Positions 1-64,000 of a stretch of 64,000 bases of DNA are shown here, piece after piece (positions within the stretch are counted from its first letter, which is position 1; each line of letters opens with the position of its first letter). Source of the DNA: Anaerolineaceae bacterium (GTDB taxonomy: Bacteria; Chloroflexota; Anaerolineae; Anaerolineales; Anaerolineaceae); the NCBI GenBank assembly GCA_016841365.1, contig JAENZI010000008.1, positions 1 to 64,000 of the forward strand. The letters are read 5' to 3'. A program made the position numbers and the translations under genes. The notes beneath the pieces were generated by a model. The model saw only the letters and a program-made list of their open reading frames with translations. It did not search any database and had not been told where the DNA came from.

Positions 1-228
1 TCTGTTTTCAAAAAGTGATTATCCTTCACTGATTAGGCGACGTAGAATCCGGGTAATAAAAATAAAGTTGCGTCCAATCAAGTAGAAGATGCGACAAAAC
101 TAGTGCTCACAGAAATTGAATTTAAAGGCATTGATTTGAATAAGTATTTATCAAAATTGTCTTCTGAGTGATAAAACACAACTCACTCTGACAAGCCTTT
201 TTGTTTTTATCTAACAAGGGGTGGCACA
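1..228. other. AT-rich leader with the tail of an unidentified reading frame
   Basis: A plus-strand frame is open from 46 to the TGA at 169-171 (about 41 codons, ending in YLSKLSSE) but has stops just upstream at 16, 34 and 43. It looks like the tail of a broken or frameshifted gene rather than a complete one. I do not recognise the family. The composition matches the AT-rich gene that follows and not the GC-richer DNA after about 1530. A Shine-Dalgarno-like AGGGGTGG lies just before the ATG at 229. Confidence 0.25.
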
Positions 229-1482
229 ATGTATTATGGAAACACTTTTAGATTATTCTATGAAATTGATTTATCGATGGTTTTAGAAGAACGCCTACAA
301 AAAATGAAGGATGATATTATTGGTAGATCAGAATCGTATGTTCTCAATGTGAATGAAACCGAATTTTTGTCATATCTAGTCGATAACTATTCAATTGATA
401 GCTTGGAAGTTTATTTTGACGATATTTCTGTTTCTAAATTCGAAAAATCCATACCTGCAGAAATGTTTCCCGGAAAAGGCACTTTATATAATGTTGTATC
501 TGGAAAGTCATATAAGAAACTTGTTCTTAGATATCATATTCCCTTTTCTGGCAACGCACAATTATTAAAATGCAAACCTAGCCATTGGGTAATGCGAACA
601 GAAGATGTACTAATCGATGATAATTGCGTATGTTTTGATATTATAAATTTTTCTAACAACCCAGAAAAAATTCAAAAGAGAGCTGAGGAAATAATCTCGC
701 TTTTAAAATCACAATTAAAAAATGTAAGAAACCAGGTTGATGAATTTAATTCAACACTTCAAAATCGTGCTATTGAGTTTTTCCAGAATAGAAAACAACA
801 CTTATTAAAAACAAACGACCTTCTTTCATCCCTTGGAATTCCTATAAAAAAGAGCACTAATGTTTCAGAAACTTTTTCAATACCTTCCTCAAAAACCCAA
901 AAGAAGTTAAAAATTTCACCACCTCAAGTTACCGAGAAAGGATTTAAGCCTGAACCGACTTTAGATTCATGTACATATCATGATATTTTAAAATATATTC
1001 AAGATGTTGGAAGGCAGTTTGAGAGGATGCCTTCTACTTATTATGGTAAACATGAAGAAAGTTTGCGTGATCATATTCTTTTAGTGTTGGAACCTAATTT
1101 TGAAGGTTCAGCAACAGGTGAAACTTTTAATAAAAGAGGTAAGACAGATATTCTTCTACGTCATGAAGGATCTAATGTTTTTATTGCCGAGTGCAAATTT
1201 TGGAAAGGTGAAAAAGTTTACTTAAAAACAATTGATCAATTACTGAGTTACCTTACTTGGCGTGACTCAAAAGCTGCTATTGTGCTTTTTGTTGAAAATA
1301 AGGATTTTTCTTCAATCATTAAGAAGGTTATAAACATAACGCCAAACCATCCGAACTATTTAGGTTTTTCTGGAAAGGTAGATGAAACTTGGCTGAGTTA
1401 TAGATTCCATATTAATGATGATCCAAACCGTGAAGTCAAACTAACTGTATTATTATTTCATATTCCATCCATCGAAAATTAA
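229..1482 (+). CDS. PD-(D/E)XK nuclease-like protein on an AT-rich element
   Basis: A 417-residue soluble protein with no signal peptide or membrane segment. The N-terminal half is unrecognised; residues about 145-190 are rich in Lys, Glu and Gln and may be helical. The C-terminal third looks like a restriction-endonuclease fold. There is a conserved-looking Glu in HEESLRDHIL (about residue 280), then an Asp in RGKTDILL and E-x-K in FIAECKFW (about residues 322-325), followed by QLLSYLTWRDSKAA, the usual D...ExK...Q order of PD-(D/E)XK enzymes. The start is set by AGGGGTGG 5-8 nt upstream. The gene is far more AT-rich than DNA to its right and ends about 45 bp before a tRNA-like 3' half, so it probably rode in on an integrated element. 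A defence role is possible but not shown; a nuclease partner gene, if any, lies outside the window. Confidence 0.6.
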   Translation: MYYGNTFRLFYEIDLSMVLEERLQKMKDDIIGRSESYVLNVNETEFLSYLVDNYSIDSLEVYFDDISVSKFEKSIPAEMFPGKGTLYNVVSGKSYKKLVLRYHIPFSGNAQLLKCKPSHWVMRTEDVLIDDNCVCFDIINFSNNPEKIQKRAEEIISLLKSQLKNVRNQVDEFNSTLQNRAIEFFQNRKQHLLKTNDLLSSLGIPIKKSTNVSETFSIPSSKTQKKLKISPPQVTEKGFKPEPTLDSCTYHDILKYIQDVGRQFERMPSTYYGKHEESLRDHILLVLEPNFEGSATGETFNKRGKTDILLRHEGSNVFIAECKFWKGEKVYLKTIDQLLSYLTWRDSKAAIVLFVENKDFSSIIKKVINITPNHPNYLGFSGKVDETWLSYRFHINDDPNREVKLTVLLFHIPSIEN

Positions 1483-1526
1483 ATCACAAAAAACAGACTA
1501 CAAATTGTGTCCTCTAATGACTTAGA

Positions 1527-1568
1527 ATTACATCCGTGAGGTCGATGGTTCACGTCCATTCGTGCCCA
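1527..1568 (+). other. tRNA-Val(TAC)-like 3' half, probable attachment-site remnant
   Basis: The segment has exact tRNA geometry from the anticodon loop onward. Loop ATTACAT carries U33, anticodon TAC and A37. It is followed by a 5-nt stem strand CCGTG, variable loop AGGTC, T-stem GATGG, T-loop TTCACGT, T-stem CCATT, a 7-nt acceptor strand CGTGCCC and discriminator A; no CCA is encoded. The required 5' anticodon strand (CACGG) is absent: the preceding bases are TTAGA. The T-loop has C instead of the invariant A58, so the copy is probably decayed. Tyrosine recombinases often cross over in the anticodon loop, which would leave just such a displaced 3' half at the far end of an integrated element. 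Confidence 0.5.
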
Positions 1569-1682
1569 ATTTGTGCTTAAGCGTCAGTCTCTTGAGATCG
1601 CTTCGTCGGTGCTGTGCATCTTCCTCGCGATGACATCACAACCTGTCATTGCGAACCCCTGGCAAGGGGTGAAGCAATCTCG
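1561..1682. repeat. Palindromic interspersed repeat, copy 1
   Basis: About 120 bp, closely matched by 1756-1876. The core has inverted arms (ATTGCGAACCCC against GGGGTGAAGCAAT) separated by a few bases, so a hairpin could form. A second weaker inverted pair lies upstream (GAGATCGCTTCG against CGCGATGAC). The TCATTGCGA...GAAGCAATC pattern resembles short interspersed repeats seen between genes in many bacteria. It follows directly on the tRNA-like end and shares its CGTGCCCA. Confidence 0.7.
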
Positions 1683-1755
1683 CGCTTTGAGTAATAAGGC
1701 TGAAAGGTCATTGGTTCGAGTAGAAGTTCTGCGTTTCCGTTGGTCGTCCGCAGTA

Positions 1756-1876
1756 CGCGCCCACTTTGTGTTTAAGCGTCAGTTGGTAGAGATCGCTTCG
1801 TCGATGCGGTGCATCTTCCTCGCGATGACATCACAACCTGTCATTGCGAACCCCAGCCAGGGGGTGAAGCAATCTC
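1756..1876. repeat. Palindromic interspersed repeat, copy 2
   Basis: Second copy, about 195 bp after the first and in the same orientation, with only scattered base differences. It begins with CGCGCCCA where copy 1 has CGTGCCCA. An AGGTC plus ATTGG plus TTCGAGT stretch (1705-1721), resembling a tRNA variable loop and T-arm, lies about 35 bp before it. A plus-strand frame across both copies (1573-1923) encodes two near-identical halves only because the DNA is repeated; I do not regard it as a gene. Confidence 0.7.
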
Positions 1877-1996
1877 AAGTGGCGCGCATCTTGTTTGCTT
1901 TCATCTTGGCGAATAATTTATAATATTTTTCAGGTGTTTAGACAGAAAAAGCACCAACGAGCCACACACACTTCTCAATCCTCTGCGGAGAATGCC

Positions 1997-2875
1997 ATGC
2001 CCGAAAAATCAAACCTCATCATCCAACCCGATACCCTTGACCTCGCCCTGCTGGAAAGCCTGCAGCACAAGCCGGCGCCTTTTACCCCTGGTGAACCGCT
2101 GTTTTGGGACGACCCGCACATCTCAGCCCAGATGCTGCAAACCCACCTGGACCCGGAAACAGACCTCGCCAGCCGCAAGCCTGAGACCATCGAAAAGTCT
2201 GTGGCGTGGATCGTGGACGAGCTTGGTTTGCAGGCAGGGGATGCCCTGCTGGACCTGGGGTGCGGGCCTGGCCTGTATGCCAGCCGTTTTGCCCCGCTCG
2301 GCCTGCAGGTGACGGGCGTGGATTACTCCAGACGCTCGATTGTCTATGCCCGGGGTGAGGCTGAAAGGCTGAACCTGGAAATCGTCTACCGCTATGAAAA
2401 TTACCTCGACCTGGCGGATGAGGGTTTGTATGATGCCGCACTGCTGATCTTCGGGGATTACTGCGTGTTGAACCCCGCAAACCGGCACAAGCTGCTGGGG
2501 AATGTGCGCCGCGCCTTGAAACCCGGCGGGTATTTTGTGCTGGATGTGACCACGCCAAACCTGGTCTATCACCAGGGCGACAAGTCCCGCTGGTATGCTG
2601 CTGAGGCAGGTTTCTACCGCCCAACGCCGCACCTGGTGCTGGAAAATGGATTTGCCTACCCCGACGAGCGGATCTACCTCGATCAGTACATTGTGATTGA
2701 GGAGGACGGCGCGGTGAAAGTTTACTGCAACTGGTTCCAGGATTTTACGCGGGAGATGATCGTGGAGGAATTGGCGGCGGGTGGGTTCAACGTGCGGGGC
2801 GTGTGGTCCGACCTGACCGGTACACCATACGAGGAGGGCTCGGAGTGGATCGCCGTTGTGGCGCGAACGGGATAA
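1997..2875 (+). CDS. Class I SAM-dependent methyltransferase
   Basis: About 292 residues when started at the ATG at 1997, which has GCGGAG 6-9 nt upstream. A longer frame to 1895 runs into the repeat and is unlikely to be translated. The SAM-binding Rossmann fold shows motif I LLDLGCGPGLYASRF (about residues 85-99) and the acidic end of strand 2 in VTGVDYS. A later RRALKPGGYFVLDV segment is the usual post-motif III region. The N-terminal 70 residues (with FTPGEPLFWDDPHIS) and the C-terminal beta-rich half, with W, Y and F-rich segments, are typical of uncharacterised small-molecule methyltransferases. The substrate cannot be deduced. It stands alone between a repeat and a lipoprotein gene. 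Confidence 0.8.
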   Translation: MPEKSNLIIQPDTLDLALLESLQHKPAPFTPGEPLFWDDPHISAQMLQTHLDPETDLASRKPETIEKSVAWIVDELGLQAGDALLDLGCGPGLYASRFAPLGLQVTGVDYSRRSIVYARGEAERLNLEIVYRYENYLDLADEGLYDAALLIFGDYCVLNPANRHKLLGNVRRALKPGGYFVLDVTTPNLVYHQGDKSRWYAAEAGFYRPTPHLVLENGFAYPDERIYLDQYIVIEEDGAVKVYCNWFQDFTREMIVEELAAGGFNVRGVWSDLTGTPYEEGSEWIAVVARTG

Positions 2876-2999
2876 GCCTAACCGCTTATTTCATTGATAG
2901 GCAATATGTTTGGTGAGAATAGAATTAACCTCATTCGTTTCCCTCTTAAATTTAATTTATGAATTATAATTTCTCCAAATACCTAAAGGAGAAATTATT

Positions 3000-3722
3000 G
3001 TGAAAAAGAACCGTCTACCGATTGTTATTGTTCTTGGTTTAATTTTTCTCGTCAGCTGCACCAACCCCGTGATGAACGCGCTGATGCACGAGGGGGCGCA
3101 GGAATTAGACGCCATGATCGCGACAGCGGGGGCTGAGGGACAGGCGCCGCAGGTCCTCCCTGAAGAGCTGGAGGAGATCCTTTCTCCGCCAGAACCTGAA
3201 GAAAACCTGCCAGAGTCGGAGCCTGTGCCGCAATCCCCTACACCGACGTATGAGCCCGTGACAGCCGCCAGCACGCCCACGATGGAAAGCCTGCCGACAG
3301 GACCCGTGCCTGCCGGGACGACGGTTTTCTATGACGGCTGGGCGCTGACCTTGGCGGACACCGTCTCGACGGATGATGACCAAATCTTTTTGGCATTGAC
3401 GGTGCGGAACATGGGTGAAAAGGAGCGTGTATTCCGTTATGTGAAAAATGGGATTACCCTTCAGGACAATCTGGGGAATCAATTTCCCTTTGACATGAGT
3501 TTCTTCTTATGTGATCGCTACCCAGAAAACATTAATCTCACCATTCAGTTGACCGTCGGCGGTGAGAAAACCCAGAGCATCTCATCTGATAGCTACGGTT
3601 GTTCATGGGATTACTATTTTCCCCCTTTTAATGGCCGCATCAGCCTGGATGCAGAATACCTGATTGTGACGATCAACAATTGGGGGCCGTTCAACGGGGT
3701 GGTGTTCCACCTTTATCTGTAG
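3000..3722 (+). CDS. Secreted lipoprotein with a DUF4352-like domain
   Basis: A 240-residue protein starting at GTG 3000, with AAAGGAGAA upstream. The N-terminus is a lipoprotein signal (KK, hydrophobic stretch, lipobox LVSC with Cys at about 21). Residues about 45-100 form a Pro/Glu-rich linker with PTPTYEP and PVPAG segments. The C-terminal domain (about 105-240) resembles immunoglobulin-like DUF4352/telokin-type domains: GTTVFYDGWALTLADT, FLALTVRNMGE and a final VVFHLYL strand. Two Cys in the domain (about 170 and 200) could pair outside the cell. It is probably anchored at the membrane face; its role is unknown. Confidence 0.65.
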   Translation: MKKNRLPIVIVLGLIFLVSCTNPVMNALMHEGAQELDAMIATAGAEGQAPQVLPEELEEILSPPEPEENLPESEPVPQSPTPTYEPVTAASTPTMESLPTGPVPAGTTVFYDGWALTLADTVSTDDDQIFLALTVRNMGEKERVFRYVKNGITLQDNLGNQFPFDMSFFLCDRYPENINLTIQLTVGGEKTQSISSDSYGCSWDYYFPPFNGRISLDAEYLIVTINNWGPFNGVVFHLYL

Positions 3723-3746
3723 CATGAAATAAAAAAGGCGATGGCG

Positions 3747-3772
3747 AGCAGGTTTGCATCATCCTGCTTTAC
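3747..3772 (+). terminator. Weak hairpin after the lipoprotein gene
   Basis: AGCAGG (3747-3752) and CCTGCT (3763-3768) form a 6-bp stem with a 10-nt loop followed by TTA. It is short and lacks a long U-run, so it is only a possible terminator. The rest of 3723-3934 has a TATAAT at 3866-3871 without a convincing -35 box, perhaps the promoter of the next gene. Confidence 0.35.
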
Positions 3773-3934
3773 ATTGTGAAACAATTGCTGGGTTGTGCCA
3801 ACTAATTTGCTTGACACAACCCTTTTGGATTAAAGAACGCATTCTGTTTCAAGCCAAATTGTGATTATAATTGAAGGGATTGCATCCTTCTCGCCTGACA
3901 AAAGGCGCGCCTGCTCTTCACGGAGGTCCCCCAA

Positions 3935-5920
3935 ATGACTCATAAAAAACAAGTATCCCTCATTGTTGGATTGATCCTGTTAACAGCGATCCTCGCCCCG
4001 ATGCTGCCTGTTGGCGCGGAAACCGGGATCGCACATCCGGATGGGCCGGGCGGGATCCAGGTTATCAGCACAGAGGTGGTCAACCCTTACCTGACGGTTG
4101 AGCACCTGGCGCTGGCGGATGGCACACGTATCGATCGGCAGATCATCAGCGGACCGCCTGAACCTCCCGCGGGCTATGATCTGCAATCCACAGAAGTGCC
4201 TATCAGCAGGGCCGCTGTCCTGCTGGCGGATTTCCCTTCTTATGACTGGGTGTTTGGCTGTTCGGCGGTGTCGGGGGCGATGATTGCGGCCTATTATGAC
4301 CGCAGCGGCTACGATAACATGTATACCGGCCCGACGGACGGGGGTGTGATGCCCATCACGGATATAGGTTGGCCGACATGGACGGATTCCGCTTCTGATG
4401 TCTACCCCAATAACCCGTTAATCGCTTCTCACCTGGGATTGGATGGCAGGCTGACCAAAGGCTCAATTGATGATTACTGGGTCAGTTATGGCAGCGCCGC
4501 GAATGATCCTTACATTACCGGGGTCTGGGATGAACATGATTGGGGCTCAGCCATCGGGGATTATATGAAAACCAGCCAGTCTGCGTATTACAACAGTGAC
4601 GGTTCAACGTCTTTTTATAATTACACGACAAATGGTAATCGGCTGACATGTTCAGCGATGGAAGTTTATGGTATTGATGAGTTTGACGGTACCTATGGCC
4701 GAAGATTATTTTATGAAGCACGGGGGTATTCGGTTACCGACTGCTTCAGCCAAAATACAGATAACCAATTTTCAGGTGGATTCTCATTAGCAGATTTTCA
4801 GGCGGAGATCGATGCTGGTCACCCGGTTCTCCTGAACCTGGCAGGACATTCAATCGTGGGCTATGGGTATGATGGCGATACGATCTACATCCGTGATACC
4901 TGGAAATCGGACCCTGAGATCAGACCTACCATGACCTGGGGTGACAGTTATTCAGGCATGGAACTCTTATCGGTGAGTATTGTGCGTCTTGCATCCTCTG
5001 GCCCGTCCGCACCGACCTTGATCTCGCCATCCGGGACCATCCTGGATACCAACCCTGATTTCGTGTGGGGTGTGGTGCCGGATGTGACCCAATACGCTTT
5101 TGAACTGTATCATGTTGACAGCGGCGACCTGGTGCACGCGGAAACAATCATCGACCCCAGCACGGTGTGTGATGGTGTTGACTGTACACTCACGCCGGCG
5201 ATCACCCTTTCCGCCGGGGATTATCGCTGGCATGTGCGCTCCTACCAGGATGGGCTTTGGGGGGCGTGGTCGTCTTATATGACATTTGATATTGACGGCC
5301 CCACGCTGATCTCGCCCTCCGGTGAAATTATTGACACCCAGCCCGACTTTGTGTGGGAAGCGATCACGGATGCCGAACAATTCGACTTTGAGCTGTACGA
5401 TGATGACACAGACAGCCTGCTCCACTCGGAAACGATCGCTGACCCCAGCCTGGTATGTGATAGCACTCAGTGTACGATTTCGTTGAGCGGTCCATTAGCG
5501 TCAGGGCGCTATCGGTGGCGCATCCGGGCTTATGCCGATACGGTGTGGAGCGCCTGGTCTGCAGATATGGCATTTGAGGTGGTTGCGCCGGTTCCGCTGG
5601 CGCCCATGGGTCAGATTGCCGATACCACGCCCACGTATCGCTGGACGGGTCTGCCATCGGCTTCAAATTATGAAATTGAGTTGTTCTATGAAGGCGGGGC
5701 GCTGGTTTACACTCAGTCCATGACCAGCGCGGTGTGTAATAAATTCACTGGCGATTGTGAAATTACATTCTTTACAGAATTATTACCTGAGGATTACGCC
5801 TGGCAGATCCGCGGCAAGGTTGATGAACAGTGGAGCGCTTGGTCGGATCAGGTTTTGTTTTCATTGCAGGAGGAACAGGTTTATCTTGCCTATTTGCCAG
5901 TTTTCAGGAATGGGGATTAA
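3935..5920 (+). CDS. Secreted C39-like cysteine peptidase with three C-terminal beta repeats
   Basis: A 661-residue exported protein with a clear signal peptide (ILAPMLPVGAE cleavage region near 30). The catalytic domain fits the C39_2 papain-like fold: Cys109 in FGCSAVSGAMIAAYYD, His305 in AGHSIVGYGYDG and Asp in IYIRDTW near 321. From about 355 on there are three related units of about 100 residues. Each opens with a P-S-G-x-I-x-D-T motif and W, and closes with YRW or YAW-(Q/H)-(V/I)-R and W-S-A-W or W-G-A-W. They resemble fibronectin-type or carbohydrate-contact modules. The protein ends in VYLAYLPVFRNGD, like the C-terminal YLP motifs common in Chloroflexi secreted proteins. A strong GGAGG precedes the start. 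It probably acts outside the cell on peptides or glycopeptides. Confidence 0.75.
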   Translation: MTHKKQVSLIVGLILLTAILAPMLPVGAETGIAHPDGPGGIQVISTEVVNPYLTVEHLALADGTRIDRQIISGPPEPPAGYDLQSTEVPISRAAVLLADFPSYDWVFGCSAVSGAMIAAYYDRSGYDNMYTGPTDGGVMPITDIGWPTWTDSASDVYPNNPLIASHLGLDGRLTKGSIDDYWVSYGSAANDPYITGVWDEHDWGSAIGDYMKTSQSAYYNSDGSTSFYNYTTNGNRLTCSAMEVYGIDEFDGTYGRRLFYEARGYSVTDCFSQNTDNQFSGGFSLADFQAEIDAGHPVLLNLAGHSIVGYGYDGDTIYIRDTWKSDPEIRPTMTWGDSYSGMELLSVSIVRLASSGPSAPTLISPSGTILDTNPDFVWGVVPDVTQYAFELYHVDSGDLVHAETIIDPSTVCDGVDCTLTPAITLSAGDYRWHVRSYQDGLWGAWSSYMTFDIDGPTLISPSGEIIDTQPDFVWEAITDAEQFDFELYDDDTDSLLHSETIADPSLVCDSTQCTISLSGPLASGRYRWRIRAYADTVWSAWSADMAFEVVAPVPLAPMGQIADTTPTYRWTGLPSASNYEIELFYEGGALVYTQSMTSAVCNKFTGDCEITFFTELLPEDYAWQIRGKVDEQWSAWSDQVLFSLQEEQVYLAYLPVFRNGD

Positions 5921-5965
5921 GCCGTAAACGAGCTTGAACCTTCCGAATTTACGCTATTAAACATC

Positions 5966-5994
5966 AAGCAGGTCTTTCTAAGGCCTGCTTTTCT
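5966..5994 (+). terminator. Intrinsic terminator after the C39-like peptidase
   Basis: AAGCAGGTCTT (5966-5976) pairs with AAGGCCTGCTT (5980-5990) through an 11-bp stem with one G-U wobble and a TCT loop, followed directly by TTCT. It separates the peptidase from uvrB. Confidence 0.7.
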
Positions 5995-6044
5995 GGTAGA
6001 ATCCTTCCACTACAGAAATGCAATCAGAATAAGGAAAAGGTCGT

Positions 6045-8084
6045 ATGCAATTTGATTTACACGCCCCCTATGAACCCACGGGTGACCAGCCCAAGGCGAT
6101 CGCTCAACTGGTTGAGGGATTGAAAAAAGGCTATCAGCACCAGGTGCTGTTGGGCGCCACCGGCACGGGCAAGACCTTCACCATGGCCAATGTGATCCAG
6201 GAGATCCAATTGCCGACACTGGTGATGGCGCATAACAAGACCCTGGGCGCCCAGCTCTACGCTGAGTTCAAGGAATTCTTCCCGAATAACGCGGTGGAGT
6301 TCTTTGTCTCTTATTACGATTACTACCAGCCAGAGGCTTATGTGCCGCGGCAGGATCTGTATATTGAAAAAGAAACCGACATCAACGAAGAGATTGACCG
6401 CCTGCGGCTGGCTGCCACAACGGCATTGATGTCGCGCAAGGATGTGATTATTGTTGCCTCGGTCTCGGCGATTTATGGTTTGGGCAGCCCCGAAGCCTAC
6501 CGCGACAATTTAATCCGGCTGGAAGTGGGTGAGATCTACCGTCGGAATGCCCTGCTGCGCCGGCTGGTCGAGAGCCAGTATTCGCGCAACGACTTTGAGC
6601 TGAAACCCGGCATCTTCAGAGTGCGGGGGGATACGCTGGAGGTGCTGCCGGCTTATGATGACACCAAGGCGATCCGCGTCAGCTTTTTTGGGGATGAGGT
6701 CGAGCAGATCATCACCGTCAACCCGCTGACGGGCGAGGTGTTTGAGACGCTGGAGAGCGTGGAAATCTTCCCGGCCAAGCATTACATCACCGAAGATGAA
6801 CGCATGCAGCAAGCATTGGCAAACATCGAGAGCGAATTGGAGCAGCGCCTGGCTGAATTGCGCGCAAATGACCAACTGCTGGAGGCGCAGCGGCTGGAGC
6901 AGCGTACCCGGTATGACCTGGAAATGCTGCGTGAGATCGGCTACTGCTCGGGTATCGAAAACTACTCCCGCCATATTGACGGGCGTCCGGCAGGGTCACC
7001 CCCCTGGACGCTGATCGACTTCTTACCCAAGGATTACCTGCTGATCCTGGATGAATCGCATATGATGATCCCGCAGATTCGGGGCATGTATAACGGCGAC
7101 CGCTCTCGCAAGCAGGTGCTGGTGGATTATGGCTTCCGCCTGCCTTCTGCGATGGATAACCGGCCATTGAGGTTTGAGGAATTCGAAAAACAGATGGGGC
7201 GCACCGTGTATACCTCAGCCACCCCGGCGCTCTTTGAAATGGAATTGGCAGACCAGGTGGTTGAGCAGATCATCCGCCCAACTGGCCTGATCGACCCCGA
7301 AGTGATCGTCCGTCCGACAGCGGGGCAGGTGGATGACCTGGTCGGTGAAATTAACCAGCGCACTGAAAAGGGTGAGCGCATATTGGTAACCACCCTGACC
7401 AAGCGCATGGCAGAGGATCTATCCGATTATTTGATGGAATTAGGGATGAAGGTGCATTACCTGCACTCCGAAATTGACACGCTGGAGCGGGTAGGCATCC
7501 TGCGGGACTTGCGCCTGGGCGTGTTTGATGTGGTGGTGGGGATCAACCTGCTGCGGGAGGGGTTGGATTTGCCGGAGGTTTCGCTGGTGGCGATTTTGGA
7601 TGCGGATAAGCAGGGTTTTCTGCGGTCTGCCATCGCGCTGATCCAGACGATCGGCCGGGCAGCACGGCATGTGCACGGGCAGGTGATCATGTATGGCGAC
7701 AAGATCACAGATGCCATGCGGCAGGCAATCGATGAAACCAACCGCCGCCGTGAAATCCAGGTGGCGTATAACAAAGAACACCATATTGAGCCTGCAAGCG
7801 TGGTCAAATCGGTGCGCGACCTGACAGACCGGCTTGCCCGGGATGCGGGCGTTGAGCCTGAAGATATGCGCAAGAAGGCCAGCAAGCTTGAACAGAAGGA
7901 ACTGGCACGGATGATCACAGAGCTTGAAAAGCAGATGAAGGCAGCGGCTAAAGAACTGGAATTTGAGCGTGCAGCGATGCTGCGCGACCAGGTGTATGAA
8001 TTGCGGGAGATGCTGGCGGATGAATCCGACCTGCCGCCCTGGAAGAAGGTTCAGCTCTTGGCTGGCCGGCGTGACGATGGGTAG
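6045..8084 (+). CDS. uvrB: Excinuclease ABC subunit B
   Basis: UvrB, 679 residues, the normal length. It is the damage-verifying helicase of nucleotide excision repair, loaded by UvrA and later bound by UvrC. Visible signatures: Walker A GATGTGKT at 37-44, the damage-probing beta-hairpin with [12 protein letters not shown] near 90-101, DESH (motif II) near 337, TSATP (motif III), the helicase C-terminal motifs with [16 protein letters not shown] and QTIGRAARH, and the C-terminal UVR helical hairpin (about 637-672) that contacts UvrC. AAGGAAAAGG lies 6-15 nt before the ATG. It appears to be transcribed alone; uvrA and uvrC are not in the window. Confidence 0.97.
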
Positions 8085-8116
8085 CTTATTTAATTGTCAA
8101 GAATATTTCTAGGGGG

Positions 8117-8410
8117 TCAGGCGGTTTGGCGGGGCGAAAAACTACTTAAGTCATTGCGGGCATCTGAAAATTCATAATCCACATCGCGCACATCGGCGCT
8201 GACGGGGCCTTGCCGCAGTTTGATCAGCAACTGGTTGAGTGCAGGGTGCGTTCCTTCAGCCACGACTTCTACGCGGCCATCATGCAGGTTGCGAACCCAC
8301 CCGGTAAGATGCAGGTCTTGCGCCTCCCTGAGCACAAAATATCGGAATCCAACCCCCTGCACACGGCCTGACACGAATGCATGCAACCGATAGTCTTTAT
8401 CTTCAGTCAT
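8117..8410 (-). CDS. acyP: Acylphosphatase
   Basis: A 97-residue protein of the usual acylphosphatase size, hydrolysing the carboxyl-phosphate bond of acyl phosphates. The signature GRVQGVGFRYF carries the phosphate-binding loop and catalytic Arg23; Asn41 in GWVRNLHDG is the second catalytic residue. The C-terminal 15 residues (after DVDYEF) are an unconserved tail. It is convergent with uvrB, with only 32 bp between stops and no clear terminator there. Confidence 0.93.
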   Translation of the reverse strand: MTEDKDYRLHAFVSGRVQGVGFRYFVLREAQDLHLTGWVRNLHDGRVEVVAEGTHPALNQLLIKLRQGPVSADVRDVDYEFSDARNDLSSFSPRQTA

Positions 8411-8487
8411 AACCAGTTATCCATATTGTGTTTTTGTTGAGGAACTGGCAATAAACGATTCGGGACGGGGTTTAAGAGGCGGATTTA

Positions 8488-9510
8488 TTAATAATCCTCA
8501 TCCTCATCCCCGATGTAATCCTCATCGTCCAGCCAATCCTCCGGGTCATCCTTTTCAACATACATCATATCGAACATGTTCATTTGTTCGGTAAAATCGA
8601 GGTTTTCCAGGGCTTCTTCCAAAAATTGGATCTCGTCCGGATCTTCAGTTTCTTCGAGGTTGATTTCGATCAATGAGCGGACGCCATCGCCGCCAATTTT
8701 GGTGAGCGACCAGATGGCTGCGAAATAGAGATCATCGTCGTCAGTGCCTTCCTCCAAAAGGTCGAAAAGCAGATCGCGAGCATCTTCCAGCTCGAGTTCA
8801 CCGGCTGCCCGAACGGCTTCGTAACGCACAAGCAGGTCCGGGTGGTCGATCATCCGCAGCACAGCGTCATCCCAGCGGTGGTCGAAAGACCGGCCCATAG
8901 CAAGCAGAGCGCTTTGCAGCCATTCATCATCGCTGTCCTGGTAGGCTTGTTCGATCAATTTGATTACATCGGGGTGGCTGGCATAGCCAAGGGATTCCAG
9001 TGCCCGTCTGCGCACCAGCACATCATCTGAGCTGAGATGGGTTTGAATCAATTTTTCAAGGGTTTCTTGATAGGTTGATTTTTTGATCTCGTCAAGTTCG
9101 CCCATGTAAACAAAGTTGCCCAAACTGGTCGCAGCGGCAGCCCGCACGATAGATTCAGGGTCTTCGGTCATCATCTTGAGGAACAGCGGCACCAGGGCTT
9201 CATTCTGCGATTGCCATAAAAGCCTGATGGCGGTGGCACGGGCAACGGGGTCTTCATCATTCAGGCACATCATCGCCACGGGGTCGAAAAATAGCAGCGT
9301 GTCATTCTCTGAAAGGCTTTCCATATCTTCCAGCAGGCCGCGGCGGCGTTGAGTGGTGACCTGTGACCATATTTCCTTCAGTTTTTCCAATTCGCCTTCG
9401 GTAATATCTGAAAAGAAATACAACAATGTGGCGGGAAAGGGCGTCTGAGTATTCAGCAGCGCTTGTTTTATCTCTGAAAAATCAAATTCGCGTTGATATG
9501 GAGCACTCAT
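8488..9510 (-). CDS. HEAT-repeat scaffold protein
   Basis: A 340-residue acidic soluble protein. From about 80 to 300 it is built of 30-residue helical pairs with the HEAT/PBS-lyase repeat pattern: VARATAIRLLW, VRAAAATSLGNF, VRRRALESLGY, VRYEAVRAAGEL. The last 40 residues are almost all Asp, Glu and Tyr (DDPEDWLDDEDY), a highly charged tail. HEAT solenoids bind proteins; no enzymatic residues are seen. TTGAGGT provides a ribosome site about 8 nt before the ATG. It is downstream of the site-2 protease gene on the same strand (25 bp apart), so the two may be cotranscribed. Confidence 0.8.
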   Translation of the reverse strand: MSAPYQREFDFSEIKQALLNTQTPFPATLLYFFSDITEGELEKLKEIWSQVTTQRRRGLLEDMESLSENDTLLFFDPVAMMCLNDEDPVARATAIRLLWQSQNEALVPLFLKMMTEDPESIVRAAAATSLGNFVYMGELDEIKKSTYQETLEKLIQTHLSSDDVLVRRRALESLGYASHPDVIKLIEQAYQDSDDEWLQSALLAMGRSFDHRWDDAVLRMIDHPDLLVRYEAVRAAGELELEDARDLLFDLLEEGTDDDDLYFAAIWSLTKIGGDGVRSLIEINLEETEDPDEIQFLEEALENLDFTEQMNMFDMMYVEKDDPEDWLDDEDYIGDEDEDY

Positions 9511-9534
9511 CGTATAGACCTCAAATTGGTTGGG

Positions 9535-10611
9535 TCAGGGAATGACCACAGGATTGGTAAAGTCCATGATGGTAATTACGACCATCAAGAGGATCAGGAG
9601 CATGAACCCGAAGGTGTTGACCACGTTTTCCCATTTTTGCGGGATGCGTTTCTTAAAAATCAACTCCGGGAGGGTGAAGAGGATCCTGCCCCCGTCAAGG
9701 GCGGGGATGGGCAGGAGGTTGGTGATGCCGAGCGCGATCGAAATGTTGGCGATGATGGACAGCGTGAAGACCGGGAGCGGTTCGGCTGTGGGCACCTCTG
9801 AAACCTGGTCCATCTCAACCGCCTGGCTGTAAATATCGTAAATGCCCTTGTAGCCTACCGGGCGTGCCACAGCCGGGTCAGCGGTGCCGCGGATCAGGCG
9901 GACCGGCAGCATCAGCGTCTCTTTGATGATGTAACCTGTTGTTTCGAAGGAGTAGCCCAGGGATTGGAAGAAGGGTGTGGGTTTAAGCGGGTTGCTCAAC
10001 GCAACACCCATCGCGCCTTCGCCTTCTGGCGGGTCGACGCGCGGCGTCAGCGTGAAGGTTTGCACTTCACCTGCCCGTTCAACGGTCAGGGTGATCTCTC
10101 GTCCCACATTCGCATTGACTATTTCGATCAACTGGTCGATATCGCTGATGGGCTGATTATCCACATACAGAACGATATCCCCTACGGTTAGACCGACTGC
10201 TTGAGCCGGGGAGCCATCCGTGACCTGTGAGATCATCGCCTGTTCTGAAGCGGGGATGCCGACCGCACTGTAAATTACGACCAGCAGAATGATTCCGATC
10301 ACAAAGTTCATCACTGGCCCTGAAAGGGCGATCACCAGGCGCTTCCAGGCGGGAGCGGCTGCCATGCCGCCCTCAACGGTTTCATCCGCTTCGCCTTTCG
10401 GACGCACAAAACCGCCAAAGGGGATCCAATTCAACGTGATTTCTGTCCCCTTCCATTCGCCAATCTTTACAAGGCGCGGGGGATAGCCGAAACCAAATTC
10501 CTCAATAGGCACACCTACCGCACGTGCAGAAAGAAAGTGCCCCAGTTCATGGAAGAAAATCAGCAGGCCGATGACAAAGACTACCTGTAATATTAATAAG
10601 AAAATGCTCAT
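9535..10611 (-). CDS. rseP: Site-2 family intramembrane metalloprotease
   Basis: A 358-residue membrane protease of the M50B family, which cuts membrane-embedded regulators such as anti-sigma factors and may trim signal peptides. The first transmembrane segment carries the zinc motif HELGH (His21, Glu22, His25). A central PDZ domain (about 125-200) includes PAQAVGLTVGDIVLYVDNQPI. The third zinc ligand is in NLLPIPALDGGRILF near 305, and a last membrane helix ends the protein. All catalytic residues are present. It lies upstream of the HEAT-repeat gene on the same strand. No sigma/anti-sigma pair is present here, so the target is unknown. Confidence 0.93.
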   Translation of the reverse strand: MSIFLLILQVVFVIGLLIFFHELGHFLSARAVGVPIEEFGFGYPPRLVKIGEWKGTEITLNWIPFGGFVRPKGEADETVEGGMAAAPAWKRLVIALSGPVMNFVIGIILLVVIYSAVGIPASEQAMISQVTDGSPAQAVGLTVGDIVLYVDNQPISDIDQLIEIVNANVGREITLTVERAGEVQTFTLTPRVDPPEGEGAMGVALSNPLKPTPFFQSLGYSFETTGYIIKETLMLPVRLIRGTADPAVARPVGYKGIYDIYSQAVEMDQVSEVPTAEPLPVFTLSIIANISIALGITNLLPIPALDGGRILFTLPELIFKKRIPQKWENVVNTFGFMLLILLMVVITIMDFTNPVVIP

Positions 10612-10706
10612 TTTTTACCTTTTTCAACCTGTGCTGTTTACCAGCAGGCAGGATATTTTGATTATCTGACGAATTTATTATACCCGGTGGGATTTGTGTT
10701 GTGCGC

Positions 10707-11678
10707 TTATGTCAATAGTCTTGCAGGGCCAGCTGGCAAGCCTGTGATCACATCGATCACGGCAGGGAAATGGCGCAAACGTGAAAGGATTTCACCCATA
10801 GAATCTTGCGTGCAGATCACATGCACATTCGGTCCGGCATCCAGGGTGTAAGCGGCGTTCAAACCTTCCGCACGCCAAGCTCTGACGGCTTTCATCAGGG
10901 CGAGGGACTGGGGATGCCAGTAGAACAGGGGCGGGTCGGAGGTCATCATCACGGCGTGCATCAGGTTGCTGTCCAGTTCGGTGATGTCTGCCAGTGCAGC
11001 GAAGTCACGCTGGAGAATTGCCTCGCGGCAGGCTTCCAGCCGGCGGGGTGCATCCAGCACCCTGGTTTGCTGCAATGGACTGGACTCGGCGGTTTTCATG
11101 CCCGCTTCTGAACCGACCGGTTTATGCTCATCGCTGAGAATGGCGATACAATCTATCAATTTCCAATGGTCGGGGTGCACAATGGATGAGGCATAGGATT
11201 CGCCCGTTTCGGGATCCGTGTGCCATTCAACAAAGCCGCCCGGGATCGACCGGCAGGCGGAGCCCGACCCAAACCTCGCTAAACTCGAGAGTGCTTTTTC
11301 CGATAAATTCAGGCCAAAGGCAGTTGATCCAGCCAGTGCTAATGCCGCAAAAGCTGAGGCTGAGGATGCTAGCCCGGCGCCGATCGGGAAGTTGTTGGTG
11401 CTTTCTACAAGGGTGTATGCGGGATTGTCCGCTTGCTGCCGGATATGGTCCATGAAGGCTTGCACACGCTTCTGTGCGGTGCCGCTAACAGCCTCGCCGT
11501 TTAATACGAGGACATCCTCGCTCAGTTGTGGGTCAAGCGTGACAGCCGTGCGCGTGGAAAGGCATCCGATGTTCATCGAGAGGGAGTCATTTGCTGGCAG
11601 CCGGCGGTCTTCATCGATCATCCCCCAGTATTTAATGAAGGCGATATTCGGGTGTGCGAGTGCAGAGGCTTTCATCAT
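10707..11678 (-). CDS. mvaD: Mevalonate-pathway decarboxylase (diphosphomevalonate or phosphomevalonate)
   Basis: A GHMP-fold decarboxylase of about 323 residues that makes IPP or isopentenyl phosphate from a mevalonate phosphate. Signatures: HPNIAFIKYWG near the N-terminus, the phosphate loop PIGAGLASSASAF, GSGSACRSIPGGFVEW, and the catalytic Asp in TLDAGPNVHV. The Lys after KYWG in human, yeast and staphylococcal enzymes is Met here, so substrate preference may differ. The frame extends 33 codons further up, but into an intergenic repeat; the paired ATGs at 11678 and 11675 fit the family N-terminus. No Shine-Dalgarno is seen, and a TATTCT lies about 10 nt upstream, so the transcript may be leaderless. 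See also the aconitase X/UbiD/UbiX genes at 39-45 kb. Confidence 0.85.
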   Translation of the reverse strand: MMKASALAHPNIAFIKYWGMIDEDRRLPANDSLSMNIGCLSTRTAVTLDPQLSEDVLVLNGEAVSGTAQKRVQAFMDHIRQQADNPAYTLVESTNNFPIGAGLASSASAFAALALAGSTAFGLNLSEKALSSLARFGSGSACRSIPGGFVEWHTDPETGESYASSIVHPDHWKLIDCIAILSDEHKPVGSEAGMKTAESSPLQQTRVLDAPRRLEACREAILQRDFAALADITELDSNLMHAVMMTSDPPLFYWHPQSLALMKAVRAWRAEGLNAAYTLDAGPNVHVICTQDSMGEILSRLRHFPAVIDVITGLPAGPARLLT

Positions 11679-11699
11679 TATGATGAGCAGAATACCATA

Positions 11700-12100
11700 A
11701 TTGAGGCAGGCGTTCAAGGGAGGAGAGGATGATAGCTGGTGATTGATAGTTTTTAACCGATAGCTGATAGTAGGCATGAGCAGGTATCAGGGATTAGGAA
11801 ATTAGTAAATGAGCTATGAGAGAAATAAGTCCAAAAATTTATTCAAACATTTTCACACTAACTTTGGACAAGAACTCAGTGTTTATGTTAACCCTCTCAA
11901 ACCGATACCTGTAAGAACAATAAAAAGAATAGTCAAATAATAAACCAGCGATAATTTGATTGATCACAAATCAATTTACCGATTCTCATAACAACGAAAA
12001 CCCTTTTCCTTTCATATCCAGAGATAATGTGCGGACAACTTTACCTAAAATAGCACCAGAATAACCAATTCAACTTTTTTCGATTATTGGGATAGGTTTT
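11700..12100. repeat. Degenerate intergenic repeat tract and gap
   Basis: From 11700 to about 11815 the DNA is a low-complexity mix of GATAGCTG, GGTGATTGATAG, GATTAGGAAATTAG and similar pieces, of the same style as 42291-42690. After that comes a 7-bp perfect inverted pair, GTCCAAA (11829-11835) and TTTGGAC (11863-11869), with a 27-nt loop. I see no gene in 11679-12101. Base composition turns AT-rich here, marking the left edge of the catabolic island. Confidence 0.5.
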
Positions 12101-12101
12101 T

Positions 12102-13379
12102 CTAACTATTCATTTCTAACCTTGGTTGAGAGCAAATGGCTTGAGATTTATACTCAAAATTTTTCTTCAATGAGATTTGAGCAAAAATCAATCCACTAAG
12201 ACCAACGATTGTCAAAATCGACAGAATGATGGTGTAAGTACCACTGAGATCATACATGAAATTTATCAAAGGATTTCCAAGGCTCATTCCTCCACTTGAA
12301 ACCGCCATAAATAATCCGATGTACTTACTATAACTTTCTCGATCTAATAACGACCTTACAAATAAGGGAACCAGGATAGCAAATGTTGTAATAGAAATCC
12401 CGGCAAATATAACATAAGTCCATAACATCATAACTGTTTTAGATAAGATCAATAATGTAGTTCCAAGAACATACGCTCCTAAACCGAAATAGATGCAAAA
12501 TCGAATTCCTAAATGATCATTTAAGTAACCCAACAGGATTTTTATCAGGGCTTGGAAAAGAAATGTTGCGCTAACAATTTTTGCAACTAATGCTTCATCA
12601 AATCCTTTTTCAATAATTACTCCTGGAACATTGGCATTTGTTGGCCCGACTGTGACACCAATCAGAAAAATACTAATCAAAGCGAACCAAAAATAGGCGG
12701 GCTTTTTAATCTTTGGAAGTTCTTTTATTGCTCTCTGGATGGATTGGCTAGAGGTTTCATCACTTAACCGATTTCTATTACGTGAAAGTTTTTCTTCACC
12801 TGGCTTTGAGCGCAAGAAAAAGATGATGGGAATAGCGCCTAAAGCCAAGATGATTGCAGTCATGGTGTATGAGGACTTGAATCCATGTGAAATGATTCGA
12901 TTACCCACTACTAAGGAAAAAAGAGAACCGCCAAAACCACTACCTGCAGAAATGAAGCCAAGGACCAGACCCTGGCGTTCTTCGTTAATCCAATTATTGA
13001 TCAGTATTGAAGCCGATGTAATGGTAGAAAGCGGCATGCCAATACCGAACAATATCGCGCCAGCGTAGAAGATCCAAAGAGTGGAAGCGGAGGAAAAAAT
13101 CAGGTAGCTTGCCGGCATTAATAAAACACCGATCGTGACCAATGTTTTTACTCCAAACCGTTCTTGAAGACGACCATAGAGTAATTGGACAAATAAGCCT
13201 AGAATTTGGGAGATTGATATTACTAATGAAAACTCTCCACGTGAGAAACCAAAGGACTCTGTTACTGGGACAATATATAAATTCTTAGGCATACCACCTA
13301 ATCCAACATACAAGAAAAATAACTCAAAACAAAGAATGATAATGACCAAGCTGTAATCTGACCGCACCTTTTTTTTCAT
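12102..13379 (-). CDS. MFS transporter, OFA (oxalate/formate antiporter-like) family
   Basis: A 425-residue membrane protein with about 12 transmembrane segments. It has the MFS loop 2-3 motif in YGRLQERFGVKTL, a central hydrophilic linker (about 195-225, KPGEEKLSRNRNRL) and a second half with LGYLNDHLGIRF. The opening GLGGMPKNLYIVPVTESFGFSRGEFSLV is characteristic of this OFA-like subgroup, which moves small organic acids. It is a clear paralogue of the next gene, 162 bp away on the same strand. Divergent placement from the ABC operon suggests it serves the same catabolic island. Substrate unknown. Confidence 0.85.
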   Translation of the reverse strand: MKKKVRSDYSLVIIILCFELFFLYVGLGGMPKNLYIVPVTESFGFSRGEFSLVISISQILGLFVQLLYGRLQERFGVKTLVTIGVLLMPASYLIFSSASTLWIFYAGAILFGIGMPLSTITSASILINNWINEERQGLVLGFISAGSGFGGSLFSLVVGNRIISHGFKSSYTMTAIILALGAIPIIFFLRSKPGEEKLSRNRNRLSDETSSQSIQRAIKELPKIKKPAYFWFALISIFLIGVTVGPTNANVPGVIIEKGFDEALVAKIVSATFLFQALIKILLGYLNDHLGIRFCIYFGLGAYVLGTTLLILSKTVMMLWTYVIFAGISITTFAILVPLFVRSLLDRESYSKYIGLFMAVSSGGMSLGNPLINFMYDLSGTYTIILSILTIVGLSGLIFAQISLKKNFEYKSQAICSQPRLEMNS

Positions 13380-13541
13380 TCGTCACCTATTTATAACAAG
13401 CATCTTGAAATTGATTTCATTGATAAAGTATTTCTTTTGCCATAATTTTCAACGATAGATAATCATCAAATGATCTTCAGTTCTATTATGATTTAATGAA
13501 TGATTTGCCACCATGATTCTGTCTAATTGTCCTGCTGTAAT

Positions 13542-14780
13542 TTAGCTGGCCCTTCTTAAAGATAAATGGGATAAGAATATCGCTGCAATACCTACGAAAA
13601 TGAAAACAGAAAGTATTACTGTATAGGTGCGAGTCACGTCATAAATAAAATTAATAATTGGATTGCCAAGACCGATTCCTGCGGTGAGGGTAGCCATAAA
13701 AATCCCGATATATTTGCCGTAGTTCTCTCCACCAATGACTGCTCTTACATACAGGGGAACAAGCACTGCGATAGCAGACGTGAATATCCCGGCAAAAATG
13801 ACGTAAATCCACATCGTCCAGATATTATTCGAGAGGATCAAAATGACTGCGCCCAATAAGTAGGAACCTAACCCTGTATACAAACAAAACTTTGCGCCAA
13901 TACGATCATTGATCAATCCCAAAATAATCTTTGCTGTTGCCTGAGCCAGCCAAATTGCACTGGCAATCTTGGTGATGCTTTCGGCAGAGAAGCCTTTCTC
14001 GGTTAAGAAAGGTGGCATTGTATCGTTGGTTGGTATCGTCACAATGCCAATCAGGAAAACAGCAATTAATGTAAACCAGATTGCGGGTTGTTTAAAAAAT
14101 TTAATTGCCTTATCCGGTTTGGGAGAAGAGGCAACAGTTTCCTTGACATCTGGTATGGCATTTGCTTGAGGGTGATTCTGAACCCCATTAATTTCTTTTT
14201 CATATGGTTTTGATCGAGTAAATATGAAGATGGGAATTGTGCTAAGTGCTAAGATGATCGATGTCAAGAGATATGATGCACTTGTTCCATGGGTGAGAAT
14301 ATATTTTCCAATAATTAGAGAAAACAGGGAACCCCCAAAACCAGACCCAGCGACAACTAATCCAAGCATTGTTCCTTGCTCGTTTTTGCCGAACCAATTA
14401 TTTATCAATACAGATATGGTTGTGATTGTACATAAGGGGAAACCGATCCCATCGATTACAGCACCTAAATAAAATAGATCCAGGGATGTGGCTTTTGAAA
14501 ATATAAAATACCCAATGGCCATCAAAATTAAACCGAGAGTGGCAAGATATCGTACCCCTAAGTGCTTTTCAAGATATCCATAAAAAACATTTGTGATCAA
14601 GCCGGTCATTGTGATGATTGAAAACACCATCGAAAATTCACCACGAGAAAATCCGTAATTTCCTGTAACCGGGACTACGTATAGTGTCTTTGGCATATTC
14701 CCCATACCAACAGCTATAAAGAACATAATAAAGCAAAGAACCGCTATAACCCAACGGTAATTTGATTGATTATTTTTCAA
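13542..14780 (-). CDS. MFS transporter, OFA (oxalate/formate antiporter-like) family
   Basis: A 412-residue, 12-TM paralogue of the neighbouring transporter, sharing long stretches such as TLYVVPVTGNYGFSRGEFS, INNWFGKNEQGTMLGLV and the inter-domain loop arrangement. Its linker (about 193-225) is unrelated in sequence. The duplication is old enough for the DNA to have diverged clearly. It is transcribed away from the ABC transporter operon, with a 436-bp divergent control region between them. It probably imports or exchanges an organic acid. Confidence 0.85.
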   Translation of the reverse strand: MKNNQSNYRWVIAVLCFIMFFIAVGMGNMPKTLYVVPVTGNYGFSRGEFSMVFSIITMTGLITNVFYGYLEKHLGVRYLATLGLILMAIGYFIFSKATSLDLFYLGAVIDGIGFPLCTITTISVLINNWFGKNEQGTMLGLVVAGSGFGGSLFSLIIGKYILTHGTSASYLLTSIILALSTIPIFIFTRSKPYEKEINGVQNHPQANAIPDVKETVASSPKPDKAIKFFKQPAIWFTLIAVFLIGIVTIPTNDTMPPFLTEKGFSAESITKIASAIWLAQATAKIILGLINDRIGAKFCLYTGLGSYLLGAVILILSNNIWTMWIYVIFAGIFTSAIAVLVPLYVRAVIGGENYGKYIGIFMATLTAGIGLGNPIINFIYDVTRTYTVILSVFIFVGIAAIFLSHLSLRRAS

Positions 14781-15012
14781 AGGTCACACACCTTTACATA
14801 TTGCGAAATGATCGATACAGATTTTCATTGGACAAATTGATAGTAGCGTAAATTTAGTTACTCCTTTGATAAACCAAAACTACGAGAAACCTCCCCGACA
14901 GATTAAGGATTGTTTAATGAAATATTAAGGCCGATCTCCATTTGAAATCTCTAACTAAATCAAAAAATTTATATATTAAGTAAAAAAATCAATGTTTATT
15001 TTATTTTAGGTC

Positions 15013-15041
15013 TTGACAGAAGGAGAAAACTATTATATATT
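15013..15041 (+). promoter_or_regulatory. Sigma-70-type promoter of the ABC transporter operon
   Basis: TTGACA at 15013-15018 and TATATT at 15036-15041 with exactly 17 bp between. Transcription would start near 15048 and give a leader of about 170 nt before the first permease gene. The surrounding gap 14781-15216 is very AT-rich and also has to hold the divergent MFS promoter, for which I see no clear boxes. Confidence 0.7.
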
Positions 15042-15046
15042 GGTTG

Positions 15047-15061
15047 TATATCAGTGATATA
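15047..15061. promoter_or_regulatory. Palindromic operator TATATCA-G-TGATATA
   Basis: A perfect 7+1+7 palindrome placed exactly on the expected transcription start of the 15013-15041 promoter, where a bound repressor would block RNA polymerase. Palindromes of this size suit a dimeric GntR/FCD regulator, such as the one encoded at 22419-23093 in the same gene series. The link is an inference. Confidence 0.5.
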
Positions 15062-15216
15062 TCATTCTATCAGTTTCATTTTATTTGTCAAGTTAACTAA
15101 ATGTAAATAAACATTAACATTCCCCATTGAAGCTTTATTGTTGCTTATTGGAAATAATTTATTAATGACTAAGTAATCAAACGCTAATTTCTATTACGAC
15201 ACCAGGAGACTCGCTT

Positions 15217-16176
15217 ATGATAAGGTATGTAACAAAAAGATTGTTATGGATGGTGCCAGTGCTGCTGGGGGTTACGTTAATTGTCTTCACTTTGATACAT
15301 ATTGCCCCGGGGGATCCTGCTGAGGCTGCCTTAGGTTTTGAAACTAGTGATGAGATCAAGGCTGAATGGCGTGAGGAACAGGGATTAAACGATCCATTCT
15401 TAATTCAATTTGGGCGATATGCTTATAGGGTCTTTACACAATTGGATTTTGGCACATCCTATTCAACACGTCGTCCAATTATTGATGAAATTAAAGCTCG
15501 TTTTCCAACAACAGTTAAAGTTTGTCTTGTAGCTGTAACCCTGACAAATTTAATTGGCGTTCCAATTGGCATCATTTCAGCAGTCAAGCAATATTCTTTT
15601 ACTGACAACCTTTTAATGGTTTTGGCTTTGATAGGCGTTTCGATGCCATCATTTTGGGTTGGATTGATGTTTTCGATTATTTTTGCTTTACACCTGCGAT
15701 GGTTGCCTGCTTCTGGTTTATATGGGCCGAAATATTACATACTCCCATCAACGGCATTGGCGCTTGTTGGGATAGCCATGAGTGCGCGGATGACACGTTC
15801 AAGTGTATTGGATGTGATTAGGCAAGATTATATTACTACTGCCAGAGCAAAAGGTGTGGCAGAGTATAAAGTCATCATGAAACATGCACTACGAAATGCA
15901 TTGATTCCAATTATTACCCAAATTGGTTTGTCGTTATCCATATTAATTGGTGGTGCAATGGTCACTGAAGTCGTTTTTGCTATTCCGGGGATGGGAACTT
16001 ACCTTGTGCAATCAATACGTGCACTGGATTACCCGGCAATTTTAGGTACTTCTATAGTCATTGCATTCTTTAGTAGTGCAATTTTATTGCTTGTGGATTT
16101 GTTGTATGCTTTGGTTGACCCCCGCATACGTTCTCAATTTAAGGGCAAGAAACATCTTAGAGGGAGTAAAGCATGA
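15217..16176 (+). CDS. ABC transporter permease, DppB/OppB type
   Basis: A 319-residue inner-membrane permease of the peptide/nickel/opine class. The N-terminal helix is followed by IHIAPGDPAEAALG, a family hallmark. Five more helices and the EAA loop (TTARAKGVAEYKVIMKHALR, near 207-226) that docks on the ATPase are present. The ATG at 15217 has a nearby CAGGAG. It overlaps the next permease by 4 nt, implying translational coupling. It is the first gene of a five-gene transporter operon. Confidence 0.92.
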   Translation: MIRYVTKRLLWMVPVLLGVTLIVFTLIHIAPGDPAEAALGFETSDEIKAEWREEQGLNDPFLIQFGRYAYRVFTQLDFGTSYSTRRPIIDEIKARFPTTVKVCLVAVTLTNLIGVPIGIISAVKQYSFTDNLLMVLALIGVSMPSFWVGLMFSIIFALHLRWLPASGLYGPKYYILPSTALALVGIAMSARMTRSSVLDVIRQDYITTARAKGVAEYKVIMKHALRNALIPIITQIGLSLSILIGGAMVTEVVFAIPGMGTYLVQSIRALDYPAILGTSIVIAFFSSAILLLVDLLYALVDPRIRSQFKGKKHLRGSKA

Positions 16177-17069
16177 TGAGTGAAAACATTTTTGAGAGTT
16201 TAATTGATACAACAAAAATGCAAAAAAAACGCAGTCTGTGGTTCAATGCTTGGATGAGGCTCAAGAGAAATAAGCGGGCTATGGTCGGTATGGTAATCGT
16301 CCTATTTTTTATTCTAATTGCTGTTTTTGCACCTCTAATTGCACCATATCATTTTGATGATCAAGAACTTGACCGGGCATTCCAGTTTCCTTCAAAAGAG
16401 CATATTATGGGTACCGATAACCTTGGAAGAGATATTTTTAGCCGTATTATTTATGGGTCAAGAATATCGTTACGCTTAGGTATCATATCTGTGGCAATTT
16501 CGACAGGCGCTGGTATTGTCATTGGGGCGATATCAGGGTTTTATGGTGGAAAGGTGGATAATGTTATTATGCGGGTGATGGACATTTTTCAATCAATACC
16601 AGCAATGTTGCTTGCGATCACCATTGCAGCTTCACTTGGGCCAGGTATGGGAAATGCTATGATAGCGATTGGAATTACAAGAACTCCGGGGACTGCTCGA
16701 TTGATCCGCGGAATGATTTTATCAATACGAGAAATGGAATATGTTGAGGCCGCTCGTGCAATAACGGCAAGTGATTTTAGGATTATTTTTAGGCATATTT
16801 TACCAAATACACTTTCTCCGATATTGGTAAATGTTACATTAGGCGTAGCAGGGGCAATAATCACTGCAGCTGGATTAAGCTTTATTGGGTTGGGGGCACA
16901 ACCACCTTTGCCTGAATGGGGGGCTATGATTGCTGGCGGCAGGAATTATATCCAAAGATATTGGCATCTGGTGACCTTTCCTGGCATAGCGATTATGCTA
17001 GTTGTTACATCATTAAATTTGGTGGGTGATGGGCTCCGTGATGCGCTTGACCCGAGAATGTCAAGGTAG
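16173..17069 (+). CDS. ABC transporter permease, DppC/OppC type
   Basis: A 298-residue permease partner of the upstream gene. It has the N-terminal OppC-type region with a long first helix, then HIMGTDNLGRDIFSRIIYG, the strongly conserved DppC motif. The EAA loop is in EYVEAARAITASDFRIIFRH, and GLSFIGLGAQPPLPEWGAMI lies near the C-terminus. Two in-frame ATGs (16173, 16176) are possible starts; both overlap the stop of the previous gene. Confidence 0.92.
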   Translation: MMSENIFESLIDTTKMQKKRSLWFNAWMRLKRNKRAMVGMVIVLFFILIAVFAPLIAPYHFDDQELDRAFQFPSKEHIMGTDNLGRDIFSRIIYGSRISLRLGIISVAISTGAGIVIGAISGFYGGKVDNVIMRVMDIFQSIPAMLLAITIAASLGPGMGNAMIAIGITRTPGTARLIRGMILSIREMEYVEAARAITASDFRIIFRHILPNTLSPILVNVTLGVAGAIITAAGLSFIGLGAQPPLPEWGAMIAGGRNYIQRYWHLVTFPGIAIMLVVTSLNLVGDGLRDALDPRMSR

Positions 17070-17074
17070 AGGTA

Positions 17075-18046
17075 ATGATGAGCGAAGAAAAAACTTTATC
17101 GATAAGCGATCTGGTCGTCGAATACCATACTGATCATGGTGTCGTACATGCGGTCAATGGGGTTTCGCTTGGTCTGGAAGCGCGTGAAACTCTTGGGTTA
17201 GTCGGGGAAACAGGGGCTGGTAAAACAACAATTGCCATGAGTATCCTCAAAATTTTACCAACGCCCCCAGCAAAAATTGTCTCTGGTGAGGTCAAATTCG
17301 AAGGACAGGACATCATGAAAATGGATAGTCATGATCTTCGCAAAGTTCGAGGCAATAAAATTTCAATGATCTTTCAGGATCCGATGACAGCTCTCAACCC
17401 TGTATTCACCATTGGCGAGCAGATTGCAGAAGGCATTCATCTTCATCAAAATCTAAAAAAGGGAGATGCCGAAATAAAAGCGATGGAAATGCTTGAAATG
17501 GTAGGTATTCGCCGCGAGCGTTTTACTGATTACCCACATCAATTTTCTGGGGGTATGAAACAACGTGCGATAATTGCTATTGCTTTAGCATGCAATCCGA
17601 AGTTGTTGTTGGCTGATGAGCCGACGACCGCCCTAGATGTCACTATTCAAGCGCAGGTGCTGGATTTGATAGGTGAACTAAAAGAACGTTTGAATACTGC
17701 AATGATATTAATTACCCATGATTTAGGTGTGGTTGCAAAATCTTGTGATAAAGTAGCAATTATTTATGCGGGTCAGATTTTTGAATACGGCACAAAATTC
17801 CAGGTTTATGCTGAAACCAGGCATCCTTACACGCAAGGTTTGTTTGATTCATTGCCGAGTATCAATAAGGAAGTCCCTCGGCTTAAACCTATTCCAGGTC
17901 TGATGCCTAACCCAATGGATCTGCCTGCCGGTTGTCCATTTCACCCAAGATGCCCCAGGGCAATGGCAGAATGTTCTGAGCGGGCTATTAATCCAACCGA
18001 TTTGGGCGATGGGCATTGGGTTCGTTGTATTAACCCCATCAATTAA
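17075..18046 (+). CDS. ABC transporter ATP-binding protein, DppD/OppD type
   Basis: A 323-residue ATPase. Walker A GETGAGKTT (near 47), Q-loop in ISMIFQDPMTALNPVF, signature FSGGMKQRAIIA, Walker B LLLADEPTTALD and switch His in LITHDLGVVA are all present. The C-terminal oligopeptide-transporter extension holds the CPFHPRCPRAMAEC motif, whose four Cys bind an iron-sulfur cluster in related proteins. It sits 5 bp after the permease. Confidence 0.94.
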   Translation: MMSEEKTLSISDLVVEYHTDHGVVHAVNGVSLGLEARETLGLVGETGAGKTTIAMSILKILPTPPAKIVSGEVKFEGQDIMKMDSHDLRKVRGNKISMIFQDPMTALNPVFTIGEQIAEGIHLHQNLKKGDAEIKAMEMLEMVGIRRERFTDYPHQFSGGMKQRAIIAIALACNPKLLLADEPTTALDVTIQAQVLDLIGELKERLNTAMILITHDLGVVAKSCDKVAIIYAGQIFEYGTKFQVYAETRHPYTQGLFDSLPSINKEVPRLKPIPGLMPNPMDLPAGCPFHPRCPRAMAECSERAINPTDLGDGHWVRCINPIN

Positions 18047-18057
18047 GGAAAAACTAA

Positions 18058-19005
18058 ATGAGCACACCCTTACTTGAAGTAAAAGAATTATCTAAATATT
18101 TCGAAACTCCTTATGGTTTGTTACATGCTGTTGATCATGTGAACTTCAAAATTGATCGTGGGAAGACATTGGGCGTGGTTGGCGAATCTGGTTGTGGGAA
18201 AACAACGCTTGGGCGAACTATCTTACATTTACTGGATAGTACCAGAGGTAAGATATTCTTTGAGGGTGAAGATATCACCCATGTAAATCGAAAACGCTTG
18301 AAAGAGCTGCGCGCCCAAATGCAGATTATTTTTCAGGACCCTTATTCTTCTCTAAATCCTCGGATGACTATCAGTGAAACAATCGGAGAACCGTTGAGGC
18401 TTGTTAAAAACCTGAAAGGTGAAGAGCTCAGTCGTGAAGTTCGACGGTTGATGGATGTGGTTGGTTTGGCGCAGCGCTTTATTAACACATATCCACACGA
18501 GCTGGATGGCGGTAGGCGGCAGCGTATAGGTATCGCTCGCGCATTAGCCTTAAATCCAAAATTTATTGTGTGTGACGAGCCAGTATCCGCTTTAGATGTT
18601 TCGATACAAGCGCAAGTGATTAATCTATTATTGGATTTGCAAGATGAATGGGGTTTAACTTACATATTTATTACACATGATCTTTCTGTAGTCCGTTACC
18701 TTTCTGACGAAATTTGTGTAATGTATTTGGGTCAGGTTGTTGAAAAATGTGATGCAGATGAATTGTTCAGAAATCCACTGCATTCATACACTCAAGCTCT
18801 ACTTTCAGCAATTCCCAGTCCGGATATTTTTGACAAAACAGAGCGGGTTCTATTGCAAGGCGAATTGGCATCGCCTGTGAATCCTAAACCGGGTTGTCGA
18901 TTTTACCCTCGTTGCAGGAATGGGTGTGAGGATTGTCTTAAACCGCTTGAACTTGTTGAAGTTTCACCTGGCCATCATGTTGCTTGTCATAGATATTCTT
19001 TTTAA
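18058..19005 (+). CDS. ABC transporter ATP-binding protein, DppF/OppF type
   Basis: A 315-residue second ATPase. Walker A is GESGCGKTT, Walker B is FIVCDEPVSALD and the switch His is in FITHDLSVV. The signature reads LDGGRRQRIGIARA, with Asp where LSGGQ has Ser; this is seen in some members but is worth noting since the Ser contacts ATP. The C-terminal Cys-rich motif GCRFYPRCRNGCEDC is retained. It forms the asymmetric ATPase pair with the preceding gene. Confidence 0.93.
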   Translation: MSTPLLEVKELSKYFETPYGLLHAVDHVNFKIDRGKTLGVVGESGCGKTTLGRTILHLLDSTRGKIFFEGEDITHVNRKRLKELRAQMQIIFQDPYSSLNPRMTISETIGEPLRLVKNLKGEELSREVRRLMDVVGLAQRFINTYPHELDGGRRQRIGIARALALNPKFIVCDEPVSALDVSIQAQVINLLLDLQDEWGLTYIFITHDLSVVRYLSDEICVMYLGQVVEKCDADELFRNPLHSYTQALLSAIPSPDIFDKTERVLLQGELASPVNPKPGCRFYPRCRNGCEDCLKPLELVEVSPGHHVACHRYSF

Positions 19006-19114
19006 GAAAGGAGAGAATTATTAGAAGATGAATTTTGTTTGATCTAAGGCTTTTGATTAGGAAATGAATAAAAAGTACACGAAATTCATATTAAGAACAA
19101 AAGGAGAAAATAAA

Positions 19115-20764
19115 ATGGCAAAAAAAATATTATATATTCTATTGACTGTGTTGTTGATATCCACACTTTCTCTCACTGCTTGTAAATCAGCAGAAGAACC
19201 TGTTGGGGAAGAACCTGTTGGGGAAGAACCTGCTGGGGAAGAACCTGCTGGGGAAGAATCTGCTGGGGAAGAACCTGCGGGAGATGAAGAAGAAGAGGAA
19301 TCGGAAGCAGTTAAGACAAGCGCGAAAGATGTGTTAGTTATAGGAAATATTAACGATGTAGGTACAATGGACCCTTATGGTGTATCTGCAATGCAGCGTG
19401 GTCGTGTCACAACGAACATCTATGACATGTTGTTCTTGATTACATCTACAGGTGAGTATATTCCACGGCTTGCAACAGATTGGGAGTGGACCGACGAGCT
19501 TCATGTTGTTTTTCATCTAAGGGAAGGTGTAGTATTCCATAATGGTGAAGAATTTAATGCAGAAGATGTAATCTTCACGTTGAATTACGCGGCTACCAAT
19601 GAAAACTGGGCGACCTACTTCACTAAAGTAGATCTCGAAAATTCAAAGGCCATTGATGATTTCACAGTGGAAATTGCATTCTCAGAACCGGACGGCATTT
19701 TTATGCCATCCTTGTCCATGGTGATGCCCATCCTGGATAAGACAACCACGGAAGCTGATCCAGAAGCGAAGGCGAATGGTGGCGTAGGTACTGGAGCGTA
19801 CAAGTTCGTTGAATGGATTACAGGCGATAGTGTTACATTAGAGCGGTTTGACGATTACTGGGGAGAACCCGCACCAATCAAAACAGTTATATTTAGGAGT
19901 ATCCCAGAAATTACTCAAAGATCCATCGAATTGCAGACCGGTGGTATTGATGTTGCCTATGATTTAGGTGCAACAGATGCTTTGACCATTGAAGAAGATC
20001 CTAATTTATCACTGCTTAGAATGCCTGGTCGTTGTGTTCACAATCTTCACTTCAATTCTTCAGAAGGACATGTGTTTGCCAATGAAGACCTAAGGAAAGC
20101 TGCCGCATATGCTATTAGTGCGGCGGACATTCTGCAGGGTGCATACGATGGCGCTGGGACGGTCGCTAACAGCTACTGCAGTAATGCGGTGCCTGGCTAT
20201 AACTACGATTTGACTGAAGAGCCTTACCCGCAAGATCTTGAGAAAGCCAAAGAGTATTTTGAAGCCTCTGGCGTTCCTGAAGGAACTAAGATCAAGATCA
20301 TTGTTGATGACCGTGCGTACCGTATTGCCACAACTGAAATTATTAAGAATCAGTTGGCGGCCATTGGATTAGATGCTGAAATCCAGCAATTTGACTTCTC
20401 AACTGGTTATGCTTATGCCCAGGATGTGACAAACGATTGGGATATTTACCCACTGGCACAATGCCAAAGCAATGCTTCAATGCAAGCTGCTAGATTAACT
20501 GATTCTGTTAAGTATGTTACGTTTCCTGATACACCTGCTGGAGCAGACATGTTAGCTCTAATTAGAGAGATCTTGTCTGAAACTGATGTGGATAAAGCCC
20601 AACAGATGAATGATGACCTTCAAGTAATGGTTAATGAGAGGCTTGCGCTTTATCCAGTTGCCCAAGCAGAAACTTTGTTTGGCTATAATGCAAAATTATC
20701 TGGAATGGACGAGGCAAATATCAACCAAACGATAATAGCCCAATACCTATATTTTGAACCATAA
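19115..20764 (+). CDS. Substrate-binding lipoprotein, SBP family 5
   Basis: A 549-residue solute-binding protein of the oligopeptide/nickel/opine family for the upstream transporter. I start it at 19115, not at the longer frame start 19064, because AAAGGAG lies 7 nt before this ATG and the protein then begins with a typical lipoprotein signal (MAKKILYILLTV, lipobox LTAC). After the Cys comes an acidic linker made of six 5-residue units (P-V/A-G-E-E), then the SBP domain with LVIGNINDVGTMDPYG, the hallmark GDSVTLERFDDYWG and the C-terminal lobe. It is the last gene of the operon and is followed by a strong hairpin. Confidence 0.92.
   Translation: MAKKILYILLTVLLISTLSLTACKSAEEPVGEEPVGEEPAGEEPAGEESAGEEPAGDEEEEESEAVKTSAKDVLVIGNINDVGTMDPYGVSAMQRGRVTTNIYDMLFLITSTGEYIPRLATDWEWTDELHVVFHLREGVVFHNGEEFNAEDVIFTLNYAATNENWATYFTKVDLENSKAIDDFTVEIAFSEPDGIFMPSLSMVMPILDKTTTEADPEAKANGGVGTGAYKFVEWITGDSVTLERFDDYWGEPAPIKTVIFRSIPEITQRSIELQTGGIDVAYDLGATDALTIEEDPNLSLLRMPGRCVHNLHFNSSEGHVFANEDLRKAAAYAISAADILQGAYDGAGTVANSYCSNAVPGYNYDLTEEPYPQDLEKAKEYFEASGVPEGTKIKIIVDDRAYRIATTEIIKNQLAAIGLDAEIQQFDFSTGYAYAQDVTNDWDIYPLAQCQSNASMQAARLTDSVKYVTFPDTPAGADMLALIREILSETDVDKAQQMNDDLQVMVNERLALYPVAQAETLFGYNAKLSGMDEANINQTIIAQYLYFEP
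19199..19288 (+). repeat. In-frame 15-bp tandem repeat in the lipoprotein linker
   Basis: Six consecutive 15-bp units (CCTGTTGGGGAAGAA and close variants) encode the PVGEE/PAGEE linker between lipid anchor and binding domain. Units one and two are identical, as are three and four; unit six is most diverged. Such a repeat can change copy number and so tether length without breaking the frame. Confidence 0.85.
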
Positions 20765-20773
20765 TCAGTACAC

Positions 20774-20805
20774 ATTCATCAGCTGGATTTATCCAGCTGA
20801 TGAAT
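20774..20805 (+). terminator. 15-bp perfect hairpin after the binding-protein gene
   Basis: ATTCATCAGCTGGAT (20774-20788) and ATCCAGCTGATGAAT (20791-20805) are perfect inverse complements with TT between. No U-run follows, so it may protect the 3' end of the binding-protein mRNA or partly stop transcription, allowing more binding protein than enzyme from one transcript. Confidence 0.55.
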
Positions 20806-20892
20806 GACCTTAGATTAAAAAGTCATTATTTGAGTCGGAATTATTAAAAAGAAGCTTTGTGTTCTAAATAATATTTTGTAAATGGAGGAAAG

Positions 20893-22401
20893 ATGGCATT
20901 GCTAAAGGCAAAGACAAAAAATGGATGGGTGGAAGGTCTGCCATCCAGCAATCAAAGAATAAGCATATTCAAAGGCATTCCATTTGCGGCACCGCCAGTA
21001 GGTGAGTTACGCTGGAAAGCCCCCCAACCGGTTAAATCATGGGACGGGGTTCGAACGGCTTATAAATTCGCAGATATTGCCATGCAGGAGCGATTTGCAT
21101 CTGAAGGCGGGAATGTATTTGCCCGTGATGAATTTTATGTACACGAGTACCCAATTAATGAAGATTGTCTTTATCTAAATGTATGGACACCGGCGAAGAC
21201 AGCCGACGAGAAGCTCCCGGTAGCAGTTTATTTTCATGGCGGCGGCTTCAGGACAGGCTACAGTTATTTGAATGCCTATGATGGGGATGGTTTTGCAAAG
21301 CGGGGCATGGTCGTGGTGACATTGGCTTACCGCTTGAACGTGTTTGGTTTTCTGGCACACCCGGAACTAACGGCAGAAGACCCGCATCACAGCTCAGGGA
21401 ACTATGGTCCATTGGATATGGTGGCTGGATTGACGTGGGTCAAGGAGAATATTGCGGCATTTGGTGGAGATCCAGATGATATTGGCATATTCGGTCAGTC
21501 GGCGGGGGGGATGAGTGTTCGTTTAATGAGTGCTACGCCATTGACAAAAGGAATATTCAAACGGGCAATCATTCAGAGCGCGGGTGGGTTGATGAGCTTT
21601 TCAAAAGAGCGTGACATTACATTATCTGAAGCAGAAAAGCAAGGTGAAGAGTTCTTTGATTTTATGGGTGTGAAAAACGTTGAAGAGGCCCGCAGGTTGT
21701 CAGCAGAACAAGTACTTGATGGGATGTGCCGGTTTGACAAGGAAGTGCATCGTTTCATGAATGCGCCGAATGCTGATGGGTATGTATTACCGCAAAAAGA
21801 AGTGGATCTATGTCGGCAAGGGTTACATCACGATATTGATTACATGCTGGGATGCACAAAAGATGAAATGGGACCAATGGGACCTGTGCCAAGTGCTGAA
21901 AAGATCAAGCAAGACGCCGCAGACATCTATGGCGAATCAGCAGCCAAATACTTGCAAATTGTAAAACCTGATAATAAGGAATTTTACGAAACAGAAGTTC
22001 ACAACACAGCTTTTCCCGATAGAATGCTTGCAGGGGTAAAGGGATTTTGTGAAGTACAAAACAAGCTGGAAAGAAAGCCAGCATTTATGTACTTTATTAC
22101 GCTTGTTCCGCCTGGGAATGAAGTTTCTTTTCATTCAGCAGAACACCAATATGTATTTCAAACGCTAGTACGATCCAGTCTTCCTTACACGGGTAGGGAC
22201 TATGATCTTTCAAACACATTGGCTGACTATTGGGCGAATTTTCTGAAAACAGGTGATCCCAATGGGGAGGGGTTGCCAAAATGGGAACCATATACAAAAG
22301 AGTCGCCAAAAGCTATGGAAATCAAATATGATCTTGAAATGATAACCGTTCCAGAGAAACCTCATGTGAAGTTTATGAAAAGTTTTGCTGTCAATGGATG
22401 A
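20893..22401 (+). CDS. Type-B carboxylesterase (PnbA-like)
   Basis: A 502-residue alpha/beta-hydrolase without a signal peptide, hence cytoplasmic. It has the family start FKGIPFAAPPVGELRW, the oxyanion loop YFHGGGF, and the nucleophile Ser203 in GIFGQSAGGMS. A probable acid residue lies in CTKDEMG and the catalytic His in FHSAEHQYVF, equivalent to the usual FHGAEL. The length is normal for the family. It hydrolyses carboxylic esters; in this operon it may release an acid and alcohol from the imported compound. GGAGG lies 7 nt before the ATG. The GntR gene follows 17 bp downstream. Confidence 0.88.
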   Translation: MALLKAKTKNGWVEGLPSSNQRISIFKGIPFAAPPVGELRWKAPQPVKSWDGVRTAYKFADIAMQERFASEGGNVFARDEFYVHEYPINEDCLYLNVWTPAKTADEKLPVAVYFHGGGFRTGYSYLNAYDGDGFAKRGMVVVTLAYRLNVFGFLAHPELTAEDPHHSSGNYGPLDMVAGLTWVKENIAAFGGDPDDIGIFGQSAGGMSVRLMSATPLTKGIFKRAIIQSAGGLMSFSKERDITLSEAEKQGEEFFDFMGVKNVEEARRLSAEQVLDGMCRFDKEVHRFMNAPNADGYVLPQKEVDLCRQGLHHDIDYMLGCTKDEMGPMGPVPSAEKIKQDAADIYGESAAKYLQIVKPDNKEFYETEVHNTAFPDRMLAGVKGFCEVQNKLERKPAFMYFITLVPPGNEVSFHSAEHQYVFQTLVRSSLPYTGRDYDLSNTLADYWANFLKTGDPNGEGLPKWEPYTKESPKAMEIKYDLEMITVPEKPHVKFMKSFAVNG

Positions 22402-22418
22402 TCTCAAGGTGAAATTAT

Positions 22419-23093
22419 ATGGAATCTAACTCAAAACAATTATTAAGCGATGTCGCTTACGAAGCGTTGAAAGAGAGAATAATTTCTCTTCCAGGTGGCA
22501 GTCATATCAGTATTAGACAATTTGCTGGTGAAGTTGATATGAGCTATACGCCCGTTCGGGAAGCCTTCCTGCGAATGGAACAAGAGGGGATCCTTAAATG
22601 GGTAGCAAATGTTGGATTCTTTGTAGAAACAATAGACATCACAGAAATCATTCAATTTTTTCAGGTTCGTGAATGTCTGGAAGTTTTTGTGCTTGAACAA
22701 GTGTTTGAGCAAATAGAAGAGCATCATATTGATGAAATGAAAACGATTAATGCAAAACAATATGAAGCTCTATCTAAAGGAAATATTAAGGAGTATCAGT
22801 CATTGGACCTGCAATTCCATGAGGTTATTTTTAGAATATATGGAAACAAGTTATTGCTTGAATTCTATCGTACTATCCGTGAGAGATATATGATCGTTTC
22901 TTCGAAAATTGGTAAATGGTTGAGCGATGAAGCGTTCATCGAACACACTGAATATTTCAATGGTCTAGAAACAGGAAACAAGGAAAAAGCAATTAAAGAA
23001 TTAAGTCAGCATATTAATAAGAACATGGAACGGATGAAAGAGGGCTACATTAACTTGATCATGGGAAATAGGCAATCTGTCACCATCAAATGA
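22419..23093 (+). CDS. GntR-family regulator with FCD ligand domain
   Basis: A 224-residue repressor-type protein. The winged helix-turn-helix occupies about residues 8-75, with ISIRQFAGEVDMSYTPVREAF as the recognition region and MEQEGILKW. The C-terminal helical FCD domain follows, with ECLEVFVLEQV and later LDLQFHEVIFRIYGNKLL. FCD proteins usually bind a carboxylic acid, often with a metal. As the only regulator of the island it is the best candidate to bind the palindrome at 15047-15061. Confidence 0.9.
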   Translation: MESNSKQLLSDVAYEALKERIISLPGGSHISIRQFAGEVDMSYTPVREAFLRMEQEGILKWVANVGFFVETIDITEIIQFFQVRECLEVFVLEQVFEQIEEHHIDEMKTINAKQYEALSKGNIKEYQSLDLQFHEVIFRIYGNKLLLEFYRTIRERYMIVSSKIGKWLSDEAFIEHTEYFNGLETGNKEKAIKELSQHINKNMERMKEGYINLIMGNRQSVTIK

Positions 23094-23142
23094 TCAAAAG
23101 GTTCTACTGGTGTGAATTAAATTTTGGAGTTAATAAGTAATA

Positions 23143-23361
23143 ATGGCAAAATTTATTGGATCAGGTGTTTTAAGTAAATTTAGCTGTGAAGTTGTTTTAA
23201 AAAGACCTATTGCTGCGGGTCAGATTCCGCAATTACTTGACATCCAAATACCCCTTGCCGAGCATGTGATCTTGGTTCGTGATCACCTTATGTTGCCTGA
23301 CGATCATATGGTTGATGATAATGATGAAATATTTCTATTTCTAGCAGTTATGGGCGGCTAG
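23143..23361 (+). CDS. MoaD/ThiS-like sulfur-carrier protein
   Basis: A 72-residue beta-grasp protein that ends exactly in Gly-Gly (FLFLAVMGG), the hallmark of ubiquitin-like sulfur carriers activated at the C-terminus. The segment MLPDDHMVDDNDEIFLFLAV matches the usual L-x-D-G-D-E-V-x-x-x-P-x-x-x-G-G ending of MoaD and ThiS. The nearby ThiF/MoeB-like enzyme (31272-32021) and the pterin-dependent aldehyde oxidoreductase (25123-26856) favour a role in assembling the metallopterin cofactor over thiamine. The ribosome site is weak (GGAG, 12 nt away). Confidence 0.72.
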   Translation: MAKFIGSGVLSKFSCEVVLKRPIAAGQIPQLLDIQIPLAEHVILVRDHLMLPDDHMVDDNDEIFLFLAVMGG

Positions 23362-23382
23362 CCCGGATATGAGGATGCAACT

Positions 23383-24066
23383 ATGGTACATGTCATAAAA
23401 AATATTAAAAGACCAACACCTGAGGTGGTAAAAGCGTTTAGTTTACTAGCTTCGGCAACAATCCATGAGGCTTCCGGAAAAAAAGGTTACATCGATTGTG
23501 ACATCAAACCAATCACCAAAGGACTAAAAGTGTGTGGCCCTGCACTAACAGTGCAATGCGCTCCTGGCGATAATATTATGCTTCACAAAGCACTAGAACA
23601 AGCAAAACCAGGCGATGTGATTGTGGCAAATGTCGGCGGTGGATATAAATACGGGTACTTTGGAGATCTCATGGCAACGAGTGCGATTGCACGTGGCGTA
23701 GGCGGTTTGTGCATTGATGGTTGCATCAGGGATAGTGCTGAGATCATCGAATCGGGTTTTCCGGTTTTCGCAAGAGGTTTTTGCATCCGAGGGACAAAAA
23801 AAGGCACAATAGGATTAATTAATTACCCAACTGTTTTTGGCGAGCAGACGATTTTTCCGGGTGATTTGATATTCGGGGACGATGATGGTTTAGTTGTGGT
23901 CAGGCTAGATGAGTGCACCGAAGTGCTTGAAAAAGCTGAAGCTCGGGTGAGAAAAGAAGTTGAAAAAGAAAAAGTTCTAAAAACCGGAGTTTCAAGTATT
24001 GAATTTAATAAGCTTGGACCTATCCTGGAAGACGCGGGATTGATTGAAGAACGGATAGCTAAATGA
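23383..24066 (+). CDS. RraA-like aldolase/lyase
   Basis: A 227-residue member of the RraA/HMG-aldolase family. Known relatives cleave 4-hydroxy-4-methyl-2-oxoglutarate or 4-carboxy-4-hydroxy-2-oxoadipate to pyruvate and decarboxylate oxaloacetate; others bind RNase E. Visible features are VANVGGGYKYGYFGDLMATSA, with the G-x-x-x-x-A-x-x-G substrate loop, and GLCIDGCIRDSAEI, which provides the conserved Arg-Asp of the active site. In this catabolic operon an enzyme role is more likely than RNase control. 16 bp after the stop the Ldh-family gene starts at 24077 (10 bp gap). Confidence 0.82.
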   Translation: MVHVIKNIKRPTPEVVKAFSLLASATIHEASGKKGYIDCDIKPITKGLKVCGPALTVQCAPGDNIMLHKALEQAKPGDVIVANVGGGYKYGYFGDLMATSAIARGVGGLCIDGCIRDSAEIIESGFPVFARGFCIRGTKKGTIGLINYPTVFGEQTIFPGDLIFGDDDGLVVVRLDECTEVLEKAEARVRKEVEKEKVLKTGVSSIEFNKLGPILEDAGLIEERIAK

Positions 24067-24076
24067 GGCTTTTTAC

Positions 24077-25126
24077 ATGAAGATTATCAAAGAAGCGCTT
24101 TTCGATGTTGTTGTTGAGATACTTGTTGCCTTAGGCGAGAATCCTGAGAATGCAAGAATTGTGGGTGATAATTTTTGTTTTGCCGATTCGAGAGGTATTA
24201 CAACTCACGGCAGCTATTTATTAACCCCTATTTACAAACGAGTAAAAGCCGATCAATTGACACTGCCAACCGAAACAAATACAGTAATTGATGAGGGCGC
24301 GATTTTTGTGATTGATGGTGGTGATGGGTTGGGACCTGTAGCTGGTCAAAAAGCTGTAGACATTGCAGTTGATAAGGCTTCCAGGTTTGGCATTAGCCAA
24401 GTTATGATCCGAAATACAAATAATTTAGGTTCTCTCGCGTTTTATACAGAAAGAATCGCAAAACAAGGCATGATTGGAGTCATGAGTTGTAATGCGGCCC
24501 CCGCTATGGCTCCTTGGGGTGGGGCAGAGCCTTTTACAGGTACAAATCCAATTGCTATAGCAATCTTTACTGGCAAGGACTTATTGTTTTCTGCGGATAT
24601 GGCAACGAGTGTCGTTGCAAGAGGAAAAATTCGAAAAGCTGCCCGTGAAAACAAATCGATCCCAGAAGGATGGGCCATCGATGTAGATGGCAATCCGACG
24701 ACTGATCCCAATACTGCTTTGATGGGAACGGTTCTCCCAATGGGTGGGGCAAAAGGATCGGCAATTGCCTTAGTCGTCGATATTGTTTCTGGAATATTAT
24801 CAGGTGCTGAACATGCACCTAATATTAAAAGTTTTCATTCTCCCCAAGGAAAGACTGGGATCGGGGCAACCCTAATTGCTATAGATATCAAGAAATTCAT
24901 TGCCGTAGATAAATTCACAGCCATCATGGAAGACTATATTCAAAATCTAAAAAGCATGAAAAAAGCTGAATTTGCCTCTGAAATTTTCCTGCCAGGTGAG
25001 ATTGAAAAAAACCGAGAGCTTGAAAGTGATAAGTCAGGAATAATCTTAATGGATGCTGCAGTTGATGTGATAAACCATTACCTGGATGAATTAGGCTCTG
25101 AAAAGAGATTGGAATCAAAAGCATGA
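24077..25126 (+). CDS. Ldh-family (malate/L-lactate/sulfolactate-type) dehydrogenase
   Basis: A 349-residue NAD(P)-dependent 2-hydroxyacid dehydrogenase of the Ldh_2 family, which has no Rossmann fold. SRGITTHGSYLL carries the catalytic His; GDGLGPVAGQKAVDIAVDKA and NNLGSLAFYTERIAKQGMIG are family blocks; the substrate loop ends GTNPIAIAIF. It oxidises a 2-hydroxyacid (malate, lactate, sulfolactate, ureidoglycolate are known substrates). Its last bases overlap the next start (ATGA), so translation with the aldehyde oxidoreductase is coupled. Confidence 0.88.
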   Translation: MKIIKEALFDVVVEILVALGENPENARIVGDNFCFADSRGITTHGSYLLTPIYKRVKADQLTLPTETNTVIDEGAIFVIDGGDGLGPVAGQKAVDIAVDKASRFGISQVMIRNTNNLGSLAFYTERIAKQGMIGVMSCNAAPAMAPWGGAEPFTGTNPIAIAIFTGKDLLFSADMATSVVARGKIRKAARENKSIPEGWAIDVDGNPTTDPNTALMGTVLPMGGAKGSAIALVVDIVSGILSGAEHAPNIKSFHSPQGKTGIGATLIAIDIKKFIAVDKFTAIMEDYIQNLKSMKKAEFASEIFLPGEIEKNRELESDKSGIILMDAAVDVINHYLDELGSEKRLESKA

Positions 25127-26856
25127 AAACGATTATTCGTGTAAATGTAAGAACAGGTGCCGCCAGAATTGAAGAAGCATCAAAGGATTTGCAAAGGATT
25201 GCAGGCCGTCACTTTATTGCGCACATTCTTAATAATGAAGTTGAACCGACTTGTGAGCCTTTGGGTCGGCATAATAAACTGATCATTTCACAAGGATTAT
25301 TTGCAGATACGAACATTTCAACGACTGGGAAAATCTCCCTTGGTGGGAAGAGCCCGCTAACAAACGGTGTCAAAGAGAGTAATACAGGTGGGTATTTTGG
25401 AAAGCGACTCACCAGGCTGGGAATCAAGGCTGTTATTCTTGAAGATATCCCAGATTCCTGCGCGCGTACACGTGTGTTGTATCTGGATAGTAATGGGGCT
25501 CAGATAATTGACACGCCTGATCTGCAATATAAATATGTGTCAGAGACATGTAAGCTGCTTCAGGAAAAGTTTGGCAAGAATATTGGCATTCTTTGTATCG
25601 GTCCTGCTGGAGAACGGTTAATGTTAAGCGCTGGCATTGCTTGCCCGGATAATGCCGGTGTCCAGATGCGGTATGCGGCGAGAGGTGGCTTAGGCGCAGT
25701 GATGGGTTCGAAGGGTATAAAAGCTATTGTGGTCAACGCTGATAAACTTGTGCCCCCTGAATTTATTGATCCTGATGAAGTAAATAATATTAGGAAGGAA
25801 ATCGCTGAATTAATTATCGCTGATCCCAAGAGTAATAATCGCAAGCTTTATGGCACACTTGATATTGTGGCAATGGCGAATCAAGTTGGCTTGATGCCAA
25901 CAAAGAATTTCTCGTCGGGTTCCTTTGAAGGTGCTAATAATTTTACCGGACCCGCTTTTTCTGAATTGGTTGCAAAACGAAGTGGATCAGGCCGAAGTGG
26001 CACGCCTTGTGTCCCTGGTTGTACGATCCAATGTTCTAATGTCTTACCGGCTGCGAATGGCGATCAGGTTGTTGCCTCTCTGCAGTATGAAAGTGCTGTG
26101 TTATTAGGACCAAACCTTTGCATTGAAGATGTAGATACTATCGGTGAATTGAACAACCTCTGCAATGAAGTTGGGGTTGACACGATTGAATGCGGTGCCG
26201 CCATTGGTGTAGCAATGGACTCAGGTGTTGCAGAGTTCGGCGATGGTCAAGCAGCAAAAGATATGATTATCCAAATTGGTGAAGGCACCTATTTGGGGCG
26301 AATTTTGGGAAATGGTGTCAAGTTCACAGGCCTGGCCTTTGGGAACCGCCGAGTCCCTGCAGTTAAGGGTCAGGCTATGCCGGCATATGATCCAAGAGGG
26401 TTAAAAGGGAATGGGGTCTTGTATGCCACATCAACAATGGGTGCAGACCATACAGCGGGTAATGCCTTTGAAACTATTAAGTATAACGATCCACTTGGCA
26501 AGCAAAACCAGGTTGCAAATTCCCGCCATCTTCAGATTAGAGGAGCGCTTCTGGATACCATGGGCGTATGTATTTTCCTCCGGCCATCATTTGTAAAAGA
26601 TCCAAATTTATTGGTTCGACTATTCAAAGCAAAATTTGGTTGGGAATTAACATTTAAAGAAATTAGGGAATTAGGTGCTCATATTTTGGACTTGGAGAGG
26701 GCATTTAATGAAAATGCTGGGGTTTCTGAGCACTATCAGAGAATTCCGGAATTCATGCGGGAAGAACCTTTGCCACCCAATAACGCTGTGTTTGATCTTA
26801 CTCAGGAAGAATTGGAAGCGATTTGGGATGTCCCAATCAGGACGGATTCCTTTTAA
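25123..26856 (+). CDS. Aldehyde:ferredoxin oxidoreductase, tungsten/metallopterin type
   Basis: A 577-residue AOR-family enzyme that oxidises aldehydes to acids with ferredoxin, or the reverse, using a tungsto-bispterin and one [4Fe-4S] cluster. The N-terminal domain has GKSPLTNG and GGYFGKRLTRLGIKAVILE; the pterin region has YAARGGLGAVMGSKGIKAI; cluster ligands are C296, C300 and C304 in TPCVPGCTIQC, and C483 in DTMGVCIF. The first spacing is C-x3-C-x3-C, not the C-x2-C-x3-C of Pyrococcus AOR, so it belongs to a different subfamily. No ferredoxin partner gene is adjacent. Cofactor supply may involve the local MoaD and ThiF homologues. Confidence 0.92.
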   Translation: MKTIIRVNVRTGAARIEEASKDLQRIAGRHFIAHILNNEVEPTCEPLGRHNKLIISQGLFADTNISTTGKISLGGKSPLTNGVKESNTGGYFGKRLTRLGIKAVILEDIPDSCARTRVLYLDSNGAQIIDTPDLQYKYVSETCKLLQEKFGKNIGILCIGPAGERLMLSAGIACPDNAGVQMRYAARGGLGAVMGSKGIKAIVVNADKLVPPEFIDPDEVNNIRKEIAELIIADPKSNNRKLYGTLDIVAMANQVGLMPTKNFSSGSFEGANNFTGPAFSELVAKRSGSGRSGTPCVPGCTIQCSNVLPAANGDQVVASLQYESAVLLGPNLCIEDVDTIGELNNLCNEVGVDTIECGAAIGVAMDSGVAEFGDGQAAKDMIIQIGEGTYLGRILGNGVKFTGLAFGNRRVPAVKGQAMPAYDPRGLKGNGVLYATSTMGADHTAGNAFETIKYNDPLGKQNQVANSRHLQIRGALLDTMGVCIFLRPSFVKDPNLLVRLFKAKFGWELTFKEIRELGAHILDLERAFNENAGVSEHYQRIPEFMREEPLPPNNAVFDLTQEELEAIWDVPIRTDSF

Positions 26857-26899
26857 TCAGAGTGAGTTATTAATATAAGTAAATTTTTAGGAGGTTTAT

Positions 26900-27265
26900 A
26901 TGTCAGGATTGAAATGGGTTGATATTAACGAGATTGAAGGGATTTATCGGGAACCCCCTCGCACTAGTTGGATCTTAGTGTCTGAAAAAACTGTTGGTGC
27001 ACAAAATCTGGCAGTGGGTGTTAATGAGACACATGTTGGGGGGAAGGTCCCAAAGCACAAACATATTTCAGAAGAGGAGGTAATGTTTTTCCTGCAAGGA
27101 AAGGGACAGTTTATTACTGAAGATGAAGTAATTGAATTGAAACCAGGGATATGTGTATATAACCCCCCAGGTTCATTTCATGAAATTATTAACACAGGCG
27201 AGGAAATCTTGAAATTTATTTGGATTTACTCACCACAATTAGAGAGTCATCGGATTGATAAATAG
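26900..27265 (+). CDS. Small cupin-domain protein
   Basis: A single-domain cupin of 121 residues. The metal-binding motif 1 is KHKHISEEEVMFFLQGKG (His, His, Glu) and motif 2 is NPPGSFHEIINTG (His). Such proteins act as isomerases, dioxygenases or ligand sensors. GGAGG precedes the ATG. It follows the AOR after 43 bp and precedes the creatininase-type gene by 21 bp, so it is in the same operon; the substrate is unknown. Confidence 0.8.
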   Translation: MSGLKWVDINEIEGIYREPPRTSWILVSEKTVGAQNLAVGVNETHVGGKVPKHKHISEEEVMFFLQGKGQFITEDEVIELKPGICVYNPPGSFHEIINTGEEILKFIWIYSPQLESHRIDK

Positions 27266-27286
27266 GTTAAATTAGAAAGGAAAATC

Positions 27287-28252
27287 ATGTCAAAATGGAA
27301 TTTGCCTCCTGAAGGTGGGCATTTAGATAAACCTTCGAAACTGTATTTTCAAACAATGACAAAGTTGGATATCGAGAATCGTCTTAAAGAAGATGATGTA
27401 ATTATCATCCCAATTGGGTCAATTGAAAATCATGGTAATTCAGGTCCGACGGGTGAGGACACCTTTATTGCGACACGGATCGCAGAACTGGTAGCAAAAG
27501 AGACAGGATGCACAATTGCTCCACCAGTATGGTATGGCTCCCATCCCTTCCATCATATTGGGCAGAAATACACAATTCCTTTACCGGATTATGTTTTCAT
27601 GGACCAATTAAGGGCCATTTTTACAGGTTTTTGGAATTCAGGCTTTCGTAAAATGATTTTGATTAGCATGCATGGACAGGAATATGCGATCCCCGTCGCC
27701 ATTCAGGAGTGGGGTAAGAGATATCAAGTTCCCGCTATGATTTTCTTTGTGGATATCCCCAATGTGATGGGGCAGACACTGATGGACAAAGAGCATGGTG
27801 GCCCTTACAATCGACACTTCCAGCATGCTTGCGAGGCAGAACAATCCATATCATTGAGTCTATTCCCAGAACTTTGTGACATGGAGCATGCAGAGAACAC
27901 AGACAGCCATGGTTATTTACCAGCGGGTCATATGGATAAAGGTGGAGATATTTATGGCAATCCGATCCCAGGACATTGCCAAATTGGTAATGTGGGTATC
28001 GAATGTATTACCTTCCCGCAGGGTGTGATCGGGCATGCAAAAGACGCAGATGCGGCTAAGGCTGTACCATCCATCGAGAAAATTTGTGATTATCTAGTGA
28101 AGCTGCATAACGACATCCTGGATGTTTTCCCTGTAGGTCAGTTACCGCCAGGTGATCTCATGAGCCAGCGCGATCCTGAAGAAATTGAGAAATTGCTCAA
28201 GGGTCCTTCAGATGGTGGAAAACATATCTACACACTCGCTTGGCCGTGTTAA
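27287..28252 (+). CDS. Creatininase-family hydrolase (IolN-like?)
   Basis: A 321-residue creatininase-family protein. The first metal motif is IPIGSIENHGNSGPTGEDTF (Glu, His, Asp); further elements are LISMHGQEYAIP, where most members have NGHGGN, and EAEQSISLSLFPE with a probable metal Glu. The family opens amide or beta-diketone rings: creatininase, FAPy deformylase, and the inositol-pathway IolN of Thermotoga. Flanking zinc dehydrogenases and a TIM-barrel isomerase favour the ring-opening option. The altered HGQEY motif means the exact reaction cannot be assigned. Confidence 0.8.
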   Translation: MSKWNLPPEGGHLDKPSKLYFQTMTKLDIENRLKEDDVIIIPIGSIENHGNSGPTGEDTFIATRIAELVAKETGCTIAPPVWYGSHPFHHIGQKYTIPLPDYVFMDQLRAIFTGFWNSGFRKMILISMHGQEYAIPVAIQEWGKRYQVPAMIFFVDIPNVMGQTLMDKEHGGPYNRHFQHACEAEQSISLSLFPELCDMEHAENTDSHGYLPAGHMDKGGDIYGNPIPGHCQIGNVGIECITFPQGVIGHAKDADAAKAVPSIEKICDYLVKLHNDILDVFPVGQLPPGDLMSQRDPEEIEKLLKGPSDGGKHIYTLAWPC

Positions 28253-28278
28253 TTTAATTTCTGGGAGGTTGCCAACAC

Positions 28279-29325
28279 ATGAATACTATGAATGCTTTGG
28301 TTTATTACGGTCCACATGATTTACGACTAGAGGATAGACCCATTCCATCACCTAAAAAGGGTGAAGTACTAATAAAAGTGAAAGCGGTATCCATTTGCGG
28401 GTCTGACTTAGGCGCTTATAGATTAGAAAGCATATCTGATCGTTGGCAACCTCCTATCATTCTAGGTCATGAATTCTCAGGAGAAATTGTGGAGCTAGGG
28501 GAAGGTGTTGAAGATTTTTCAGTTGGACAAGCGGTAACAGCTAATCCGATCCTACCGTGTGGAGAATGTTTTTATTGTAAACGCGGTGAAATTAACCTCT
28601 GCCCAAACCGTTCCAGTATTGGCACATCCATTGGTGGTGTAACCACTGATGGTGCGATGCGAGAATATATGACCCTTCCTGCTTATACTTTATATCCTCT
28701 GATGGAGGGTGTTAGTTTTATTGAAGGTGCACTGATGGAACCCCTGGCGGTGTCATATAGCGCATCGATGGTGGGGGATTTTGGGGAAAACGAAAGTGTC
28801 GCAATTATTGGTGCTGGTCCTATTGGGTTGATGATATTGAAATTCCTCGAGATGGAAAACAAGAAGAGGGTTTTCGTTTCTGATGTGATTGAAACTCGTC
28901 TTGATCTGGCAAAAGCTAATGGCGCAGATGAGGTCCTCAATGGAAAAGAAGACGTTGTAGCGATGATAAAAGATCTCACAGATAATGTGGGCGTTGATCG
29001 AGTCATCATTGCCGCGGGCGTTCCAGATATTTTCCTTAAATGTTTAGATATGATCAGAAACGGGGGAAGAATTGCGCTTGTTGCGTTGATTCATCACAGC
29101 TGTGAGTTCCCATTGATGACAGTCGTAGCCAGAGGAATCTCAATTCTTGGAAGTTATATGTTCTCGGATGAAATCAAGGATGTTATGGAAATTGTCGCTA
29201 GAAAAAAAATAGTAATTGATGATTTAATAACATCCGTACGCCCACTCTCGGAAGGTGTTGAAGTTTTCAATATGCTTTGTGACAAGGATTGCAAAGAAAT
29301 TAAAGTTATTCTGACAAATGATTAA
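28279..29325 (+). CDS. Zinc-dependent medium-chain dehydrogenase 1
   Basis: A 348-residue MDR alcohol/polyol dehydrogenase of the threonine/sorbitol dehydrogenase type. The catalytic zinc site has Cys in SICGSDLGAY and GHEFSGE; the structural zinc loop is CGECFYCKRGEINLC; the NAD site is VAIIGAGPIGLM followed by VSDVIETRLDLAKANGADE. The ending KEIKVILTND is shared with the next gene, so the two are paralogues. It probably oxidises a secondary alcohol of a cyclic or linear polyol. Confidence 0.9.
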   Translation: MNTMNALVYYGPHDLRLEDRPIPSPKKGEVLIKVKAVSICGSDLGAYRLESISDRWQPPIILGHEFSGEIVELGEGVEDFSVGQAVTANPILPCGECFYCKRGEINLCPNRSSIGTSIGGVTTDGAMREYMTLPAYTLYPLMEGVSFIEGALMEPLAVSYSASMVGDFGENESVAIIGAGPIGLMILKFLEMENKKRVFVSDVIETRLDLAKANGADEVLNGKEDVVAMIKDLTDNVGVDRVIIAAGVPDIFLKCLDMIRNGGRIALVALIHHSCEFPLMTVVARGISILGSYMFSDEIKDVMEIVARKKIVIDDLITSVRPLSEGVEVFNMLCDKDCKEIKVILTND

Positions 29326-29397
29326 TAACTAATATTGGCAGATTATCCATTCAAACAATGATTATTTAATAAATTTTGGACTAAAAAGGAGATCTCT

Positions 29398-30429
29398 ATG
29401 AAAGCCTTGGTATTTTATGGTGCGGGTGACATTCGTTATGAAGAAGTCGAGACACCAAAGCCCTCAGCTGGTGATGTCTTGGTTAAGGTGAAGGCTGTAT
29501 CAATTTGTGGTTCCGACCTGGCAGGATATCGGGGCGGCAATCCCATGCGCGTAGGCCCATTAATCATGGGGCATGAGTTCGCCGGAGAAGTTGCAGAGTT
29601 GGGTGAGGGTGTTACCAACGCGAAGATTGGAGATAAAGTTAGCGTTTACACAAATCTGTTTTGTGGAGAATGCGCAGCATGCAAAGCTGGATTAACCAAC
29701 ATTTGTGATAATCGTTATATTATTGGCACCACCATGAAAGCTGGAAGCTACAATGGTGCTATGGCTGAATATGTTCTTGCTCCAGCCGATAAATTACTAC
29801 CACTATCTGGTAAGCGCACTTTTGCACAATATGCTTTGGCTGAACCCCTTTCAACAGGTTTGCGTGCAATTCGTCGAGCAGGTGATATCTCAGGAAAAAC
29901 GGTTGCTGTGGTGGGATGTGGTCCGATTGGCTTATTGACAATTATGGCTTTGAAGCATTTTGGGGCTAAAGTAATTATCGCTACTGATGTAATTGATAAG
30001 CGCCTGGAAATGGCGAAAGAATGCGGTGCGACCCATATAGTTAATTCAAAAGGTGATTTAGTGGCATTCATCCACGAAGTAACAGATGACGTAGGCGTGG
30101 ATATTTTGTTTGATGCAGTCGGTATTCAATCGACTGTTAACCAAGGTCTGGATATTGTCCGTTTAGGCGGAGAAGTCATTTGGGTCGGTTTAGCTCAAAC
30201 CAAATTTGAATTCGAATATAAACATGCAGCAGTCCGGGAATTGACTTTTAAAGGTGTTTACTTATATATCACGGAGATGGAAGAAGGTATTGAGCTTATT
30301 GAAGCAGGCGCTATTCCTGTAGAAAAGATCATTACAGCTGAATATCACATGAGTAAAGGTCCACGGATTTTTGAGGATCTGGTTTCTGGATTCGCAAAAG
30401 ATATCAAAGTAATTTTGACGAATGACTAG
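29398..30429 (+). CDS. Zinc-dependent medium-chain dehydrogenase 2
   Basis: A 343-residue MDR paralogue of the preceding gene, 72 bp downstream. Catalytic zinc residues are in SICGSDLAGY and GHEFAGE; the structural zinc loop is CGECAACKAGLTNIC; the nucleotide site is VAVVGCGPIGLLT. Two sequential dehydrogenases fit a pathway where a keto and then a diketo intermediate is formed. AAGGAGA lies 8 nt before the ATG. Confidence 0.9.
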   Translation: MKALVFYGAGDIRYEEVETPKPSAGDVLVKVKAVSICGSDLAGYRGGNPMRVGPLIMGHEFAGEVAELGEGVTNAKIGDKVSVYTNLFCGECAACKAGLTNICDNRYIIGTTMKAGSYNGAMAEYVLAPADKLLPLSGKRTFAQYALAEPLSTGLRAIRRAGDISGKTVAVVGCGPIGLLTIMALKHFGAKVIIATDVIDKRLEMAKECGATHIVNSKGDLVAFIHEVTDDVGVDILFDAVGIQSTVNQGLDIVRLGGEVIWVGLAQTKFEFEYKHAAVRELTFKGVYLYITEMEEGIELIEAGAIPVEKIITAEYHMSKGPRIFEDLVSGFAKDIKVILTND

Positions 30430-30450
30430 TAGTTGAGAAAAGGAAAAGAA

Positions 30451-31239
30451 TTGAATCCCAAGATTAGTGTGTTCGGTTTTTCAAAAGATATCGATAAGAT
30501 TGCGGCAGCGGGATACGATTGTATTGAAATGCACATGCATGAAATTATGTCAATGAGTAAGTCGGAGTTCAGCCAAACCAGACAGAAGCTTGCTGATTCA
30601 CCGCTTAATTGTGAAGTACTTGACAATCCCATTCCTTTGGATAAGGTTATCGCAGATGAGGGCTTTGATCTGGAGTTCTATCGAAATTACCTGACGATTG
30701 GGGTGGACCGCGCTGCGGAATTGAATGTGAAGTATTACATCTGGGGTAATGGAAAGACTCGCAGCATCCCGACATCAGGAGAAATTGAAGCTGCCAAAGC
30801 AAAGACTTTTAACTTCATGGAAATGCTTGCGGATATTACGAATGAAAGAGGCATCACAGTTTTGATTGAACCTCTTTCACCCCAGGTTTCAAATATCATC
30901 CACAGCATACCTGAAGCGATCGATTTTGTTTCAAAACTTGGAAAACCTAATCTTGGTACGTTTATTGATTATCGTTGGTTTGTGGACCGTAACCATCCCT
31001 ATTCCATGATTGATGAGTATGCGGAAGAGATCAAGCATGTTCATATCGATAACCCCGACATGCCTTTTCCAACCCGTTTAGCACCTCGAGATGATGATGG
31101 CCATGACTATTCAAAATTCTTTGATGCATTGAATAGAATCAATTACGACAAGATCATTTCCATTGAAGCAAGCACATTCACAGACTACGAAAAAGATCTG
31201 CGAAACAGCTTGTTGTTTATTAGAAAAATGTGTATTTAA
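30451..31239 (+). CDS. Sugar phosphate isomerase/epimerase-like TIM barrel
   Basis: About 262 residues of the AP-endonuclease-2 superfamily. I place the start at TTG 30451, with AAAGGAAAAG just before it; the longer frame start (TTG 30433) has no ribosome site and touches the previous stop. Metal-binding residues appear in order: Glu in VLIEPLSP, Asp and His in GTFIDYRWFVDRNHP, His in IKHVHIDNPD, and Glu near the C-terminus in IISIEASTF. Family members interconvert keto-sugars and keto-acids; the Thermotoga inositol pathway uses a relative (IolO). Substrate not assignable from sequence alone. Confidence 0.82.
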   Translation: MNPKISVFGFSKDIDKIAAAGYDCIEMHMHEIMSMSKSEFSQTRQKLADSPLNCEVLDNPIPLDKVIADEGFDLEFYRNYLTIGVDRAAELNVKYYIWGNGKTRSIPTSGEIEAAKAKTFNFMEMLADITNERGITVLIEPLSPQVSNIIHSIPEAIDFVSKLGKPNLGTFIDYRWFVDRNHPYSMIDEYAEEIKHVHIDNPDMPFPTRLAPRDDDGHDYSKFFDALNRINYDKIISIEASTFTDYEKDLRNSLLFIRKMCI

Positions 31240-31271
31240 GGATAGTCTTCCATGAAAAGGAAATTTCTAAC

Positions 31272-32021
31272 TTGAATCACTTAACTTCAAATGAAGCAAT
31301 AAGATATTCAGACACAATCTCAATCCCTGAAATAGGATTGAAGGGCCAAGAAAAGCTCAGATCATCATCTGCCCTTGTCGTGGGATTGGGTGGTTTAGGC
31401 TCAGTTGTCGCTTTATATCTATCTGCTGCCGGCGTTGGACGGCTTGGATTAATGGATGGTGATTTGGTTGCTCTCTCTAATCTACAACGTCAGATACTTC
31501 ATCGAACTTCTTCCTTAGGTTCGATGAAAACAGTCTCTGTCTACCACGAATTGTCAGATTTAAACCCGAATATTCAGTTAGAAACTTATCAGGAATTCAT
31601 TACAAAAGAAAATGCAAACCAATTTATCGCTGGATATGATGTGATTGTGGGGTGCACAGACACATATTCCAGCTACTTATCGATCAATGAGGAAAGTGTA
31701 CGTTTAAAGAAACCATTTGTATTTGGAACCGTAAGCCGGTTTGAAGGGCAGGTTTGTGTTTTTAATGCGTTGGAAGGTCCATGTTATAAGTGCGCATTCC
31801 CCAAAGTAACTGCGGATTCTGATAAAACTTACCCTTATAAAGGAATATTCAGCCCTGTTCCAGGGGTGATTGGATCAATTCAGGCGAGTGAGTGTCTTAA
31901 ATTACTGATTGGCATAGGATCGCCATTGATTTCGAGGCTTTTCATATATGACTCGCTTGAGATGTCTGCAAATGTAATCCAGATTATTAAACAGCCAGAT
32001 TGTCCTGTTTGTAGTCATTAA
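31272..32021 (+). CDS. ThiF/MoeB-like carrier-activating enzyme
   Basis: About 249 residues of the E1-like family that adenylates the C-terminal Gly of MoaD or ThiS. The likely start is TTG 31272, with AAAAGGAAA upstream; the frame runs 14 codons further up over the end of the previous gene. Signatures: ALVVGLGGLGS for ATP, DGDLVALSNLQRQILH (the D-x-V-x-x-S-N-L-x-R-Q block), and two zinc-binding pairs, CYKC and CPVC. No rhodanese domain is fused. The nearby MoaD-like protein ending in Gly-Gly is its obvious partner; the pair is separated by seven genes in the same operon series. Confidence 0.86.
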   Translation: MNHLTSNEAIRYSDTISIPEIGLKGQEKLRSSSALVVGLGGLGSVVALYLSAAGVGRLGLMDGDLVALSNLQRQILHRTSSLGSMKTVSVYHELSDLNPNIQLETYQEFITKENANQFIAGYDVIVGCTDTYSSYLSINEESVRLKKPFVFGTVSRFEGQVCVFNALEGPCYKCAFPKVTADSDKTYPYKGIFSPVPGVIGSIQASECLKLLIGIGSPLISRLFIYDSLEMSANVIQIIKQPDCPVCSH

Positions 32022-32280
32022 AATAATTCTCTTCTGGCGGGTTACTTGTCCATGCTTCCTGTAGAAGCTTAATGAAAATCATTATGAACGGATTCCATGA
32101 TTGTGGTTCTTTGTGATGATATGTCAAAGAGAAATTACTATCAAATTAAAGAAAAAATATACATCTTTCAACTGATAAAGTTCTATTTATACAATATATG
32201 TGAGGATTAACGACAACAAAAAATATTAATCCGAAACTTTCTATGGGTTGCATATTAAAGAATAAGGAAATCAAATTTTC

Positions 32281-33531
32281 ATGGAAGAAAACCAGGCGAA
32301 TTACATCGCAGTAAAAGTTGCAAAAGAAAAAATTTTTACAAATAGTTTCTTAAAAATTATGATCGCAGATTTAACGATTAAGATCACTTTTTCAATGCTC
32401 AATGTATTAATACCAATCTATATGCTGGACCAAGGATATTCAACGGCTATTGCCGGCTTGGTTACGACAATTTATTTATTGTCTGCGGCTGTATTTAGGC
32501 CGATATCCGGGATTCTTGTAGATAAGAAAGGCCGTTTCCTAATCATCACGATTGGCTCGGTCGTATATAGCCTTGCTGCAGGCTTATATTTATTTTCAAT
32601 TCCGTTTTGGGTATTGATACTAATCCAGGTGCTTCAGGGTTTTGGATTTGCTTTTAATGGAACGGCTTTACGAACATTGGCTACTGACAATATTCCAGAG
32701 AGTAGGATGTCAGAAGGCCTGGGATATCTGGGTTTGACTCAGACACTTTCTTCATCTATTTCACCATTGATCATACTGGCGGTCAGGAATGCATTTGGAT
32801 ATCATGTCGCATTTATTGTGGTACTTTCTTTTACGGCATTAATTCTCCTCTCACGATTTTGGTTGAAACCATCGAAAGAACAAGCACAAGCAGATCGCCT
32901 GGGTTTACAAAACGAGTTGAAAATATCAAAAAAATCAGACCAGAAACCTTTTTTCCTTTGGAAGCTAATTGACAAAGAAGCATGTAAACCTTCTCTGATT
33001 ATGATGGTCATGATGTTTACAAATAGTACGTTAATGACTTTCTTGGTGGCATATTCATCGGAAAAAGGCATAGAAAATGCAGGTATATTTTTCACGGCAT
33101 CAGCGATAATGACTGCTGTAGCCCGCCTGCTTGTGGGGAAAGTACACGAGAAATTTGGCTCGGTAGGTGTTATTGCACCAGGGATTTTCTTTTTTATCAT
33201 CAGCTTAATTATTGTCTTCTCAGAGTTGAGCATTCCTACACTAGCACTTGCTGGGGCTTTGTCGGGTCTAAGTATTGGCGTTATCTTACCACAGGTAAAT
33301 TCATTGGCTGTCCTTAATTCGAATAAAGAGAATCGGGGGTTAGCAAATTCAACATTATTTCTGGAGATGGACATAGGTTTTGCGCTTGGTGCAGTGATCT
33401 GGGGATCCATCGCAAATGTAACAGGACTTCGATATATCTATATAATTGCCGCAGCTGTCTCGTTTACGATGTTGGTGCTTTATTTTATTTTACGAAGATC
33501 AGATTTTTTTGGAGAGAAAAAAGCAGCTTAG
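32281..33531 (+). CDS. MFS transporter
   Basis: A 416-residue, 12-TM transporter unlike the OFA pair. Motif A lies in GILVDKKGRFLII, and the second half has RLLVGKVHEKFGS at the matching position. A charged loop of about 25 residues (about 198-222) separates the halves. The 259-bp gap before it has a possible weak promoter (TACAAT near 32192 with a poor -35) and a small hairpin GCTTC-CTGTA-GAAGC near 32054. Substrate unknown; it may export or import an island intermediate. Confidence 0.82.
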   Translation: MEENQANYIAVKVAKEKIFTNSFLKIMIADLTIKITFSMLNVLIPIYMLDQGYSTAIAGLVTTIYLLSAAVFRPISGILVDKKGRFLIITIGSVVYSLAAGLYLFSIPFWVLILIQVLQGFGFAFNGTALRTLATDNIPESRMSEGLGYLGLTQTLSSSISPLIILAVRNAFGYHVAFIVVLSFTALILLSRFWLKPSKEQAQADRLGLQNELKISKKSDQKPFFLWKLIDKEACKPSLIMMVMMFTNSTLMTFLVAYSSEKGIENAGIFFTASAIMTAVARLLVGKVHEKFGSVGVIAPGIFFFIISLIIVFSELSIPTLALAGALSGLSIGVILPQVNSLAVLNSNKENRGLANSTLFLEMDIGFALGAVIWGSIANVTGLRYIYIIAAAVSFTMLVLYFILRRSDFFGEKKAA

Positions 33532-33621
33532 AAGCAATAAGACTTTGTAGTAACTTTGATCGATCACTTTTGGTTTTACATGTATTACTGAATTAGATAA
33601 AAAGGCAGATGGAGAAACGTT

Positions 33622-35184
33622 ATGTCTAATTACTTGCCTGAATGGCTTGATTCGATTGGCATTTTGAATAACTCGTCAATATTTCACAATCCCTCGAGAT
33701 CAGAACTGGTTACCCAAGCCCTCCTTAATAAGGAAGGTGAATTAACTTATGATGGCGCGTTAGTAACTATCACTGGTCAATGCACCGGCCGTTCGCCTGA
33801 TGATAAGTATATTGTCAACAATCGAAATAGAACTGATTTATGGTGGGGAGATGTAAACAAAGAAATCTCGCCAGATTCATTCGATCAATTAAAAAACCGT
33901 ATTACTGCTTATCTCAGCAATCGTTACTTATATGTCGTTGATTGTTTCATCGGTGCTGATACCGATTATCAATTATCTGTTCGTGTAGTTACAGAGTTCG
34001 CCTGGCAAGCACTGGCTACACAAAATCTATTCATTTACGATCAGAATTTGGATCATCAAAAACCAGACCTAGTCATTCTTGCTGCTCCTGACTTTAAAAC
34101 AAGCCCCGTTATCGATAAGGTCTGCTCGCAAGTTGGGATTTGCATAGACCTGGATGAGAAACTTATCCTTGTTGCTGGCTCGAAATACTTTGGTGAAATA
34201 AAAAAATCTGCATTTACGGTCATGAATGCCCTTTTACCGGATTCGGATGTGCTACCAATGCATTGTTCAGCCAATGTTGGTATCGATGGGGATGTCACAC
34301 TTTATTTTGGCCTTTCAGGTACAGGAAAAACTACCCTTTCCTCTACACCAGATCGAAAATTAGTAGGTGATGATGAGCATGGTTGGGGCGAAAATGGAAT
34401 CTTCAATTTTGAGGGCGGTTGTTATGCAAAGACAATCCATTTACGGAAGGGTCTAGAACCCGTTATCTGGAAAGCAGCCAACCAATATGGCAGTGTGTTG
34501 GAAAATGTTGTCCTTTCAAATGATGAGAAAGTCCCCGATTTTGATGATGCCAGTTTCACAGAAAATACTCGAGCAGCTTATTCCCTTTCCAAAGTTGATA
34601 AAATCGTTCCAGGGGGCATGGCAGATCATCCCTCAAACATCTTCTTTCTTTCTGCAGATGCTTTTGGCGTTATGCCGCCAATTGCCAAGTTAGACCAGGA
34701 CCAGGCTGTGTACTATTTCCTATCCGGATACACATCAAAAGTTGCTGGTACAGAGCGTGGGTTAGATAGATTGCCAACAGCAACTTTTTCAACCTGCTTT
34801 GGCGAGCCTTTCTTGCCTCTCAAGCCAAATGTCTACTCTGAGCTCCTGCGAAAGAAAATATTCCAAAATAAAACTAATACTTGGCTCATTAATACTGGTT
34901 GGACTGCGGGAGGCTTTAACAACGGCTATCGAATGCCGCTCCCTTATACGCGCCGAATGGTCACATGGGTCCTGAATAGCGAACATCTGGGCGCTGAATA
35001 TCATATTGATCCGGTGTTTAATCTTGCTGTTCCAAACGAAATTTCAGGTATCCCGGAAGAGATCTTATATCCTATAAAAACCTGGCAGGATTCAAAGGAA
35101 TTTTCTCGAATTGCAAATCAATTAAGACGCAGCTTTGATGAAAATGCGAAGAAATTCGAAAGTTATTTACTAATGCCTTTGTAA
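33622..35184 (+). CDS. pckA: Phosphoenolpyruvate carboxykinase (ATP)
   Basis: ATP-type PEPCK, 520 residues, close to the usual length. It interconverts oxaloacetate + ATP and PEP + CO2 + ADP. Signatures: the substrate Arg in TGRSPDDKYIV, HCSANVG (His of the Mn site), the kinase loop GLSGTGKTTLS near 230-240, the LVGDDEHGW motif with Mn-binding Asp, FNFEGGCYAKTI, and the nucleotide site in SKVAGTERG. All catalytic residues are visible. Within an acid-degrading island it can either conserve ATP in the carboxylating direction or feed gluconeogenesis. Confidence 0.96.
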   Translation: MSNYLPEWLDSIGILNNSSIFHNPSRSELVTQALLNKEGELTYDGALVTITGQCTGRSPDDKYIVNNRNRTDLWWGDVNKEISPDSFDQLKNRITAYLSNRYLYVVDCFIGADTDYQLSVRVVTEFAWQALATQNLFIYDQNLDHQKPDLVILAAPDFKTSPVIDKVCSQVGICIDLDEKLILVAGSKYFGEIKKSAFTVMNALLPDSDVLPMHCSANVGIDGDVTLYFGLSGTGKTTLSSTPDRKLVGDDEHGWGENGIFNFEGGCYAKTIHLRKGLEPVIWKAANQYGSVLENVVLSNDEKVPDFDDASFTENTRAAYSLSKVDKIVPGGMADHPSNIFFLSADAFGVMPPIAKLDQDQAVYYFLSGYTSKVAGTERGLDRLPTATFSTCFGEPFLPLKPNVYSELLRKKIFQNKTNTWLINTGWTAGGFNNGYRMPLPYTRRMVTWVLNSEHLGAEYHIDPVFNLAVPNEISGIPEEILYPIKTWQDSKEFSRIANQLRRSFDENAKKFESYLLMPL

Positions 35185-35244
35185 CTTTGGATTTTATATA
35201 CATTTGTTTACTTAAATTTCCCTACATAGAACTGGAGGCTGCAA

Positions 35245-36186
35245 ATGATGAAGGAAATAGATTTTTCAAGCAAGCATCACATTCTGATACGAAATGATGA
35301 CGGTTCATATCAACCAATGGATGAACCTTATTTCAGATCCGAGCCAATTGCCCGTGACACATGGAAAATAATTAGTGATGGAGATTATAGTTATCTTTTA
35401 GCTGGGGATAATGAAGGGATGCTGATAGATACGGGATGCGGTTGTGGGAATATACGAGAGTTTTGCGAAACGCTGTGTGGTAAACCCGTCCGAAAGGTTG
35501 CAATAACTCATGATCACTTTGACCATACTGCTAATTGCTGTTATTTTGATCTGGCTTATATGTCTGCCGAAGCTGCAAAAACGGGGACCAAGCCTTTTCC
35601 AGGACCATTTGATGGAATTGAATTCCCAAATGATTATCCAAGAGAAGTTGTTAGTGATGGATATATCATTGACCTTGGGAATCGTGAAGTAGAAGTATTT
35701 GAAATTCCAGATCACTCAATTAGCAGCGTCGCGTTTTTAGATAAGCGTGAACGGATTCTTTTCACGGGCGATGAATTAGGCAGATATGAGTACAAGGAAG
35801 TACGCTCCAGTGTCGCCCAATTTAAACGTAACATGGAAAAACTGGCAGCACGAAGAAGCGAATTCGATCGATGCTTGGGTGGCGCTTATTTGTTTGATGG
35901 GAAACACATTGACGCCTTGCTGGCTTGTGCAAAACATATACTTGAAAGCAATGAAGGATATCCATACTACGCTCCTGACCCTAAAGGACCAGTGCTAAAT
36001 CCAAATCCTGCTTTACGCCCAACATTTGTTTCTCTTTCAGACCCAGAAGGTTTGGGTCGTAAGGTGTACGCAAGACGCCTTCCACAAACCCTTGGTGATT
36101 TGTATAAACCGGATGACGGCCACAGGTTCCTAATGGATTATGGCGGCGCAAAGCTGGTTTATGATTGTCGAAGAATATTTGAATAG
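35245..36186 (+). CDS. Metallo-beta-lactamase-fold hydrolase
   Basis: A 313-residue MBL-fold protein with the dinuclear metal motif THDHFDHT (H-x-H-x-D-H), a later His in FEIPDHSISSVAF and an Asp in LFTGDELGR. LLAGDNEGMLIDTGCG is the typical first strand pair. The C-terminal 90 residues are unusual and rich in Pro and Arg. Two ATGs follow GGAGG closely, 35245 and 35248. The family includes lactonases and thioesterases; a lactonase would suit the island, but this is only a guess. It is the last intact island gene before the transposase remnant. Confidence 0.82.
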   Translation: MMKEIDFSSKHHILIRNDDGSYQPMDEPYFRSEPIARDTWKIISDGDYSYLLAGDNEGMLIDTGCGCGNIREFCETLCGKPVRKVAITHDHFDHTANCCYFDLAYMSAEAAKTGTKPFPGPFDGIEFPNDYPREVVSDGYIIDLGNREVEVFEIPDHSISSVAFLDKRERILFTGDELGRYEYKEVRSSVAQFKRNMEKLAARRSEFDRCLGGAYLFDGKHIDALLACAKHILESNEGYPYYAPDPKGPVLNPNPALRPTFVSLSDPEGLGRKVYARRLPQTLGDLYKPDDGHRFLMDYGGAKLVYDCRRIFE

Positions 36187-36308
36187 TCGAATGTTATAGG
36201 AATCAATCATTGAACGAAGGATTTTCAAAACCTAATAATTTGACCAATATCCAGACAGTTAGAATAAGTGTGTAAATGATTTATCCTAATACAAGAAAGG
36301 AAAGACTT

Positions 36309-36851
36309 AAGGCAAAAAGCCACAAAACCAACAAAAACGAACTGAAGAAAAACCTGCCGGACCCTAAAGAACTGGTCCGCGAATTGGCCAGCGCCCAATA
36401 AATCGATGATTTCTATGGCAAAGACGGTATCTTTGCCCGTCTACTCTCAGAAACCATTGAACAGTTGCTGGAGGCGGAACTAGCTGAAGAGCCTGGGCAA
36501 GATCGCTATCAAGCCGAAGGCCGTAATTCAGGCAACAGCCGAAATGGGCACTTCACCAGGAAAATGCGAACCTCCTGGGAAGATGCCGAGATTAAGATGC
36601 TGCGAGATCGGAGTGGCGTACTTCAATCTGAACTGCTGAAACTGAACAGCAACGAGATTGAGGATAAAGTGATTGCCATTTATGCAAAGGGAAATTCGAC
36701 CAAGGATATCCGGAATATCCTTCAGGAGCTGTGCCGGATCAATGTTTCTCCTGACACGATCAGCAAAATTTCCGACAAGGTCTGGCCATTGGCAGATGTA
36801 TATGCCATTTTGGACTCCTGTTTTGCTAAGTATAGTTCTTTTCTCTCTTAG
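36309..36851 (+). pseudogene. Truncated IS256-family (mutator-type) transposase
   Basis: The N-terminal third of a mutator-class transposase is recognisable: NLPDPKELVRELASAQ, an in-frame TAA at 36399, then IDDFYGKDGIFARLLSETIE, LEAELAEEPGQDRYQAEGR, NSGNSRNG and EIEDKVIAIYAKG. After VYAILD the frame leaves the family and soon stops, so the catalytic DDE core is missing. With no ATG, an internal stop and a lost C-terminus it is dead. It marks the right edge of the AT-rich island; downstream, 36852-36933 shows no gene or terminal inverted repeat that I can define. Confidence 0.85.
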
Positions 36852-36933
36852 CTCGTGTCCACTTTTTCGGCACCACCCCACCTAATCCCGATTACAATTG
36901 CAGTAGTATCCGCCCATATCCCTGGAGTAATGC

Positions 36934-38046
36934 ATGAAAATTTATCCTGTACACAACCGCCGCGATCTCCGCCAGTTCATTGACCTGCCATACCGCTTAT
37001 ACCGGGATGACCCGGTGTGGGTACCGCCGCTGCGATCGGAACAATGGGCACAATTTGACCCACAGAAGAACCCGATGTTGAACCATTGCGACACACAGCT
37101 CTTTCTGCTCAAGGAAGGAAAATCCGTCATAGGGCGCTGTGCGGCGTTTGTTGATCACCTGGCGGTGAAGTATTGGGATGCCCCCATTGGCTTGTTTGGC
37201 TCATTTGAGTGCATTGAGGACGAAACCGGGGCGCATTTGCTGCTGGATGCCGCTCGGGAGTGGCTGAGAACACAAGGGATGCGCGCCATTCGCGGCCCCT
37301 GGAGCTTTGCTTCTCAAGAGTGGGGGCTGGAGATTGAGGGCGGTGACCGTCCACCGGTGATCATGGCGCCGCATAACTCGCCATATTACGCATCCTATTT
37401 TGATTCATTTGGGCTGCTGAAAGCCATTGACCTGATTGCCTATTTGGCAGATATGCGTGCGGGTTATCAAATCCCTGAGCGTTACCTGACGCTGACGGAC
37501 AAAGTGCGTGCGCGGTATGGTGTTAGTGTGCGCCCTGTCAATTTAGAAAACTTAGAATCGGATGTGATGACGATTGTTGAGATTTCGAATCGATCGATTG
37601 CCGATAATTGGGGGTATTACCCGGTCACTGAAGCGGAGGCACGGGCGATGGCGCGGGATCTGAAGCAGATCGTCAACCCGCAGGCGCTGCTGATCGCCGA
37701 GGATGCAGAAGGGCATCCGATCGGCTTTGGGCTTTCGCTGCCAGACATCAATACCCTGCTGCACGGGATGCATGGCAGATTGCTTCCTTTTGGGTGGTTG
37801 AAGATGCTGTTTGGGATGAAGAACGTTCGGCAATACCGGATGTGGGCGCTGGGGGTCGTCCCTGAATATCAGGGCAAAGCGATCGACACGCTGCTCTACC
37901 AGGCGACCTATGAAGCCTTGAAGGATATTGAAGTCTGCATGGAGATCAACTATGTGCTGGAGGATAACCACCGGATGAATAATGCCCTGGTCAAGCTCGG
38001 CGTGAAACCGATCAGGCGTTACCGGGTGTATGAAATGCCCATTTAG
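36934..38046 (+). CDS. GNAT-like N-acetyltransferase, uncharacterised
   Basis: A 370-residue protein with the layout of large GNAT-type proteins often called hypothetical. The N-terminal block DLPYRLYRDDPVWVPPLR is typical; GPWSFASQEWGLEIEG and PHNSPYYASYF follow. The C-terminal domain has MWALGVVPEYQGKAIDTLLY, which looks like the acetyl-CoA-binding motif A, and LEDNHRMNNALVKLGVKP, the usual closing motif. CTGGAG lies just before the ATG. It overlaps the stop of the M48 peptidase by 4 bp on the opposite strand. The acceptor substrate is unknown. Confidence 0.72.
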   Translation: MKIYPVHNRRDLRQFIDLPYRLYRDDPVWVPPLRSEQWAQFDPQKNPMLNHCDTQLFLLKEGKSVIGRCAAFVDHLAVKYWDAPIGLFGSFECIEDETGAHLLLDAAREWLRTQGMRAIRGPWSFASQEWGLEIEGGDRPPVIMAPHNSPYYASYFDSFGLLKAIDLIAYLADMRAGYQIPERYLTLTDKVRARYGVSVRPVNLENLESDVMTIVEISNRSIADNWGYYPVTEAEARAMARDLKQIVNPQALLIAEDAEGHPIGFGLSLPDINTLLHGMHGRLLPFGWLKMLFGMKNVRQYRMWALGVVPEYQGKAIDTLLYQATYEALKDIEVCMEINYVLEDNHRMNNALVKLGVKPIRRYRVYEMPI

Positions 38047-39164
38047 TGCCAGTTCTCGGTTTTAGCAATGCGTTGATTAAGTGGGGGGTGATTGTAGAAC
38101 AAGAAGACCACCCAGGGCTCCGGGTTGACCTCGCCTAAATTTTGGTTGGCAAGCCGCGTGAAGGCGGAGGCAAAAGCAAGTGATTTACCCGTGACCGCCA
38201 GCGCATAATCATCTGCCAGCCCCTCGCGCCAGCGGGAAAAGGCGTTTTCAATGGGCATGGTAACCAATTGATAGAGGGAGAGCAGGATCATCAGGGCTGG
38301 CAGGCTGGCGGGGTCTGCGACCCCTCTCAGCCCGAATTGGCTGACGGCCCAATCCATGGCAAGCGATACAAGGAAAAAGCCGAGCGCGGTGGTCAGCGTA
38401 CCAAAGCCGATCAACCAGGGGATATCCTTGTGGACGTGATGCGCCAGTTCGTGTGCTAACACTGTTTCGATTTCGTCGGGAGAAAATTCTTCGATCATTG
38501 TGTCTCCCAGAACGATGCGGCGGGTGTTGCCAATTCCCGTTAGGAAGGCATTTGCCTGGCGGGTCTGGCGGGACATATCCATTTTGTAGACGCCTTTGAC
38601 CTTGGTGTTAGCCTTTTCAGCCAGGCGCAGCAGGCGCTCTTCCAGTTCGGCATGTTCCTCGCCGAGCGGCGTAAATTTATTAAAGATGGGCATGATCAGG
38701 ATAGGGGAGAGGTTGGTCAGCAGGACGCTGAACAACAGCATGGCACCCGTCATCCACAACCACCAGGAGACCCCGGTGACCCTGAGAATGAGATAGATGA
38801 TCTCGATCAGGAATAAACCCAGCACGGCAGAAAGCGCCAGACCCTTTGCCTGTTCAACAAGCCAATCTTTGAGGGATTGGGTCGAAAGGTCGTAGCGGTG
38901 GGGGAGCAGAAAGCCCGCATAATAACTGATGGGCAGGTTGAGTAAAAAGAAAATCCCGCCAAACACGACTGCATATAGCGCCACCACCAGCCAGGTGTTT
39001 TGGGTGAAAGACTCCAACCATGACCGCAAGCCCACCGACCATCCAGCGATCAGCCACAGGAAGGCATATATCAGGCTGAAAAGTTCATTCGCCACCCACA
39101 ATCGGCGTTTGATGCGGGCATATTCTTTGGCTTGTTGTTGACGTTCCTGGTCAATTTGCGGCAT
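38043..39164 (-). CDS. M48-family membrane metallopeptidase (Ste24-like)
   Basis: A 373-residue protease with about five transmembrane segments before the catalytic motif. The zinc site is VLAHELAHHVH near 240-250, and the third ligand is in FSRWREGLADDYAL. SYYAGFLLPHRYDLSTQSLKDW is the N-terminal motif of Ste24/CAAX-protease-like members. Such enzymes degrade membrane proteins or process lipopeptides. AAGGAA lies before the ATG. It follows ubiX on the same strand but is probably separate (68 bp gap). Confidence 0.88.
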   Translation of the reverse strand: MPQIDQERQQQAKEYARIKRRLWVANELFSLIYAFLWLIAGWSVGLRSWLESFTQNTWLVVALYAVVFGGIFFLLNLPISYYAGFLLPHRYDLSTQSLKDWLVEQAKGLALSAVLGLFLIEIIYLILRVTGVSWWLWMTGAMLLFSVLLTNLSPILIMPIFNKFTPLGEEHAELEERLLRLAEKANTKVKGVYKMDMSRQTRQANAFLTGIGNTRRIVLGDTMIEEFSPDEIETVLAHELAHHVHKDIPWLIGFGTLTTALGFFLVSLAMDWAVSQFGLRGVADPASLPALMILLSLYQLVTMPIENAFSRWREGLADDYALAVTGKSLAFASAFTRLANQNLGEVNPEPWVVFLFYNHPPLNQRIAKTENWH

Positions 39165-39232
39165 GAGGGTTCCTTTTATCGTTAGAAATTTTAGAATGAA
39201 GGATATCGAATACTCTTCAATTAAATAAACAT

Positions 39233-39811
39233 TCAGGCGCTTAACGACTTATCCCAAGGGTTGAAAAGTTGATTGTCAATCCCGATTCGGGCTAGCATTC
39301 GCCCAACAGTGGCATTGACCAGGTCATCGATGGTCTGGGGTTGGTCGTAGAAGGTTGGGATAGGCGGGAAGATGATCGCGCCAGCCTGCGCCGCCTGCGA
39401 CATTAGGTGCAGATGGCCTGGATGCAGGGGTGTTTCACGCACTGCCAGCAGCAAGGGTCGGCCTTCCTTTAAGCACACATCGGCTGCCCGTTGGATCAGG
39501 TTTTCGGCATAGCTGTTGGCAATCCCTGATAGGGTTTTGATCGAACAAGGGACGACCAGCATCCCCCAGGTGTGGAACGAGCCGGAGGCAATCGGCGCAC
39601 TAAGGTCATCGGGCTGGTGGACTTCATCCGCCAGTGCCAGAACTTCCTGGGCAGAAACACCCGTCTCTTCCGTGATCAATTGCGCCCCTAAGGGACTGAG
39701 GATGAGGTGGATGTGATAATCAAGTTTCTTGAGCGCTTGCAGCATCCGTAAGCCGTAAATCGCACCGCTGGCACCAGTGATGGCAAGAATGATCGATTTG
39801 TTTTTATTCAT
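39233..39811 (-). CDS. ubiX: Flavin prenyltransferase UbiX
   Basis: A 192-residue UbiX/Pad1 protein. It joins dimethylallyl phosphate to FMN to make prenylated FMN, the cofactor of UbiD decarboxylases. Visible signatures are AITGASGAIYGLRM at the N-terminus, VVPCSIKTLSGIANSYAENL in the middle and RPLLLAVRETPLHPGHL near 120-135. Its likely customer is UbiD at 43826-45127. A TATAAT sits 6 nt before the ATG and no Shine-Dalgarno is seen, so the mRNA may be leaderless. Confidence 0.94.
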   Translation of the reverse strand: MNKNKSIILAITGASGAIYGLRMLQALKKLDYHIHLILSPLGAQLITEETGVSAQEVLALADEVHQPDDLSAPIASGSFHTWGMLVVPCSIKTLSGIANSYAENLIQRAADVCLKEGRPLLLAVRETPLHPGHLHLMSQAAQAGAIIFPPIPTFYDQPQTIDDLVNATVGRMLARIGIDNQLFNPWDKSLSA

Positions 39812-39817
39812 GCAGGC

Positions 39818-39823
39818 ATTATA
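39818..39823 (-). promoter_or_regulatory. TATAAT box of ubiX, leaderless layout
   Basis: On the minus strand TATAAT is followed by six bases and then the ATG. Transcription would start at or next to the start codon. No good -35 hexamer is seen at 16-18 bp. Confidence 0.45.
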
Positions 39824-39929
39824 CTGCCGAAATTATTGGGATGCAGGTTTTTTTACGCGTTAAACGTAAAAGATGGTCTTTTCTGTTAGGCTGAGTGTCA
39901 GTGAAAATAATCAGAAAAAGCAACTCTGG

Positions 39930-40580
39930 TTATTTAAACAATGCCAGAAATTCACCCAGCAATTTTCCCATAGGTACAGAATTCATATATTCCTGGATCA
40001 GCGAGAAGTATTGCATTTTGGGGAGACGCTTGCCTTGAAGTTCCTCAAGCCGCTTGCTGTATAGCTTAAATAATTTCTGCTGATTAGGCGTAAATGGCAC
40101 CTGGCGGGTGAAGATGATTTGATCCTGGTTGTTGATAAAAATCATCTGGGTGTAAGTTTGGTTGAGTAGAAGGCGAAGTCTTTTCCTTGATTCCGCGCTG
40201 AGGGGATCGGATTGTTCAACACCCTCATCATCCTCGTATGGTTTGATCCAGGTTTCTTTGAAGGCCGGTTCGTGGGGATTATCCAGCACCAAAGGATAAA
40301 TGGAAAAGATGTCGCCATTACGTCCGGAATAGAAGCCGACATATAACCGGATAGGTGTTGAGTCAGTGACGGGCGTTTGAAATTCAGATTTGTCAGCCCG
40401 CACGGCGACGGCAGCATGCTCCTTGCCTTTTTCGTTGACGATGAAGACCATTGCTTTCTGCAATTCCATCAGCATCCGGTCTGGTAGGTAGGATGGATCG
40501 GATTTTACCTGCTCCCATTTTGGGTATTTGCTATCAACAGGTGACTCGTCCTTACGGGAAAATAGATCTTTAATGCGCAT
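39930..40580 (-). CDS. Unrecognised 216-residue soluble protein
   Basis: A cytoplasmic protein with no signal or membrane segment and no motif I recognise. It starts MRIKDLFSRKDESPVD; the middle is a beta-rich domain with VFIVNEKGKEHAAVAVRADK, and the end is helical with many Lys, Leu and Gln. AAAGGAGA lies before the ATG. It sits between aconitase X and ubiX on the same strand, 98 bp after the small subunit. Its place between two genes of one proposed pathway is the only hint to its role. Confidence 0.7.
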   Translation of the reverse strand: MRIKDLFSRKDESPVDSKYPKWEQVKSDPSYLPDRMLMELQKAMVFIVNEKGKEHAAVAVRADKSEFQTPVTDSTPIRLYVGFYSGRNGDIFSIYPLVLDNPHEPAFKETWIKPYEDDEGVEQSDPLSAESRKRLRLLLNQTYTQMIFINNQDQIIFTRQVPFTPNQQKLFKLYSKRLEELQGKRLPKMQYFSLIQEYMNSVPMGKLLGEFLALFK

Positions 40581-40677
40581 GATAAATCTCCTTTTTGGTC
40601 AGGGTTGGGAAGTATCAGGCAGCGTTGTAAAAGTGTGGTGGATAAGATAAGCATATCATAGAAAACGAATGGGTTGT

Positions 40678-41076
40678 TTAATTTGCCTGGTTGATCTCAA
40701 CCCAACCGTTTTCAGCGTCTACATTCAGCAGCGTGCCAGACGTAAATGGCGTGAGATCGATTTGGTCTACACAGGGGATTTCAGCGATGATGCAGCCGAC
40801 CGCGGTGATGGTTTCGCATTCTGCGTTGATGATGGCTGCCGGCGCGAGCCCGTTCTTCTTCAGGCGGTAGAGGATATAGGAGCCAACAGTCGAGCCTTTG
40901 CCGCTGGGGAAAACCAGCACCTTCCCTGCGATGGAATTCCCCTCGAGGTCATGCCCGGCTTCTGTGACCAAACCCGTGTCGGGGTCCACACCGCCATAAA
41001 AGGAGATGCCCATGCGGCTGACCAGTGCCTCACCGCTGACGTGCCCGGGGTAGATCGTGCGTCCTGTCAGTTTCAT
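40678..41076 (-). CDS. Aconitase X small (swivel) subunit, probable phosphomevalonate dehydratase
   Basis: A 132-residue DUF126 protein, the mobile swivel domain of two-subunit aconitase X enzymes. It has GRTIYPGHVSGEALV at the N-terminus, the conserved Ser loop FPSGKGSTVGSYILYRL, and CETITAVGCIIAEIP. It overlaps the large subunit gene by 4 bp (ATGA), so the two are made together. Archaeal two-subunit enzymes dehydrate mevalonate 5-phosphate; some bacterial relatives dehydrate cis-3-hydroxy-L-proline. UbiD and UbiX nearby favour the first. Confidence 0.85.
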   Translation of the reverse strand: MKLTGRTIYPGHVSGEALVSRMGISFYGGVDPDTGLVTEAGHDLEGNSIAGKVLVFPSGKGSTVGSYILYRLKKNGLAPAAIINAECETITAVGCIIAEIPCVDQIDLTPFTSGTLLNVDAENGWVEINQAN

Positions 41077-42272
41077 TGGCAGGCCTCCCTGACGACCTCA
41101 TCAAAGGGCAGCAACCGGGTCTTGAAGTTATTTTTGGCGTAAGCGTAATAACAGGCTTTGGCGGAATCTGTCGCCAGGGCTGTAAAGCGGCCTTTGATAG
41201 GGGCAACCACACAGCAGGTATCGGTGGCGAATTTGGCGCCTGCGGTTTCAATTATTTCGGTGTAGCCCATGCGGTCTGCCATGCCTTTGACCGGGCGTGA
41301 GGTGGTGATCCAAAATTCTTTAGTGACCCTCTTGCCATTGAGCAGTTCTGCAATCCTATGGATCTCTCGCAGGGAGAGGTGCGGGCAGCCCAGGCTGACG
41401 AAATCCACCTCCTCACGAGACGCTGTGTTGAGTTCCTGTTTGGCGCGTTGAAGGTCCTCATCCGTCAGCGTGAGGGATTCGGTTGGAAGTGCGTAAGCAG
41501 ATGCTTCAGGTGTGATGCCGGGTATGTGGAATAGGGCAACGCCGCCGTAGGTGGCAATACTGGCGCATAAGGATTTGAGGTTTTCGAGATTAGCTTCACT
41601 TACGCCGCTGATCAGGGGAACTCGATAACCGGATTGTGACTGGATTCGGTCGCCAATGGCTTTGCCCAGGGCACCGAAATCCGGGTTTTTGGTGACGGCT
41701 GCCTTCACCTGCACATGCAGGGTCGGCTGGCGGTTCTCATCCAGGTGGTAACCGTAAGCCGGCGTGCGTCCGGTCAGCGCAGCAGCCAGCGCAGATGGCC
41801 CGCCTTCGCGGTTGGTGCGCGCCCCTATCACAGCGTTGGCGTAACACACGGCGCTGCTTTCCGCCCAGGCGATGTGCTCGCCAAAACGGGGCAGGTTGCC
41901 AAATAGGTAAGGTGTGCAAGAGCAGGTAGTTACCACGCCCATGCGGTCAAATGCGGACAACACCCGGCGCTGGTTTTCTGCGAATTCTTCAGAAATGCCC
42001 AGGTTGGTGTAGTTTTCGATATCCATGCCGGCCGGGTTGAGGGTGGTGAACACCCGGGTTTTCCCGCCGCCATCCGCCATCTCAGCCAGCCAGGAGAGGC
42101 CTGCTTCGCCCAGGTTGGCATAGCTGACACCGGAGATCTGCACAGAACCAACCGCGATCATCCGTTCAGCACCATAGATTCTGCCCAACGCGGTCAGGAT
42201 CTCCATCGCCTTTTGGGTTGCATGGCCGGCTTCCCCGGCTAACAGGGCTTGCTCTTCAGGTGTGAGGTGCAT
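41073..42272 (-). CDS. Aconitase X large (catalytic) subunit, probable phosphomevalonate dehydratase
   Basis: A 399-residue DUF521 protein carrying the iron-sulfur active site. Cluster-type Cys are visible in TTCSCTPYLFGN, in SAVCYANAVIGARTNREGGP and in FATDTCCVVAP. The length equals the separate archaeal large subunit rather than the fused bacterial hydroxyproline form. In the archaeal mevalonate variant this enzyme turns mevalonate 5-phosphate into trans-anhydromevalonate 5-phosphate, which a UbiD-type enzyme decarboxylates to isopentenyl phosphate. A TACAAT lies 6 nt before the ATG with no Shine-Dalgarno. Confidence 0.85.
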   Translation of the reverse strand: MHLTPEEQALLAGEAGHATQKAMEILTALGRIYGAERMIAVGSVQISGVSYANLGEAGLSWLAEMADGGGKTRVFTTLNPAGMDIENYTNLGISEEFAENQRRVLSAFDRMGVVTTCSCTPYLFGNLPRFGEHIAWAESSAVCYANAVIGARTNREGGPSALAAALTGRTPAYGYHLDENRQPTLHVQVKAAVTKNPDFGALGKAIGDRIQSQSGYRVPLISGVSEANLENLKSLCASIATYGGVALFHIPGITPEASAYALPTESLTLTDEDLQRAKQELNTASREEVDFVSLGCPHLSLREIHRIAELLNGKRVTKEFWITTSRPVKGMADRMGYTEIIETAGAKFATDTCCVVAPIKGRFTALATDSAKACYYAYAKNNFKTRLLPFDEVVREACQ

Positions 42273-42278
42273 AGGGAT

Positions 42279-42284
42279 ATTGTA
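42279..42284 (-). promoter_or_regulatory. TACAAT box of the aconitase X genes, leaderless layout
   Basis: TACAAT on the minus strand is followed by ATCCCT-type six bases and then the ATG. The -35 region is inside the degenerate repeat tract and shows no clear hexamer. Confidence 0.4.
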
Positions 42285-42290
42285 ACATCA

Positions 42291-42690
42291 GGTGTGGAGG
42301 AAGTAGGTAGCAGGAAATGGGTATTAGGTAATTAGGTAAATGGTGAAAGGTGAGTGGGAGGATATTAGCTTATAGCTGATAGCGGATGGCTGATAGGGAG
42401 TGGCTTATTGCTAATAGCTAATAGCGGATAGGATTTAACAAATAAGAAATTGGCTGCATGGTGCAAACCAGACACAAGATTCTGGTAGATAGGGAATAAG
42501 CATCAGGAGGTCAATTTTCAGGTCTATGTGATCAGTTGAGAGAAATTTATCATTTTGATGTTGGATGATGTGCGCCCTATTTTCCTAATCAAAAATCAGC
42601 AGACCTAATCACCCACTACCTAATTACTAATCCCCTAATTACTAATCACCAATCCCCTAATCACTAATCACCAATTACCAAATCACTAAT
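42291..42690. repeat. Degenerate low-complexity repeat tract
   Basis: The gap between aconitase X and the lipoprotein gene has no gene. Its left part (42320-42440) is built of TATTAGGTAATTAGG, GATAGCTGATAGCGG and GCTAATAGC variants. Its right part (42600-42690) repeats CTAATTACTAATC and CACCAATCCC units about seven times. The two ends are roughly inverse complements, so the tract could fold. The middle has a TGCACC-type stretch of no obvious function. Similar DNA is at 11700-11815. Confidence 0.6.
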
Positions 42691-43705
42691 CACCACTCTC
42701 CAGCGGCAAGCCGTTTAGTCCCCGCCAGACGGCGTCAATCACCTGCAGGGCGGTCAGGTTGCGCACCGGCCAGGCCCGCTTGAGGTTGGCTGGTTCATCG
42801 AAGTGATTTGCCCCGTGTGAAAGATGGAATCCGTCTTCAAGCAATCCGTGATTTGGCAGAGGCTGGACAGCCGACCAGAAGTTCCACAAGGGGATGTCAT
42901 ATTCGTATGCCAGCCGGGCAAGCGCCTGGTTGATCAGGTGATCGCCCTCCAGGTTGTCGGCTTTGGTGGCTAAAACGGGCACTGTTCCTGCTGCGATCAC
43001 GGTTTCGATGATTTGGCGCATATATTTTTCGTAATTTTCAACTTTGTTTTCCCTGCCCCAGGTTTCTTCCATGCTGATGATGGCAATGGCGGGCTGCTGT
43101 AAGCGCAATTCGCATGCCAGCGGTGTTTCATAGCCTTTACAGCGCTCAAGGTCTACCCAGTAGCGTGAGAGCACCGAGGCGACATTCATCCCGCCGCCGG
43201 TTGCGACACTCTCCCGTTCATAAGAGCCGCTGAAGTGATCAATGGCTTCCTGCAAATATTCATAGTCTGGTCCCAGGCTGTAACGGTCTGGGTTGTCGAA
43301 AATGGCTAAAAAGTAGGTGGTGATGTTCTGGCAGTCACCAATCTTTGAAAATCGGTCAGCGTAATTCCCGGCTTGCAAGCCCTGCTCATAAATGGCTTTT
43401 GCTCGGGCAGAGACGGTGGGCACAATCGGCCATTGCTGCCAGTCGGCAGGGTCAAGACGCACATCGGGTGTGGGGGTGAAGGTCGGGGTTGAAGTGGGTG
43501 TTTCTGTGTGGGTAGGTGAGCTGGTCGGCTCGGGAGAATGTGTGGCTGAAGGCAGTTGTGTGAGCGTGATGGTCTTTGTGGGTTTCATCTCGGGCAAGTC
43601 GTCCGCGAATGCAGTAGTGGGGCTGGCAGGCTGCTTTCCGCAAGCAGAGATCAGCAAACCAGTGATGATCAGCATGAAGATTAATTTTGGTTTGAACCAG
43701 CCCAT
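42686..43705 (-). CDS. SGNH-hydrolase-like lipoprotein with GDC in place of GDS
   Basis: A 339-residue lipoprotein (lipobox LISACGK). A Thr/Pro-rich linker (PTSSPTHTETPTSTPTFT) of about 40 residues holds the domain away from the membrane. The domain has the SGNH order: block I reads SKIGDCQN near 126 (Cys for the usual Ser), then YSLGPDYEYL, GGGMNVASVLS, IAIISMEETWG, and the closing Asp and His in EDGFHLSHGANH. Four Cys are scattered in the domain. It may be a hydrolase with altered nucleophile or a binding protein. AAAGGTG precedes the ATG. Confidence 0.7.
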   Translation of the reverse strand: MGWFKPKLIFMLIITGLLISACGKQPASPTTAFADDLPEMKPTKTITLTQLPSATHSPEPTSSPTHTETPTSTPTFTPTPDVRLDPADWQQWPIVPTVSARAKAIYEQGLQAGNYADRFSKIGDCQNITTYFLAIFDNPDRYSLGPDYEYLQEAIDHFSGSYERESVATGGGMNVASVLSRYWVDLERCKGYETPLACELRLQQPAIAIISMEETWGRENKVENYEKYMRQIIETVIAAGTVPVLATKADNLEGDHLINQALARLAYEYDIPLWNFWSAVQPLPNHGLLEDGFHLSHGANHFDEPANLKRAWPVRNLTALQVIDAVWRGLNGLPLESGD

Positions 43706-43825
43706 TTTAAATCACACCTTTAATGCTCAACGAGGTACACAATTTTATTCTCATCCAGTAAATTAATAGCCGTTTTACTTGAATCTAAACTCAGATTAGG
43801 TTGTACCTTATCTGAGGTTAAGATA

Positions 43826-45127
43826 TTAATCGAAGAATTCAGAAAGGTCAACCTGGGGGAAGGGCACCCGAGAAAAATTTTTGCCGCCGGTTGCTAAGGA
43901 TGCGGTCAGGTCGAAGCCGACCTTGCAGGTTTCGTAGGTGCTCGGCGTGGCGCTGGGGTCAAGCGATGACCCGCGCTCCCGTCCCAGCATGACCATATCC
44001 TTGTCAGCCTGAAAGCGTGTGGCCATCGCCCATTCAACTGCAAGAGGGTCATAGATGTCGATGTCATCGTCCACCACGAATATATGTTTGCAGGATCGAT
44101 GACCCCGTGCTGCGGCATGAATGGCTTGGACTCCGTCATCTTCTCGGGTCTTGCGGATCTGGATGATGGCGTGCAGCCACGAGCAGCCGCCGGGGTTGAT
44201 GTGAACATCGCGGCAATCCACCACCCGGTTGACCTCACGGAAGATGGTGGGTTCACGCGGCATGCCCATCAGCAGTTTGTGCTCCAAACCGCCGGGCAGC
44301 AGTGCATGCCAGATGGGATTTTTGCGGTGAGTGATGCATTTAACTTCCATCACGGGTTCCTGGCGGACCACATCCTGGGTTTCGGTCAGGTCAACAAAAG
44401 GACCTTCGGCATGGCGGCGGTCACGATAGACGGTGCCTTCAATCACAAATTCTGCCTCAGCAGGGATCATCACATTGACGGTTTTTGCTTTAACGATCCG
44501 CAGCGGCTCAAGCGCATTGGCGATTTCCAGCTCATCAATCCCGATTTCGACCGATGTGGCTGCTGCCACCAGGATATTGGGAGCGACGCCGATGCAAATG
44601 GCGACATCTACTTCGCCCATGTCTTGTAAAAAGGTGTCGAAATTGCGGGTTTTGACCACGCGCACCGCCATCTCAGTTTTGGAGAACTGCATGCAGCGGT
44701 GAAAGTCCATGTTTTGGCCATATTCCGGGTGCCTGGCGATCATCACGCCTGAACTGATGTAATTGCCGCCGTCGCCCTCACAGTGGAACAGGATTGGCAG
44801 ATCGTCCAGGTTTGGGTTGTGGATGACGACCTCCTGACAGGGGGCTTGAGCAATCACCTGCGGCGGAGTGCGGTCGTCAATGGCTTTTGTCAGGGTTGGG
44901 ATGATGTCCTGTACGGAGATTCCCAGGTAGTCAGCGAAGGATTCCTTGGTACAAAACAGATTGCCCATCACCGGAAATTGGGATTCGGTGATGTGGTTAA
45001 GTAAAACCGGTTCGGGTTCCAGCGCTTTCAGAATACCTGCAGCCTGCAAATGTTTGGAAACCAGTTTTTTGGTTTGGGAGAGTTGCCCTTTTTGCCGAAT
45101 TTGTTCAAGGTAATTTCTGAGCGACAT
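43826..45127 (-). CDS. UbiD-family decarboxylase, probable anhydromevalonate phosphate decarboxylase
   Basis: A 433-residue UbiD-family enzyme that decarboxylates with prenylated FMN. The start is ATG 45127, with GAAGGAAA upstream; the longer frame (to 45175) has no ribosome site. Metal and cofactor residues are visible in QNMDFHRCMQF, AEFVIEG and RRHAEGPFVDLTET (catalytic Glu region), the Arg in MPREPTIFREV, and the acidic VVDDDIDIYDP. Archaeal anhydromevalonate phosphate decarboxylase is of this family. A role in ubiquinone or menaquinone synthesis is possible, but no quinone genes are here, while aconitase X is. Confidence 0.82.
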   Translation of the reverse strand: MSLRNYLEQIRQKGQLSQTKKLVSKHLQAAGILKALEPEPVLLNHITESQFPVMGNLFCTKESFADYLGISVQDIIPTLTKAIDDRTPPQVIAQAPCQEVVIHNPNLDDLPILFHCEGDGGNYISSGVMIARHPEYGQNMDFHRCMQFSKTEMAVRVVKTRNFDTFLQDMGEVDVAICIGVAPNILVAAATSVEIGIDELEIANALEPLRIVKAKTVNVMIPAEAEFVIEGTVYRDRRHAEGPFVDLTETQDVVRQEPVMEVKCITHRKNPIWHALLPGGLEHKLLMGMPREPTIFREVNRVVDCRDVHINPGGCSWLHAIIQIRKTREDDGVQAIHAAARGHRSCKHIFVVDDDIDIYDPLAVEWAMATRFQADKDMVMLGRERGSSLDPSATPSTYETCKVGFDLTASLATGGKNFSRVPFPQVDLSEFFD

Positions 45128-45300
45128 GAGATTTCCTTCATTAATGTGGTGTTTTTGAATTATAGCAGGAAACAATTGGCATGAACTCTGCTGCGGTGAA
45201 GATTAATTGGTACGAAACTTGCTTACTAAAAGGTGCTTGAATAATGATAAATATTTAGCCTGGAATCAGCCAGGAATCAGTAAAGCGATTGGACGTCCGT

Positions 45301-47763
45301 ATGAATAAGAACTTAGCACTGCCGATGGGAACTTTTTCTTTGATCATGTTGATCGGTGTCCTCACCGGGATCATGTTTGGCGGTGAAGCACCGAGACCTC
45401 AAATCCAGCAGGATCCGCCTGTGATTTCACCTGCCCTGTTAGAACAAGCGAAATCCATGGATTCGGTGGATTATTTGATCTATTTCGATGAAAAGGCGGA
45501 TCTTTCGGCTGCTTATGAGATGGATTGGGAAGCCCGCGGCTGGTATGTCTATGACACTCTTCGGGCGCATGCGGATGAGACCCAGGCTAATGTGCGCAAG
45601 TATCTTGAAGACCAGGGCGTCGAATATGAGCCTTTCTGGGTGCAAAATGTGATCGCTGTGAAGTCCTCGACCAGTAAGACCCTGAATGGTTTGCTGGATT
45701 TTTATGAGATCGACTCGATGGAAAAAGTACCGGTCGTATTTCTTGAAGAAACAGTGATCCCCGAGAGCGGTGTGGCAGATGAAGAGGTTTCTGTCGAAGG
45801 GGCTGCCAGTAACCTGTTGCATATCAACGCAGATGATGCCTGGGGTCTGGGGTATCTTGGCGAGGGGATGGTGGTGGGCAGCATTGATTCCGGGGCGCGC
45901 TTCAGCCATGAGGCGCTGCTTGGAACCTATCGGGGCAACCTCGGGGGTGGTAATGTTGACCACAATTTCAATTGGTGGGATGCGGTGAATGGCAACACCA
46001 CAGCCTATGACGACCACGGGCACGGCAGCCATACGATTGGGATCATGGCTGGCACAGATGGCGATGGCAACAGGATCGGCGTGGCACCTCAGGCGGATTG
46101 GATCGCGTGTAAGGCGATCAGTCAAACCGGCAGCGGGTTGGGTTGGGATTTCATCAAGTGCGGGCAGTTCATGGTTGCACCCTGGGATTTGAACCAGGAC
46201 AACGAGAACCCGAACCTGCGCCCCCATGTGGTCAACAACTCGTGGGGCGGCTGCAGCCAGACTTACTTCCCCTGGTTTGAGGGCACGATTGATTCCTGGC
46301 TGGCTGCAGGAATCTACCCCGTGTTTTCCAACGGGAATGCCAGCAATTGTGGCTACAGTACCCCGCCAGGGCTGAATACGGTCAGCGATCCGGCGCGCTC
46401 TTACCATGTGACAGCTGTGGGCTCCACCGGTATGGACGATGGGGCTTATGCCACGCATTCCAATTGGGGGCCGACAGACAGCCCAGACACAATTAACCCC
46501 AACGGTTATCCTAACATCAAACCGCAGGTGGTCGCACCTGGTGTGAATATCCGCTCGGCTGTGTCCTCACACGATCAGGCTTATGCTTCCTGGGGTGGGA
46601 CGTCGATGTCCGCGCCGCATGTCGCCGGGTTGGTGGCTTTAATGTGGGATGCTGGCCCATGCCTGACAGGTGATTATGCCCACACCGAAACACTCCTGCA
46701 GGGTTCGGCTGTTCCAATTCCTTACGACACGGGCAACGGTGACGAGGGTCCGGGCAATGTTCCCAACCATGCGACGGGCTGGGGTGAGATCAATGCCCTG
46801 GCTGCGGTGAATGCAGCGCTTGAGTTTTGCGGCACGGCCTATCTTGAAGGGCATGTTTATGACAGCGAGACGGGTCTGCCTGTTTCAGGTGCAGTAGTGA
46901 GCGCAGCAGCGCAGGGCGACCCGGCTAACGGTCAGACGGCGGTTGCCGACACGGATGGGTATTACTCGCTGCCCCTTGCCAGTGATGAAGTTTATGGTCT
47001 GACCGTCTCGGGATACGGTTACCAGTCATCAACTCTGGATAGTGTGTCCATTTCCACCGCTGGCGAGATTTTCGTCCATGATTTTATGCTGGAGCCGATC
47101 TCTGATGAGGTGACACTCTCTGGCAGGATCACCGATGGAAGCGGGCAGGGTTATCCGCTGTATGCAAGAATATTGATCGAGACCACTGGATTCAGCGAGT
47201 CGGTGTTTACCGACCCGGTGAATGGCACTTTTGAGGTCTCGTTGTTTGTGGATGTCCCTTACGATCTAACAATCACATCGATGATCGATGGCTATCAACA
47301 ATTAACCGAGACACAGATCGTTTTCGACGAACCCGTTGAAACCAGGGATTATGCGCTGAATGTAAGCCCCGAATGTGATGCCCCCGGCTATAGAATGCAG
47401 GCGGGTGTGTGCAGCACGCTGCAGGGCGGTGTGTTGTTGGGCTATGTGAGCGACCAAATCTCGGGAGAATACCTGAACGGGGTGTCCCTTTCAGATGGCA
47501 ATGTCAGTGCTGTGACCAGCACCACATCGGCTGATCCTGATGTTGAGGATGGCTTCTACTGGCTGTTCCTCCCGACCGCGGATGATACACAAAATGTCAG
47601 GCTCAGCCTGTCAAAGTGGTTGTATGTGCGGCTGGTGGCGGATGCGCCGGTGACGCAGTCGGAAATTACCGCCATTGATTTTTCGCTTGAGAGTTGCCAG
47701 CACAGGTTATGGGTGGTGCTTCAACAACTCGTCACCGCGATCAGGGATTTATTTACGGCGTAA
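45301..47763 (+). CDS. Secreted subtilisin-like protease (S8) with C-terminal beta domains
   Basis: An 820-residue exported protease. I start it at ATG 45301, giving a signal-like helix (MGTFSLIMLIGVLTGIMFGG), rather than TTG 45289. An inhibitor-type prodomain (about 40-170) has SVDYLIYFDEKADLS. The catalytic triad is Asp in VVGSIDSGARFSHEAL, His in DDHGHGSHTIGIM and Ser in WGGTSMSAPHVAGL. After about 520 come carboxypeptidase-regulatory-like domains (AYLEGHVYDSETGLPVSGAVV and SGRITDGSGQGYPLYA). It ends LQQLVTAIRDLFTA without the YFP-type tail of its neighbour, so a late frameshift is possible. Confidence 0.88.
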   Translation: MNKNLALPMGTFSLIMLIGVLTGIMFGGEAPRPQIQQDPPVISPALLEQAKSMDSVDYLIYFDEKADLSAAYEMDWEARGWYVYDTLRAHADETQANVRKYLEDQGVEYEPFWVQNVIAVKSSTSKTLNGLLDFYEIDSMEKVPVVFLEETVIPESGVADEEVSVEGAASNLLHINADDAWGLGYLGEGMVVGSIDSGARFSHEALLGTYRGNLGGGNVDHNFNWWDAVNGNTTAYDDHGHGSHTIGIMAGTDGDGNRIGVAPQADWIACKAISQTGSGLGWDFIKCGQFMVAPWDLNQDNENPNLRPHVVNNSWGGCSQTYFPWFEGTIDSWLAAGIYPVFSNGNASNCGYSTPPGLNTVSDPARSYHVTAVGSTGMDDGAYATHSNWGPTDSPDTINPNGYPNIKPQVVAPGVNIRSAVSSHDQAYASWGGTSMSAPHVAGLVALMWDAGPCLTGDYAHTETLLQGSAVPIPYDTGNGDEGPGNVPNHATGWGEINALAAVNAALEFCGTAYLEGHVYDSETGLPVSGAVVSAAAQGDPANGQTAVADTDGYYSLPLASDEVYGLTVSGYGYQSSTLDSVSISTAGEIFVHDFMLEPISDEVTLSGRITDGSGQGYPLYARILIETTGFSESVFTDPVNGTFEVSLFVDVPYDLTITSMIDGYQQLTETQIVFDEPVETRDYALNVSPECDAPGYRMQAGVCSTLQGGVLLGYVSDQISGEYLNGVSLSDGNVSAVTSTTSADPDVEDGFYWLFLPTADDTQNVRLSLSKWLYVRLVADAPVTQSEITAIDFSLESCQHRLWVVLQQLVTAIRDLFTA

Positions 47764-47775
47764 CCTTAGAGACTG

Positions 47776-47805
47776 TTGGTTAAACACAGCTCGATATGCT
47801 ATACT
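47776..47805 (+). promoter_or_regulatory. Promoter of the second S8 protease gene
   Basis: TTGGTT (47776-47781) and TATACT (47800-47805) with an 18-bp spacer, and TGC directly before the -10 giving an extended -10. This suggests the second protease has its own promoter and is not only read from the first. Confidence 0.5.
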
Positions 47806-47859
47806 GGAACACAATCACGGAATAATTATTGGTAGAAAATCAACGGATTGGAGCAATCC

Positions 47860-49413
47860 ATGAAGAAAATATTGGTGTATTGGGTTCGTTTAATTTCCAC
47901 AATGCTCATTTTGCTATTGGCAGCAGGAACCGGGAGCTTTTCACCGGTCGGTGCTGCACGCCCGTCGCAAGATATCCCCACAATAGACCCTGTTTTGTTG
48001 GAAGAGAGCCAGCGTTCTGAGACGGTGGATTTTTTGATCACCTTCGATGATGAAGCAGACCTTTCGGCCGCGAATGAGATGGATTGGGAGGCTCGGGGAT
48101 GGTATGTGTATGAAACTCTGGCAGATGCTGCGGAAAGTTCACAGGGGCGGGTTCGCGCATATCTTGACCGGGCTGGCATTACTTATCAGCCTTTTTGGAT
48201 TCAAAATGTGATCCTGGTTGAGTCATCAACGACGGAGACGATGATGGGACTGTTAGATTTCGTCGAGATTGATTCACTCGAATCCAACGCACAGATGATG
48301 CTGGTTGAACCAGATGAGGTTTCACCAGTCATAGAAGGGTATGAATCGCGCACTGCGACGAGCAACCTGCTGCATATCAATGCCAATGATGCCTGGGCGG
48401 CTGGTTTTCGCGGTGAGGGCATGGTGGTTGGGAGCATTGACACCGGTGTGCGCTATACGCACGAGGCGTTGTTCGAGCAGTATCGCGGCAACCTGGGCGG
48501 GAGCCTGAATCACAACTTTAACTGGTGGGATGCCGTATATGGGTCTAATCAGCCGGTAGACCATTATGGGCATGGCACGCATGTAACCGGGATTATGGTG
48601 GGAACGGATGGCTCAGGGAATGAAATCGGAGTCGCACCTGGTGCCGAGTGGATCGCCTGTAATGCCTTTGATAATAAAAGCGCGTCTGCAGCCAATTTGC
48701 TTGAATGCGCGCAATTTATGTTGGCACCGACGAACCTTTCATGGGGGAGCCCTAATCCAAGCATGCGTCCGCATGTGATCAATAACTCCTGGGGCGATTG
48801 TGCGCAAACTTATAATGACTGGTTTGAAAATGCCATTGATGCCTGGCTGGCAGCGGGGATCTACCCGGTATTTGCCAATGGCAATGCCAGCAACTGTGGC
48901 TATTCTCAGCCGCCGGGGTTGAACACTGTCGGTAACCCAGCACGCTCCTACCATGTCACGGCGGTTGGCTCAACCGGTAACAGCAATGGACTCTATGCGT
49001 CGCATTCTAATTGGGGGCCAACAGACAGCCTGGATACGCTCAATGCCAATGGATATCCAACGCTCAAGCCGCAAGTGGTGGCACCGGGCGTTTCCATTCT
49101 CTCATCCTATGCAGATAGTGATTATGGGTATGTTTATGCATCCGGGACGTCCATGTCCGCGCCGCATGTCTCTGGCATGGTGGCGCTGCTGTGGCAGATG
49201 TCGCCCGGGCTGGTGGGTGATTATGTTGCGACTGAAACCCTGATTCAGAATACCGCAGATCCGATCCCTTATCCTACCGGGAATGGGGATGAAGGGCCGG
49301 GCAATGTGCCAAATCACGCGACGGGCTGGGGCGAGATCGATGTGTGGGCAGCATATCAGGCGTTAACGGTGACTTTTAGCGATTTTTATTATTTCCCGTT
49401 GTTCAGCCATTAA
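47860..49413 (+). CDS. Secreted subtilisin-like protease (S8), short paralogue
   Basis: A 517-residue paralogue of the upstream protease. The start is ATG 47860 with TTGGAG upstream, followed by a signal peptide (LISTMLILLLAAGTGSFS). The prodomain has TVDFLITFDDEADLSAANEMD, almost the same as the neighbour. The triad is Asp in VVGSIDTGVRYTHEAL, His in YGHGTHVTGIMVG and Ser in SGTSMSAPHVSGM. It lacks the extra beta domains and ends in SDFYYFPLFSH, resembling the C-terminus of the C39-like peptidase at 5.9 kb. Probably an extracellular or surface scavenging protease. Confidence 0.9.
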   Translation: MKKILVYWVRLISTMLILLLAAGTGSFSPVGAARPSQDIPTIDPVLLEESQRSETVDFLITFDDEADLSAANEMDWEARGWYVYETLADAAESSQGRVRAYLDRAGITYQPFWIQNVILVESSTTETMMGLLDFVEIDSLESNAQMMLVEPDEVSPVIEGYESRTATSNLLHINANDAWAAGFRGEGMVVGSIDTGVRYTHEALFEQYRGNLGGSLNHNFNWWDAVYGSNQPVDHYGHGTHVTGIMVGTDGSGNEIGVAPGAEWIACNAFDNKSASAANLLECAQFMLAPTNLSWGSPNPSMRPHVINNSWGDCAQTYNDWFENAIDAWLAAGIYPVFANGNASNCGYSQPPGLNTVGNPARSYHVTAVGSTGNSNGLYASHSNWGPTDSLDTLNANGYPTLKPQVVAPGVSILSSYADSDYGYVYASGTSMSAPHVSGMVALLWQMSPGLVGDYVATETLIQNTADPIPYPTGNGDEGPGNVPNHATGWGEIDVWAAYQALTVTFSDFYYFPLFSH

Positions 49414-49452
49414 TCGATTCTAAGAGTGCGAGTTAACCTTTAGGCTGGCAGG

Positions 49453-49458
49453 TATAAT
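49453..49458 (+). promoter_or_regulatory. TATAAT box with leaderless layout
   Basis: TATAAT ends 7 nt before the ATG at 49466, so RNA should begin at the start codon. No Shine-Dalgarno is present (TTCTGCC) and no clear -35 is seen. Confidence 0.45.
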
Positions 49459-49465
49459 TTCTGCC

Positions 49466-49876
49466 ATGAATGATGCCACGCTGTATGATGTGCGGACCTT
49501 ATATGACTGCATGCAGGATCCGGCGACGGTCGCCTGGATGGTGCAGATGAACGTCCCCGTGCCGGATATCGCCCCGCCCGGGCGATATCCCTCTCCGGCA
49601 GAGATAAGGGATGTGATTGATGCAATCCCGGGGATCAGTCCCGAGTATGTGATCACGAAGTCGGTATGGGAAGTGAGCATTGTCAGCCGCAAAGACGTCA
49701 GCTGGGCGACGCTGGCGATTAAGGATTACGCCGGCTTGCCGGATGAGGCACGACCGTTTTATTTCACAGGCGGGTGGGATGAGGTAATCCTGTTGGTCAC
49801 AACGCATTTGGCAAAACGCTGCGGTCCCTTTGTACTCCTGCATAATTCCGGTGCTTCACCTCAAATTGTGATGTGA
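49466..49876 (+). CDS. Unrecognised 136-residue protein
   Basis: A small soluble protein without signal peptide. Residues about 38-52 are Pro-rich (IAPPGRYPSPAEIRD), and the C-terminal half has VWEVSIVSRKDVSWATLAI and a closing HLAKRCGPFVLLHNSG. I do not recognise the family. It lies between the protease gene and the convergent photolyase gene (36 bp between stops). The codon pattern resembles neighbouring backbone genes, so it is probably real. Confidence 0.6.
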   Translation: MNDATLYDVRTLYDCMQDPATVAWMVQMNVPVPDIAPPGRYPSPAEIRDVIDAIPGISPEYVITKSVWEVSIVSRKDVSWATLAIKDYAGLPDEARPFYFTGGWDEVILLVTTHLAKRCGPFVLLHNSGASPQIVM

Positions 49877-49912
49877 CCCGGTTCAGGGGGAATGGATCGA
49901 TCTGTTCTTGGG

Positions 49913-51334
49913 TTAACCCTCTTGATTTTCAAAAAATGAATCTTTTGCTTCGCTGTATGCTTTCAGCGTGCGCTGGCGGGCGAATTTATGGTCGACGATC
50001 TGTTTTGGGTAATCGCTGCCATATTTGAAGCCATATTTTTTAGCTTCCGCCGGGTCGATCTTCCAGGGTTCGTGCCGGAATTTTACGGGGAGATGTTTTA
50101 GTTCCGGTACCCAATGGGCGATATAGTCCCCTTCAGGGTCGTATTTTTGCCCCTGAAGAACCGGGTTGAATATGCGGAAATAAGGGGCGGCATCGGTGCC
50201 CGTGCCGGCAGACCACTGCCAGCCGCCATTGTTGGCGGCCGGGTCACCGTCCACCAGGTTCGCCATGAACCAGGCTTCGCCCTCTTGCCAGTTGATCAGC
50301 AGGTCTTTGGTCAGGAACGAGGCGGCGATCATTCGGCCGCGGTTGTGCATCCAACCGGTATGGGCTAACTGGCGCATGCAGGCATCAACGAAGGGATAGC
50401 CCGTTTTCCCGTCCTGCCAGGCTTGCAGATCATCCGGCGCATTCCGCCATTGGATGTTTTGATACTTTTCGCGAAATGCGCCTCTCATCACATTTGGGAA
50501 GTGATAGAGGATGGCGGTGTAAAACTCGCGCCACACAAGCTCATCCATCCAGGTGCGGATTTCTGAGCGCTGCTTGGTGGTTTTACTCTGGTGATAGGCG
50601 ATCTGCGCCTCTACGAACGCCTCTCGGATGGAGATCAGTCCGAACCTCAGATAGGGTGAGAGCCGTGAGGTGCCGTCCAGATCCATCCGGTCGCGCAGGC
50701 TCTGATAGCGCTGAATGCCATCATCCGCAAAGGTTTGCAAGCGAGATTGGGCTTCATCGGATGTGGCAGGGAAGTGCTCTGACGCCTGAGCCTCAGGAAG
50801 CTGCCCGGCATCTAACCCCTGCGGGAGGGGCGGCAGGCTGTTTGGCGCGGGCAGGCAGTCTGCGGGAGTGGGGATTGGAGACTCGTACCATTTGTTCTTG
50901 TAGGGCGTGAAAACGGTGTATGGATTGCCATCGTCTTTGAGGATGGCTGATGGATGGCGCAGAGTGACGCCCTCCGGATGGTGGATTGGAAAGAATTGAG
51001 AGACGTTTAGGTCGCGCTGCCGAGCAAAGGGACTATAGTCTTCATGGGCAAAAAGGGATATCTCACCAAGTTGAGTGGATAAGGCTTGTAATGCTTGTTG
51101 TGCCGGCCCTTGGCGGACGATCAACCTGCTGCCGAGGTCTCGCAGCTGGCGGTCTAGGTCTGCCAAAGCAGCCAGGATGAAATCTCGGCGTTTTGGTGCG
51201 GCCTGCTGCATTAATTCTGGCTCGATGATGAACAGGGGTATCAGAAAATCGGCATTTTGCCGGGCGGCATCTAATGTCTGATTGTCTTGCAAACGAATAT
51301 CCCGGCGAATCCACCAGATTTGTGTATGACCCAT
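49913..51334 (-). CDS. phr: Deoxyribodipyrimidine photolyase / cryptochrome
   Basis: A 473-residue flavoprotein of the class I photolyase type that splits UV-induced pyrimidine dimers in light. The N-terminal Rossmann domain binds the antenna (WWIRRDIRLQDNQTL). The FAD domain shows TSRLSPYLRFGLIS, DELVWREFY, NRGRMIAASFL, and the long NGGWQWSAGTGTDAAPYFRIF block that lines FAD and DNA. The length is normal. AAGGAGCGC lies before the ATG. It is transcribed away from the SorC operon; I see no light-response site. Confidence 0.94.
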   Translation of the reverse strand: MGHTQIWWIRRDIRLQDNQTLDAARQNADFLIPLFIIEPELMQQAAPKRRDFILAALADLDRQLRDLGSRLIVRQGPAQQALQALSTQLGEISLFAHEDYSPFARQRDLNVSQFFPIHHPEGVTLRHPSAILKDDGNPYTVFTPYKNKWYESPIPTPADCLPAPNSLPPLPQGLDAGQLPEAQASEHFPATSDEAQSRLQTFADDGIQRYQSLRDRMDLDGTSRLSPYLRFGLISIREAFVEAQIAYHQSKTTKQRSEIRTWMDELVWREFYTAILYHFPNVMRGAFREKYQNIQWRNAPDDLQAWQDGKTGYPFVDACMRQLAHTGWMHNRGRMIAASFLTKDLLINWQEGEAWFMANLVDGDPAANNGGWQWSAGTGTDAAPYFRIFNPVLQGQKYDPEGDYIAHWVPELKHLPVKFRHEPWKIDPAEAKKYGFKYGSDYPKQIVDHKFARQRTLKAYSEAKDSFFENQEG

Positions 51335-51665
51335 AAGCGCTCCTTTTGAGTTAATTGTACTTGAGCATTGTAAACCGGAAGAAAGGCTAAAGAAGGTTTT
51401 AACCAGAAAGCCGCCCGGGATGCGGACGGCAATCTAGCTTAGGCTGCGGCACTCTTTATCGAATACTACCGAGGAGAGGTGCCACAGCCATCGTTAAGTA
51501 ACTACTACGATCTGTCATTGTACACCACCTCCTCTTTTCGTGGGATTGCGTTGTTCAGAGAAGGAACGTTATTCTCATTGTTGGCTAAAGTATCACATAT
51601 TGGGGAGGGTTTGTCAATATGGTGTAGCGGCTTGGCGATGATGCATAAAAAGTGCTTCAATTTCC
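51335..51665. other. Divergent intergenic region, photolyase to SorC operon
   Basis: No gene is seen. It contains a loose inverted pair (GAGGAGAGGTG near 51472 and CACCACCTCCTC near 51524) followed by TTTT, which could form a weak structure, and a AT-rich stretch to 51660. The photolyase promoter should lie near 51345-51400 on the minus strand but no clear boxes are visible. Confidence 0.4.
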
Positions 51666-51694
51666 TTGACACGTGGAGGAAATTCTTATATAAT
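51666..51694 (+). promoter_or_regulatory. Perfect sigma-70 promoter of the SorC-dehydrogenase-PTS unit
   Basis: TTGACA (51666-51671), a 17-bp spacer, and TATAAT (51689-51694): both hexamers and spacing are consensus. Such a strong promoter would need tight repression. Confidence 0.85.
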
Positions 51695-51707
51695 TCACAT
51701 ATGTGAA
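51694..51707. promoter_or_regulatory. 14-bp perfect palindrome TTCACATATGTGAA over the start site
   Basis: The palindrome begins at the last base of the -10 box and covers the expected transcription start (near 51701). A further half-site GTGTGAAT follows at 51721-51728. The position is ideal for auto-repression by the SorC-family protein encoded just downstream. The protein-site match is inferred. Confidence 0.65.
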
Positions 51708-51742
51708 CGGCAAATAGCAAGTGTGAATCACGGAGAGCCTTG

Positions 51743-52708
51743 TTGGAATCACAAAACCCTGATCAAAGGATCAATCTGCTGGCTGATATTGCTGAAATGT
51801 ACTTTTTAGAAGGGAAAAACCAGGCAGAAATCGCTAAAAAGGTGGGTATGACGCGCTCGAATGTTTCACGCTTATTAAAAGAAGCCAGGGAATCCGGCAT
51901 TATCGAAATTCAAATTAATCGCCCCGTCAGTGAGAACCCGGAACTCGCTCAACAAATGGTTGAGCGTTTTAATTTAATTGCCGCGCGGATCGTTGAGGTG
52001 GACCGCTCGAACCAATTATTGGATAAGCTTGGCGGCGTGGCTGCTGATGAACTGGTGCGGAATTTGATGCCCGGGCAAATTTTGGGCACAGCCTGGGGAA
52101 CAGGGATCAGTGCCACCGTTGAACACTTAGAGCCGACAACTGCTATCCCCTCGCTTAAGGTCATCCAACTTTTAGGTGCCCTGGGTGCCCATATCAGAGA
52201 TTATGACGCGCATGCCATTGTACGGCGTTTGGAAGATAAACTGGATGCCGAGGGTATTTACTTCAACGCGCCATTTTTTGTTGAAGACGAAACAATGGCA
52301 AATTTGTTTTTAGAAACGAAGAGCCTGAATGAGCCTTTGAATATGGCTAAGCGGGCGGATGTGGCGCTGCTTGGCGTGGGCAGCCTGGATATTGACCACT
52401 GTAGTTATTACCTTGCCGGGTATTTGTCGGATGATGAGGTTTACGCCCTGCAAGATGCCGGCGCCGTCGGCGATGTATGCGCGGTGTTCTTTGATGGGAA
52501 CGGAAACCTGGTTGAACATGAGCTGAAGAAACGTATGATTGGGATTTCAGCACAGGACTTATTGGATATCCCGATCAGGATCGCTGCCGCTGGTGGGCCT
52601 GCGAAGGTTGACCCCATCCTTGGCGCGCTGCGGGCAAAACTGATCAATGTTCTTGTCACTGATTCTGCGACGGCAGCAAGTGTATTAAAGCGGGAAAAAA
52701 CTGAATAA
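51743..52708 (+). CDS. SorC/DeoR-type sugar-responsive regulator
   Basis: A 321-residue regulator starting at TTG 51743, 7 nt after CGGAGAG (an adjacent TTG at 51740 is possible). The N-terminal helix-turn-helix reads NQAEIAKKVGMTRSNVSRLL. The C-terminal sugar-phosphate-binding domain has LGTAWGTGISATVEHL, VALLGVGSLD, DAGAVGDVCAVFFDGNG and VTDSATAASVL. SorC proteins usually sense a phosphorylated sugar, here probably the product of the PTS encoded downstream. Confidence 0.9.
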   Translation: MESQNPDQRINLLADIAEMYFLEGKNQAEIAKKVGMTRSNVSRLLKEARESGIIEIQINRPVSENPELAQQMVERFNLIAARIVEVDRSNQLLDKLGGVAADELVRNLMPGQILGTAWGTGISATVEHLEPTTAIPSLKVIQLLGALGAHIRDYDAHAIVRRLEDKLDAEGIYFNAPFFVEDETMANLFLETKSLNEPLNMAKRADVALLGVGSLDIDHCSYYLAGYLSDDEVYALQDAGAVGDVCAVFFDGNGNLVEHELKKRMIGISAQDLLDIPIRIAAAGGPAKVDPILGALRAKLINVLVTDSATAASVLKREKTE

Positions 52709-52734
52709 TTTAATCGTATAACTGAAAGGATTAT

Positions 52735-53766
52735 ATGAGATCTGAAAATTTGAATGCAAATTATGATAACGAAAAGACCGAAGATGTGTTAAAGAAAGCA
52801 GATGTGTTGGGTCTTTCAAAAGAAGACCTGATCGATATGTACAAAACCATGATCCAGATTCGGCTTTTCGAAGAGATGGCCGATAAGCTGTATGCCCTCG
52901 GGAAGGTGCATGGCACCATGCATCTCTCGGCTGGCCAGGAAGGTGTGGCGGTGGGCACGGGCACGGTCATGCAGAAGGTCGATTATTTATTGAACCATCA
53001 CCGCGGTCACGGGCATTTCATCGCCAGCGGTGCGGACGTTAACAAGATGATGGCTGAATTCTTGGGAAAAGAAACCGGCTATTGCAAAGGCCGCGGCGGA
53101 TCCATGCATATTGCCGATGTGGAAGCCAATAACCTGGGTGCCAACGGCATCGTGGGCGGCGGCATTCACCTGGCCGCAGGCGTCGGGTTGGCGATCAAGA
53201 TGATGAAAGAGCCGCGTGTGGTGCTGGTCATTTTTGGTGACGGTGCTGCCAACCAGGGTATTTTGCACGAATCCTTCAACATGTCGGCGATCTGGGATTT
53301 GCCTGTTGTTTATTTGTGTGAAAACAACCATTACGGCATGTCGGCGGATGTCACCCGCGTTTCTTCCAAAGTGCCCTTCAAGGGGCGAGCCGAAGCGCAC
53401 GGCATCCCCGGTTATTTTATTGACGGGAATGACGTTTTGGCTGTGCATGAAACGATGAAAGAAGCGGTTGAGCATGCCCGGTCGGGTAAGGGACCAGTGT
53501 TTGTCGAAACCGAAACTTATCGCTATTTTGGCCATTCCAAGAGCGACCGGAATCTGTATCGGACAAAGGAAGAGATTCAAGCCTGGAAAGAAAAAGACCC
53601 TATCGGCCGCTTTGAGACGTTGTTAATTGAGGCCAAAGTATTGAATGACAAAGCTATTAAAGAAATTTATCAAGAAATGAGTCAGGTGATCGACGAAGCA
53701 GTGGCATTTGCTGAAAATTCGCCCGAACCTGATCCTTCAGAAGTTACGGAGTGGGTTTATGCCTGA
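52735..53766 (+). CDS. 2-oxoacid (pyruvate/acetoin-type) dehydrogenase E1 alpha
   Basis: A 343-residue thiamine-diphosphate-binding subunit. The TPP motif runs from [18 protein letters not shown] to [10 protein letters not shown] (about 163-200); [12 protein letters not shown] and [10 protein letters not shown] are active-site loops. It forms an alpha2-beta2 E1 with the next gene. Sequence similarity alone does not separate pyruvate from acetoin or branched-chain substrates. GAAAGGA lies just before the ATG. The gene follows the regulator by 26 bp. Confidence 0.92.
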
Positions 53767-54745
53767 AATTACATATCGTGAAGCGATTAAGAACGCCATG
53801 GTTGAGGAAATGCGTCGTGATGAACGCGTGTTTTTGATTGGCGAAGATATAGGTACTTATGGCGGCGCATTTGGTGTTAGCGCCGGGATGCTTGAAGAAT
53901 TTGGCCCTGAGCGCATCGTTGAGACGCCTATCTCAGAGGATGCCATTATTGGTGCGGCTGCCGGGGCAGCGATGGTCGGTATGCGGCCGATCGCTGAAAT
54001 GATGTTCATGGATTTTATTTTGCTTGCGCTGGAACCGCTGGTTAATCAGGCGGCGAAAGCACGCTATATGTTCGGCGGCAAAGCCACCGTACCGATGGTG
54101 GTACGCATGCCCGGTGGTTCAGGCACAGGCGCTGCAGCACAGCATTCACAATCCCTGGAAACGATCCTGATGCACATCCCCGGGATCAAGGTTGTGGCGC
54201 CGAGCACACCCTATGACGCCAAGGGATTGCTGGTCAGCAGCATCCGCGATGCCAACCCAATCTGTTTTGTTGAGCATAAACTGCTGTATAAGACCAAAGG
54301 TGAAGTCCCAGATGAAGAATACAGCATTCCGTTAGGTGTGGCTGATATCAAGCGGGAAGGCACTGATATCACTGTGGTGGCCTCCGGGATTATGGTGCAC
54401 AAGTCACTTGAAGCGGCTGAAACCCTGGCTGAAGAAGGCATCTCCGTGGAAGTGGTTGACCCGCGTACGTTGCGCCCATTGGATGTTGATACGATCTCAA
54501 AATCCGTCAAGAAAACAGGGCGGCTGCTGGTCGTGCACGAAGCGGTCAAGACAGCCGGGTGGGCGGGTGAAGTTATGGCTTCTGTATCCGAAACACCAGC
54601 TTGGGATTACCTGGATGCGCCGATGCGCCGGTTAGCCGGTAAGGATGTTCCCATCCCCTATAACCGGGAGCTTGAATTGGCCGCTGTCCCACAAGTTGAA
54701 GATATTGTTGAGGAAATTAGAGCGATCGTTCAGTATCGTTATTAA
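53759..54745 (+). CDS. 2-oxoacid (pyruvate/acetoin-type) dehydrogenase E1 beta
   Basis: A 328-residue partner of E1 alpha. Its start (ATG 53759) overlaps the alpha gene by 8 bp; a longer frame start at 53708 lies inside alpha and is not used. Family marks: [58 protein letters not shown] with the active-site His, and [11 protein letters not shown]. The transketolase C-terminal fold closes the protein. Confidence 0.93.
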
Positions 54746-54759
54746 AAAGGAGGCACTTT

Positions 54760-56097
54760 ATGCCAACACCTTTTATCATGCCCAAAATGGATATGGACCA
54801 GGAGTCGGTCTTTATCGTTGAGTGGCTGAAAAAAGAGGGAGAAAAAGTTGAAAAAGGCGAGCCGGTGATCATGGTCGAAACAGACAAGATCACCAGCGAG
54901 GTAGAAGCGCCTGCCACAGGTAAATTAGCACGCATTCTGTATGGTGAAAATGTCGAAGCACCCGTAACAAAAGTGGTCGCTTATATCCTTGGTGAGGGTG
55001 AGACGGAAGCGGATTTGCCCCCGGCAGAAGGTGAGCCTTCGCCTGCGCAAAAGACTGAGAGCCAGGAGGCGGTCAGCGAAAAAGCAGCGCCGCAAACTGC
55101 AACCAAAGCAGCAACGCCGCTGGCAGAACGGATGGCAAAGGCTGAAAATCTGGATCTTAAAGAAATCCCTGCTGCTGGCGAAAAAATTACCAAAGAAGAT
55201 GTCGAAGCATATCTTGAAGGACGGGATGAGGTGCAGCCGCGGGTGAAGACCCCGGCAACACCTGCCGCCAGGCGGTTAGCGGATGAAGCAGATCTTTCAC
55301 TGGCACAGGTTGAAGGTTCAGGCCCGCGCGGCCGTGTTCAGGCAATGGATGTTGAACACATGATGGCTGAAAGACCTCGAGCAACAGCTCCGATGGCTGT
55401 TGCAGGTGAGACGGTGTCCTTGTCCAATATCCGTAAACGGATCGGTGAAAGGCTGCAAGCCAGCTACCAAACGGCACCTCACATCTACCTGACGGTAGAA
55501 GTGGATATGCACGAAACGGAAGAGAGCCGTAAACGGATGAATTCGCTTGCTGCCCAGGAAAAGGCAGAATCGATTTCGCTGACGGCTTACCTGGTTCGGA
55601 CGGTCGCCTGGGTGCTGAGAAGACACCCTATTTTGAATGCTTCCCTGACAGAAGATGGGCTTCAGTATTGGGAGGATATCAATATCGGGATTGCGACTGC
55701 GATCGACGAAGGATTAATTGTCCCAGTGATCCGTCAAGCGGATAAAAAGATGATCCGGGAGATCAACAAGGATCTGCGTTACCTGACCCAGCAAGCGCGG
55801 TCAGGAGCCCTGACCAGGGAAGAAGTGCAGGACGGCACGTTCACGATTTCAAACCTGGGTATGTTTGGGATCGAGTCCTTTACGGCGATCATCAACCCGC
55901 CCCAATCCGGCATTCTGGCTGTGGGAACATTAACCCGCAAACCTGTGGTTGTGGATCAGGATGACACCGTTGAGGTGCGCCCGATGATGAAGATGACATT
56001 GGCAGTGGATCACCGGGTGATTGACGGCGCTGTTGCTTCAGCTTTCTTAGCCGATATCGTCAAAGCCTTAGAAACACCCGAAATGCTGCTGTATTGA
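54760..56097 (+). CDS. Dihydrolipoamide acyltransferase E2
   Basis: A 445-residue E2. The single lipoyl domain (1-80) has Lys43 in VETDKITSEVEAPATG. An Ala/Pro/Glu linker (85-120) follows, then E3-binding-type motifs (ATPLAERMAKAENLDL and TPAARRLADEADLSLAQVEG, possibly two copies), and a catalytic core with His418 and Asp422 in VDHRVIDGAVASAF. The presence of two peripheral-binding-like segments is notable. No E3 (lipoamide dehydrogenase) gene is in the window, so it must be shared from elsewhere. Confidence 0.93.
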   Translation: MPTPFIMPKMDMDQESVFIVEWLKKEGEKVEKGEPVIMVETDKITSEVEAPATGKLARILYGENVEAPVTKVVAYILGEGETEADLPPAEGEPSPAQKTESQEAVSEKAAPQTATKAATPLAERMAKAENLDLKEIPAAGEKITKEDVEAYLEGRDEVQPRVKTPATPAARRLADEADLSLAQVEGSGPRGRVQAMDVEHMMAERPRATAPMAVAGETVSLSNIRKRIGERLQASYQTAPHIYLTVEVDMHETEESRKRMNSLAAQEKAESISLTAYLVRTVAWVLRRHPILNASLTEDGLQYWEDINIGIATAIDEGLIVPVIRQADKKMIREINKDLRYLTQQARSGALTREEVQDGTFTISNLGMFGIESFTAIINPPQSGILAVGTLTRKPVVVDQDDTVEVRPMMKMTLAVDHRVIDGAVASAFLADIVKALETPEMLLY

Positions 56098-56126
56098 GAA
56101 TTGAAGGAATTGTCAGGAGAAAATGA

Positions 56127-56591
56127 ATGAGTGCATTAGGAAATCTTTTGGTTGAATCAGCCATCCTGTTGAATTATGAGGCTAAAGATGCGGCAGATGT
56201 GGTTAATGAATTAGGCAAGCGCTTGTTTGAAGCAGGCTATACAAAGGAGAGTTTTGTTGAGGCTGCACTCGAAAGAGAAAAAACAATGCCGACCGGGCTG
56301 CCGCTAAACGGTAAGTTTAACGCAGCCATTCCACATACGGATGTCGTCCATGTGGTTAAGTCGGGTGTGGCTTTTGCAACACTGACCGAACCGATCGCCT
56401 TTAAGAATATGGTCATACCGGACGAGGATGTGCCTGTGTCACTGGTGTTCTTGCTGGCGCTCGATCAACCAAAGGCTCAGATCGAGATGCTGCAGGAGAT
56501 CGCCGGTGTCTTACAGGATCCGCAGTTGATTGAAGCATTGAAGAACGCAACCGAAGCTGAAGAAGTTGTTTCTGCGATCAAGAACCGATGA
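56127..56591 (+). CDS. gatA: PTS galactitol-type EIIA
   Basis: A 154-residue fructose/mannitol-type EIIA (PTS_EIIA_2) of the galactitol subgroup. It takes phosphate from HPr on His70 in NAAIPHTDVVHV and passes it to EIIB. MPTGLPLNGKF before the His is characteristic. It lies 29 bp after E2 and 94 bp before EIIB. HPr and enzyme I are not in the window. Confidence 0.88.
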   Translation: MSALGNLLVESAILLNYEAKDAADVVNELGKRLFEAGYTKESFVEAALEREKTMPTGLPLNGKFNAAIPHTDVVHVVKSGVAFATLTEPIAFKNMVIPDEDVPVSLVFLLALDQPKAQIEMLQEIAGVLQDPQLIEALKNATEAEEVVSAIKNR

Positions 56592-56685
56592 TCTCAAAAA
56601 ACCAGGTTTTATGCTTAGCAGCAATTGGATTAAAATAGATTTATAATAAGAGCAGTAGTCGGATATATTAGGTTAGGAGGAGCAA

Positions 56686-56973
56686 ATGGTAGGAAAGAAA
56701 ACGATTTTAGTTGCCTGTGGAACCGCGATCGCCACTTCGACGGTTGTTGCCAAAGCAATTGAAGAAGCCCTTGAAGATCGGGGCTTGTATGTCAACATCC
56801 GTCAGTGCAAAGCAGCAGAGGTCCCCAGTTTGGTTCATGATGCCGATTTGATTGTCACGACGACACCCGTCTCAGTTGACAAAGACATTCCGGTTATTCA
56901 AACCCTTGCGTTTCTCACAGGAATAGGGAAGGAGGATGTTATCGAGCAAATCGTTAACCACATTAAATCTTAA
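56686..56973 (+). CDS. gatB: PTS galactitol-type EIIB
   Basis: A 95-residue EIIB with the phospho-Cys loop LVACGTAIATSTVVA (Cys11), very like E. coli GatB. IVTTTPVSVDKDIPVIQTLAF matches the C-terminal half. GGAGGAG precedes the ATG. A TATAAT at 56642-56647 could be an internal promoter for the B-C pair, but no -35 is evident. Confidence 0.9.
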   Translation: MVGKKTILVACGTAIATSTVVAKAIEEALEDRGLYVNIRQCKAAEVPSLVHDADLIVTTTPVSVDKDIPVIQTLAFLTGIGKEDVIEQIVNHIKS

Positions 56974-57016
56974 TTTGTCGTTGTCCATATATTTTATTTT
57001 TTCATAAGGAGAAAAC

Positions 57017-58429
57017 ATGTTAGATTCAATCCTTGCAGGTATTAAGATGTTCTTTGATACCTTCGGTGCAACGATCATGCTGCCTATCATTATCATTGTG
57101 CTGGCACTGATCCTTGGCGCAAAATTCGGCCGTGCTTTCCGGGCCGGCGTCACCGTAGGTATCGCCTTTATTGGCATTAACCTTGTTATTGGCCTGATGT
57201 GGTCATCACTGTCAGAAGTCGGGCAAGCCCTGGTGACGAACCTTGGCATCAACCGATCGGTGTATGATGTCGGTTGGCCTTCTGCGGCAGCCATCGCCTT
57301 TGGCACCGATGTCGGCCTGGCTGTGATCCCAGTTGCCCTTTTGGTTAACCTTGTGTTATTGGTTACCAGAGTGACCAAGACCCTGAATATTGACATCTGG
57401 AACTTCTGGCACTTTGCGTTCCTGGGTTCACTGGTTGCCATCGTTACCAACAGTGTGGTCTTTGGGTTGATTGCTGCTGCTATTGCGGCTGCTTTCGCAC
57501 TGTTCCTGGCGGACTGGACAGCCAAAGCTGTGCAGCACTTCTATAATCTGCCCGGTATTTCAATCCCCCACCTGACAACTGCTCCCGGTGTTCCTTTTGC
57601 CATTTTGGTCAACTGGATCTTCGAGAAAATTCCAGGTCTCCGCGACCTGAAAGCCGATCCCGATACTATTCGCAAGCGTTGGGGTCTCTTTGGTGAACCT
57701 GTGATCTTAGGCTTGATCATCGGCTTGATCCTGGGTATTCTGGCCTTTGCGTTCAATGTTCCAGAAGGTCAATCTGGTATGGTGACCATCAGCAAGATCC
57801 TGGGCGTTGGCATGAACTTAGCCGCAGTGATGCTGCTCCTGCCCCGCATGGTTGCCATCCTGATGGAAGGTTTGATCCCTGTTTCCGAAGCAGCCCGCGA
57901 CTTCATGCAGCGGCGTGCCTCCGGCCGTGAGATCTACATCGGCCTCGACTCAGCCATCCTGATCGGCCACCCCGCTGCCATTTCAACGGCATTGGTGTTG
58001 GTCCCGATTGCCATTTTGTTGAGCCTGATCTTGCCCGGCAACCAGGTCATTTTGTTTGCTGACCTGGCGATCATCCCCTTCGTGGTAGCCCTCTTTGCAC
58101 CTCTGATGAAGGGTAACATCGTTCGTATGATCGTTGCTGGCATCATCGAGCTGGGACTTGGCTTCTATATTGCCACCGGCATGGCGCCCATCTTCACCCA
58201 GGCCGCTGTTGACGCTGGTTTCGAAATGCCTGAAGGCGCAGTTGAAATCACCAGCATTGGTGATGGCTTCCTGTGGCCCGGCTGGCTCTTCACCAACCTG
58301 ACGAAATGGCTGGGTGGCGCAATCGGTTTGCTCGTGATTGCAGTCCTGCTGGTCGTTGTCTGGTTCTTCTTCTCAAAGAACCGCACCGCTTGGGAAAAAC
58401 TTGCTGGTGCCCCCGCTGAAGAAGAGTAG
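57017..58429 (+). CDS. gatC: PTS galactitol-type EIIC permease
   Basis: A 470-residue membrane permease with about 10-12 helices. It shares family blocks with E. coli GatC: ATIMLPIIIIVLALILGAKF, YDVGWPSAAAIAFG, NIDIWNFWHFAFLG, IPHLTTAPG and LFGEPVILGLIIGLILGIL. The transported sugar is phosphorylated on entry. Galactitol itself is not proven since GatC relatives carry other pentitols and hexitols. It is followed by a strong terminator. Confidence 0.93.
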   Translation: MLDSILAGIKMFFDTFGATIMLPIIIIVLALILGAKFGRAFRAGVTVGIAFIGINLVIGLMWSSLSEVGQALVTNLGINRSVYDVGWPSAAAIAFGTDVGLAVIPVALLVNLVLLVTRVTKTLNIDIWNFWHFAFLGSLVAIVTNSVVFGLIAAAIAAAFALFLADWTAKAVQHFYNLPGISIPHLTTAPGVPFAILVNWIFEKIPGLRDLKADPDTIRKRWGLFGEPVILGLIIGLILGILAFAFNVPEGQSGMVTISKILGVGMNLAAVMLLLPRMVAILMEGLIPVSEAARDFMQRRASGREIYIGLDSAILIGHPAAISTALVLVPIAILLSLILPGNQVILFADLAIIPFVVALFAPLMKGNIVRMIVAGIIELGLGFYIATGMAPIFTQAAVDAGFEMPEGAVEITSIGDGFLWPGWLFTNLTKWLGGAIGLLVIAVLLVVVWFFFSKNRTAWEKLAGAPAEEE

Positions 58430-58452
58430 TTTATAAAGTTGTTCGTTAGAAT

Positions 58453-58482
58453 AAAGGGACGGTGAAAGCCGTCCCTTTTATT
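58453..58482 (+). terminator. Intrinsic terminator after gatC
   Basis: AAAGGGACGG (58453-58462) and CCGTCCCTTT (58469-58478) form a 10-bp stem with a TGAAAG loop, followed by TATT. It ends the SorC-dehydrogenase-PTS transcript, so the two small genes after it are probably separate or read through. Confidence 0.85.
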
Positions 58483-58505
58483 CAATTTATCATTAGAGGT
58501 TATTC

Positions 58506-58910
58506 ATGTTAGATATTATCATCCGCGGCACTTTGGGAGAATTAGGTACTGCCATCCTCGATTTTTATATTGAGAATGTGATTTGGATTAATGGAATTAT
58601 TTTGTTATATGCGTTGGTATTGATGCTCGCTCGAAAGGGTTATAACCAGATCAAACAAGGTGTGCAAACCGAATTGGTCAGCCAATTTGGTGAAGATGTG
58701 TTTGTGAAAAGCGAAAAGAATTTTAAAAAGGTGATGGAACGCGCAAGTTTTGACTGGGATGCGCTTGCTAAACAAACCAGGATGCCGATCATTTCTGCCA
58801 ACAAATCATTTTTCTTCAAGGTAAAATCACCGGATGTGTTGAAGGATTTATTTTCGGCGGACAAGGCTTATGCATTGTTTAAACAGGAAAAGCAACAGCC
58901 TGAAGCCTGA
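58506..58910 (+). CDS. Unrecognised small membrane protein
   Basis: A 134-residue protein with a single predicted membrane helix near 24-44 (VIWINGIILLYALVLMLA), followed by a basic linker and a soluble C-terminal domain containing FGEDVFVKSEKNFKKVMER and FFFKVKSPDVLKDLF. I do not recognise it. It starts 28 bp after the gatC terminator stem, so it may be cotranscribed only by read-through. Its closeness to the PTS genes is the only functional clue. Confidence 0.65.
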   Translation: MLDIIIRGTLGELGTAILDFYIENVIWINGIILLYALVLMLARKGYNQIKQGVQTELVSQFGEDVFVKSEKNFKKVMERASFDWDALAKQTRMPIISANKSFFFKVKSPDVLKDLFSADKAYALFKQEKQQPEA

Positions 58911-59000
58911 TGTGAGTTGAAGGAATAATTTTCGGCAATCATTCGGTGCTGATATTATTTATCCTGTGTAGGAATATTTGAAAATTTTAAGAGGAGGCGT

Positions 59001-59294
59001 ATGACAAACAAAGCCCAAATCACACATCCATTTGCAGACGCATCACCCGGCGAGGTGTTTGACGCAGGCAAGCAAGCACTCAACCAGTTGGGGTATGCAA
59101 TCGTGAAGGATCGATCTTTTGCCTACCTGCTGCAGGCGCGGAAAACCGAACAAACAACAACGATCGATTTGAATTTCATCGTCAATGCTTTTGAGAAGGT
59201 TGTGAACCTGACCTTATCCAGCGAGACGGCTGATGAAGATGTGTTGCATGCCGCGGGGAAGCAGGTCATCGAGACGCTTCAAGAGCAGCTCTGA
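59001..59294 (+). CDS. Unrecognised 97-residue protein
   Basis: A small soluble protein with THPFADASPGEVFDAGKQAL at the N-terminus, a beta-type core (TTIDLNFIVNAFEKVVNLTL) and a helical C-terminus. No catalytic motif is seen. AGGAGGCG precedes the ATG. The family is unknown to me. It lies 90 bp after the previous small gene. Confidence 0.6.
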   Translation: MTNKAQITHPFADASPGEVFDAGKQALNQLGYAIVKDRSFAYLLQARKTEQTTTIDLNFIVNAFEKVVNLTLSSETADEDVLHAAGKQVIETLQEQL

Positions 59295-59367
59295 GTACAC
59301 TTTTCTCGCAGGATCGCTGTTAGACATTAATAATTCGCAACTTGCATGTGAGTCATATCCAAAAATA

Positions 59368-59401
59368 AAACAGCCTGGATTTATCTTTACCCAGGCTGTT
59401 T
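59368..59401 (-). terminator. Terminator of the cupin gene
   Basis: AAACAGCCTGG (59368-59378) and CCAGGCTGTTT (59391-59401) are perfect 11-bp arms with a 12-nt loop. On the minus strand the stem is followed by a T-rich stretch (TTTATTTTTGG), so it ends the cupin transcript; on the plus strand it may also act on the small gene at 59001. Confidence 0.8.
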
Positions 59402-59426
59402 GCATTTAAGCGTGTTTATTTATTGC

Positions 59427-59792
59427 TTAATGGGAGACGACCACACAGAAAAATCCTAAGGGTTCATCTCCCAGCGCGGTAAACTGATGTAGATCGTTGG
59501 ATGAAATGAAGATTGCATCCTTCGGCTTGAGTTCGTGGAACGTGTCATTGATTTGCAGACGGGCACGGCCATGCACAAGGATCACCCCGTGTTCGTGGGG
59601 GTGTGATTCTAAATTGGTCTGCTTCCCTGGTTCGACCCGGAAGTAACGGATGTAGAAATTATTTGACTCCTCCTCAGGTCCGACCGGCACTTGCTTGCTC
59701 ACGCCTTCGAATTGCCCTTCGTAGGCACGGATGGCGACATCTTCCCATTTAAAGTCAGTATCAGAACCTGTAAATCGGTGAATAACGCTCAT
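59427..59792 (-). CDS. Small cupin-domain protein
   Basis: A 121-residue cupin. Metal-binding residues are in NLESHPHEHGVILVHGRA and the last His in SSNDLHQFTALG. It resembles cupins that sense or modify small molecules and is unrelated in sequence to the island cupin. GGAGG precedes the ATG. It stands alone, with its own terminator. Confidence 0.82.
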   Translation of the reverse strand: MSVIHRFTGSDTDFKWEDVAIRAYEGQFEGVSKQVPVGPEEESNNFYIRYFRVEPGKQTNLESHPHEHGVILVHGRARLQINDTFHELKPKDAIFISSNDLHQFTALGDEPLGFFCVVVSH

Positions 59793-59920
59793 TTATCCTC
59801 CAGTAATATATTTTTTTTAGATAAATTAATGATATTATAGACCCGTAAATTCGTAAACCTTTTTGTATAAGGCGTTGTTCAAGAGGCTGGTTTCTGAGAA
59901 GGTTTTAGTGAAAATCAGGC

Positions 59921-59929
59921 TGGTATAAT
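59921..59929 (+). promoter_or_regulatory. Extended -10 promoter of the aldo/keto reductase gene
   Basis: TGGTATAAT (TG-N-TATAAT) lies 33 bp before the GTG start at 59963. No good -35 is found, as is usual for extended -10 promoters. Confidence 0.5.
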
Positions 59930-59962
59930 TGTTGGGAAGTTCATTTTATTGAGGAGGAAGAT

Positions 59963-61114
59963 GTGCAATATCGAAAATTTGGAAGTTTGGATTGGGAAGT
60001 CTCTGCGTTAGGGTTTGGGGCTATGCGCCTGCCGGTTTTGGAAGGCGACAGCGGCCAGATCGATGAGCCCAAGGCGATCGAGATGATCCGTTATGCCATT
60101 GACGCCGGGGTGAATTATGTGGACACGGCCTGGGGTTATCATCGTGAGCAGAGTGAGGGTCTGGTAGGCAAGGCGCTCAAAGACGGTTACCGGGAAAAGG
60201 TGCGATTAGCAACCAAAATGCCCTCTTGGCTGGTGAAAGAAGCAGCGGATTTTGACCGCTTATTAGAAGAGCAAATGCGCCGTCTGGATGTGGATTACCT
60301 GGATTTTTACCTTTTACACGCCTTAAATGCGCGTTATTGGGAAAACTATAAAACACTGGATATCTTCTCTTGGGCTGAAAAACGCATGTCTGAAGGGGTC
60401 TTTGGTCATCTGGGTTTTTCTTTCCATGATGATTACCCGATCTTTGAGACGATTGTCAACGGTTACGAAAATTGGACCATTGCCCAGATCCAGTATAACT
60501 ATGCAGATGTCAACTATCAGGCGGGGCAAAAAGGCTTGAAATTAGCTGCGGATAAGGGATTAGCCGTGGTGGTGATGGAACCGCTGCGCGGCGGACGGAT
60601 CGCGAAAAACCCGCCGCCAGACCCAGTCGCCAGGCTTTGGGCGAAGAGCGACCGGGATTGGACACCTGCTGCCTGGGCGTTCCACTGGTTGTGGGATCAG
60701 CCTGAAGTGGCGACGACATTGAGCGGGATGAACAGCATGGCGGATGTGGAAGAGAACCTGGCATCGGCATCACAATCAGCAGTAGGCAAGCTGACTGACG
60801 AAGACAAGGCGCTGGTGGGAGAAGTTCGAAAGGCGTATGATTCTCTGGCGCCGATCCCCTGCACACAATGCGAATATTGTCTGCCCTGCCCGAATGGGGT
60901 TGAAATCCCACGTGTGTTTGAGCTGTATAACGATGCTGCTGCTTATGACGCCTGGGGCCATGCGCAATGGCAATACAACAATATGATGAAGGCTGAAGCG
61001 CGAGCCGACCAATGTATTGAATGCGGCGAATGTGAAGAGGTCTGTCCGCAGAATATCGAAATTATTGATTGGTTGGCAAAAGCCCATGAGAGACTGACCG
61101 CATCTGTTGATTAA
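59963..61114 (+). CDS. Aldo/keto reductase with C-terminal ferredoxin domain
   Basis: A 383-residue protein starting at GTG 59963, just after GAGGAGGAAG. The N-terminal AKR barrel shows GFGAMRLPV, Asp and Tyr in NYVDTAWGYHREQS, Lys in LATKMP and His in YLLHALN, so the catalytic tetrad looks complete. The C-terminal part has a Cys cluster CTQCEYCLPCP and a second C-x2-C-x2-C-x3-C set in CIECGECEEVCPQNIEI, for [4Fe-4S] binding. This fusion is a known family, probably linking NAD(P)H and ferredoxin chemistry; the substrate is unknown. Confidence 0.9.
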   Translation: MQYRKFGSLDWEVSALGFGAMRLPVLEGDSGQIDEPKAIEMIRYAIDAGVNYVDTAWGYHREQSEGLVGKALKDGYREKVRLATKMPSWLVKEAADFDRLLEEQMRRLDVDYLDFYLLHALNARYWENYKTLDIFSWAEKRMSEGVFGHLGFSFHDDYPIFETIVNGYENWTIAQIQYNYADVNYQAGQKGLKLAADKGLAVVVMEPLRGGRIAKNPPPDPVARLWAKSDRDWTPAAWAFHWLWDQPEVATTLSGMNSMADVEENLASASQSAVGKLTDEDKALVGEVRKAYDSLAPIPCTQCEYCLPCPNGVEIPRVFELYNDAAAYDAWGHAQWQYNNMMKAEARADQCIECGECEEVCPQNIEIIDWLAKAHERLTASVD

Positions 61115-61137
61115 ACAATAAAATTCTTAAAATAAAG

Positions 61138-61175
61138 AAGGCCGTTGCCAGTGATTTGGCAGACGGCCTTTTTGG
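61138..61175. terminator. Bidirectional terminator between aldo/keto reductase and zincin genes
   Basis: AAGGCCGTTGCCA (61138-61150), a GTGATT loop, and TGGCA-G-ACGGCCTT (61157-61170) form a 13-bp stem with one bulge. It is followed by TTTGGATTTTTT on the plus strand and by T-rich DNA on the minus strand, so it serves both convergent genes. Confidence 0.85.
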
Positions 61176-61190
61176 ATTTTTTGGGAAAAA

Positions 61191-62324
61191 CTAATTGAGT
61201 GACTCTTGCAGCAGGTCTTCGATCCAGACGTTTTCTTCACCCATGCGGGTCTTCCATCCAGGCATTCTTTGATCCAGAAGCCTCATTTGAAGCATGCCGC
61301 TGTAATAAAACAGTGTATCGCCGCCGTTTTTAGCCGCATTTTGCATGTTGTTGAGTTCATCCTTCCAGCGTTTTTGGAAGCGCTGATAGGCATGAAAATC
61401 CTCATCTTCCCCGATCTCTCGGACGGGTTGATAGGTTTGATCTTCCGATGCTGCTTGCCAAATCTGGAGTTCCACATATTTAGCAGAACCTTCCAACCAT
61501 TCGTAGCGCTTTTCGTGAAGGATCAGGTTTTGATTCAGGTCGGCGTCTTTTCGCCGTTCCTCCCGTGCTGCCAGGAAGTCTCGAATCAGTGAGGTTTGTT
61601 CGGCATCATTATCTGCTGAGAGGGCTTGTAATAGCAGGTCCATTTCTTGCTGCCAGGCATCGCCCATCGCGTCGAATTTGCGTTCGTAGTCATCAGTAAA
61701 TCGATAAGTTTTTTCGGCATCGTTGAACCTTTCGGCAATGCTTTCCGCCTGAAAGGCGTGAAAGCTTTCATGCACCAGGCTGGTGATGTAAAAATCTGTT
61801 GAAAAGAGCATCAGCCGGTAAGGAAAAATTTGGGCGATAACCGGCGGGAGGTTTTCTTTAAACATTTGAATAAAGCCGACGTTCATGGCATTTTTGGTTG
61901 CCATGCTGCCTGCATACTGGTCGTTGGATAGTTGTTCGGTGAATGCCTGGTAGTTCGCTGTGTGATCTTGAGTGTAGACTGGCAAGCCGTTAGCTGTCGC
62001 ATCAGGGATTATCTCCCAACCCGGGAGTTGCCCTTGAGCATTAAACAGGAAGGCGGTTGAGTCGTTCCAAATGATCAACGGGAGATGATTCCCGAAGCCA
62101 GGCCAAACCGCTTCACCGAAATTGTCCATCAGGTGCAGCGCTTCATCCGCATGGGCCAATGTTTCAGCCGAAAGTGTTTCAGGGGAATCTAATTCTTGCG
62201 GCAGAAATAAGTTGGTGACAAATAACACGCCGACCGTTAGCAGGCACAAGCCTGTCAGGCTGAGGATGGTGATGATCAGAAATTTTTTTATGCGTTTAGG
62301 TTTCGTTTGTTGTTTGGTATCCAT
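61191..62324 (-). CDS. Membrane-anchored zincin-like protein
   Basis: A 377-residue protein with an N-terminal basic stretch and one membrane helix (about 14-34) and the rest outside. It carries a HESFH motif (H-E-x-x-H) in SLVHESFHAFQ near 190-200, then a downstream Glu in YEWLEGSAKYVELQIW, the layout of a gluzincin peptidase. The rest, rich in Asp, Glu and Lys, is unrecognised. AAAGGG precedes the ATG. The function is inferred only from the motif; no family is recognised. Confidence 0.65.
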   Translation of the reverse strand: MDTKQQTKPKRIKKFLIITILSLTGLCLLTVGVLFVTNLFLPQELDSPETLSAETLAHADEALHLMDNFGEAVWPGFGNHLPLIIWNDSTAFLFNAQGQLPGWEIIPDATANGLPVYTQDHTANYQAFTEQLSNDQYAGSMATKNAMNVGFIQMFKENLPPVIAQIFPYRLMLFSTDFYITSLVHESFHAFQAESIAERFNDAEKTYRFTDDYERKFDAMGDAWQQEMDLLLQALSADNDAEQTSLIRDFLAAREERRKDADLNQNLILHEKRYEWLEGSAKYVELQIWQAASEDQTYQPVREIGEDEDFHAYQRFQKRWKDELNNMQNAAKNGGDTLFYYSGMLQMRLLDQRMPGWKTRMGEENVWIEDLLQESLN

Positions 62325-62522
62325 TCATAACCCTTTCGATGATTGGCAATGAGTATCGGACAAAACGCTCATTTGGTTAACTGGTCATTCGTTCAGGGTG
62401 GACCAGTCCCGCAGGCTATTTTTCTAATCTCTTAGTTTACGGATGTGAGCGCATTTTGCAACTTTTATCCAGGGTCTGCGTATATTAAGTGAACAGGATG
62501 GATGAGCAGGAGCGCTATCCGC

Positions 62523-62551
62523 TTGCGAAGCATTTAGGAAGGCTCTATAAT
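62523..62551 (+). promoter_or_regulatory. Promoter of the DUF2085 gene, leaderless layout
   Basis: TTGCGA (62523-62528), 17-bp spacer, TATAAT (62546-62551), then ten bases and the ATG at 62562. RNA would start within a few bases of the ATG; no Shine-Dalgarno is present. Confidence 0.6.
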
Positions 62552-62561
62552 TCAACGCATC

Positions 62562-63407
62562 ATGGAAAAACGGCAGAAATCCTTCATTGCAAGTAAGGCA
62601 TGGCGCTGGGCGTTGATCGGCGCAGCTGTTCTGATAAGTGCTATTTGGCTGGTCTTGACGCCTGAAGGCCTGCTGGGCAAGGCGGATGCCGTTGGTTATG
62701 CTGTCTGCCATCAGATTGATACCCGGTCTTATCATATCGGTGAGCGTGCGATGGCGATGTGTGCAAGGTGCTCGGGTTTGTTTCTTGGCGCTTTACTGGG
62801 TTTGATCTATCAACTCTTTGGGCGCCGCAAAGGGAAGATGCCACCACCTTGGGTTTTGGTCATCTTTGGTCTTTTTGCATTAGCCTGGGTTGTGGACGGG
62901 CTCAATTCCTTTGGGATGCTGGTGCCTTTTATGCCATCCCTTTACGCAACCCAAAACTGGACGCGATTGGTGACCGGCACTGGCATGGGGTTGGCGATTT
63001 CTGTCATTTTGATGCCTTCCTTCATCCAAACCATGTTCACTCGCTGGGAGGATGCCTCGATGTTTGGGGATTGGCGGCATGTTGCAGGCCTCGTTTTTGC
63101 AGCAGCCTTGTTGGATGTTCTCATTCTTGCCGAATTCCCGTGGGTGCTGTATGCCCTTTCTGTGTTGAGTGCGGTTGGCGTGATGGCGTTGTTGACGATG
63201 GTTTACAGCATGGTGGTCGTTATGCTGTTCAAGAAGGAAAACACTATTGAACAGGTCGCTCAGTTGGTTATGCCGCTGACCGCAGGTTTTATCATTGCCC
63301 TGCTGCAAATTGGGGCATTCGATCTGGTGCGTTATTTGATGACAGGCACCTGGGAAGGGTTTAATCTGAATTCGCTTTCCGCTATAATTAAGGAAAGCAG
63401 AATTTAG
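62562..63407 (+). CDS. DUF2085 membrane protein
   Basis: A 281-residue protein with about seven transmembrane helices. The family signature is clear: VCHQIDTRSYHIGERAMAMCARCSGLFLG, with its conserved His and Cys, near 47-75. NLVDGLNS-type blocks follow (WVVDGLNSFG). DUF2085 function is unknown; the conserved Cys/His suggest metal or redox chemistry at the membrane. It is followed after 14 bp by the DUF4126 gene, so they probably form an operon. Confidence 0.85.
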   Translation: MEKRQKSFIASKAWRWALIGAAVLISAIWLVLTPEGLLGKADAVGYAVCHQIDTRSYHIGERAMAMCARCSGLFLGALLGLIYQLFGRRKGKMPPPWVLVIFGLFALAWVVDGLNSFGMLVPFMPSLYATQNWTRLVTGTGMGLAISVILMPSFIQTMFTRWEDASMFGDWRHVAGLVFAAALLDVLILAEFPWVLYALSVLSAVGVMALLTMVYSMVVVMLFKKENTIEQVAQLVMPLTAGFIIALLQIGAFDLVRYLMTGTWEGFNLNSLSAIIKESRI

Positions 63408-63421
63408 ATAAGGAAGAAGAA

Positions 63422-63982
63422 ATGGATATATTAGCAGCCTTTGGCCTTTCGGCCAGTGCAGGATTGAACGCTTACATACCGCTCTTGGTGGTTTCGCTTT
63501 TGGCGAAGTTTACGGATTTGATCCAATTGTCTGAGCCCTGGTCGGCAATGGAAAGCTGGTGGATCATCGGGTTATTGATCGTTCTTTCGGCAGTGGAGTT
63601 CGTCGCAGATAAGGTTCCTGCTGTGAACCATGTCAACGACGCTGTGCAAACACTGGTGCGGCCGACAGCAGGCGCGATTTTATTTGCCGCCAGTGCAAAT
63701 GTGATCACCGACATCAGCCCGGTCCTTTCGATTGCAGCAGGGTTGTTGATCGCTGGCAGTGTGCATGTGGTTAAATCGGTAGCCATCCGGCCAGCCGTCA
63801 CAGCCACCACAGCCGGGATGGGTGATGTGCCGGTGAGCATTGTGGAAGATGTGGTTTCCACGTCGGTATCGTTATTGTCGGTTATCCTTCCGGTTGTGAT
63901 CGGCGTGTTGATGCTGCTGCTCGCAATCTGGATTATCTGGTGGCTGACACGGAGAAATAAGCGCGCTCGAAACCAAATGTGA
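63422..63982 (+). CDS. DUF4126 membrane protein
   Basis: A 186-residue membrane protein with about five helices. The start GLSASAGLNAYIPLLVVSLL and EFVADKVPAVNHVNDAVQTLVRP-like block (VADKVPAVNHVND) are typical of DUF4126. A GGAAGAAG ribosome site precedes the ATG. It is the second gene of a likely two-gene unit with DUF2085; function unknown. The window ends 18 bp after its stop. Confidence 0.85.
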   Translation: MDILAAFGLSASAGLNAYIPLLVVSLLAKFTDLIQLSEPWSAMESWWIIGLLIVLSAVEFVADKVPAVNHVNDAVQTLVRPTAGAILFAASANVITDISPVLSIAAGLLIAGSVHVVKSVAIRPAVTATTAGMGDVPVSIVEDVVSTSVSLLSVILPVVIGVLMLLLAIWIIWWLTRRNKRARNQM

Positions 63983-64000
63983 TTTGGTTAAAACTTAAAT

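Follow-up and report, generated by a model that had tools for sequence, protein, structure and literature searches.

A ubiquitin-like sulfur carrier and a MoeB/ThiF-like enzyme linked to a tungsten-type aldehyde oxidoreductase in an Anaerolineaceae genome without detectable MoaC, MoaE or MoeA

Does a tungsten-type aldehyde oxidoreductase (AOR) encoded in an Anaerolineaceae genome (GCA_016841365.1) have its own sulfur-transfer pair, as the first-pass annotation of this DNA proposed, and what would such a pair act on in a genome in which molybdopterin synthase is missing? The window analysed here is the first 64,000 nucleotides of contig JAENZI010000008.1, within which positions 12102 to 36186 (about 12.1-36.2 kb) form a low-GC island with GC3 values of 0.30-0.42 vs 0.53-0.67 in the flanking genes. 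The island contains transporters, the AOR operon, an MFS gene, PEPCK and a gene of the metallo-beta-lactamase fold, all in intact reading frames, and has a Mutator-family transposase fragment (36465 to 36851, plus strand) at its right edge. The genes for the carrier, the AOR and the adenylating enzyme (E1) all lie in one plus-strand run within the island, and those for the carrier and E1 match its base composition. The run and the gene upstream of it are as follows:

20893 to 22401, plus strand: carboxylesterase-family protein, within the island and upstream of the GntR regulator
22419 to 23093, plus strand: GntR/FCD regulator, opening the conserved block
23143 to 23361, plus strand: ubiquitin-like (beta-grasp) sulfur-carrier-like protein, WorX/AorD-like, 72 aa with a C-terminal Gly-Gly
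23383 to 24066, plus strand: protein of the RraA-like / 4-carboxy-4-hydroxy-2-oxoadipate aldolase family, exceeding the NCBIfam cut-off
24077 to 25126, plus strand: Ldh_2 family dehydrogenase, with a 4-base overlap with the AOR start
25123 to 26856, plus strand: AOR-family (tungsten-type) oxidoreductase large subunit, 577 aa
26900 to 27265, plus strand: Cupin_2 protein
27287 to 28252, plus strand: creatininase-family hydrolase, a family that also adjoins 44%-identical AORs in three other loci (L049, L050, L051)
28279 to 29325, plus strand: zinc alcohol dehydrogenase family protein 1
29398 to 30429, plus strand: zinc alcohol dehydrogenase family protein 2
30433 to 31239, plus strand: xylose isomerase-like TIM barrel protein, overlapping the E1 start
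31230 to 32021, plus strand: MoeB/ThiF-like E1, starting at 31230 (GTG) or 31272 (TTG)

Gene order and the short intergenic gaps from the GntR gene to the E1 gene (-10 to 72 bp) are compatible with a single transcript, for which the GntR/FCD protein is the likely regulator. Promoter and terminator scans of the sequence gave chance-level results only, and no Moco or tungsten riboswitch was found in a scan of the whole window. A contig scan of the genome returned one locus.

The AOR with its cysteine ligands, as first annotated, is borne out by domain matches (AFOR_N, 175 bits, cut-off 29.8; AFOR_C, 222 bits, cut-off 27) and by alignment to 1aor. The catalytic Glu and His positions are conserved and the distal cysteine is kept within a DTMGVC motif. 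Two variations on the AOR/WOR family pattern of four Fe-S cysteines, pterin motifs and catalytic Glu and His were seen, namely a C-x3-C-x3-C spacing of the Fe-S cysteines where 1aor has C-x2-C-x3-C, and a first pterin motif reading NEVGVD (D to N). Judged from its sequence, the gene encodes an AOR-family enzyme with predicted iron-sulfur, pterin and catalytic residues. No accessory subunit genes adjoin it, no AorA/AorC-like gene is present in the cluster, and no FAD subunit or polyferredoxin genes were found between 15 and 37 kb.

The 72-residue protein described in the first pass was likewise recovered on the plus strand, ending in MGG. A terminal Gly-Gly occurs in 2 of the 180 window ORFs of 55-130 aa, and by itself this ending is weak evidence for carrier identity. 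The protein has no match at standard cut-offs in Pfam or NCBIfam (Pfam ThiS is sub-threshold at 15.7 bits vs a cut-off of 22.5, E 0.023) and phmmer against the PDB returned only a meaningless match, so that its identification relied on a family profile and a predicted fold. The profile, made from other carriers linked to AORs, matched this protein alone among the 279 window ORFs (14 bits, E 8e-4), profile-profile comparison gave a probability of 93%, and an ortholog with 46% identity occupies the equivalent slot of the operon in a different genome. The AlphaFold2 model (mean pLDDT 87.7) has as its best Foldseek match the sulfur carrier TtuB (5ztb, E 2e-4), with MoaD slightly below (1fm0_D, E 1.7e-3). 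Fold prediction, profile match and conserved Gly-Gly together give solid grounds for a predicted ubiquitin-like sulfur carrier. MoaD is defined by such a fold with a free C-terminal Gly-Gly and by a MoaE partner; the first is present here as a predicted fold, but the genome lacks MoaE and the carrier is therefore not classed as MoaD.

The carrier-activating enzyme also stands, with the qualification that its open frame begins at 31230 (GTG), the 31272 start first given being a TTG. It has a ThiF domain (233 bits) and keeps the GLGGLG and NLQRQ motifs, residues equivalent to MoeB R73, Lys86 and Asp130, and four zinc cysteines in two CxxC motifs; there is no rhodanese domain and no cysteine at the position of MoeB Cys187. 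We name it only MoeB/ThiF-like because it misses the equivalog level of the MoeB models (TIGR02355, 205.9 vs 376.6; PRK05690, 253.1 vs 266). The equivalent of the Arg14 finger is Asp; inactivity on this ground was considered and dropped, since the arginine finger is reported to be non-essential (PMC13139853).

The first pass had further suggested that the pair would make the AOR cofactor independent of a host housekeeping pathway. This was wrong as put: a search for a second moaD and moeB, which the annotation had recommended, detected neither another E1 nor another carrier or ThiS-like protein that might suit the E1 better, and no complete pathway was found. With a sole E1 and a sole detectable carrier, there is no separate housekeeping pair. 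MoaC, MoaE and MoeA were not detected in this 98%-complete genome of 19 contigs, and five further near-complete genomes of the genus share this gap while retaining AOR-family genes. MoaE is absent from the genome itself at E values up to 1, and from its 15 genus relatives (16/16). The canonical acceptor is accordingly counted as missing, which leaves the pair without a known molybdopterin synthase to feed.

Linkage of these genes recurs in relatives, unevenly for the two halves of the pair. Of 39 AOR loci of the family, 34 have a nearby carrier on the strand of the AOR and none (0/39) has one on the opposite strand, and a profile-free test for 60-130 aa ORFs ending in GG gave 28/39 on the same strand vs 5/39 on the opposite one. 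E1, in contrast, is within 8 kb of the AOR in only 3 of the 39 loci, and is missing from the orthologous cluster of G121 (L046) as far as that contig extends; it is therefore not a fixed partner but the variable half of the pair. Within the genus, E1 adjoins an AOR in six of the eight E1-bearing genomes (G000, G002, G003, G005, G007 and G011), and a full-length E1 is present in all six genomes with AOR matches vs two of the 10 others (Fisher p 0.0035). The G004 genome has an E1 at the position of the AOR-carrier-E1 locus of G007 and G011, with the AOR and carrier gone and the C-terminal zinc CxxC of the E1 lost. The recurring AOR-carrier and AOR-E1 linkages are far from chance. Neither refuting condition set in the first pass was borne out, as the genome yielded no other ThiS-like protein and AORs of relatives are indeed accompanied by a carrier.

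We infer that the carrier and E1 serve the island's single-subunit AOR by acting on its cofactor, a reading to which we assign a probability of roughly 0.6; maturation of the AOR at 25123-26856 is the most likely role of the pair. The tungsten-type enzyme would act in a catabolic pathway as a single subunit. E1 would adenylate the C-terminal glycine of the carrier, a cysteine-desulfurase-type donor would then convert the carrier to a thiocarboxylate, and the carrier would pass its sulfur to the pterin cofactor of the AOR. The pterin backbone would have to be made by unrecognised genes or taken up from outside the cell, unless it is lacking altogether. Folds, key residues, the shared island, recurring linkage and the status of E1 and carrier as the only ones in the genome count for the link. 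Against it count the divergence of the carrier and its position four genes away from the AOR, a top structural match to a tRNA-thiolation carrier and not to MoaD, the absence of MoaE, MoaC and MoeA, and an E1 that is absent from most related loci and has its nearest compared relatives in loci without an AOR. The proposal of a dedicated pair thus holds in that carrier, E1 and AOR belong together, by shared island and by linkage (34/39 and 6/8), and is weakened for E1 by the 3/39 count.

Alternatively, the island may have entered a host without a molybdopterin pathway, leaving an AOR that is cofactor-less or binds something else and a carrier-E1 pair that is a passenger. The low GC, the transposase remnant and the undetected MoaC, MoaE and MoeA fit this view, as does the restriction of the window-type AOR cluster to two genomes, one among the 16 of the genus and a second elsewhere in the family. 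The moa cluster that G005 carries is also missing from the syntenic position in the window. However, the intact frames and the retention of the gene block at 46-77% identity in the second genome suggest selection, the AOR motifs are intact, and Hdr-linked AORs persist across the genus without MoaC or MoeA, which would be odd if they were useless. We consider the passenger explanation unlikely. Somewhat more doubtful still is the broader idea that AORs of the genus are activated without a canonical molybdopterin synthase, by a MoaE-independent sulfur route (through carrier and E1 or unrecognised genes) or with a scavenged or different cofactor.

It is improbable that the pair makes another sulfur product, such as tRNA 2-thiouridine as in TtuB/TtuC, cysteine or thiazole, and adjoins the AOR by chance. 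TtuB as best fold match, the origin of the closest E1 relatives (44.6%) in the compared set from loci with no AOR nearby, and the service of Thermococcus kodakarensis Ubl proteins in both tungsten cofactor synthesis and tRNA thiolation (PMC11323500) favour this view, but the recurrent linkage in relatives speaks against it. Thiazole synthesis by a ThiS/ThiF pair was set aside: the genome has no true ThiG, only partial matches of 27-31 bits in ~300-aa proteins (one of ~30 bits covering profile positions 148-225 of 247), with thiamine importer-like and pyrophosphokinase-like genes nearby. Equally improbable is an ordinary MoaD/MoeB pair whose moa cluster sits in the 2% of this MAG that is not assembled, an explanation to which the 19-contig assembly and the single block of moeA-moeA-moaC-moaA-MOSC-mog and tungstate-transporter genes in G005 and G014 lend some room, since a single gap could hide such a block, but which conflicts with the missing syntenic cluster, with the absence of MoaE even from G005 and G014, and with the absence of MoaC, MoaE and MoeA from G010 (2 contigs) and from G012 and G013 (8-9 contigs, 97-98%).

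The linkage of AOR, carrier and E1 is genuine, and precedents for it are published (Iyer, Burroughs and Aravind 2006, PMC1779556; Arndt 2019, PMC6365974; Putumbaka 2026, PMC13328260); the hypothesis of the first pass had itself been put forward in the 2006 paper. The exact role of such pairs in bacteria is not proven. The missing molybdopterin synthase is what makes this known kind of locus interesting: tungsten-type enzymes that are 'orphans', with AOR genes but no MoaC, MoaE or MoeA, recur cleanly across the genus, pointing either to a new cofactor route or to AORs that function without the usual cofactor. With no other carrier or E1 and no molybdopterin synthase, there would be little redundancy to mask an effect.

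Orphan molybdoproteins were raised as an open question by Peng et al. 2018 (PMC6147048), and the present genome resembles those organisms in having a cofactor-dependent enzyme family without a complete cofactor pathway, although theirs were mostly of the DMSOR and XO families, whereas here it is the AOR family, across a genus with near-complete genomes. In T. kodakarensis, Ubl mutants show that these proteins act in tungsten-cofactor synthesis (PMC11323500), and UblB (TK2118) with its E1 TK2117, and TK1065 beside an AOR, parallel the operon association of E1 and carrier seen here; that organism, however, is an archaeon with other carriers of overlapping function, and the window genome has one. 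The aorABCDE operon of Aromatoleum aromaticum, in which the MoaD-like AorD and AorE are seen as W-cofactor maturation factors (Arndt 2019, PMC6365974), likewise includes a MoaD-like gene, but the window cluster lacks its FAD subunit, polyferredoxin and second MoaD-like gene. The AOR-MoaD-MoeB neighbourhoods for which tungsten cofactor supply was proposed (PMC1779556) also tie a MoaD-like gene to an AOR, often with MoeB, but are described as strictly adjacent and, in some organisms, as accompanied by a separate Moco operon, neither of which holds in the window genome. Closest in composition are the worX and thiF genes beside Class I WORs, e.g. CsWOR87 of Cetobacterium somerae (PMC13328260). The window differs in that carrier and E1 sit at the two extremes of a catabolic block of ten genes, that the carrier falls below the Pfam cut-off and that the genome has no detected MoaC, MoaE or MoeA; nevertheless, the window has the single large AOR subunit with ThiS-like and ThiF genes nearby, and no accessory redox subunit, that characterise CsWOR87 and the Class I WORs.

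A GntR regulator gene (22419) opens a run of ten genes that closes with the E1 gene (ending at 32021); all share one direction, with intergenic gaps of -10 to 72 bp, and a carboxylesterase gene of the same orientation precedes the run. The first-pass annotation had proposed that the island carries its own sulfur carrier and activator for its AOR, and all three genes were found as it described, including their shared orientation:

23143-23361 (+), 72-residue carrier ending in Gly-Gly
25123-26856 (+), tungsten-type aldehyde oxidoreductase (AOR)
31230 or 31272 to 32021 (+), MoeB/ThiF-like activating enzyme (E1)

We favor a reading, with a probability of roughly 0.6, in which carrier and E1 relay sulfur to the cofactor of the AOR; this and its rivals overlap slightly, so that the figures attached to them need not total one. 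E1 would activate the carrier, which would be turned into a thiocarboxylate, and the AOR pterin would then receive the sulfur, a last step for which no acceptor was found here.

The carrier scores under the Pfam ThiS cut-off. It is the sole ORF in the window matching a profile of other AOR-linked carriers, and a profile-profile comparison also links it to the carrier family. Its predicted fold is a confident beta-grasp (pLDDT 87.7) with the sulfur carriers TtuB and MoaD as nearest structures, and an ortholog (46% identity) occupies the same position in a second genome, G121. The nearest relative as regards the AOR cluster is an Anaerolineaceae MAG. The AOR has both AFOR domains and keeps the cluster, pterin and catalytic residues of the reference structure 1aor with two small variations, a C-x3-C-x3-C spacing and a D to N change in one pterin motif. 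E1 retains the MoeB residues contacting ATP and zinc, lacks a Cys187 equivalent (MoeB numbering) and a rhodanese domain, and has Asp at the arginine-finger position, reported as non-essential in MoeB and ThiF (PMC13139853).

GC3 is 0.30-0.42 for genes from 12102 to 36186 and 0.53-0.67 for flanking genes. Carrier (0.30) and E1 (0.34) match the island composition, and therefore probably came in with the AOR. Besides the AOR operon, the island contains two MFS genes, an oligopeptide-type ABC transporter, a further MFS gene, PEPCK and a metallo-beta-lactamase-fold gene; its right end lies close to a Mutator-type transposase fragment at 36465.

A broad set of AORs was found in 147 family genomes; the loci read from it number 39 and belong to the 37-68% identity group. 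A carrier-profile ORF lies within 4.5 kb on the AOR strand in 34/39 loci and on the opposite strand in none of the 39, a partly circular count as some of these carriers were themselves in the profile; independently, ORFs of 60-130 aa with a GG end occur on the AOR strand in 28/39 and on the other in 5/39. Just 3/39 family loci have E1 within 8 kb. The E1-AOR link inside the genus is strong: 6 of the 8 full-length E1 genes (in 8/16 genus genomes) adjoin an AOR, and in three cases the carrier lies between the two. G004 has neither AOR nor carrier any longer at the equivalent site, and its E1 has lost the C-terminal zinc motif. Further proteins recur in AOR loci, in many of them a longer ThiS-like protein (~130 aa, PYQYR...HH tail, no Gly-Gly end) that is probably AorE, and a 420-aa radical SAM/SPASM protein between carrier and E1, a candidate AOR maturation enzyme:

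L027:6881-7279, L031:10792-11199, L034:7060-7443 and others, second ThiS-like protein
L031:6561-7823, L038:6461-7723, radical SAM/SPASM protein

A 205-aa ORF in L040 resembles a fusion of both carriers. AORs 44% identical to that of the window (L049, L050, L051) likewise adjoin creatininase-family and cupin genes, which suggests a conserved AOR-creatininase-cupin pathway.

A search for a second moaD or moeB, as the annotation had advised, returned nothing beyond the cluster pair, the only ThiF-family protein and only detectable carrier in the genome (2.86 Mb, 19 contigs, 98% complete). MoaE, MoeA and MoaC were not found in this genome. Within the genus MoaE is absent from 16/16 genomes, MoaC and MoeA occur in G005 and G014 only, and 13/16 encode AFOR-family genes; these occur with MoaC, MoaE and MoeA all absent, at completeness of at least 95%, in the window's own genome (G000), G006, G009, G010 (two contigs only), G012 and G013. 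Moco-type blocks in G014, G005, G029 and G030 (L066 to L069, respectively), all with AFOR-family genes, hold two moeA, MOSC domain and tungstate ABC transporter genes, and mostly moaC, moaA and mog; none holds moaE or moaD-moeB, and MoaE is absent elsewhere in these four genomes too. An orphan AOR without cofactor is unlikely; the missing genes speak for it and the retained AOR residues against it. G000 has a second AOR-family gene (644 aa), which belongs to an extended cluster with Hdr-like, MvhD-like and 4Fe-4S genes (L005:7360-17191, G000:C17). It is conserved in the majority of the genus, also in the members that have neither E1 nor a detected moa gene. It is distinctly improbable that the carrier-E1 pair serves another sulfur product; ThiG-like matches in the genome are partial. 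We give equally little credence to a normal pathway concealed by an assembly gap; the genes next to the G005 moa cluster keep their order in the window, from 59963 on, but no moa cluster is present at that place.

The part worth follow-up is the genus-wide absence of molybdopterin synthase, such enzymes without a cofactor pathway being a recognised puzzle (PMC6147048). AOR-linked MoaD and MoeB genes were already published in 2006 with a proposed tungsten-cofactor supply (PMC1779556), the Aromatoleum aor operon includes two MoaD-like genes (PMC6365974), a characterised Class I WOR (a tungsten oxidoreductase of the AOR family) is adjoined by the ThiS-like gene worX and by thiF (PMC13328260), and tungsten-cofactor enzymes are affected in archaeal Ubl mutants (PMC11323500). 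Given these precedents the locus type is already known, and the window locus is a further example of the described association of AOR, carrier and E1.
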